This document shows, one piece after another, positions 1 to 34,668 of a DNA stretch of 34,668 nt. How positions within the stretch are numbered: the stretch's first letter is position 1; each line of letters starts with the position of its first letter. This stretch comes from Prevotellaceae bacterium (GTDB taxonomy: Bacteria > Bacteroidota > Bacteroidia > Bacteroidales > UBA932). Made by a program: the position numbers and the translations under genes. The stretch covers positions 1 to 34,668 of the forward strand of contig JAITIL010000022.1 in NCBI GenBank assembly GCA_031279475.1, written 5' to 3'. The notes under the pieces are model-generated. The model was not told the origin of the DNA. It saw only the letters and a list, made by a program, of their open reading frames with translations, and ran no database searches.

Positions 1-35
1 CAATTTCATCCATTACTTAGAGTGAGTTAAGAGCT

Positions 36-81
36 AAGAGTTAAGAACTAAGAATTGTTTTGGTCTAATGTCTAAATGTCT
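36..81. repeat. Direct repeat flanking the AlbA-domain gene, left copy
   Basis: A 46-bp stretch beginning AAGAGTTAAG and containing GTCTAATG matches 1471-1516 in the same orientation at about 38 of 46 positions. It overlaps the 3' end of the AlbA-domain gene, so the two copies bracket that gene almost exactly. It could be an intergenic repeat family or the scar of an insertion; the sequence does not decide between these. Confidence 0.55.
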
Positions 82-1415
82 GTTTTTATTTTCCAATAAC
101 CGCCTTTATCCGATCCTATACGCTCAATATAGCCGCCCTGCTTAAGTTTTGTCAACCTTGCTTTGGTCGCTGACAACCCTTTACTGATGCGTTTTGCCAT
201 CTCGGAGACCGTTATCGTAGCCTCCCGCTCAATGGACTGTAAAATCAGTACATCAACAGTATCGGTTTTCAGGTCGGTTTTCAGGTCGGTTTTCCCATAT
301 ACAACAACTTTAAACCCTGATGGGATGGCGACAAAGTCCGGTTTTGGCAGCTTCATTTCAGCAAATGCCCCGATCACTCTTTTTATTCCCGAGCCATATT
401 TTTCAATAAATCCAGACTCCTTAAACATTTCGGCAATCAGCTTATTCCTGGGTTGCGAAACATAAGCATCATCTATCAATTGCTGTACATTGATATTATC
501 CGGCAACGCTCCCGGATTGTAAAATTCTATTCTGCCGGGAAATATCTTAACAATAGAATCATACGACGAAGTATAATCCCGGTGAACAATCATATTTAAA
601 ACCAATTCCCTGATTGCTTCCAACGGATATTCCCACCGTTCCGTATTTTGTGGTTCCCCTGTAATAATAATTTCTTTCCGGATATTTTTCCGGATAAAAG
701 CCATTACCTCTTCCACTTCCGCAAACAAGTCCGACTTTACCCGCGCACTGTCTTTTATGAGCGTCTCATCGGCGAAAAGTCCTAATTCTATGGTTGCATA
801 CAGGTTATTTTCTTTTGCAAAAAGTAAATAACACGCATTCGTAACGCATGTTTCCCTGACCAGCCTGTACTTGAACAAAAACGACAACGGGTCATCCGCC
901 ATGGCGTTATTTCTCTTCTGAACTTTCTCCACAAAAACCCTGACTTTATCCAAAGAAACTTCTTCCATTGAAACATCTTCACGGATGTAACAATCCCAAC
1001 TTGAATTGACGGTCTTCAAATGCAAATCGGCGACTTCTCCCGAAGACAACTGGTGATTGGCGTTGGCTTTCCGCTTAAAATATCTTCCCTTATACGCTAC
1101 CGGCTTTATAGGATATTCCGGAATTGCAATATAGACGACCGTTTTATTTCCTGCCGTGATTTTTTCCATATCCGGCACCAGCTGTGGCGAGGTCTTCGAT
1201 TTTATTTCATTTATCCACTGACTGATGCTTTCTTTAGCAAGTGCCACTCCTTTGACGGTTTTATCATCCGATACGCCGAGCAATACCACGCCTCCCTTGG
1301 CATTGGCAAACGCCGCCAGCGTTTCGATGGTATCCGGCCCAAAAGATGTTTTAAACTCCAATGTTTCGGATTCACCCTCTTTTAACCATATTTGAAGTTG
1401 ATGTTTAAAATTCAT
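72..1415 (-). CDS. AlbA_2/Schlafen-type ATP-binding transcriptional regulator with C-terminal winged helix
   Basis: A 447-residue protein of the family often annotated as putative DNA-binding or RecG-like ATP-binding protein. Residues about 15-130 form the AlbA_2 (Schlafen-like) domain, with the LEFK motif near residue 20 and FANAKGGVVLLGV at about 36-48. Residues about 264-350 hold the HATPase_c_4-type region, including HRDY and the YGSGIKR segment. A short linker of repeated KTDL units (about 374-384) leads to a winged-helix domain ending RIGSDKGGYWKI. The family is thought to act as an ATP-responsive DNA- or RNA-binding regulator, but its ligand is unknown here. The gene stands alone on the minus strand, separated by 264 nt from the antiterminator gene upstream, and is bracketed by direct repeats. 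The ATG at 1415 gives a full-length N-terminus. Family assignment is firm; biological role is not. Confidence 0.85.
   Translation of the reverse strand: MNFKHQLQIWLKEGESETLEFKTSFGPDTIETLAAFANAKGGVVLLGVSDDKTVKGVALAKESISQWINEIKSKTSPQLVPDMEKITAGNKTVVYIAIPEYPIKPVAYKGRYFKRKANANHQLSSGEVADLHLKTVNSSWDCYIREDVSMEEVSLDKVRVFVEKVQKRNNAMADDPLSFLFKYRLVRETCVTNACYLLFAKENNLYATIELGLFADETLIKDSARVKSDLFAEVEEVMAFIRKNIRKEIIITGEPQNTERWEYPLEAIRELVLNMIVHRDYTSSYDSIVKIFPGRIEFYNPGALPDNINVQQLIDDAYVSQPRNKLIAEMFKESGFIEKYGSGIKRVIGAFAEMKLPKPDFVAIPSGFKVVVYGKTDLKTDLKTDTVDVLILQSIEREATITVSEMAKRISKGLSATKARLTKLKQGGYIERIGSDKGGYWKIKTDI
264..294. repeat. 12-bp tandem repeat in coding linker
   Basis: The 12-mer GGTTTTCAGGTC occurs twice in succession, followed by a partial third unit. 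It encodes the repeated Lys-Thr-Asp-Leu linker between the ATPase-like part and the winged helix of the AlbA-domain protein. The unit is a multiple of three, so a copy-number change would alter linker length without a frameshift. Confidence 0.8.
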
Positions 1416-1470
1416 TTTTATTTTTTAAGCACAAAACTGCACGAAGTTCTTTCTTTTACTTTGCGACAAT

Positions 1471-1516
1471 AAGAGTTAAGCGTTAATAATTGTTTTAGTC
1501 TAATGCCTGAATATCT
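1471..1516. repeat. Direct repeat flanking the AlbA-domain gene, right copy
   Basis: This is the partner of the repeat at 36-81, about 38 of 46 bases identical and in the same orientation. It lies upstream of the minus-strand AlbA-domain gene, in the 264-nt space between that gene and the antiterminator gene. Nothing else in that space (1416-1679) is clearly recognisable. Confidence 0.55.
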
Positions 1517-1679
1517 ATGTTCTTTTGTCTGTTTTTATACACCTCCGGTTTGGTCACTCCCATAAGAGAACAACTTAACACATGGAAATTATTAGATTAC
1601 TCAACGAATAAGTGTGGCGAATTTACAAAAAAATATCAAATATTCTAACCTTTTCATAACTTTTTTACAACAATAGCGC

Positions 1680-2177
1680 TCAGCATGTTTTTTTTATCTG
1701 GTCGGAAGCCACCGTAACAGTCAGGCCAATTTGTTCAAGATGAAGCACTATGTATGCTTTTCCAACTTTCTTAATTTTTCCCGAAATATTTTTTAAAGGG
1801 CCACATGCGATAAGCACTTTCTCATCGGGTTGATAATTTAATTCCTTGGCCCGCGCCTGTTCCAGAAATTGCCGAATAGCTGTAATCTCACTATCCCTGA
1901 CCACAGCCGGTTTTCCATCATAATACACCACATGCGACACCCCTTGCACGGTAATGGCTTGATAAAGGAGAAATTCCGCAGCACGAACAAAAATGTAAGA
2001 GGAGAAAAGCGGAATTTCAACAAGTTTGATGCGATCCGACCAACGGCGAGGCGACAAATGAAGCGGCAAAAAGGTGCTTATGCCCTCTTTCTGGAGACGA
2101 CGCTCTACCTGCTTTTCGGCACGGGGCGCCGTGTAGAGCACATACCACTTTTCACTGTTTGTCATACACTTATTCAT
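1680..2177 (-). CDS. NusG-family transcription antiterminator, UpxY-like
   Basis: A 165-residue NusG paralogue. The NGN domain starts with WYVLYTAPRAEKQVERRL (about 11-28) and continues through the FLPLHLSPRRWSDR and PLFSSYIFVR segments. A KOW-like module follows near GPLKNISGKIKKV. This resembles UpxY/LoaP-type specialised NusG proteins, which in Bacteroides let RNA polymerase read through long capsule operons; general NusG would normally sit with rplK. Its ATG overlaps the TGA of the upstream HAD gene (ATGA), implying translational coupling; an alternative ATG lies four codons further in. Unusually it is the last gene of the wza-wzc cluster rather than the first, so it may serve an operon further to the left or elsewhere. 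Family call is strong, target operon unknown. Confidence 0.87.
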   Translation of the reverse strand: MNKCMTNSEKWYVLYTAPRAEKQVERRLQKEGISTFLPLHLSPRRWSDRIKLVEIPLFSSYIFVRAAEFLLYQAITVQGVSHVVYYDGKPAVVRDSEITAIRQFLEQARAKELNYQPDEKVLIACGPLKNISGKIKKVGKAYIVLHLEQIGLTVTVASDQIKKTC

Positions 2178-2563
2178 GGTATCACTCCCATAGCAACCAA
2201 TATCCGCCGCACTTTTCCCCAGTCCACATAAGGAGGACCTTCTTCGGGAAAAACAAGCGGACAGCCTAAGGCCGTATCATCAATATATAAGTCGCCATAC
2301 GCTTTAGGTGACAATGTCCAAAATTTTTGTTCGGGATTGGTTTGAACACCAAACAGGGGGATATCACGCTCACGAAACCAGGCCAGGGCGTCATCCAATG
2401 TTTTATTTTTCTTCTTCTTATCGTTACACCGCATGGTAAAGAGAATTAAGCGGTGGCCGGCATCAACCAATTCGCGGAGCACCGGGGTAGCGCCAATCTC
2501 CTTGCCTATATCAGGATAATCATGTGTTACGCATGTACCATCGAAATCAATGACTATATCCAC
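2174..2563 (-). CDS. Small HAD-superfamily phosphatase
   Basis: A 129-residue HAD-like hydrolase. Motif I is near the N-terminus (VIDFDGTCV, nucleophile Asp6 and Asp8), the Thr of motif II lies in LILFTMR, and a motif IV-like acidic pair occurs in DLYIDDTALG. It lacks a large cap domain, as in the small HAD proteins found in Bacteroidales capsule loci. The substrate is not evident; a sugar phosphate or nucleotide is possible. It lies 22 nt downstream of the wzc-like gene and overlaps the antiterminator gene by 4 nt, so it is very probably co-transcribed with the polysaccharide export genes. Confidence 0.8.
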   Translation of the reverse strand: MDIVIDFDGTCVTHDYPDIGKEIGATPVLRELVDAGHRLILFTMRCNDKKKKNKTLDDALAWFRERDIPLFGVQTNPEQKFWTLSPKAYGDLYIDDTALGCPLVFPEEGPPYVDWGKVRRILVAMGVIP

Positions 2564-2585
2564 AATTCAATGTTAAGATTTATTT

Positions 2586-4964
2586 TCAACTTTTATGATG
2601 CTTGTTCCTGCGTTTGCGGCCTTTCTTTCCGGCGTCTTCTTCACCATAATATTTTCCGTAGTATTTATAAGACCCGTATGAATAATAATGGTAGTAGCCA
2701 TGCCATTTTTCTTCTTTGATGCCGTTTACCACAACGCCGAAGTTCTTCAGTTTCTTCGACTCATAGAGGTCATTGATAGCTTTAACTCTATCTTTTGGGG
2801 TATAATTCTGCCGGATGACATACACCGTCACATCGGCATAGCGATCTAAGATAATAGCATCGCTCACCAGACTCACCGGCGGGGTGTCTATAATAATGAA
2901 GTCATACCGCGCCTTCAGATCTTCAAATAAATAGGGTAATACAGTGCCCTGCAACAATTCCTGTGGGTTGGGCGGAATGTGGCCGCAGGTAATAATATCC
3001 ATATTCTCTATTTCTGTTTTTCGTATTATCTGCGATAAATCAGTTTGTCCGACAAGATAGTTGCTAAGTCCTTCTTCATTATTCATACCAAAAACCTTGT
3101 GTAAACCGGGTTTCCGGAGGTCGAATCCCAGGACTATGACTTTTTTATCCAATGCCGCCAAGGCGGCGCCTAAATTCGCTGTCAGGAATGATTTTCCTTC
3201 CCCGCTCACGCTTGAAGTGATGAGCACAACTTTTATCCCCCCGCCGGCCTGCATAAACTCAAGGTTTGTACGCAACGTACGGATTTGCTCGGCATGTTTG
3301 CTCCGGTTCTGGGACATTGATAAAATTTTGGTGGCTTGTGTTATAAAAGAAATTTCTCCTATAATGGGACTTTTGATGTTTTTTTCAATTTCATCTTTCG
3401 ATGAGATTTTATTATCAAACCAGTCCAGCACCCACATCACGACTGCCGGAAGCAATAGCCCCAACAGTCCAAACACAAGCAACACTATGCTTTTTTTCGG
3501 TTTTACCGGCCGCAACGTACTGCGCGCTGCATCAATCAGGCGGCTGTCGGACACCGTTGAAGCATGTGAAATAGCCGTTTCTTCCCGCTTGGAAAGCAGA
3601 TAGATGTATAATTGATTTTTTATTTCCTTCTGCCGTGTAAGATCCACCAGTTCGCGCTCCTTTTTAGGTACGGACTGTATCATGATTTCAAGACGCCGGT
3701 TTTCGGTTTTGAGATTTTGCTGTGTAATTTCAAGGCTGCGGCGCAAGGTCCGGATATTATCAATAATGTTGCGCTTCAATGCATTGATTTGGTCATCAAG
3801 CGCCTGAACCATAGGATTAGCCGGCTTCATCGTATGCAAGGCCTTCGACCGTTCCGACTCGGCCTCAATGAGTGGAGCAAGAAGTGCGAGCAATGTAGGA
3901 TCATCACTAAGCCCCAACGTGGCCAGGGTGGCGCCGCCATTGTTTTCATTCGACAACACATAGCTTTCGATGTGTTGAAGCACATCCAACTGTATGTTAA
4001 CTTTGTTCAGTTCTATATCATTCTGTTGTACCGCTTTCAAAAACAATTCCGCTTCGGTGCTGATATCGGTAATGCCCTGCGCCGACTTATATTCTTCCAC
4101 TTTTTGTTCGGCGTCCTGCAAGTCGCCCGACAATAACTCCAAACGTCCGTCAATAAAGGCAAGCGTATTACCCGCCAGGTTATTTTTATCGACTATGGCT
4201 GCTTTATTGTAAACGGTAATAAGATGATTTAAGATATCTTGACCCTGTTGAGGCACAGACGACAACAACGACAAGTTGATGACCGAAGTACCTTTCGCCG
4301 AAGTTTCCACTGCTAAATTTTCACGTAAATCTTCAATAACGGCTTCCCTGGGCGCTATGGTTACTTCTATTGTTTTTTCTTTCCACAGAGGCAGTAACGG
4401 ATCATTCACGGTAGTGCGAATGCTCCCAAACGATTCGGTAATAAGTGCATTTTTCGGATATAACTTCCCGTCTATTAGAAGCCTGTCATCTTCAAATTGT
4501 AGCAGGAGCGGTTTCTCATACAATACTTCAGTAGACGAAATAACTTCTATTTTTACCGGCGAATTGTCATATAATTCCTTTTTGCGCAGGCCGTCCCTTA
4601 CCATATAAACCACTTGCAGGTTAAGGTCTTTTACCACTTCTTCCATCAGGGTGTAGGAGCGCAAGATTTCTATTTCATTTTCCACTACTTTTTTGGAGGA
4701 AAACAAATCCAATTCTTCCAGCATGGATATACCCGCACCGGCGCCCGATCCCATTTTCTTGTCATCTTTTATGAGAATGCTGGCTTGCACCCGGTATTGA
4801 GGTGTGGCCAGGAAAAGATAAATCCCGCCGAGCAAGACAAAAAGCAGGAAAGAACACAAAAACCATTTCCAATAAGCAATGTATTTAAAGATCGTTTTCT
4901 TGAGATCGACAGCTTCTTCAACCGGTGATAAATCTCTATATAACTCGTCTGTTGATAATGCCAT
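2586..4964 (-). CDS. Wzc-like polysaccharide co-polymerase / bacterial tyrosine autokinase
   Basis: A 792-residue inner-membrane protein controlling chain length and export of a surface polysaccharide. The N-terminal Wzz domain begins with a membrane segment at about 31-51. A long periplasmic coiled-coil region follows, with a GNVR-like end, and then a second membrane helix at about 491-515. The cytoplasmic BY-kinase domain carries Walker A SGEGKS (Lys591), the A' motif FDLRKPG and Walker B FIIIDTPP near 690. A C-terminal tyrosine cluster at about 755-778 (repeats of YY and YG) is the autophosphorylation tail. It starts 9 nt after the wza-like gene. Family, topology and both halves of the kinase are complete, so it should be active. 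The exported polymer cannot be deduced because no glycosyltransferases lie in the window. Confidence 0.93.
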   Translation of the reverse strand: MALSTDELYRDLSPVEEAVDLKKTIFKYIAYWKWFLCSFLLFVLLGGIYLFLATPQYRVQASILIKDDKKMGSGAGAGISMLEELDLFSSKKVVENEIEILRSYTLMEEVVKDLNLQVVYMVRDGLRKKELYDNSPVKIEVISSTEVLYEKPLLLQFEDDRLLIDGKLYPKNALITESFGSIRTTVNDPLLPLWKEKTIEVTIAPREAVIEDLRENLAVETSAKGTSVINLSLLSSVPQQGQDILNHLITVYNKAAIVDKNNLAGNTLAFIDGRLELLSGDLQDAEQKVEEYKSAQGITDISTEAELFLKAVQQNDIELNKVNIQLDVLQHIESYVLSNENNGGATLATLGLSDDPTLLALLAPLIEAESERSKALHTMKPANPMVQALDDQINALKRNIIDNIRTLRRSLEITQQNLKTENRRLEIMIQSVPKKERELVDLTRQKEIKNQLYIYLLSKREETAISHASTVSDSRLIDAARSTLRPVKPKKSIVLLVFGLLGLLLPAVVMWVLDWFDNKISSKDEIEKNIKSPIIGEISFITQATKILSMSQNRSKHAEQIRTLRTNLEFMQAGGGIKVVLITSSVSGEGKSFLTANLGAALAALDKKVIVLGFDLRKPGLHKVFGMNNEEGLSNYLVGQTDLSQIIRKTEIENMDIITCGHIPPNPQELLQGTVLPYLFEDLKARYDFIIIDTPPVSLVSDAIILDRYADVTVYVIRQNYTPKDRVKAINDLYESKKLKNFGVVVNGIKEEKWHGYYHYYSYGSYKYYGKYYGEEDAGKKGRKRRNKHHKS

Positions 4965-4973
4965 AAGTAAAAA

Positions 4974-5798
4974 TTATTTTAGAAAGGTGGTAATGATCAA
5001 TACAGCCAACGTTAAAGAATTTATAATAATAGGCGCCAGTTGGTAGGTTCGGTCTATGGCAAGCAACTTTCCCGATGTGGCCTCTACATATATCACATCG
5101 CCCGAACGGAGGTAATAAAACGGCGAGTTGAAAACATCCCTGTTGGTAAGATCGATGCGGGCGAATTGCCGGGTTCCTTCAAATTCCCTAATGATCAGTA
5201 TATTTTTTCTTTTGCCGTATATGGTAAGATCCCCGGCCAGCGCTAAGGCTTCAGGAAGCGTGATTTGTTCATTCGGCATGGTGTACACGGCCGGGCGCGC
5301 CACCTCACCCAACACCGACACCGTATAGTTGGCAATACGGACCATTACCGTAGGCGATTCGAGATATTGTTGCAATTGCGCCGTAAGTTTTACCGACAAT
5401 TCTTTTGAAGTCAGCCCCTTCACCGGCACATTGTTCAATATGGGAAGCGATATATTACCTGTCGCATCCACCATATAGCCTAAAACAGGATTCGGTGCAA
5501 TAGTCCCCACGGCTTGGGTCGTATAATTCAAGATTTGTGTGACCGGATTAAACATTTCATTCGCCTCTTTGTTCAGGCTGCTTACGGTAATGGACAAAAT
5601 ATCACCTTCTTTAATTCGCGGCGTATAGGTTTCTTCTATTTTAGAAATCGCTTCGTCCAAATCACGGCTTACCGGTTGAAAATATGTAATTTTCTTAGTG
5701 GAAATACAGGCAGACATCAACAAACAAACCATCCCACACCAAAAAGCCCTTTTTGTAAGTGTTCCTTTTTTATTTATCAATCCATAAAATATTCTCAT
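4974..5798 (-). CDS. Wza-like polysaccharide export outer-membrane lipoprotein
   Basis: A 274-residue polysaccharide biosynthesis/export protein. The N-terminus has a long basic lead, a hydrophobic stretch and a lipobox ending LMSAC (Cys31), so it is a lipoprotein. The Poly_export domain follows (PRIKEGDILSITV, about 60-73), then SLBB-type beta-grasp segments (YTVSVLGEVARPAVY and the later DVIYVEATS). The C-terminus has a hydrophobic helix at about 258-272, typical of Bacteroidales Wza-like proteins. It would form the outer-membrane exit of the polysaccharide machine together with the Wzc-like protein encoded 9 nt downstream. It is preceded by a hairpin-containing gap of 87 nt after the ompA-like gene. 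Confidence 0.92.
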   Translation of the reverse strand: MRIFYGLINKKGTLTKRAFWCGMVCLLMSACISTKKITYFQPVSRDLDEAISKIEETYTPRIKEGDILSITVSSLNKEANEMFNPVTQILNYTTQAVGTIAPNPVLGYMVDATGNISLPILNNVPVKGLTSKELSVKLTAQLQQYLESPTVMVRIANYTVSVLGEVARPAVYTMPNEQITLPEALALAGDLTIYGKRKNILIIREFEGTRQFARIDLTNRDVFNSPFYYLRSGDVIYVEATSGKLLAIDRTYQLAPIIINSLTLAVLIITTFLK

Positions 5799-5823
5799 CT
5801 ATCAATTATTTTATAATAGAAAC

Positions 5824-5864
5824 AACTTCTGAGCAAAATCCCCGCAGGCTTCTGGTCAGAAGTT
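5824..5864 (-). terminator. Hairpin between ompA-like and wza-like genes
   Basis: AACTTCTGA (5824-5832) and TCAGAAGTT (5856-5864) are perfect complementary arms with a 23-nt loop. The loop itself contains a further CTTCTG copy able to pair with the CAGAAG of the right arm. On the minus strand the structure follows the ompA-like stop by about 21 nt. It lacks a strong downstream U tract, so it could be a weak terminator, processing site or leader structure of the wza-wzc genes. Confidence 0.4.
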
Positions 5865-5885
5865 ATTTTGTAATGTTTTTATATC

Positions 5886-7079
5886 TTACTTGCTGGTCAA
5901 AAAGATTATTTCAATACGCCGGTTTTTTTGACGTCCCTCAAAGGTAGTATTAGGCGCAATAGGCTGGGCGTCAGCCACGCCTTTAGTTGTAATTCTTGTT
6001 GCTTCAACACCTTTTCCTACCAGATAATCTTTTACCGCATCCGCTCTCTTCAATGACAACGACTTATTAAATGTTTCTTGTCCTAAAACATCTGTATGTC
6101 CCACAATCTCAATTTTTACATCGGGATACTCTTTCAATGTTTCTGCCAAACCATCTACACGAGAGCGGGAAGAAAGTGGAATTTCATATTTATCAGCCTC
6201 ATATTCAATGTTTTCAAATCTAAATGCGGGTGTTATATAAGGATTTATTGATGACCTGGTAGCGCCGGCACAACATGCGGCAATTTTTTCATTGGCTTTA
6301 TTTAATTCGGCATTCGTCTTATTCAAATCATCATTCGCCTTATTTAATTGGTCTTGCAGTTGATTAACGGCGGCCTCATTACGATCTATTCTTTCTTGCA
6401 AGGGCGTATCGTCATAAACAGCGGTAACATACGGAGCCTCATAGTTGGTCAGGCTGGTATTTCTAACATGAGGACGCGATTTTTTACCGAATTTAAAGCG
6501 CAAACCTGCCGTAGCCGCCCAAAACACAGCCCCGTCCTGAACGGCGCTGGCAAATCCCATGTTGCTCGACAGGTGCCATCTCCGGTCGCCATTCAAGCTA
6601 ATAGCCAGGCGCGGCGTAACATTGTATTCGATAGAAGCCCCCATAGGTATAACAACTGTTGCGCCATTATTCTTTGCACTATACAAAGAAAATCCGGCGC
6701 CTAACCGGCCATATACATTAAGGCGCTGCCAATTGCCTTGCCTGTACCTTTCCACCAAATTGGCAAGATTGATACTGGCTAACCCGGTAATTTCATGAGC
6801 TTTACCATCAACATTGGCATGCGAATAACCCAAGTAAGTATAACCCAATGCCAACCCCCAAAGAGGGTTAAAAGTTCTTTCCAATTCGGCCCCAAACGTG
6901 AAACCCAAACCTTGTTTAGTGAGAATTCCCCCCGCATATTCCGCTTTATTTGCACCGAGTTTCAGGTCCAATGACCAATGGGAATATTCAGTTTGCTGAG
7001 CCGATACATTATTTTGAATGGATAGTAGCCCGCATATCATCCATAAAAAAACCTGTTTCATTGTATTTATTTTTTTCAT
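5886..7079 (-). CDS. OmpA-family outer-membrane protein
   Basis: A 397-residue envelope protein when started at the ATG at 7079. This start gives a signal peptide MKKINTMKQVFLWMICGL followed by a cleavable region near VSAQ. Residues about 30-200 look like an OmpA-type beta-barrel (alternating aromatic strands, repeated GLRFKFG-like ends). A coiled-coil spacer of repeated LNKAN units comes next, then a C-terminal OmpA peptidoglycan-binding domain with VEIVGHTDVLG-like and NRRIEI motifs. A second ATG at 7061 is also possible. A start further upstream is excluded because a perfect promoter -7 box occupies 7119-7126. It is the first gene of the minus-strand cluster leading into wza and wzc. The barrel plus peptidoglycan anchor suggests an envelope-linking role. 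Confidence 0.9.
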   Translation of the reverse strand: MKKINTMKQVFLWMICGLLSIQNNVSAQQTEYSHWSLDLKLGANKAEYAGGILTKQGLGFTFGAELERTFNPLWGLALGYTYLGYSHANVDGKAHEITGLASINLANLVERYRQGNWQRLNVYGRLGAGFSLYSAKNNGATVVIPMGASIEYNVTPRLAISLNGDRRWHLSSNMGFASAVQDGAVFWAATAGLRFKFGKKSRPHVRNTSLTNYEAPYVTAVYDDTPLQERIDRNEAAVNQLQDQLNKANDDLNKTNAELNKANEKIAACCAGATRSSINPYITPAFRFENIEYEADKYEIPLSSRSRVDGLAETLKEYPDVKIEIVGHTDVLGQETFNKSLSLKRADAVKDYLVGKGVEATRITTKGVADAQPIAPNTTFEGRQKNRRIEIIFLTSK

Positions 7080-7118
7080 TGTATTTAATTTTAAGGTTAA
7101 TATACTTAATAGGAGTTG

Positions 7119-7148
7119 CAAATATACATATTTTTTTTCATTAACAAA
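7119..7148 (-). promoter_or_regulatory. Bacteroidetes-type promoter of the ompA-like gene
   Basis: Read on the minus strand, TTTG (7148-7145) and TATATTTG (7126-7119) are separated by 18 nt, a perfect match to the Bacteroides primary sigma consensus. It places transcription start roughly 30 nt ahead of the ATG at 7079 and may drive the whole ompA-wza-wzc-HAD-antiterminator run. Confidence 0.7.
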
Positions 7149-7174
7149 TAATTTAAAAAAAGTTATATCAAGAT

Positions 7175-7203
7175 TTTGAAATTAAAAAAAAGTTGTATCT
7201 TTG
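7175..7203 (+). promoter_or_regulatory. Promoter of tRNA-Gln
   Basis: TTTG at 7175-7178 and TATCTTTG at 7196-7203, spaced 17 nt, match the TTTG/TAnnTTTG consensus. The predicted start falls about 20 nt before the mature tRNA 5' end. Confidence 0.7.
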
Positions 7204-7229
7204 TCCCCTCATAAAATATGTCCATTTTT

Positions 7230-7303
7230 TGACCCATGGTGTAATGGTAGCACTACAGATTTTGGTTCTGTCTGTCTAGGTTCGAATCCTGGTGGGTCAA
7301 CCA
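7230..7303 (+). tRNA. tRNA-Gln (UUG)
   Basis: The acceptor arms TGACCCA (7230-7236) and TGGGTCA (7293-7299) pair perfectly. The anticodon stem ACAGA/TCTGT encloses the loop TTTTGGT with anticodon TTG at 7262-7264. The T-arm contains GGTTCGAATCC. The discriminator A is at 7300 and CCA is encoded at 7301-7303. All arms are canonical. Confidence 0.97.
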
Positions 7304-7390
7304 CTTCAAAATCAGCCAATCGATCCTTATTAATCTTAAGGCCATACTCAAAATCTTCAACTTTTACTTATTTTTTTTAAAAATTTTTCT

Positions 7391-7398
7391 TATTATTG
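7391..7398 (+). promoter_or_regulatory. Candidate -7 element of the beta-galactosidase gene
   Basis: TATTATTG matches TAnnTTTG at all but one fixed position and would start transcription near 7405, leaving a leader of about 38 nt before the ATG at 7443. No clear -33 TTTG is seen, so this is tentative. Confidence 0.3.
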
Positions 7399-7406
7399 CA
7401 CTATGA

Positions 7407-10547
<3,141 letters not shown>

Positions 10548-10577
10548 ACGCTTCGTTTTCTATTCGCAGTACCGGTT

Positions 10578-11729
10578 TTAAAGCCGGCGTGCGCCATTGC
10601 TGATGACTACCTCATATACCTTAGGCTCTTTGCCGTATTGGGTATGATATTTTTCTTTTGCCGTACGGATAAATGCATCATAGCACTCGTCTTTTACTAA
10701 ATTAATGGTGCAGCCGCCAAAGCCGCCGCCCATTACGCGCGATCCGGTCACATGGCACGTTTTTGCCAAGTCATTCAGGAAATCAAGTTCTTCACAGCTC
10801 ACCTCATAAAGTTTGCTCATGCCGTGGTGCGTTTCATACATTTTTTGGCCTACAGTTTCATAATCGCCTTTTTCCAATGCTTCGCAAACCGCCAGTACCC
10901 GCGCTATCTCTTCAATAACATATTCGGCGCGTTTGTAATCTTCGGCGCTCACCTCATTTTGCACTTCGTGAAGCATTTCCAAAGTAGCATCGCGCAAAAA
11001 TTTAACTTGCGGGTATTTTTCCTGCATCACAGCAACCACCGCTTCGCACGATTGACGCCGTTTGTTGTAGGCCGATGAAGCCAATTCGTGTTTCACCAGA
11101 GTATCGAGCAACACCAGGCGGTAACCTTTCGGGTTAAACGGGAAATATTGGTATTCCAATGAACGGCAATCAAGGCGCATGAGGTTACCCTCCTTGCCGA
11201 AGAGAGAAGCGAATTGATCCATAATGCCACACTTCACGCCGCAGTAGTTATGTTCAGTGGCTTGCCCGGCTTTGGCCAGTTCAAATTTATCGACCTTGCC
11301 GTCAAAAAGTTCATTCAGTGCAAAAGCATACGTACTTTCCAATGCAGCCGACGACGACATGCCCGCGCCAAGCGGCACATTGCCTGCAAAAGCCGTGTCG
11401 AAACCGCCAACTTTCACGCCGCGTTTTATCATTTCCCTGCAAATGCCAAAAATATATTTTGCCCAACTTTGCGCAGGTATGTCTTCTTCCTGTAGTCCAA
11501 ACTCCGCCTGTTCATTGAGGTCTATGGCATAAGCCCTGACCTTGCCAGCGCCCGTAAGCTTAATCGCGGCCATAATGCCTTTGTCAATAGCGCCCGGAAA
11601 GACAAACCCGCCGTTATAATCGGTATGCTCGCCAATCAAGTTGATGCGTCCCGGCGAAGTGTAAACAGACACATTATCGTCACCATATTTTTCTGCAAAA
11701 GCGTTTTTTATATTTTTTTCGTTCATCAT
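10578..11729 (-). CDS. galK: Galactokinase
   Basis: A 383-residue GHMP kinase that phosphorylates galactose to galactose-1-phosphate in the Leloir pathway. The galactokinase signature PGRINLIGEHTDYNGG is near the N-terminus, the phosphate-binding GAGMSSSAALE near residue 120, and the C-terminal motif VMGGGFGGCTINLV is present. The ATG at 11729 (or the next at 11726) is chosen. A longer reading to 11798 adds 23 residues with no counterpart in the family and would overlap galM. The gene follows galM by 34 nt on the same strand, and both are probably one transcript from the promoter at about 12,930. It is convergent with the beta-galactosidase gene. Confidence 0.95.
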   Translation of the reverse strand: MMNEKNIKNAFAEKYGDDNVSVYTSPGRINLIGEHTDYNGGFVFPGAIDKGIMAAIKLTGAGKVRAYAIDLNEQAEFGLQEEDIPAQSWAKYIFGICREMIKRGVKVGGFDTAFAGNVPLGAGMSSSAALESTYAFALNELFDGKVDKFELAKAGQATEHNYCGVKCGIMDQFASLFGKEGNLMRLDCRSLEYQYFPFNPKGYRLVLLDTLVKHELASSAYNKRRQSCEAVVAVMQEKYPQVKFLRDATLEMLHEVQNEVSAEDYKRAEYVIEEIARVLAVCEALEKGDYETVGQKMYETHHGMSKLYEVSCEELDFLNDLAKTCHVTGSRVMGGGFGGCTINLVKDECYDAFIRTAKEKYHTQYGKEPKVYEVVISNGARRL

Positions 11730-11763
11730 GGTTTTGTTTTTTAGGTTATGTTTATTACGTAAA

Positions 11764-12900
11764 TTAATTGGCCACTTTAAATTTATAGATACAGACATGG
11801 CTGTAAACTTCGCCCGGATTTAAACGGGTGGAAGGGAAATTCGGTTGATTGGGACTATCGGGAAAATGTTGCGTTTCCAATGCCAACGCTTCCCTAAAAC
11901 CTATCGGTTTCCCATGTTTTCCGTTGGCTTTCCCGTCGAAAAAATTACCGCTGTAGAACTGCACACCCGGTTGGTCGGTATACACTTCCATGATTCGTCC
12001 GCTTTGGGGCTCGTACAACGTTGCCGCCAATTCGACGGCCTGTTTCTTCGCAACATCCAACACCCAATTATGGTCATATCCTTTGCCGTTTTGTAATTGT
12101 AGATGGTCGTGATCAATCCGGTCGCCAATGCGCACAGGCGTTCTGAAATCAAAAGGCGTTCCGTCCACCGGCAGCAACGCCCCGGCAGGTATCAGCAACG
12201 TGTTTACAGGCGTGATGTGATCAGCGTTAATCGTCAGGATATGGTCAGTGATGCTACCGTTGCCCTCGCCTTTCAGGTTAAAGAACGTATGGTTAGATAA
12301 ATTCACCACCGTGGGCTTGTCGGTTTCCGCTTCGTAAGTAATTTTAAACTCATTCTCCGGCGTTACGCTGTATTCCACTGTAATTTTCAAATTGCCGGGG
12401 AAGCCCTCGTCCCCATCGGGCGAGCGGTAGGAAAAGCGAACAGCCGCAGCGCTGACACTGTCTACCTGCCACACCACCCTGTCGAGGCCGTGGAGGCCTC
12501 CATGCAGGGTTTGTCCGTTGTTATTTTGAGGCAAGTGATATTCCACACCGTCGAGTTTAAACGCGCCGTTGGCAATACGATTGGCATAGCGGCCAACGAT
12601 CGAGCCCAGGAAACGCTCGCCTTCGTTATTGATATAGCGTTCAATATTTTCGTAACCCACCGACACATCACTGTAATGGCCGTTTTTATCGGGCACCCAC
12701 AACGACACTACACGCAAACCGTAGTTGGTAACCTGCAACAGCAGGCCATTGCCCGAATCCAGGGTGTAGAGCGATACCGGTTGTCCGTCAATCACCGTAT
12801 CAAACGCCGCTTTGTCGAGCAATGACACTTCTTCACTGCTGCCTCCCACACAAGCGGACAGCAGCGGTGCAAACGCAAAAGAATACATTATTTTTCTCAT
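11764..12900 (-). CDS. galM: Aldose 1-epimerase (mutarotase), lipoprotein form
   Basis: A 378-residue galactose mutarotase-like protein that interconverts beta- and alpha-galactose ahead of galactokinase. Starting at the ATG at 12900, the N-terminus MRKIMYSFAFAPLLSAC is a lipoprotein signal with Cys17, so the enzyme is probably anchored on the periplasmic side of a membrane. Substrate-site motifs include LHGGLHGLDR, the catalytic-His region VNLSNHTFFNL, and the Glu region LALETQHFPDSPNQP. It is the first gene of a galM-galK pair. The track-length extension to 12924 is disfavoured because it moves the signal peptide inward and reaches the -7 box. Confidence 0.93.
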   Translation of the reverse strand: MRKIMYSFAFAPLLSACVGGSSEEVSLLDKAAFDTVIDGQPVSLYTLDSGNGLLLQVTNYGLRVVSLWVPDKNGHYSDVSVGYENIERYINNEGERFLGSIVGRYANRIANGAFKLDGVEYHLPQNNNGQTLHGGLHGLDRVVWQVDSVSAAAVRFSYRSPDGDEGFPGNLKITVEYSVTPENEFKITYEAETDKPTVVNLSNHTFFNLKGEGNGSITDHILTINADHITPVNTLLIPAGALLPVDGTPFDFRTPVRIGDRIDHDHLQLQNGKGYDHNWVLDVAKKQAVELAATLYEPQSGRIMEVYTDQPGVQFYSGNFFDGKANGKHGKPIGFREALALETQHFPDSPNQPNFPSTRLNPGEVYSHVCIYKFKVAN

Positions 12901-12923
12901 AAAATTAGCTATTAGTTTTGGCA

Positions 12924-12931
12924 CAAAAATA
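12924..12931 (-). promoter_or_regulatory. Candidate -7 box of galM-galK
   Basis: Minus-strand TATTTTTG fits TAnnTTTG exactly and lies 24 nt ahead of the galM ATG at 12900. The -33 region has only a partial TTTA match. Confidence 0.45.
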
Positions 12932-13069
12932 ATAAAAATATTTTAAATCACCGTATTACCGGAAAAGCCGAGGTTTTTTTATTATCTCAAATGAAGCGGC
13001 CAAATCTGAATCTAAATGTAGCGTAACTGGTTTAAAATAGAGAATGATAGTTGCTTGTGACCATAATTT

Positions 13070-13648
13070 TCATCCCATTATTTCCTCTAAATTTATTTCC
13101 AAGCCGTCAAAGATATGCACCGGTACTTTTCCGGTTTCATACACTGTCCCTTCATCGTATTTCCCGTCGGGTTGCAGCAGGAACACCTGCACGCCTTCCG
13201 ATGGAAACACCACCCAGTATTCGCGCACGCCGGACGCTTCGTAGAGGGCGAATTTCTCGCTAAGGTCATATTTGCTGGTGGAAAGCGACTGCACTTCCGC
13301 AATAAAGTCAGGTGCGCCGAGGCAGCCGCGCCGGTCAATTTTCGCAGGGTCGCACACAATGCAGACGTCGGGTTGCACAACGGTATCAATCAGGGCGTCT
13401 TCCTTTTCGCCGTTCTTTGGCAACCGCACGTCAAAAGGCGCGATAAAAACCTTACATTTACCTTTGTGTTTCTTCACCGTGTACCGTAACTCCCCATACA
13501 GGTTCCCGGTTATTTCCTGATGTTGCGCCGTAGGCGCCGGCGACATCAACTTAATCAATCCGTGCAATAGTTCCCTGCGCGTATTGTCCCACCACGTGTA
13601 GTAGTCGGCGTAGGTGTACCGTTTGTTAAGGTCTAACGAAAGTTCCAT
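13070..13648 (-). CDS. Uma2-family (DUF820) PD-(D/E)xK nuclease-like protein
   Basis: A 192-residue Uma2-family protein. It shows the family layout: an N-terminal YTYADYYTWW and LLHGLIKLMSPAP segment, then the nuclease-like core with QPDVCIVCD and APDFIAEVQS, and finally the conserved ALYEASGVREYWVVFP. The acidic and polar residues of the PD-(D/E)xK fold are visible. Uma2 proteins are widespread in cyanobacteria and Bacteroidetes, and their cellular role is not established. Start at 13648 is supported by a TATATTTG -7 box just upstream (13664-13671); an upstream extension to 13705 would include that box. It sits between the gal genes and the TonB receptor without obvious functional link. Confidence 0.83.
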   Translation of the reverse strand: MELSLDLNKRYTYADYYTWWDNTRRELLHGLIKLMSPAPTAQHQEITGNLYGELRYTVKKHKGKCKVFIAPFDVRLPKNGEKEDALIDTVVQPDVCIVCDPAKIDRRGCLGAPDFIAEVQSLSTSKYDLSEKFALYEASGVREYWVVFPSEGVQVFLLQPDGKYDEGTVYETGKVPVHIFDGLEINLEEIMG

Positions 13649-13663
13649 AGCGCTTTTTTTACG

Positions 13664-13671
13664 CAAATATA
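13664..13671 (-). promoter_or_regulatory. -7 box of the Uma2 gene
   Basis: Minus-strand TATATTTG is a perfect TAnnTTTG match 16 nt upstream of the ATG at 13648. A -33 TTTG is not evident. Confidence 0.5.
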
Positions 13672-13709
13672 AGCATTTTTCAGGAAATATCGTCCCCTTA
13701 ATCACTTAC

Positions 13710-15581
13710 TCACCGCAGCGACACATTGATCCCGCCGAATACCGTAACTCCCGGCATCGGATAACCGGTGAGAATTTGGTAGTCGCGACCGGTAAGATTT
13801 TCCCCCTTCACAAAAAATCCGAGCCACTCCAGCGGCTGAAAGGACGCCTTGGCGTCAAGCACCGCAAAGGTTTCAATCGCCGGATTGGCGCCGGTTTCAG
13901 AATAAAGACCATCCACAAACCGGTAATTAACGCCAAAGTTCCACCGGCTTAAACGGTAATTGGCCGCAAGGAAAATTTGGTGTTCGGGCGAGTACAAAAG
14001 CGGCGTGTCCATGTGTAAATAGGAATAATTACCTTGCAGGTTGAAATTTTTGAGGACATGCCAGCGGAATGAAAAATCAAATCCCTTATTCAAAAATTCC
14101 CCGGTATTCACATTTTTTGGAGGAGGCGCCACTACTTGTATTAAGTTCTTTCCATCGGCAAGGTAGCCGGCAAATTCCAATGCAAGGCGACCATCGAAAA
14201 ATGTTTGATCTACGGCAACTTCATAATTCCACATGCGTTCGGGATCGAGATCAGGATTGGCGGGCGTCCACATATAAAGTTCCCTGATAGAAGGGCTCCT
14301 GAACCCCTTGCTTACTGAGGCTTTGATAACAGTTGTACGACAAGGCGTGAAAGCTATTCCTGCTTGCGGGACCCACTCGCCGCCATAAGTTTTGTTGTGC
14401 TCGTAACGCACGCCGGCATTTAACGTAATTTTTTCAAACAGGTTTTGCTGCAACATCACATAACCGGCTACTTCATATACGGAAGTGTCTATAATATCAC
14501 CACGGGGTGAGCCGTCTACAAATTTATTCCATGCCTCCCCGCCATAATTCATAAAGTCAATACCCGCCGTGATGGTATTGCCTTGCAAAAGACGGAAGGC
14601 CTGGTAAAGCGACACACCCATGTTATAATCGGTAGAGCGATAGCGAAAATCTCTCGGCGGTGTCTGGCCCGGATAGTAGCCGTCATTGATTTCATGATCG
14701 CCAAAATTATAAAATAACTTTAAGGCCCCGTCTGATTTCCCGTAATTATTTTGCAGCGTAATGGCAGCCATGCCGCGCAAAACATCGGCAATGTGATCGG
14801 TAATAGGATTATCCACTTCTCCCGGGTCGTGCGATTTATTTTTGGCAATCATCACATCGCCCCAAAGGTTCAAATGGTCTGTGAAATGATAACCGGCACG
14901 CGCATAGGCATTGGTAATAGAGAAGTCGGAATTGTCGCGATGTCCGTCGGTATGGTCATAATTCAATGAAACAAAAGCATCGAACTTTCCGGTTTTAACA
15001 CCTGCATTCCCCATATATTTTTGGGTGTTGTAGGATCCATACATCAAGCGGGCATTGGCGTTCCAGCCGTCAGTGCGTTGTTTCCGGGTGATGATATTCA
15101 CCACGCCGCCCATGGCATTGCTGCCATACAGGATAGACGCAGGGCCGCGAATGACCTCCACCCGGTCTATATCGGAACTCACATACGAATCCGGCAAATG
15201 ATGCCCCATGATTCCCATAAACTGCGGCTGCCCGTCAATCAACATCAGTACCTGGCCGGTGGGCGAGCCGCCCACGCCGCGAATGGTGACGCCGCCACCG
15301 CCACCCGCACCAAGACCAAACCCGGTAATGCCGCGCTCGGTAACGAACATGCCGGGTATGCGTTCCGACAAACCCGCCAGAATATTCGACTCGCTGCTTT
15401 GCTCCAATTCGTCGCGGCTCACCACCGATATGGTCATGGGCACATTACTGCGGTTTACCTCCGTACGATTGGCTGTAACCACCACCTCACCGAGTTTGCG
15501 GACACTGTCTTGCGCCATATCCTGCGCATATACTGCGAAAGGAAGACACAATAAAGAAATGAAAGAAATTTTTTTGTACAT
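13710..15581 (-). CDS. TonB-dependent outer-membrane receptor
   Basis: A 623-residue TonB-dependent transporter of the short, metal/siderophore/cobalamin size class rather than SusC size. It has a signal peptide (MYKKISFISLLCLPFAVYA), a plug domain beginning near LGEVVVTANRTEV, with the plug motifs VLMLIDGQPQ, DIDRVEVIRGPASILYG and GGVVNIITRK, and a 22-strand-type barrel ending in a terminal aromatic/basic strand. A glycine-rich stretch and a Met/His-rich MGIMGHH lie in the plug; the latter could touch a metal, but this is only a suggestion. It lies downstream of a NikR-family gene on the same strand, and its promoter carries two copies of an operator-like element, so it is likely regulated by that protein. 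Substrate unknown; a metal or metal complex is the best guess. Confidence 0.92.
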   Translation of the reverse strand: MYKKISFISLLCLPFAVYAQDMAQDSVRKLGEVVVTANRTEVNRSNVPMTISVVSRDELEQSSESNILAGLSERIPGMFVTERGITGFGLGAGGGGGVTIRGVGGSPTGQVLMLIDGQPQFMGIMGHHLPDSYVSSDIDRVEVIRGPASILYGSNAMGGVVNIITRKQRTDGWNANARLMYGSYNTQKYMGNAGVKTGKFDAFVSLNYDHTDGHRDNSDFSITNAYARAGYHFTDHLNLWGDVMIAKNKSHDPGEVDNPITDHIADVLRGMAAITLQNNYGKSDGALKLFYNFGDHEINDGYYPGQTPPRDFRYRSTDYNMGVSLYQAFRLLQGNTITAGIDFMNYGGEAWNKFVDGSPRGDIIDTSVYEVAGYVMLQQNLFEKITLNAGVRYEHNKTYGGEWVPQAGIAFTPCRTTVIKASVSKGFRSPSIRELYMWTPANPDLDPERMWNYEVAVDQTFFDGRLALEFAGYLADGKNLIQVVAPPPKNVNTGEFLNKGFDFSFRWHVLKNFNLQGNYSYLHMDTPLLYSPEHQIFLAANYRLSRWNFGVNYRFVDGLYSETGANPAIETFAVLDAKASFQPLEWLGFFVKGENLTGRDYQILTGYPMPGVTVFGGINVSLR

Positions 15582-15590
15582 GTCAGTAAA

Positions 15591-15619
15591 GTATTATGAA
15601 TTTATAAAAAAGTATTACG
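15591..15619. repeat. Operator-like repeat, promoter-distal copy
   Basis: A 29-bp element with GTATTAT and GTATTAC boxes whose starts are 21 bp apart. It matches the element at 15666-15694 at 25 of 29 positions. It ends about 10 nt before the receptor ATG, inside the expected 5' leader. Each box approximates the self-complementary GTAWTAC, giving a 28-bp span, the same overall span as E. coli NikR operators (GTATGA-N16-TCATAC). Confidence 0.6.
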
Positions 15620-15665
15620 ACCGGAATAAAATTAACGGAAAATATTATAGAACAAACCTTTAAAA

Positions 15666-15694
15666 ATATTACAAATTTACAAAAAAGTATTACG
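15666..15694. repeat. Operator-like repeat, promoter-proximal copy
   Basis: A 29-bp element with ATATTAC and GTATTAC boxes 21 bp apart, 25 of 29 identical to 15591-15619. The receptor's best -7 box lies between its two boxes, which is the expected place for a repressor site. Confidence 0.6.
15672..15679 (-). promoter_or_regulatory. -7 box of the TonB receptor gene
   Basis: Minus-strand TAAATTTG matches TAnnTTTG exactly. It lies inside the proximal operator-like repeat and predicts a leader of about 80 nt containing the second repeat copy. No strong -33 TTTG is seen. Confidence 0.5.
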
Positions 15695-15711
15695 TTCAGA
15701 TTAAAAAAAAA

Positions 15712-16128
15712 TTAACGGCGACGATGTACTGCGCTTCGGGTCATAATCAACTTGCCATGGCGCACGCCTTTTAAAGTAATCAACTTGTCCGACAAATCGG
15801 TAAGGCGGTACGACTTGCCCCGCACGGCCACAATTTCAAAATTCGTATCCTGTGAAATCTGAAACCGCTGTACCGACAATATTTCTTCACGATAAGCATG
15901 TTGAACTTCCGAAAGTTTCTTGGCAATATCACGTTTATGGTAATCATACACCAAAATAATAGCGCCCGCTACCAGATTATTACATTGCCATTTTTCCTCC
16001 ACCATATTACGTTCGATAAGCTGCCTGATGGCTTGCGAACGATTAGGGAAATTATTAGTTTCAATGAAATTATCCAAGGCTTCCAGCAAATCGCTTTCTA
16101 AAGAAACACTAAAACGCGAAAGAGACAT
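15712..16128 (-). CDS. NikR-family ribbon-helix-helix regulator with altered metal site
   Basis: A 138-residue protein with the full NikR architecture. The N-terminal ribbon-helix-helix is at residues 1-48 (strand SRFSVSL, then NRSQAIRQLIERNMVEE). The C-terminal ACT-like tetramerisation domain runs from about 52 and includes VYDYHKRDIAKKL and GVRHGKL. Recalled E. coli and H. pylori NikR sequences align without gaps across the metal site. The first nickel ligand His is kept (His77), but the other two His and the Cys are replaced by Arg88, Gln90 and Asn96. High-affinity square-planar nickel binding is therefore unlikely. It probably regulates the TonB receptor gene 130 nt downstream, and perhaps itself. 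It is divergent from the ATP synthase operon. The symbol nikR is withheld because the ligand is uncertain. Confidence 0.87.
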   Translation of the reverse strand: MSLSRFSVSLESDLLEALDNFIETNNFPNRSQAIRQLIERNMVEEKWQCNNLVAGAIILVYDYHKRDIAKKLSEVQHAYREEILSVQRFQISQDTNFEIVAVRGKSYRLTDLSDKLITLKGVRHGKLIMTRSAVHRRR

Positions 16129-16161
16129 TTGTATGCTTTATATATTTAAGCAAATATACAA
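16129..16161 (-). promoter_or_regulatory. Promoter and possible autoregulatory dyad of the NikR-like gene
   Basis: Minus-strand TATATTTG (16158-16151) is a perfect -7 box. It is overlapped by the right arm of the dyad TTGTAT (16129-16134) / ATACAA (16156-16161). The GTAT to ATAC span of 29 bp resembles that of the two elements before the receptor gene. Confidence 0.45.
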
Positions 16162-16189
16162 TATATTTTTAATAATGCAATTTTTTTCT

Positions 16190-17751
<1,562 letters not shown>

Positions 17752-17759
17752 GGCGTGTT

Positions 17760-18026
17760 ATGAAATTAGAAATCATATCTCCCCAAGGCGCGGTGCTGCA
17801 AAAAGAAATCACGCAGGTTTCGCTGCCCGGAACGGTGGGCATATTCACGGTATTGAACAATCATGCACCGATTATCTCCACACTGCGGAAAGGAAAGGTT
17901 TCTTACCAGACGAATGAAAAAGTGGACGAAGAAGTTGAAATTGAAAAGGGCGTCGTGGAAGTGAAAAAAAATAAGGTGATGGTTTTTGTTGAACAGGTAA
18001 AGAAAAACGGACATGCACAAGTTTAA
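17760..18026 (+). CDS. atpC: ATP synthase F1 subunit epsilon, short form
   Basis: An 88-residue epsilon subunit consisting of the N-terminal beta-sandwich only (MKLEIISPQGAVLQKEI, LPGTVGIFTVLNNHAPIIS). The C-terminal helical hairpin that inhibits ATP hydrolysis in E. coli is absent, a usual condition in Bacteroidetes. It links the gamma stalk to the c-ring. It follows atpD by 8 nt and overlaps the next gene by 14 nt. Confidence 0.93.
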   Translation: MKLEIISPQGAVLQKEITQVSLPGTVGIFTVLNNHAPIISTLRKGKVSYQTNEKVDEEVEIEKGVVEVKKNKVMVFVEQVKKNGHAQV

Positions 18027-18420
18027 ATTGATACAAGTATTCTTTTTCTTCTCCACCGTGTACTTGGGGATAGGGTTGCTCAGCAGTGTGGCCTATTATT
18101 TTTTCATTCCGCAATATTACTTCAATTTTTATCCGGCCATCATTGCCTTTTATTGGATTGGCGGGGTTATACTGAACGCTATCCTTGCGCTTAGCCACAG
18201 CACAAAGCCCGAGCGCTTATTGAATATTTACATGATGGGACGGATGATTAAATTCCTGCTCACGATTGTATTCCTGCTGGTGTATGTGCTGTGCGCCTCC
18301 GAGAATCGTACGCCCTTCGCGATGGCGCTAATGGCCAATTTTTTCATCTATACGGGACTGGAAATTTTCATCTATTATTTATACACAAAACCTGCGTTCA
18401 AGAATGAAAAGGAAAAATAA
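18013..18420 (+). CDS. Small membrane protein of the ATP synthase operon (AtpI-like position)
   Basis: A 135-residue protein with four predicted membrane helices at about 5-32, 38-60, 75-97 and 102-125, and a basic tail (KPAFKNEKEK). Its place between atpC and atpB, overlapping atpC by 14 nt and atpB by 17 nt, shows tight co-translation. Position and topology suggest an AtpI/AtpZ-like assembly or ion-supply helper for the c-ring, but no diagnostic motif proves this. Confidence 0.75.
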   Translation: MHKFKLIQVFFFFSTVYLGIGLLSSVAYYFFIPQYYFNFYPAIIAFYWIGGVILNAILALSHSTKPERLLNIYMMGRMIKFLLTIVFLLVYVLCASENRTPFAMALMANFFIYTGLEIFIYYLYTKPAFKNEKEK

Positions 18421-19462
18421 CACACATCTTGTCGTTGGTTTCCTCCTTATTTTCCTGACGGCAGCCGTTGGGAAAACAGCGGCGCAGGAACAGAAAGTGA
18501 ACGTAAAGGAAATTGTGTTCGAGCACTTGGGCGACGCGTATGAGTGGCACATCACCAACTGGGGCGAAAAGTCAATCGCTATTCCCTTGCCGGTGATTGT
18601 GAAAAGCAAGGAACGTGGTTGGCGCGTATTTTCTTCCTCGCACATCAGCCATGGGACTACGCACGAGGGGTTTTATATTGCCCACGAGGGAAAATATGCG
18701 GGGAAAGTGGTAGAGCGCAACAGCGCCGGCGAAGAAATCCGTCCTTCGATGGATATTTCATTTACGAAAAACGCACTGGGGCTTTTCATCAGCAGTTGCC
18801 TGTTGTTGCTTATCATATTGCCGGTAGCCCGCTGGTATAAACGCGGTGCGCAACATACGCCAAAAGGGTTCAGGGGCGCGGTGGAATTGTTAATTGTGTA
18901 TGTACTCGACGAAATCATCAAACCCTGCGTGGGCGAGGAATACAGGAAATACGCCACCTACTTGCTGACGATATTTTTCTTCATCTTTATCAATAACCTG
19001 ATGGGGCTAATCCCTTTCTTCCCGGGAGGGGCAAACGTTACAGGAAACATTGCGGTGACGCTGTTCCTGGCGTTTTGCACATTTCTGGTCATTACTTTTT
19101 CGGGGACGAAAGCCTATTGGAAAGAAATCCTTTGGCCCGAAGTGCCCACGTGGCTGAAAGCGCCCGTCCCCATTATGCCGGTGATTGAACTGTTCGGCAT
19201 ATTCACCAAGCCTTTCGCCTTGATGATTCGTTTATTCGCCAACATCATGGCCGGGCACTCCGTCATTTTAGGGTTGGTATGCCTGATATTCATTACCGTT
19301 TCCATGGGCGCTACCATCAACACAAGCATGTCGATTGTGGCTGTTTTATTCAGCATATTTATGAATTTCCTTGAACTGTTGGTGGCCTTTATCCAGGCCT
19401 ACGTGTTCACGTTGCTGTCGAGTGTATTCATCAACATGGCAAGAGTTAAACATGCGCATTAA
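18404..19462 (+). CDS. atpB: ATP synthase Fo subunit a
   Basis: A 352-residue subunit a with a signal-peptide-like start (about 1-27) and a long non-membrane N-terminal extension of about 100 residues before the first core helix. This extension is characteristic of Bacteroidetes AtpB. The proton channel arginine is Arg276 in LMIRLFANIMAGH, and the last helices contain the conserved ELLVAFIQAYVFTLL. It forms the stator half-channels against the c-ring. It overlaps the preceding small gene by 17 nt; atpE begins 33 nt downstream. Confidence 0.96.
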   Translation: MKRKNNTHLVVGFLLIFLTAAVGKTAAQEQKVNVKEIVFEHLGDAYEWHITNWGEKSIAIPLPVIVKSKERGWRVFSSSHISHGTTHEGFYIAHEGKYAGKVVERNSAGEEIRPSMDISFTKNALGLFISSCLLLLIILPVARWYKRGAQHTPKGFRGAVELLIVYVLDEIIKPCVGEEYRKYATYLLTIFFFIFINNLMGLIPFFPGGANVTGNIAVTLFLAFCTFLVITFSGTKAYWKEILWPEVPTWLKAPVPIMPVIELFGIFTKPFALMIRLFANIMAGHSVILGLVCLIFITVSMGATINTSMSIVAVLFSIFMNFLELLVAFIQAYVFTLLSSVFINMARVKHAH

Positions 19463-19744
<282 letters not shown>

Positions 19745-19756
19745 ACGCGCGGTAGT

Positions 19757-20251
19757 ATGTCGTTATTAGTCCCCGACACAGGATTATTGTTCTGGATGGC
19801 GTTGTCGTTCGGCGTGGTGCTGTTCGTGCTCGTCAAGTTCGGATTTCCGGTGATTATCAAAGCGGTGGAAACGCGCTCGGCGTATATCGCCGATTCGCTG
19901 GAAGCCGCACGGGAAGCCGAAAGCCAGCTCGCCACCATAAACCGGCAGGCGGAAGCCATCATCGCAGAAGCGCAGAACGAACGCAAGACGATACTGAATG
20001 AAGCGCAGGAAGCCAAAAACACAATCGTGAGTAAGGCGAAAGAAGACGCCGAAGCCGAAGCCCGCCGCCGGATCAACAAGGCGCTGGAAGATATTGAGGG
20101 CTCGAAGAAAAAGGCGCTGGCCGAACTCCGGAAAGACGTGGCCGGCATTTCGGTGAAAATCGCCGAAAAAATCATAGGCGAACGGCTTAAAGACGACCAA
20201 AAACAGCAAGAACTAATTAATAAATTACTGGCAGAAGAATTTGCACATTAA
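19757..20251 (+). CDS. atpF: ATP synthase Fo subunit b
   Basis: A 164-residue stator protein with one N-terminal membrane helix (about 8-28). A long charged, alanine-rich helix follows (AEAIIAEAQNERKTILNEAQ region), ending in a delta-binding tail with ISVKIAEKIIGERL. It dimerises as the peripheral stalk. The next gene, atpH, starts 11 nt downstream. Confidence 0.96.
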   Translation: MSLLVPDTGLLFWMALSFGVVLFVLVKFGFPVIIKAVETRSAYIADSLEAAREAESQLATINRQAEAIIAEAQNERKTILNEAQEAKNTIVSKAKEDAEAEARRRINKALEDIEGSKKKALAELRKDVAGISVKIAEKIIGERLKDDQKQQELINKLLAEEFAH

Positions 20252-20262
20252 CCCGGAATACA

Positions 20263-20808
20263 ATGAACCACGGAGCAATATCAAGGCGGTATGCAAAAGC
20301 GCTTTTCCTGTATGCGAAAAAGCATCACAAGGAAGAAGAGGTGTTTCATGAAAGCATGGCGCTGACACAAAGTTTCGGCCAACACCGGACGCTGGGGCGC
20401 TGTTTGGGCAACATTGTGTTAGACAGCAGAAAGAAAGAAGCGCTTATCGAAGCATGCGCCGGCGGCAATGCCAGCACGGTGTTTAAGCAGTTCATCCGGC
20501 TGGTGATTGCGAAAAAACGGGAGAATTTGCTGCAATTGATTTGCCTTACTTATCAAGATTTGTTCTATCGCGAAATGCGCTTATTGGATGTATACCTCAC
20601 CACAACAAAAGATTTAAGTGCCGCCATGACTGAAAAAATCGTGCAGAAATTAACGCAACACACCGGGCAAAATATACAATTGCATGCCACGGTGAACCCT
20701 GAAATCATTGGCGGATTTGTCTTGCGATGGGATACCTACCGGTTAGACGCCAGTGTGCGGACAAACCTAAAACGGATACAGAAAAATTTAACGGACATAA
20801 TGAATTAA
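20263..20808 (+). CDS. atpH: ATP synthase F1 subunit delta
   Basis: A 181-residue OSCP/delta subunit starting with [15 protein letters not shown]. The C-terminal half has the usual beta-strand segment ending [22 protein letters not shown]. It connects the peripheral stalk to the F1 head. It follows atpF and ends 5 nt before atpA. Confidence 0.94.
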
Positions 20809-20813
20809 GAGCT

Positions 20814-22400
20814 ATGGCAGAAAATATCAAAATCAGCGAAGTGTCGGACGTCATTTATAAATTACTGGAAGAAACCGACCCGGAGAAGACGCTGGAGGAA
20901 GTAGGAACGGTTATCCAGGTAAGCGATGGCGTGGCGCGCATATATGGCTTGCGGAATGCGGAAGCGAGCGAATTACTCGAGTTCGACAATGGCACAAGGG
21001 CTATCGTGATGAACCTCGAAGAAGACAACGTGGGTGCGGTGTTGCTGGGCTCTACAGAGGCGGTGAAAGAAGGCGATACGGTGAAGCGGACGCAAAAAAT
21101 CGCTTCTGTGATGGTGGGCGAAGGATTGATCGGAAGGGTCATCAACACACTGGGAGAGCCTATCGACGGGCTCGGACACGTGTTGGGAGAACGCATCGAG
21201 ATGCCGCTGGAGCGGAAAGCGCCCGGCGTAATTTTCAGGCAGCCGGTGAATGAGCCGCTACAAACAGGCCTGAAAGCGGTAGACGCCATGATTCCGATAG
21301 GGCGCGGGCAACGCGAGTTGATTATCGGCGACCGCCAAACAGGTAAAACATCCATCGCCATCGACACTATTATTAACCAACGTAATAATTTCAAAGAGGG
21401 GAAGCCTGTATATTGCATATATGTAGCCATTGGCCAAAAAGCCTCCACCGTGGCGTCGCTGGTGGACTTGCTGCGCGAAAAAGGCGCTATGGATTACACG
21501 GTAGTGGTTTCTTCCACCTCGTCTGACCCCACGGCTATGCAATACTTTGCACCGTTTGTGGGCGCCGCCATCGGCGAATATTTCCGCGACACCGGACGTC
21601 ATGCCTTGGTGGTGTACGACGACCTGTCGAAACAAGCCGTAGCCTATCGCGAAGTGTCGCTCATTTTGCGCCGGCCTTCGGGCAGGGAGGCCTATCCGGG
21701 CGACATCTTCTACCTTCATTCCCGCTTGCTGGAACGCGCTGCAAAAATTATTAACCAGGATGAAATTGCAGCCCGGATGAACGACTTGCCCGAAAGCCTG
21801 AAAGGTAAAGTGCGCGGCGGCGGCTCGCTCACCGCGCTCCCCATCATCGAAACGCAAGCCGGCGATGTGTCGGCCTACATCCCCACGAACGTCATCTCCA
21901 TCACCGACGGGCAAATATTCCTCGACACGGATTTATTTAACCAGGGGTCGCGACCGGCCATCAACATTGGCATTTCGGTGTCGCGGGTAGGCGGAAACGC
22001 CCAGCTCAAATCCATGAAAAAAGTAGCGGGAACGCTGAAAATAGACCAGGCGCAATACCGCGAACTGGAAGCTTTTACAAAGCTCGGCGGCGACATGGAT
22101 ACCGTCACGGCGCAAGTGATTGACAAAGGGAGGAAGAACACGCGGCTGCTCACGCAACCGCAATATCAACCGTTGCCCACAGGCGAGCAAATTGCCATCC
22201 TGTATTGCGGAACGCACGGCCTGCTAAGGGATATACCGTTAGATAAAATTAACGACTTTGAAAAAGCGTTCCGGAAAGAATTGCGGCTGGTGTATGAACA
22301 AAAGGTGATTGTTCCGCTGGAGAAAGGAATTATCAACGACGAAATAGAAACATATATCAAAGACTTGGCCAAGTCGACAGCAAAACAATTCACAGCATAA
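20814..22400 (+). CDS. atpA: ATP synthase F1 subunit alpha
   Basis: A 528-residue non-catalytic nucleotide-binding subunit. It has Walker A GDRQTGKT (Lys178), the alpha signature around [14 protein letters not shown], and the arginine-finger region nearby. The ATG at 20814 ([18 protein letters not shown]) is used; an upstream in-frame reading from 20727 overlaps atpH and has no family support. atpG begins 4 nt downstream. Confidence 0.98.
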
Positions 22401-22404
22401 GACC

Positions 22405-23259
22405 ATGGCTTCATTAAAAGAGGTAAAAACACGTATTGCTTCGGTACAAAGCACCAAGAAAATAACGGAAGCGCGGCAGATGATCGCATCGGCGCAGTTG
22501 CACCGTGCGCAAACTGTGCTGAAGCATGCGCAGTATTATAACCAGGCGTTGCAAGCCTCGCTCAGCGGAATGATTGACGCCGACAGCGAATACCACACGC
22601 CGTTAACCGAGGTGCGGGATTCAGGAGCGGTGGCTATCGTCATCCTTTCTTCCAACTCGGGCATGAACGGGTCGTTTAATGCGAAAATGGAAAAAGAAAT
22701 CCATACGTTTAAAAACCTGTATCCGAATGAGACATTGATGTTCATTCCCGCAGGCAACAAAGCGCGAAAGGCTTTGCTTCAATCAGGGCACGAGCCCGCC
22801 TGTCATTTCGACCACCTGGTGAACAAGCCTTCTTTTGAAGACGTCGCGCAACTGGCGGCCACACTCATGGATTTATACATCTCGAAAAAAGTCAAAAAAA
22901 TTGAACTGGTTTCATATCATTTCAAGAGTATCGGCACCCAAAACATACAGTACAAGACATTCCTGCCCTATTGCTTTCCGGCCAGCAGCGCGGCTGGCGC
23001 CACATCTTCAAACTACATTTTAGAGCCATCCTTACAGGTCATTTTAGAAGAATCGTTACCCCTATTGCTCCATGCAATGCTTTACGCCACCTTCATTGAT
23101 CACCAGACCTCAGAATTTGCAGCGCGCACCATCGCCATGCAATTAGCCAGCGAAAACGCGAATGAATTGCTGGACGAATTGCGCCTTACTTACAATAAGG
23201 TGCGCCAACAAAACATCACGGCGGAGCTTTTGGATATTATGGGCAGTTCGTTTGCATAG
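22405..23259 (+). CDS. atpG: ATP synthase F1 subunit gamma
   Basis: A 284-residue central-stalk subunit. The N-terminal helix MASLKEVKTRIASVQSTKK matches the family. The normally conserved MVAASK region reads MIASAQLHRAQ, a mild divergence. The C-terminal helix ending RQQNITAELLDIMGSS is complete. It is the last gene of the operon. No clear intrinsic terminator follows; the 208-nt gap to the next gene contains the 22-bp repeat array. Confidence 0.95.
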   Translation: MASLKEVKTRIASVQSTKKITEARQMIASAQLHRAQTVLKHAQYYNQALQASLSGMIDADSEYHTPLTEVRDSGAVAIVILSSNSGMNGSFNAKMEKEIHTFKNLYPNETLMFIPAGNKARKALLQSGHEPACHFDHLVNKPSFEDVAQLAATLMDLYISKKVKKIELVSYHFKSIGTQNIQYKTFLPYCFPASSAAGATSSNYILEPSLQVILEESLPLLLHAMLYATFIDHQTSEFAARTIAMQLASENANELLDELRLTYNKVRQQNITAELLDIMGSSFA

Positions 23260-23349
23260 GGAACGCCTGCCTGCTTTAAATTGCGACATCCTGTTATTCA
23301 CATCACTTTTATTCATTTTATTTTATTGATTTTGAAATAATTATAAATT

Positions 23350-23459
23350 TACTCAGTATATTGAGTAAAAATACTCAGGTTATTGAGTAAATTTATTCAA
23401 AATATTGAGTATATTTGCGCGTGATATTGAGTAAAAATACTTAGGCTATTGAGTAAATT
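23350..23459. repeat. Five tandem 22-bp dyad repeats upstream of the DUF4143 gene
   Basis: Five units begin at 23350, 23372, 23394, 23416 and 23438, exactly 22 bp apart. Each holds an 18-bp dyad TACTCA-N6-TGAGTA followed by an A/T-rich 4-bp spacer. The right half TGAGTA is identical in all five. The left half is TACTCA, TACTCA, TATTCA, a degenerate TGCGCG, and TACTTA. The array ends 8 nt before the ATG at 23468. Two more units with the same 22-bp phase lie behind the gene (24668-24707). It looks like a cooperative protein-binding operator or an iteron-type array. It is not CRISPR, as there are no unique spacers. Confidence 0.9.
23410..23417 (+). promoter_or_regulatory. -7 box inside the repeat array
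   Basis: TATATTTG is a perfect TAnnTTTG match that runs from the end of repeat 3 into the left half of repeat 4, the only half-site that has lost its consensus. It predicts a start near 23424, about 44 nt before the ATG, with further repeat copies on both sides. Confidence 0.55.
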
Positions 23460-23467
23460 TAAAAAAT

Positions 23468-24652
23468 ATGTATAAAAGAACTTATTTAAAGACACTTGCA
23501 AAAAGAATATTGGAGCCAAGATCCTTTATCCAAGTGATTTTTGGGCCTCGTCAGGTAGGAAAAACCACCATGGTTACCCAACTATTGAAAGATACTCGCC
23601 TGCCCAATTTGTACGAAACGGCCGATGCGGTAGTCGTAGACCAATCGCTGTGGATATCGCAGGTTTGGGAAAGGGCGCGGATGCTATTAAAAGCCGCAGA
23701 GGCTCAAGAGTTCCTGTTGATTATCGACGAAATTCAGAAAATTGAAAATTGGAGCGAATATATCAAGCGGGAATGGGATCAGGACACACGCGAAAACGTC
23801 AACATCAAGGTGGTGTTGCTGGGCTCGTCGCGCATGTTACTGCAAAAAGGGCTCACGGAATCAATGGCCGGGCGTTTCGAAACAAACTATCTTGGGCACT
23901 GGTCGCTGTCCGAAATGCAAGACGCTTTCGGGTGGAGTGCCGCGCAATATATTTATTATGGAGGTTATCCGGGCGCCGTATCGCTTATCAACGATGAAAA
24001 CCGTTGGAAAAACTACATCAAAGATGCGCTGATTGAAACCAGCATTTCAAAAGACATCATCATGCTCACGCGGATTGACAAGCCCGCTTTGCTCAAACGG
24101 TTGTTCGAATTGGGCACGCTTTATTCCGGACAGATTTTGTCGTTCACTAAAATCATGGGGCAGTTGCTGGACGCAGGGAATAGCACCACGTTGGCCCATT
24201 ATTTACAATTGTTGTCGGAATGTTGGCTTTTGGGCGGACTGGAAAAATATACCGGGGACATTATACGGAAACGCTCGTCGAGTCCTAAGTTTCAAGCATA
24301 TAACAACGCCTTACTCAGCGCGCAAATGAACAATACGTTCAAAAACCTGGTAATTAGCCCTGAAAAATGGGGCAGATTAGTTGAATCGGCTGTAGGCGCA
24401 CACCTTATCAATCACGCGGTAACTGGAAAATACAACGTAGGTTATTGGCGGGAAGGAGGGAGTGAAGTAGATTTTGTACTGGAAAAAGAAGGAAAGGTAA
24501 TCGGACTGGAGGTAAAAAGCGGTGCAAAAGGAGGGACTTCCGGCATGAAGGTATTCCATGAGAAATTCCGTCCCAATAAACTTCTATTGGTAGGCACCGG
24601 CGGTATTCCTTATGAGGAGTTTCTAAAAATAGATCCTACAGGTCTGTTTTAA
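23468..24652 (+). CDS. AAA_14 ATPase with C-terminal DUF4143 nuclease-like domain
   Basis: A 394-residue protein of the AAA_14/DUF4143 family. The P-loop is GPRQVGKTT (Lys32) and Walker B is LLIIDEIQKI (Asp87-Glu88). A sensor-like LLGSSRMLLQ segment and a GGYPGAV motif follow. The C-terminal part holds a PD-(D/E)xK-like signature: Glu333-x-Asp335 in GSEVDFVLEK, then Glu348-x-Lys350 in GLEVKSG. Family members are frequent in Bacteroidetes and Archaea, often as sporadic, apparently mobile or self-interest genes; their function is not settled. It stands alone between atpG and a GH109 gene and is framed on both sides by 22-bp dyad repeats. Intact and probably expressed from a promoter within the array. 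Confidence 0.88.
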   Translation: MYKRTYLKTLAKRILEPRSFIQVIFGPRQVGKTTMVTQLLKDTRLPNLYETADAVVVDQSLWISQVWERARMLLKAAEAQEFLLIIDEIQKIENWSEYIKREWDQDTRENVNIKVVLLGSSRMLLQKGLTESMAGRFETNYLGHWSLSEMQDAFGWSAAQYIYYGGYPGAVSLINDENRWKNYIKDALIETSISKDIIMLTRIDKPALLKRLFELGTLYSGQILSFTKIMGQLLDAGNSTTLAHYLQLLSECWLLGGLEKYTGDIIRKRSSSPKFQAYNNALLSAQMNNTFKNLVISPEKWGRLVESAVGAHLINHAVTGKYNVGYWREGGSEVDFVLEKEGKVIGLEVKSGAKGGTSGMKVFHEKFRPNKLLLVGTGGIPYEEFLKIDPTGLF

Positions 24653-24667
24653 TGCTAATTAAAATTT

Positions 24668-24707
24668 TACTCAATAAGCTGAGTATTTTTTCTCAGCTTA
24701 TTGAGTA
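24668..24707. repeat. Two 22-bp-phased dyad repeats behind the DUF4143 gene
   Basis: TACTCA-N6-TGAGTA at 24668-24685 and TTCTCA-N6-TGAGTA at 24690-24707 start 22 bp apart, the same phase and half-sites as the upstream array. Their two N6 spacers are mutual reverse complements, so the pair also forms a long hairpin. Confidence 0.85.
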
Positions 24708-24713
24708 TTTTTT
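24668..24713 (+). terminator. Hairpin terminator of the DUF4143 gene
   Basis: Perfect 16-bp arms at 24668-24683 and 24692-24707 enclose an 8-nt loop and are followed by six T residues (24708-24713), 15 nt after the stop codon. It fits an intrinsic terminator although the stem is not GC-rich, and it is built from the same dyad elements. Confidence 0.6.
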
Positions 24714-24743
24714 CATATATATAATAAATTCAAAGAAATTATA

Positions 24744-24751
24744 TATATTTG
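24744..24751 (+). promoter_or_regulatory. -7 box of the GH109 gene
   Basis: TATATTTG is a perfect TAnnTTTG match 29 nt before the ATG at 24781. No clear -33 TTTG. The pair of dyad repeats lies about 40 bp upstream and could also affect this promoter. Confidence 0.5.
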
Positions 24752-24780
24752 TATATTATTTCTTAATCTAACAATTTTAA

Positions 24781-26229
24781 ATGACCGAAATGAAAATCCG
24801 TTTAATTACATTCATCACGCTTGTATGTTGTTGTGCAATGCTTATAGCCTGTCACAACAAACAATCATTACTTACAACCCCTGCGCCCGCCCGTGAGGCC
24901 GGGCAAACCGATGTATTGCAACTTCGATGCGACCCTTTGCCGGTAGTGCGGATAGGCTTCATAGGCCTCGGCATGCGCGGTCCCGGCGCAGTGAATCGCA
25001 TGATGGCCATTGAAGGCACGGAAATAAAGGCGATATGCGACCTCGAGCCTTATAACCTCGAACGGGTGCGTGAAAATATCGCAGCGGACGGACGGCCTGA
25101 AGCCGCCGAATACACGGGAACAGACGGCTGGAAAGCGCTCTGCGAACGGGACGACATAGACCTCGTGTATATCTGCACCGATTGGCTTACCCACACACCC
25201 ATGGCTGTGTATGCGATGGAACACGGCAAACATGTAGCGATAGAAGTGCCCGCAGCCACTACTGTAGAGGAGTGTTGGCAATTAGTGAATACGGCCGAAA
25301 AAACCCGCCGGCATTGCATGATGCTCGAAAATTGCTGTTACGATAAATTTGAAATGGCCACACTAAACATGGCACAGGCCGGCGTGTTCGGGGAAATTGT
25401 GCATGTGGAAGGCGCCTACATTCATGACTTGCGGGAGTTGAACTTTGACGACCGCTTGTCGCCAACCAAAAACTACGAGCCCGGCGTCGGCGCTGTTAGC
25501 AAAGAAGCGAAAACGCCTCAAATAGCCGGCTATTGGAACTTCTGGCGCAAGCAGTACAACAGTATACATACAGGAAACCCTTACCCCACCCACGGATTGG
25601 GGCCGGTGTGCCAACTCCTCAACATACACCGCGGCGACAAAATGAACTGGCTGGTGTCTGTGTCCTCCAACCAATTCGGCATGACCGAATATGCCGCAGC
25701 CCGCTTCGGCGAAGAGTCCCCGGAGGCCAAACAACCATACGCACTGGGCGACATGAACACCACCATCATCAAAACGCAAAAGGGGAAAACCATCATGATA
25801 CAACATGATGTGACCAGCCCGCGCCCCTATAACCGGCTACACACCGTGAGCGGCACCAAAGGCTTTGCACAGAAATATCCTTACCGGCAAATTGCGCTTG
25901 AGCCCAATGCCCATGCGCCATTAAACAAACAACAGATGGATTCGCTGCTGACCGTTTACGAACATTCTTTCTACAAAGAAGCGGGGAAAGCCGCTTCCGA
26001 ATTGGGCGCTATTGCCCACGGCGGCATGGACTACATCATGGACTACCGCTTGATTTATTGCCTGCGCAACGGATTGCCGCTGGATGAAGACGTGTATGAC
26101 GCCGCCGAATGGTCGTGCCTCGTGGAACTCACCGAGCTTTCCGCCCGCAATAACGGCGCTCCTGTGGAAATACCCGATTTCACACGCGGCGCTTGGGACA
26201 AAATACAGGGACTAAAATTTGCTGAATAA
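24781..26229 (+). CDS. GH109-type Gfo/Idh/MocA lipoprotein (alpha-N-acetylgalactosaminidase-like)
   Basis: A 482-residue NAD-dependent oxidoreductase-fold enzyme. The lipoprotein signal ends in LIAC (Cys24), so it is membrane-anchored outside the cytoplasm. The Rossmann motif [10 protein letters not shown] is at about 58-67. Segments typical of glycoside hydrolase family 109 are present: [16 protein letters not shown] and [12 protein letters not shown], and a C-terminal [14 protein letters not shown]109 members use bound NAD in an oxidation-elimination mechanism to cleave alpha-linked N-acetylgalactosamine. The kinase-like gene 11 nt downstream fits salvage of the freed sugar. Another Gfo/Idh sugar oxidoreductase activity remains possible. 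The ATG at 24790 is an alternative start. Confidence 0.88.
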
Positions 26230-26240
26230 TAGATACCATT

Positions 26241-27326
26241 ATGAAAAAGTTTTTAGAAACAACCGCTCATTTTGCATTGGCCGCTGAGGTTGTCGAAGTA
26301 TGCCCTTTCGGTAATGGATTAATCAACGATTCCTATCTTGCAAAAACCGCCGGCAACGCGCCGGATTACATATTGCAACGCATCAATCATCACGTATTCC
26401 GTGATGTGGATATGCTGCAAAACAATATTGACGCCGTCACCACGCACATACGCAAAAAACTGGTCGAGCGCGGCGAAAAAGATATCGACCGGAAAGTGTT
26501 GCAGTTCGTCCCCGCCCGCGACGGTAAAAAATATCACTTCGACGGGGAGAATTATTGGCGCATGATGGTGTATATTCCCAATTCGGCGTCGTACGAAACA
26601 ATCAGTCCGGAATACGCGGGCTATGCAGGCCGGGCTTTCGGCGATTTCCAAAATATGTTGTCCGACATTCCCACGCGATTGGGCGAGACCATCCCCAACT
26701 TTCATAACATGGATTTTCGCTTCGATCAATTTAGGGAAGCTGTACAGACCAATCCCAAAGGACGTGTAAAGAGTACACGTGATTTTATCAACGAGCTGAA
26801 CCTCCGTATTGCGGAAATGAGCGAAGCCGAAGATCTACACCGCAAGGGCAGACTGCCCAAAAGGGTGTGCCACTGCGACACGAAAGTCAACAATATCCTT
26901 TTCGACAAAAACAACGGGGAAATACTGTGCGTGGTAGACTTAGACACCGTGATGCCGAGCTATATCTTTTCGGACGTGGGCGATTTCTTGCGCACGGCGG
27001 CCAATACCGGCGCCGAAGACGATCAGGATTTGAGTCGGATAGACTTCAACATGGACATCTTTAAAGCATTCACAAAAGCTTATCTCGAATCGGCCAAAGA
27101 CTTTTTGACGCCAATAGAAATAAGCCACATCCCTTACGCGGTCGCGCTGTTCCCTTACATGCAGAGCATGCGGTACATGACCGACTACGTCAACGGCGAC
27201 ACGTATTATAAAATCCAATATCCGGAGCACAACCTTGTGCGCGCCAAAGCGCAGTTTAAGTTGCTTCAAAGCGTGGAAGCCGACATGGCGGAGATGAAGA
27301 CGTATATAAGGGAGGTGAGGGGGTAA
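26241..27326 (+). CDS. APH-fold sugar kinase-like phosphotransferase
   Basis: A 361-residue cytoplasmic protein of the aminoglycoside-phosphotransferase/choline-kinase fold. The catalytic loop is HCDTKVNN (211-218, Asp213, Asn218) and the metal-binding DLDT is at 233-236. An N-terminal FGNGLINDSYLAK segment takes the place of the glycine-rich loop. The family includes N-acetylhexosamine 1-kinases (NahK). Coupled with the GH109 gene 11 nt upstream, phosphorylation of N-acetylgalactosamine is an attractive reading. This is inferred from context and overall resemblance, not from a specificity residue. Confidence 0.8.
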   Translation: MKKFLETTAHFALAAEVVEVCPFGNGLINDSYLAKTAGNAPDYILQRINHHVFRDVDMLQNNIDAVTTHIRKKLVERGEKDIDRKVLQFVPARDGKKYHFDGENYWRMMVYIPNSASYETISPEYAGYAGRAFGDFQNMLSDIPTRLGETIPNFHNMDFRFDQFREAVQTNPKGRVKSTRDFINELNLRIAEMSEAEDLHRKGRLPKRVCHCDTKVNNILFDKNNGEILCVVDLDTVMPSYIFSDVGDFLRTAANTGAEDDQDLSRIDFNMDIFKAFTKAYLESAKDFLTPIEISHIPYAVALFPYMQSMRYMTDYVNGDTYYKIQYPEHNLVRAKAQFKLLQSVEADMAEMKTYIREVRG

Positions 27327-27347
27327 AAAGAGAGCGGTAGCAGAGAA

Positions 27348-28433
27348 GTGGGTACAATTGAAAAATTATATAAGGAATGGTTGTCCATGCAGCCGCTTGA
27401 CGCTAAACTGCAACGAGGTATGAATCAGCAGTTTATGGTGGATTTTAATTACAATTCCAACCATTTGGAAGGCAACGCATTGACTTATGGTCAAACAAAA
27501 CTCTTGTTGCTTTTTGGTGATACGACAGGAAATGCACCCATGCAGGATTACGAAGAGATGAAAGCGCATAATGTTGGATTGGAGCTGATGAAAATAGCTG
27601 CAACAGATAAAGAAAGAGTATTGTCCGAAAATTTTATCAGAGAATTGAATCATACCATTTTGGTGCGTGATTTCTATAAGACAAGCCAGGCTGGGGATTT
27701 CCGTTATAAAATCAATGTTGGCGTTTACAAAACACGCCCTAATTCCGTTATTACGCCGTCCGGTGAATTGTTTGATTATGCCTCGCCGGAAGAGACGCCC
27801 TCGTTGATGGCAGATTTGATAGCATGGTACCGACATGAAGAACAGAAAAAAAATCTGACGGTTGTAGAATTAGCCGCTTTGTTTCACTATCGTTATATCC
27901 GTATCCATCCCTTTGAAGACGGTAACGGCCGAATTGCCCGATTGCTGGTTAATTACATTCTACTCAGAAACCATTATCCGATGATAGTCATCCGGACAGA
28001 CGACCGCGTTAATTATCTTAAATCCCTACATCAATGCGATGTACTGTCAGGGAAAATCCCTTCCGATGGCGCTCATGCCACTTTAGCACAAAGCCAGCCA
28101 TTGATTGACTATATTTCTGATGTGGTGGAGAAAAAATTGATAGCCGTTCTTCAACTTGCCAAAGGGGAAATAAAAGAACTTGTGGAAGCAACAGACGACA
28201 CGAAAAGGGTTACAGAAAGGGCTACAGAAAGGGTTACAGAAAACCAATATATAATTATAAATGAAATAATTAAAAACGAAAGAATAACATCGAAAGAATT
28301 ATCTGAAATAGTGGGAATATCTGCGATAAGCATTAGAGACAATCTTGCAAAATTAAAAGCACGAAAAATTATTAAGCGTATTGGAGGTGACCGGGGTGGT
28401 TCTTGGAAAATCATCAAAAAAGTGGCAGTATAA
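27348..28433 (+). CDS. Fic-domain AMP-transferase with C-terminal winged helix
   Basis: A 361-residue Fic protein. The active-site motif HPFEDGNGRIAR begins at His187, with all catalytic residues present. An N-terminal inhibitory helix motif Ser37-x-x-x-Glu41-Gly42 marks it as self-inhibited (class II). A linker of VTER-type repeats at about 287-297 leads to a C-terminal winged helix (about 305-357, SKELSEIVGISAISIRDNL). Fic enzymes mostly transfer AMP to a protein hydroxyl; the target here is unknown. The reading frame opens with GTG at 27348, 21 nt after the kinase stop; a later ATG at 27387 would shorten it by 13 residues. Co-transcription with the two genes upstream is possible. Confidence 0.9.
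   Translation: MGTIEKLYKEWLSMQPLDAKLQRGMNQQFMVDFNYNSNHLEGNALTYGQTKLLLLFGDTTGNAPMQDYEEMKAHNVGLELMKIAATDKERVLSENFIRELNHTILVRDFYKTSQAGDFRYKINVGVYKTRPNSVITPSGELFDYASPEETPSLMADLIAWYRHEEQKKNLTVVELAALFHYRYIRIHPFEDGNGRIARLLVNYILLRNHYPMIVIRTDDRVNYLKSLHQCDVLSGKIPSDGAHATLAQSQPLIDYISDVVEKKLIAVLQLAKGEIKELVEATDDTKRVTERATERVTENQYIIINEIIKNERITSKELSEIVGISAISIRDNLAKLKARKIIKRIGGDRGGSWKIIKKVAV
28205..28240. repeat. 12-bp tandem repeat in the Fic gene
   Basis: Three consecutive 12-mers, AAGGGTTACAGA, AAGGGCTACAGA and AAGGGTTACAGA, encode the Val/Ala-Thr-Glu-Arg repeats that link the Fic domain to the winged helix. They are in-frame units, as in the linker of the AlbA-domain gene. Confidence 0.85.
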
Positions 28434-28479
28434 ATACGAAGCAACTACGACAAAAAATAGTAGATTTCGCTTTATGCAG

Positions 28480-28525
28480 CGTTCTTGCCACACATAATGA
28501 CATGTTTCAAAGAACGACAGTTTTT
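28480..28525 (+). terminator. Possible terminator after the Fic gene
   Basis: CGTTCTT (28480-28486) pairs with AAGAACG (28510-28516) across a 23-nt loop and is followed after a few bases by five T residues. The stem is short, so support is weak. The rest of 28434-28572 shows nothing recognisable. Confidence 0.3.
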
Positions 28526-28555
28526 CAATAAGACGATATTATAATCGCCAAAAAG

Positions 28556-28613
28556 TTGCCAAAAATAAAAACCAAAAGCGCTAATAATCTAATAACAGGA
28601 CTATTAACGCTTT
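28556..28613 (-). terminator. Terminator of tRNA-Leu
   Basis: On the minus strand, just past the tRNA 3' end, arms at 28613-28600 and 28588-28575 form a 14-bp imperfect stem (12 pairs) with an 11-nt loop. A T-rich stretch (TTTTGGTTTTTATTTTT) follows. Confidence 0.6.
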
Positions 28614-28619
28614 ACAAAG

Positions 28620-28703
28620 TGCCCGGAGCCGGGATCGAACCGGCACAGCCTTGCAGCCACTGGTGTTTGAGACCAGCGCGTCTACCAATTCCGCCATCCG
28701 GGC
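28620..28703 (-). tRNA. tRNA-Leu (CAA)
   Basis: Acceptor arms GCCCGGA and TCCGGGC pair perfectly on the minus strand. The anticodon stem CTGGT/ACCAG encloses CTCAAAC with anticodon CAA. A long variable arm and the T-arm sequence GGTTCGATCC are present, as in class II leucine tRNAs. CCA is not encoded, unlike tRNA-Gln in this window. Confidence 0.97.
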
Positions 28704-28730
28704 AAACTGTCAAAGTACATTCAAGGGGCA

Positions 28731-28761
28731 CAAAGTTAAACATTTCTTTTGTTCTTGCAAA
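28731..28761 (-). promoter_or_regulatory. Promoter of tRNA-Leu
   Basis: Minus-strand TTTG (28761-28758), 19 nt, TAACTTTG (28738-28731) is a perfect match to the Bacteroides consensus, about 28 nt ahead of the tRNA 5' end. It interleaves with the oppositely oriented SulP promoter. Confidence 0.7.
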
Positions 28762-28778
28762 ACTATAATGTAATTTTG
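28748..28778 (+). promoter_or_regulatory. Promoter of the SulP transporter gene
   Basis: TTTG (28748-28751), 19 nt, TAATTTTG (28771-28778) matches the consensus and lies 22 nt before the ATG at 28801. Its -33 box lies between the two boxes of the tRNA-Leu promoter. Confidence 0.7.
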
Positions 28779-28800
28779 CTGCGTTTTTCATACTAAAACC

Positions 28801-30501
28801 ATGGATAATTATCTCAAAAATTTTAAAATCAGTGACGTGTTCCGGCCGAAGCTGTTCACGATGATAAAAAAACGCAGGTACAACAAGGAAACTTTTGTAT
28901 CCGACCTCATCGCCGGCGTGATTGTAGGGATAGTAGCCCTGCCGTTGGCCATTGCTTTTGGAATTGCCTCGGGCGTGAGTCCGCAACAAGGGTTGATCAC
29001 CGCCATTATCGCCGGATTTATTATATCGTTCTTCGGCGGCACGAATGTGCTTGTAGGTGGGCCTACCGGCGCTTTTATGGTGATTGTGTACGGCATCGTA
29101 GCCGAATTTGGCATGAACGGGCTTATTATCGCCACCATACTGGCCGGAATCATGCTGATATTGATGGGCGTGCTGAAGTTAGGCAATATCATTAAATTCA
29201 TCCCCTACCCCATTATTGTGGGGTTTACCAGCGGCATCGCCGTTGTGATTTTTTCTTCGCAAATCAAGGATTTCTTCGGCTTAACCATAGACGCCGTGCC
29301 GTCGGAATTTATTGACAAGTGGATGGCGTATTTTTCACATTTCGGCTCGACAAGTTTATCGACCACAGGCATTGCGCTGTTCACTGTCGCCGTGATTATA
29401 TATTGGCCCTACGTGAATAAAAAAATCCCGGGTTCACTGGTTGCTATTATCATCACTACCATTTTTGCGACGCTGAGCGGCATGGATGTGGAAACCATCG
29501 GCAGCCGTTTTCCTGAGCTGGCCGGCGGGTCGAGCCTGCCAAGCCCCGAAGCGCCCACGATGAATGCAAAAGTAATCCGCATGCTCATACAGCCTGCCTT
29601 CACCATTGCCATACTGGGCGCTATTGAGTCGCTGCTGGCCGCCATGGTGGCCGACGGGGTAACCGGCAAGAAACACCATTCAAATACCGAACTGATTGCT
29701 CAGGGCGTCGCCAATATCGTAGCGCCCATCTTTGGCGGCATTCCGGCCACAGGCGCCATTGCCCGGACCATGACAAACATCAACAATGGCGGGAAAACAC
29801 CTGTGGCGGGCATTATTCATGCTGTTGTGCTGGCGTTGATTTTTATTTGCTTAATGCCCCTGGCCGTGCATATTCCGTTGGCCTGCTTAGCCGGTATCTT
29901 AGTTATGGTGGCCTATAATATGAGTGAGTGGCGTTCATTTAAAGCCCTGCTGCGTAACCCGCGCTCCGACGTGATTGTGTTGCTCACCACCTTTTTCCTC
30001 ACCGTATTCTTAGACCTCACTATTGCCATTGAGTTCGGCCTGCTGATGGCGGGAATACTGTTCCTGAAGCGGGTTTCGGAAACGTCGAGCATTTCAGTTA
30101 TTGAACATGAAATCAACAGTACGGAGGACGACGAGGCCGTTAATGCCGAAGCGCTGAACATCCCGGAAGGCGTGGAAGTGTATGAAATCAACGGGCCTTT
30201 CTTTTTCGGACTGGCGAACAAATTTGACGAATTTGACCACACCGGCACGGCAAAACGAGCCAGGGTGCGGGTTATCCGCATGCGTAAGGTTCCGTTTATT
30301 GATTCCACGGGATTACATAACCTCCGGAACTTGTGGAAACGCTCGACGAAAGAAAAGATACAAATCGTACTTTCAGGCGTAAATACTAATGTGTATGCGA
30401 CTCTTGAAAAAGCAGGCTTTACCGAAGAGCTCGGCAAGGAGTTTATTTGCAGCAATATAGATATTGCGTTAAAAAAAGCTGCCCAACTACTGCAAGAATA
30501 A
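28801..30501 (+). CDS. SulP-family inorganic anion transporter with STAS domain
   Basis: A 566-residue SLC26/SulP permease. About 10-12 membrane helices occupy residues about 30-430. SulP signatures include ALPLAIAFGIASGVSPQQGL in the first helices and the NIVAPIFGGIPATGAIARTM segment. A cytoplasmic STAS domain closes the protein (about 455-560: VYEINGPFFFGLANKFDEF and VPFIDSTGLHNL). Members carry sulfate, bicarbonate or dicarboxylates; the substrate cannot be set from sequence. The gene has its own promoter and lies divergent from tRNA-Leu. Confidence 0.93.
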   Translation: MDNYLKNFKISDVFRPKLFTMIKKRRYNKETFVSDLIAGVIVGIVALPLAIAFGIASGVSPQQGLITAIIAGFIISFFGGTNVLVGGPTGAFMVIVYGIVAEFGMNGLIIATILAGIMLILMGVLKLGNIIKFIPYPIIVGFTSGIAVVIFSSQIKDFFGLTIDAVPSEFIDKWMAYFSHFGSTSLSTTGIALFTVAVIIYWPYVNKKIPGSLVAIIITTIFATLSGMDVETIGSRFPELAGGSSLPSPEAPTMNAKVIRMLIQPAFTIAILGAIESLLAAMVADGVTGKKHHSNTELIAQGVANIVAPIFGGIPATGAIARTMTNINNGGKTPVAGIIHAVVLALIFICLMPLAVHIPLACLAGILVMVAYNMSEWRSFKALLRNPRSDVIVLLTTFFLTVFLDLTIAIEFGLLMAGILFLKRVSETSSISVIEHEINSTEDDEAVNAEALNIPEGVEVYEINGPFFFGLANKFDEFDHTGTAKRARVRVIRMRKVPFIDSTGLHNLRNLWKRSTKEKIQIVLSGVNTNVYATLEKAGFTEELGKEFICSNIDIALKKAAQLLQE

Positions 30502-30513
30502 AATCTTTTTTTA

Positions 30514-30521
30514 TACCTTTG
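30514..30521 (+). promoter_or_regulatory. -7 box abutting the small lipoprotein gene
   Basis: TACCTTTG matches TAnnTTTG exactly and ends only 4 nt before the ATG at 30526, so transcription may begin at or within a few bases of the start codon (leaderless or nearly so). Confidence 0.5.
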
Positions 30522-30525
30522 TAGT

Positions 30526-30867
30526 ATGATGAAATGCGTAATTTTCATTTTTGTGTTATACACTTTGTGCTGTTCTTGTTCTTCTCAAAATAAATTGACA
30601 AAATCGAAAAAGGAAATAACGGCTATCAACAACCGTGAGTCGTTAAAAAAGGAACAAGAGAAACGGAAGCAGCGGGCAGCGCAATACAAGGCTTATGAAG
30701 AGCGACAGAACAGCGAAGTAACCCATGCACAAGAAAAGAATGATGCAGAAATAGAAAAAGCAATTAAAGAAGGAAAAAAACGTCACATGTCTTTTCAATC
30801 GAAAGAAACAAAAAAGCGAATGAAAAAGAATGCGAAAGAAAGTAATAAAAAAAGTTTTTGGGATTAA
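30526..30867 (+). CDS. Small lysine-rich lipoprotein
   Basis: A 113-residue protein with a lipoprotein signal (cysteines within LCCSCSS, near residue 17). The remainder is a very basic, Lys/Glu-rich and probably helical segment without a recognised domain. ATG at 30529 is an alternative start. Its TAA overlaps the ATG of the next gene (TAATG), so the two are translationally coupled and may work together at the envelope. No function can be assigned. Confidence 0.7.
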   Translation: MMKCVIFIFVLYTLCCSCSSQNKLTKSKKEITAINNRESLKKEQEKRKQRAAQYKAYEERQNSEVTHAQEKNDAEIEKAIKEGKKRHMSFQSKETKKRMKKNAKESNKKSFWD

Positions 30868-31259
30868 TGGAAGACTATATTCCTATACTTATTGTGGCCG
30901 TTGTAATGCTCGCAAAATTGTTTTCTCCCAAGAAGAAGCAATCACAGCATTCTCCGGAAAACTTTCCGGAACTGCCTGAATTGTCAGACCTCTTCCCCGA
31001 TTTTGCGACTAGGCCGGAAGAGAAAGACGAACGGCAAGGGAAAAAAGTAATTCCGGCTCTTGAGCCCTTAGGCACGATACCGTTAGTGGAAGGAGGCCAC
31101 ACGACAGACTCCGAACAAAGATTGGCGCAGATGCGCACAGAGGCAATAAGCGACAAAGTGCCAAAAGAGAAACCAAAAGGGATTGAAATACTGGAAGATT
31201 TTGAAATACGAAAAGCAATTATTTATCATGAAATCCTGCAACCGAAATATCTAGAATAA
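30867..31259 (+). CDS. Membrane-anchored small protein of unknown function
   Basis: A 130-residue protein from the ATG at 30867, one base inside the stop codon of the lipoprotein gene. An N-terminal hydrophobic helix (EDYIPILIVAVVMLAKLF, about 2-19) precedes a basic KKK stretch. A polar, proline/glutamate-rich region and a C-terminal segment (EDFEIRKAIIYHEILQPKY) follow; the latter resembles the conserved tail of Bacteroidales membrane-anchored hypotheticals. A reading from TTG at 30858 would add three residues and is less likely. Function unknown. Confidence 0.72.
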   Translation: MEDYIPILIVAVVMLAKLFSPKKKQSQHSPENFPELPELSDLFPDFATRPEEKDERQGKKVIPALEPLGTIPLVEGGHTTDSEQRLAQMRTEAISDKVPKEKPKGIEILEDFEIRKAIIYHEILQPKYLE

Positions 31260-31367
31260 CTTGTTTGAAAAAGTTGTCACTGATGAAAGAGTTTCGGACA
31301 AGCGCCGGAATTCTTTTCTTTTTAAACAGGACACACTAAAACTATATAATTATTTATTTTTATTGAC

Positions 31368-31841
31368 ATGTCGAAGAATATTTATGTAACCGAAGAAGGT
31401 TTACAAAAGTTACGTGCCGAGTTGGAACAAATGAAAAACATAGAACGTCCGGCGATATCTCGTCAGATAGCGGAAGCCCGCGACAAGGGCGACCTGTCGG
31501 AGAATGCGGAATATGACGCTGCAAAAGAAGCGCAGGGATTGCTGGAAATGCGAATTGCGAAACTGGAAGCAACTATAGCCAGCGCCCGCATCATTGACGA
31601 GTCGCGCATTGACTTGTCGCAAGTGCAAATACTGACCAGGGTGAAGATTAAAAACGTGGCCACAAAAGCGGTGATGGAATACCTGCTCGTGGCCGAAACA
31701 GAGGCCAACCTCAAAGAAGGCAAACTGGCGGTGGGCACACCCATTGCCAAAGCGCTGTTGGGTAAAAAGAAAGGCGACGTCGTAGAAGTGACCGTGCCGT
31801 CGGGCATCATGAAACTGGAAATTGTAGATATTTCAAAATAA
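31368..31841 (+). CDS. greA: Transcription elongation factor GreA
   Basis: A 157-residue Gre factor. The N-terminal coiled coil contains the signature REARDKGDLSENAEYDAAK-like stretch with the acidic tip (residues about 35-55). The C-terminal FKBP-like domain ends PSGIMKLEIVDIS. It enters the RNA polymerase secondary channel to rescue backtracked complexes by transcript cleavage. The HIT-family gene follows 21 nt downstream. Confidence 0.96.
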   Translation: MSKNIYVTEEGLQKLRAELEQMKNIERPAISRQIAEARDKGDLSENAEYDAAKEAQGLLEMRIAKLEATIASARIIDESRIDLSQVQILTRVKIKNVATKAVMEYLLVAETEANLKEGKLAVGTPIAKALLGKKKGDVVEVTVPSGIMKLEIVDISK

Positions 31842-31862
31842 CAACAAGCAATAAATTAGTTT

Positions 31863-32258
31863 ATGGCCAGCATTTTTACGAAAATCATTCGCGGCGAAAT
31901 TCCAAGCTATAAGATAGCGGAAGACGAGCGCTTTTTTGCTTTTTTAGACATCAATCCGGTGAGCAAGGGGCACACTTTGGTTATCCCGAAACAGGAAACG
32001 GATTACTTGTTCGACCTGGATGCTGCACTATTAGGCGACTTGATGCAATTTGCCCAAAAAATAGCCAGCGCGCTGAAACAGGCTATTGCATGCAAACGCA
32101 TAGGCGTGGTGGTAATGGGGCTTGAAGTGCCCCATGCCCACATTCATCTTATTCCCATGAATAGCGAAGCCGATATCGACTTCCGCAAACCAAAATTAGA
32201 ATTAACGCCTGACGAATTTACCACACTTGCCGGCAAAATTAAATCAGGTATCCAGTAA
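31863..32258 (+). CDS. HIT-family nucleotide hydrolase
   Basis: A 131-residue HIT protein of the Hint branch. The histidine triad is His91-x-His93-x-His95 in VPHAHIHLIPM, and the N-terminus ASIFTKIIRGEIPSYKI is typical. It likely hydrolyses AMP-linked or dinucleoside compounds; the physiological substrate is undefined. The pairing with greA immediately upstream is common in Bacteroidetes. Confidence 0.94.
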   Translation: MASIFTKIIRGEIPSYKIAEDERFFAFLDINPVSKGHTLVIPKQETDYLFDLDAALLGDLMQFAQKIASALKQAIACKRIGVVVMGLEVPHAHIHLIPMNSEADIDFRKPKLELTPDEFTTLAGKIKSGIQ

Positions 32259-32306
32259 AATATGACGCGGTACAAATTTAATAAACAACCAAATCAACAA
32301 TCAACG

Positions 32307-33449
32307 ATGAAAAAATTCATTTTGTTTACTTTTATTCCCCTGTTGTGGGCGTGTACCAATTCTTCGGCCGATATTTCAGGATACATTGGTTCCCCCGGCA
32401 CACGAATTAGCATCTTACAGTTAAATGCCACCACACAGTTGCTGCTTGACACATTGCATACGGACGCCACAGGATATTTTAAATATACAATAAGGTTTAA
32501 ACAGGACGAACCGGCTTTCGTATTGGTAAAAACCGACAGTTTGCAAGTGGCCACCCTGTTGGTTGAGAAAGGCGAACACGTGAAGCTAATTGCCGATACG
32601 AAGAAACAAAATTACACGGTAGAAGGCTCGGAGAGCTCGCGATTATTGCAGGAACTGAATACTGCATTCCAGCAATCGGTGTTCCGTTTCGATTCGCTCA
32701 ACCGTGTACTTAAAGAACAGGAAGGCGCCAAAAACTACGAAGCGATTTACAAACAAATTAATCTTGAATTAGGAAAAGTATATGTGAAACAAAAACGGGA
32801 CGCGTTGCGCTTTATTTACAATTATCCGTCGTCATTCGCATCTATTGCCGCGTTGTATCAAAAGTATCCTACGGGTTTGCCGGTGTTTGCCGCCGACAAT
32901 GACGCGCTGTATTTCAAAAAACTGTATGATACGCTACAGCCTTTGTATCCGCGCTCGGAATACATCCTCGTATTACGTGAAGAATATGAACGCCGGATGA
33001 ATGCCATGACCATGCAGACCATGATGGAAGGCGTTACCGAAATTGACTTCCCCGATCTTGAATTGCCCGATGTGAATGCCCGGAAAATAAAACTCTCGAC
33101 ACTGAAAGATAAAGTAATATTGGTGTATTTTTGGACATCAACGAGTACGGCGCAACGCATGGAAAACAACGACCTGCGCCGCTGGTATGACAAATATGCG
33201 GAGAAAGGTTTCGAGATTTACCAGGTTGCCTTAGACACCGACAAACCATCGTGGGCCAAGCTGGTGAGGGAACAAAACAACCCGTGGATTAACGTGTGCG
33301 ATGGCTTCGGCGCCCATTCGCAGGCCGCAAAATTATATAACGTGAAGACACTTCCTTCGGGTTTCCTGATTGACAAAAAAGGACAAATCGTAGCAGGACA
33401 ACTTTCCGGAAAAGAGCTTGAAAAGAAGTTAGCCACATTGATAAAATAA
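32307..33449 (+). CDS. Thioredoxin-fold lipoprotein (TlpA/DUF4369-like) without catalytic cysteines
   Basis: A 380-residue protein starting at the ATG at 32307 with lipoprotein signal MKKFILFTFIPLLWAC (Cys16). Residues about 20-110 form a DUF4369-like beta domain. A helical middle follows, and a C-terminal AhpC/TSA-thioredoxin-like domain runs from about 250. At the position where the family has WCxxC the sequence reads FWTSTSTAQR (Trp276; Ser280 and Gln283 replace the two cysteines), so disulfide chemistry is not possible there. The conserved cis-proline region TLPSGFLID is kept. It may be a structural or binding derivative in the envelope. The in-frame extension to 32262 is not credible ahead of a signal peptide. 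Confidence 0.86.
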   Translation: MKKFILFTFIPLLWACTNSSADISGYIGSPGTRISILQLNATTQLLLDTLHTDATGYFKYTIRFKQDEPAFVLVKTDSLQVATLLVEKGEHVKLIADTKKQNYTVEGSESSRLLQELNTAFQQSVFRFDSLNRVLKEQEGAKNYEAIYKQINLELGKVYVKQKRDALRFIYNYPSSFASIAALYQKYPTGLPVFAADNDALYFKKLYDTLQPLYPRSEYILVLREEYERRMNAMTMQTMMEGVTEIDFPDLELPDVNARKIKLSTLKDKVILVYFWTSTSTAQRMENNDLRRWYDKYAEKGFEIYQVALDTDKPSWAKLVREQNNPWINVCDGFGAHSQAAKLYNVKTLPSGFLIDKKGQIVAGQLSGKELEKKLATLIK

Positions 33450-33456
33450 GCGCACA

Positions 33457-34188
33457 ATGGTTAAGACGAACTATTATTTTGTGGCCGACGTACACCTGGG
33501 GCTGCAGGTGGGTAACGTGAAGGAGCGCGAGCAGCGTTTTGTGCAATGGCTTGAAAAGGTTGCGGCAGACGCAAAGGCGATATTCCTCCTGGGCGATATT
33601 TTCGATTTTTGGTGCGAATACAAAAAGGTTGTACCCAAAGGCTACGTGCGCACTTTGGGTAAGTTGGCCGAACTGACAGACAAAGGCGTTGAAATTCATT
33701 TTTTCCCGGGAAACCACGACCTGTGGACATTCGGCTATCTGGCGGAAGAAACAGGCATGACTGTGCACCACCAACCCTTGGAAATACAACTTGAAGGAAA
33801 AACTTTTTATCTTGCACACGGCGACGCCACAGGCAAACTCACGCGGGGATACCGGTTACTGCGGGCTATGTTTACTTCGCCGCTTTTTCAATTTTGCTTC
33901 AGTTGGATTCACCCGCGCTGGGGTATTGCTTTTGCCCACCGGTGGTCGCACCACAGCCGCCTGTCGAAAGGCATTGCCGTGCCTTTTCAAGGCGAAAAAG
34001 AACAGCTGTTGATATTCGCGAAAGCATATGCGGAAAACCATGCGGTTGATTATTTTATTTTCGGACACCGCCACATACCAACAGTTATACCGGTTGCCGG
34101 CCATTCGCAACTGTTCATTCTCGGGGAATGGATATCGGGTTGCGAATATGCCGTTTTCGACGGAACGAGCCTGCGGCTTACTTCGTGA
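33457..34188 (+). CDS. lpxH: UDP-2,3-diacylglucosamine diphosphatase
   Basis: A 243-residue calcineurin-like phosphoesterase matching LpxH-type enzymes. It carries the metal motifs Asp11-x-His13 (ADVHLG), GDIFDFW (Asp47), GNHD (85-88) and GHRH (203-206). In lipid A synthesis it cleaves UDP-2,3-diacylglucosamine to lipid X. A C-terminal IFGHRHIP and WISGCEYAVFDG follow the family. It starts 7 nt after the thioredoxin-fold gene. Confidence 0.9.
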   Translation: MVKTNYYFVADVHLGLQVGNVKEREQRFVQWLEKVAADAKAIFLLGDIFDFWCEYKKVVPKGYVRTLGKLAELTDKGVEIHFFPGNHDLWTFGYLAEETGMTVHHQPLEIQLEGKTFYLAHGDATGKLTRGYRLLRAMFTSPLFQFCFSWIHPRWGIAFAHRWSHHSRLSKGIAVPFQGEKEQLLIFAKAYAENHAVDYFIFGHRHIPTVIPVAGHSQLFILGEWISGCEYAVFDGTSLRLTS

Positions 34189-34239
34189 TGAAAACGATTT
34201 ATTTTTTACCCGCCTGTGCGTAATATGAATTTTTTCATA

Positions 34240-34247
34240 TACCTTTG
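34240..34247 (+). promoter_or_regulatory. -7 box upstream of nucleotidyltransferase pseudogene
   Basis: TACCTTTG matches TAnnTTTG exactly, 14 nt before an ATG at 34262. No clear -33 TTTG. Confidence 0.4.
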
Positions 34248-34261
34248 TGAAAAATACGACA

Positions 34262-34543
34262 ATGAAAGAGTTATGTAAAGAAAAAGAAAACACACGCGCC
34301 GTTTACACACAACTTGTACCGGTCGGCCGAACCTGGCGAACTTGAATTAACAGAAGAAACTGATACAGGCATGGATAAAAAAGAGGCTATAACCATAGCG
34401 CGAAAATATGCCGCAGTGGTAAAATCAACTCTGGGGTACGATAAAATTATTTTATTTGGTTCTTATGCCAAGGGTAATTTTGATGAACACAGTGTCTCCC
34501 TGTTTACGAAATCCGCTCTTCTGGCGTGGAGCTATACCACTAA
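34262..34543 (+). pseudogene. Internally deleted MNT-type nucleotidyltransferase
   Basis: A remnant of a small nucleotidyltransferase of the MNT type. The N-terminal part, from MDKKEAITIARKYAAV (ATG at 34371), is normal up to the active-site motif ILFGSYAKGNFDEHS. The obligatory DxD motif should follow at once but is missing. The sequence instead runs, in another frame from 34493, into PVYEIRSSGVELYH and a stop at 34541-34543, which resembles the usual C-terminus of the family. A deletion of the central part with a frame change explains both. The upstream segment from ATG 34262 also changes frame near 34315. A still-open frame reaches 34571 and overlaps hisA. No HEPN partner gene is seen next to it. 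Confidence 0.7.
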
Positions 34544-34567
34544 TTCACCAAAAATACGTTTTCCGAG

Positions 34568-34668
34568 ATGATTGAACTCATTCCCGCTATTGACCTGCTC
34601 GACGGCAAATGCGTGCGCCTCACGCAGGGCGACTATGCCGCCGCAACCGTCTACGACAACAACCCGCT
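34568..34668 (+). CDS. hisA: Phosphoribosylformimino-AICAR ribotide isomerase, 5' part
   Basis: The first 33 codons of HisA ([20 protein letters not shown] then GDY) are present before the window ends. HisA opens the aminoaldose form of the imidazole precursor in histidine synthesis. The catalytic Asp of AIDLLDG and the phosphate-site KCVRL are visible. Its ATG overlaps the stop of the degraded nucleotidyltransferase frame. Confidence 0.92.

Follow-up and report, generated by a model that had tools for sequence, protein, structure and literature searches.

The window analysed here, a 34.7-kb stretch of DNA taken as a whole, carries an AAA_14/DUF4143 gene framed by a phased array of short dyads. 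We propose that the encoded protein probably represses its own gene through this promoter array, with copies of the array in phages serving as decoys or false self marks. Computation reveals the array, its conservation with the gene, a joint change of motif and protein, the domains of the protein, the absence of a regulon, and phage arrays with matching base preferences; from these we infer that the protein binds the array, that binding represses the gene and that the phage copies draw the protein away.

The original prediction described seven dyads at a 22-bp pitch, five before the gene and two after it, and all seven are confirmed. Their positions in the window are as follows, together with the gene and a candidate promoter element:

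23350 to 23367, plus strand: upstream dyad 1, TACTCAGTATATTGAGTA, 0 mismatches to TACTCA-N6-TGAGTA
23372 to 23389, plus strand: upstream dyad 2, TACTCAGGTTATTGAGTA, 0 mismatches, 22 bp after dyad 1
23394 to 23411, plus strand: upstream dyad 3, TATTCAAAATATTGAGTA, 1 mismatch, 22-bp pitch
23410 to 23417, plus strand: TATATTTG, which fits the Bacteroidota -7 promoter element TAnnTTTG and overlaps dyads 3 and 4; a putative promoter
23416 to 23433, plus strand: upstream dyad 4, TGCGCGTGATATTGAGTA, 3 mismatches, left half lost and right half intact, 22-bp pitch
23438 to 23455, plus strand: upstream dyad 5, TACTTAGGCTATTGAGTA, 1 mismatch, ending 12 nt 5' of the ATG, 22-bp pitch
23468 to 24652, plus strand: AAA_14/DUF4143 gene, PDC-S01 (COG1373 type), 394 aa, assigned from Pfam, PADLOC and an AlphaFold model
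24668 to 24685, plus strand: downstream dyad 1, TACTCAATAAGCTGAGTA, 0 mismatches, after the stop codon
24690 to 24707, plus strand: downstream dyad 2, TTCTCAGCTTATTGAGTA, 1 mismatch, pairing with downstream dyad 1 as a hairpin

The right half had also been described as invariant; indeed, TGAGTA is intact in 7 of 7 copies, and the left half varies (TGCGCG in copy 4). Centre-to-centre distances between half-sites switch between 12 and 10 bp, or roughly one half-site per helical turn, thus placing all half-sites on the same face of the helix. The rest of the window holds zero sites with fewer than three mismatches to TACTCA-N6-TGAGTA, and its eight three-mismatch sites compare with 8.4 expected from shuffling. 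Across the same 2.16-Mb genome, ATTGAGTA pairs at the 22-bp pitch occur at this locus only. Of 95 orthologue upstream regions, 40 contain the element TAnnTTTG (10.1 expected), and in 15 it overlaps a half-site; this means that a protein bound to the half-sites would block the promoter.

It is conceivable that the repeats act in RNA, as hairpins of a leader or a terminator. The upstream region folds strongly as RNA (z = -7.6), and the downstream dyad pair folds as a terminator-like 16-bp hairpin followed by a run of T, thus this pair possibly doubles as a terminator. However, the promoter-like element lies inside the array, so that much of the array would stay untranscribed, and the letters of the half-sites are conserved instead of covarying in pairs. 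In some orthologues (L034 and L039), moreover, the right half-site alone survives at the 22-bp pitch, which keeps the protein site and loses the hairpin. We consider RNA hairpins the least probable of all the explanations discussed here.

One line of evidence for a protein-binding array is its conservation with the gene. Orthologues were collected by protein similarity alone, the array not being used, and whether they have such repeats was the point on which the original prediction could fall; they do carry the array. Most have at least two dyads at the 22-bp pitch, and the dyad nearest the gene usually begins about 30 nt 5' of the ATG; array-bearing orthologues occur in Bacteroidota, Balneolota, Chlorobiota, Ignavibacteriota, Fidelibacterota, Myxococcota, Spirochaetota and Pseudomonadota. 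Clades with other motifs (CTAATAA/TTATTAG; TTTGAACATTTTG; TTGAAGATTTTTT) retain the 22-bp pitch, and distant paralogues have upstream repeats at 31-33 bp. In a lag test at p ≤ 0.01, with control genes cleaned of family members, significant upstream repeats were present in 54% of orthologues (46 of 49 of these at lag 22), 37% of paralogues (22 of 23 of these at lags 31-33) and 2% of the other, control genes. By this test, no significant repeat is present in about half of the orthologues and in most paralogues, although many of these orthologues show half-sites by eye. The paralogues L178, L185, L199, L135, L211, L209 and others have repeats of their own about 140 nt upstream, at 31-33 bp and with unrelated motifs such as TCGTCCGAAAAAATGT. 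The downstream array is absent from most orthologues; in several from Cyclobacteriaceae (L053, L055, L056, L058, L062, L069 and L073) another dyad pair lies about 90-240 nt past the stop codon, behind a terminator-like hairpin.

The array motif tracks the protein, not the host. Placed on the protein tree, the TGAGTA label crosses host phyla and changes 10 times versus 22.2 times in shuffles, and 10 is an upper estimate because the scripted label scored some variants (e.g. L041, L063 and L107) as 'other'. Neighbours within one order carry different motifs with different versions of the protein. We also scanned 395 genomes of the phylum for the double dyad (20 fixed bases, 2 mismatches allowed). 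It is present in 34 of them, in 25 beside the gene, in 2 beside a gene fragment, in 6 alone and in 1 as an unrelated tandem repeat; across the 395 genomes there is no sign of a regulon. The solo double dyads, with no detectable gene, are L264, L265, L267, L268, L269 and L261 (genomes G354, G351, G073, G060, G275 and G067), and the site in G067 corresponds to a gene relic in its close relative G062. One locus (L263, G081:C178) has three dyad pairs, at 2791, 3214 and 5809, within about 3 kb, just one of them beside the gene. These data bear on whether a different host DNA-binding protein, common to many bacteria, binds the motif. The PDC-S01 protein is the presumed binder on sequence grounds, which leaves some room for another; however, the same motif stands beside this gene in distant phyla, neighbours of the same order differ in motif and protein version together, and the 395 genomes are without a regulon, making such a common binder highly improbable.

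The protein itself has three predicted parts. Pfam matches of the 394-aa protein to AAA_14 (E = 4e-22) and DUF4143 (E = 1e-24) are both over the cut-offs, and the PADLOC model for PDC-S01, PDLC04791, matches it over the full length (E = 1.3e-181, residues 1-391 of 395). The AlphaFold model (mean pLDDT 90) contains an AAA+ domain, a winged helix and a PD-(D/E)xK nuclease fold, the last two at these positions:

24083 to 24298, plus strand: winged helix, residues 206-277 (HTH helices 226-232 and 239-251), from the secondary structure of the model and motif-linked residues
24359 to 24595, plus strand: predicted PD-(D/E)xK fold, residues ~298-376 (E306, D335, E348-x-K350), from conserved columns and the model

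Across 58 orthologues, G26-R28-Q29-G31, D87-E88 and E348 (Walker A, Walker B and PD-(D/E)xK, respectively) are invariant, and K32, D335 and K350 nearly so. The PD-(D/E)xK-like C-terminus of the original prediction thus finds its counterpart in these conserved columns and in the model, as a predicted nuclease. The gene lies between atpG on one side and a GH109/Gfo-Idh-MocA gene on the other. Further along the window, 2.7 kb downstream at 27348-28433, is a Fic-domain protein with a C-terminal winged helix that matches PADLOC SoFic and PDC-S04.

The winged helix is the domain that would read the array. In clade B, where the motif has switched, the winged helix holds 7 of the 11 clade-specific residues (OR 8.3, p = 0.001), including 5 in the two HTH helices, compared with 0 of 14 in the Cyclobacteriaceae clade, which has retained the motif. 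For clades C and D jointly, enrichment does not reach significance (p = 0.2), and an Ignavibacteriota pair with the motif kept still gives p = 0.05. Residue 239 opens the recognition helix; 76 of 77 class A proteins have T or S there, class B proteins I or L, class C V and class D A. The pattern of clade-specific residues supports, without proving, binding of the protein to its own array. Considering that the array is conserved across phyla and that a motif switch in one clade is accompanied by changes in the winged helix, selection for protein binding, as originally predicted, is well supported; with the absent regulon added, so is the predicted self-regulation of the gene.

Structural relatives were sought with queries that included the AAA+ domain, and this domain dominates the matches. 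The best matches, over residues 1-288, are the archaeal ATPases 2qen and 2fna (Z 16.6 and 16.5), with CED-4 at Z of about 15; these archaeal and STAND ATPases are, along with Orc1/Cdc6, the closest known structures, and the protein here differs in having a nuclease-like C-terminus in place of sensor repeats. Foldseek matches also include the Orc1/Cdc6-type structures 2qby and 2v1u, and a PDB sequence search returned no relative of the 394-aa protein. Orc1/Cdc6-type AAA+ initiators likewise have an AAA+ domain followed by a winged helix, and their origin boxes are repeated. Iteron-binding plasmid initiators use repeated, helically phased sites beside their own gene. Unlike both, the protein here has an additional PD-(D/E)xK domain, and its sites overlie the promoter of an accessory gene in the chromosome, with no sign of an origin. 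Autorepressed restriction and defence operons offer a second comparison, with C-proteins and antitoxins as DNA-binding proteins beside their own operators. In contrast to these operons, one polypeptide here would be both the operator reader and the presumed effector, and the operator is a phased array with one site per turn. In RptR-controlled islands, too, a DNA-binding protein beside its own operator controls a defence gene (PMC12255303).

The family match places the protein among candidate defence systems. It resembles PDC-S01 (PADLOC; AAA_14 plus DUF4143, COG1373) in the full-length match, in being a single gene and in its AAA+ plus PD-(D/E)xK makeup, which has been described for the family (PMC12988326). 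PDC-S01 is reported to be the fourth most common predicted phage-defence system and among the most abundant predicted ones in bacteria and archaea; it is a defence candidate by genomic embedding, and most such candidates await experimental validation (PMC12988326). Our literature search on DUF4143, COG1373 and PDC-S01, in which subscription journals were sparsely covered, found no cis array, lineage-specific operator or phage copies, and nothing on how PDC-S01 works or is controlled.

We propose the following mechanism. The three-part protein would read the TTACTCAAT/ATTGAGTAA half-sites, one helical turn apart, through its winged helix, and several protomers would stack along one face of the DNA via AAA+ contacts, over the promoter of their own gene. 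The bound protomers would hold transcription low, amounting to autorepression. DUF4143 genes reach 27 in one genome, and a site sequence and pitch specific to the lineage (22 bp here, 31-33 bp in distant relatives) would stop cross-regulation among paralogues in one genome. The gene-less arrays of phages would be decoys or false self marks, sequestering the protein in the course of infection, which is to be expected if the protein acts against phages.

The placement of arrays on both sides of the gene has to be weighed against another possibility, namely that gene and array are a mobile unit and that the array is the site at which the protein transposes or homes. A close comparison is available within the genus:

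23260 to 24717, no strand assigned: block absent from the same-genus genome G004, which has 13 nt instead; both arrays and the gene are missing between the same neighbours

This comparison shows gain or loss as a unit without revealing a transposition mechanism. The inverted arrangement of flanking arrays, the absence of the whole unit from the same-genus genome and a distribution scattered over phyla and plasmids speak for a mobile unit. However, most orthologues have the upstream array alone; the empty site in G004 shows no visible target duplication (one comparison, flanks 85-89% identical); and between the arrays there is no transposase, integrase or recombinase domain, the AAA_14/DUF4143 gene being alone there. 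We regard mobility by this route as very unlikely. The mobile or addiction unit of the original prediction is not demonstrated, as neither a target duplication nor a recombinase is seen and most orthologues lack the downstream array. The locus is a single gene, with no second toxin or antitoxin gene in the operon.

The array also occurs in phages. The exact double dyad is found in 14 IMG/VR contigs, whose genes include terminase, capsid, tail-fibre and primosome genes and none of which has the PDC-S01 gene; control searches for the four-half-site pattern gave 0 viral matches with a scrambled half-site and 0 with a 24-bp pitch. A three-half-site pattern occurs in at least 120 IMG/VR phage stretches. 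Among the matches listed, 113 phage loci were newly fetched, with the array intergenic in 112 and the gene present in 0; PF13635 is absent from 18 virus records, which are mostly fragments. The expectation that the array goes mainly with the gene thus stands for bacteria (25 of the 34 genomes) and fails for phages, where it comes without the gene; the latter pattern suggests conflict with phages. The flanking genes of the listed loci fall into about 16 unrelated clusters or contexts, with neighbours including terminase, major head protein, ribonucleotide reductase, replication O-like, DNA methyltransferase and baseplate genes. The array can be present or absent among phages whose terminase or capsid genes are closely related. 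At the positions left free by the search, base preferences of phage and orthologue arrays correlate at r = 0.91, a value reached in 0 of 20,000 column permutations; since the two match, a single kind of protein would be expected to recognise phage and orthologue arrays alike. A BLAST search of the array against isolated phages gave short weak matches only.

Two explanations for the phage copies were considered. First, decoy or counter-defence sites are the simplest reading. Second, the array may be an operator through which phages use the host PDC-S01 protein to control genes of their own, instead of sequestering it. Regulation of phage genes is conceivable since the distance from the array to the next gene (tail fibre, methyltransferase, terminase) is 1-50 nt in some cases. 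However, the 16 contexts share no consistent downstream gene, and the largest group has the array inside a mosaic of dyads, 200-330 nt upstream of terL, so we hold the operator explanation to be quite improbable. In L535:1-639 and L545:243-923, a DNA methyltransferase gene follows the array at 17 and 44 nt. The terS-terL intergenic region (200-1160 nt; L276:1916-2800, L300, L280:11325-12085, L292-L371) is a hypervariable mosaic of short dyads, among them GTTCACGAAACCGTGAAC, TGTAACA..TGTTACA, GTAGTAATACTAC and TGAGCCG..CGGCTCA, and the TGAGTA array is one member of this mosaic.

Array-bearing intergenic regions of phages hold many further short dyads. A wider phage library of decoys for other PDC-S01 operators was therefore sought in 12-mers shared with 153 upstream regions of the family, with nothing convincing; one candidate module, TATCAAAA-N17-TTTTGATA, matched bacterial genomes at control level only, so such a library is unsupported. 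The operators of two other PDC-S01 lineages had no viral match, but they are too rare for this to be informative. A literature search on phage operator decoys, with sparse coverage of subscription journals, found no precedent among the papers listed. A related case is ToxIN, where phage escape mutants carry pseudo-ToxI, copies of the host ToxIN repeat that neutralise the system. ToxI is an RNA antitoxin, whereas the element copied here is a DNA operator, shared by many unrelated phages, whose neutralising effect is hypothetical.

The phage copies further raise the possibility that the array serves as a DNA antitoxin or as a mark of self, where the ATPase-nuclease is inactive when bound and attacks when free or when meeting unmarked DNA. 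Gene and array would then form an addiction or immunity unit, and phages would carry the array as false self. The conserved PD-(D/E)xK residues, the array on both sides of the gene in some relatives and the gene-less phage arrays are all consistent with this. However, loss of the gene is tolerated, as orthologues are easily lost and leave solo arrays or relics, a point that bears on loss of the gene and not of the array; in addition, autorepression explains an array on the promoter without extra assumptions. An antitoxin or self mark of this kind is thus unlikely, and autorepression with phage decoys is the reading we prefer. We put forward more tentatively, as possible and somewhat short of probable, that PDC-S01 is an anti-phage ATPase-nuclease that treats its own array as a self mark or an off switch, and that phages from many lineages have convergently acquired intergenic arrays as decoys.

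The array provides a handle on PDC-S01: the DNA ligand and the reading domain are both defined, residues 221-239 and 272 are candidates for specificity, and the proposed control mechanism lends itself to straightforward testing. The gene-less phage copies are independent evidence that the PDC-S01 protein matters to phages. If they are decoys, they would represent a counter-defence that needs neither protein nor RNA, made of binding sites alone and findable by operator sequence. The same operator search could reveal further defence genes that phages fight.
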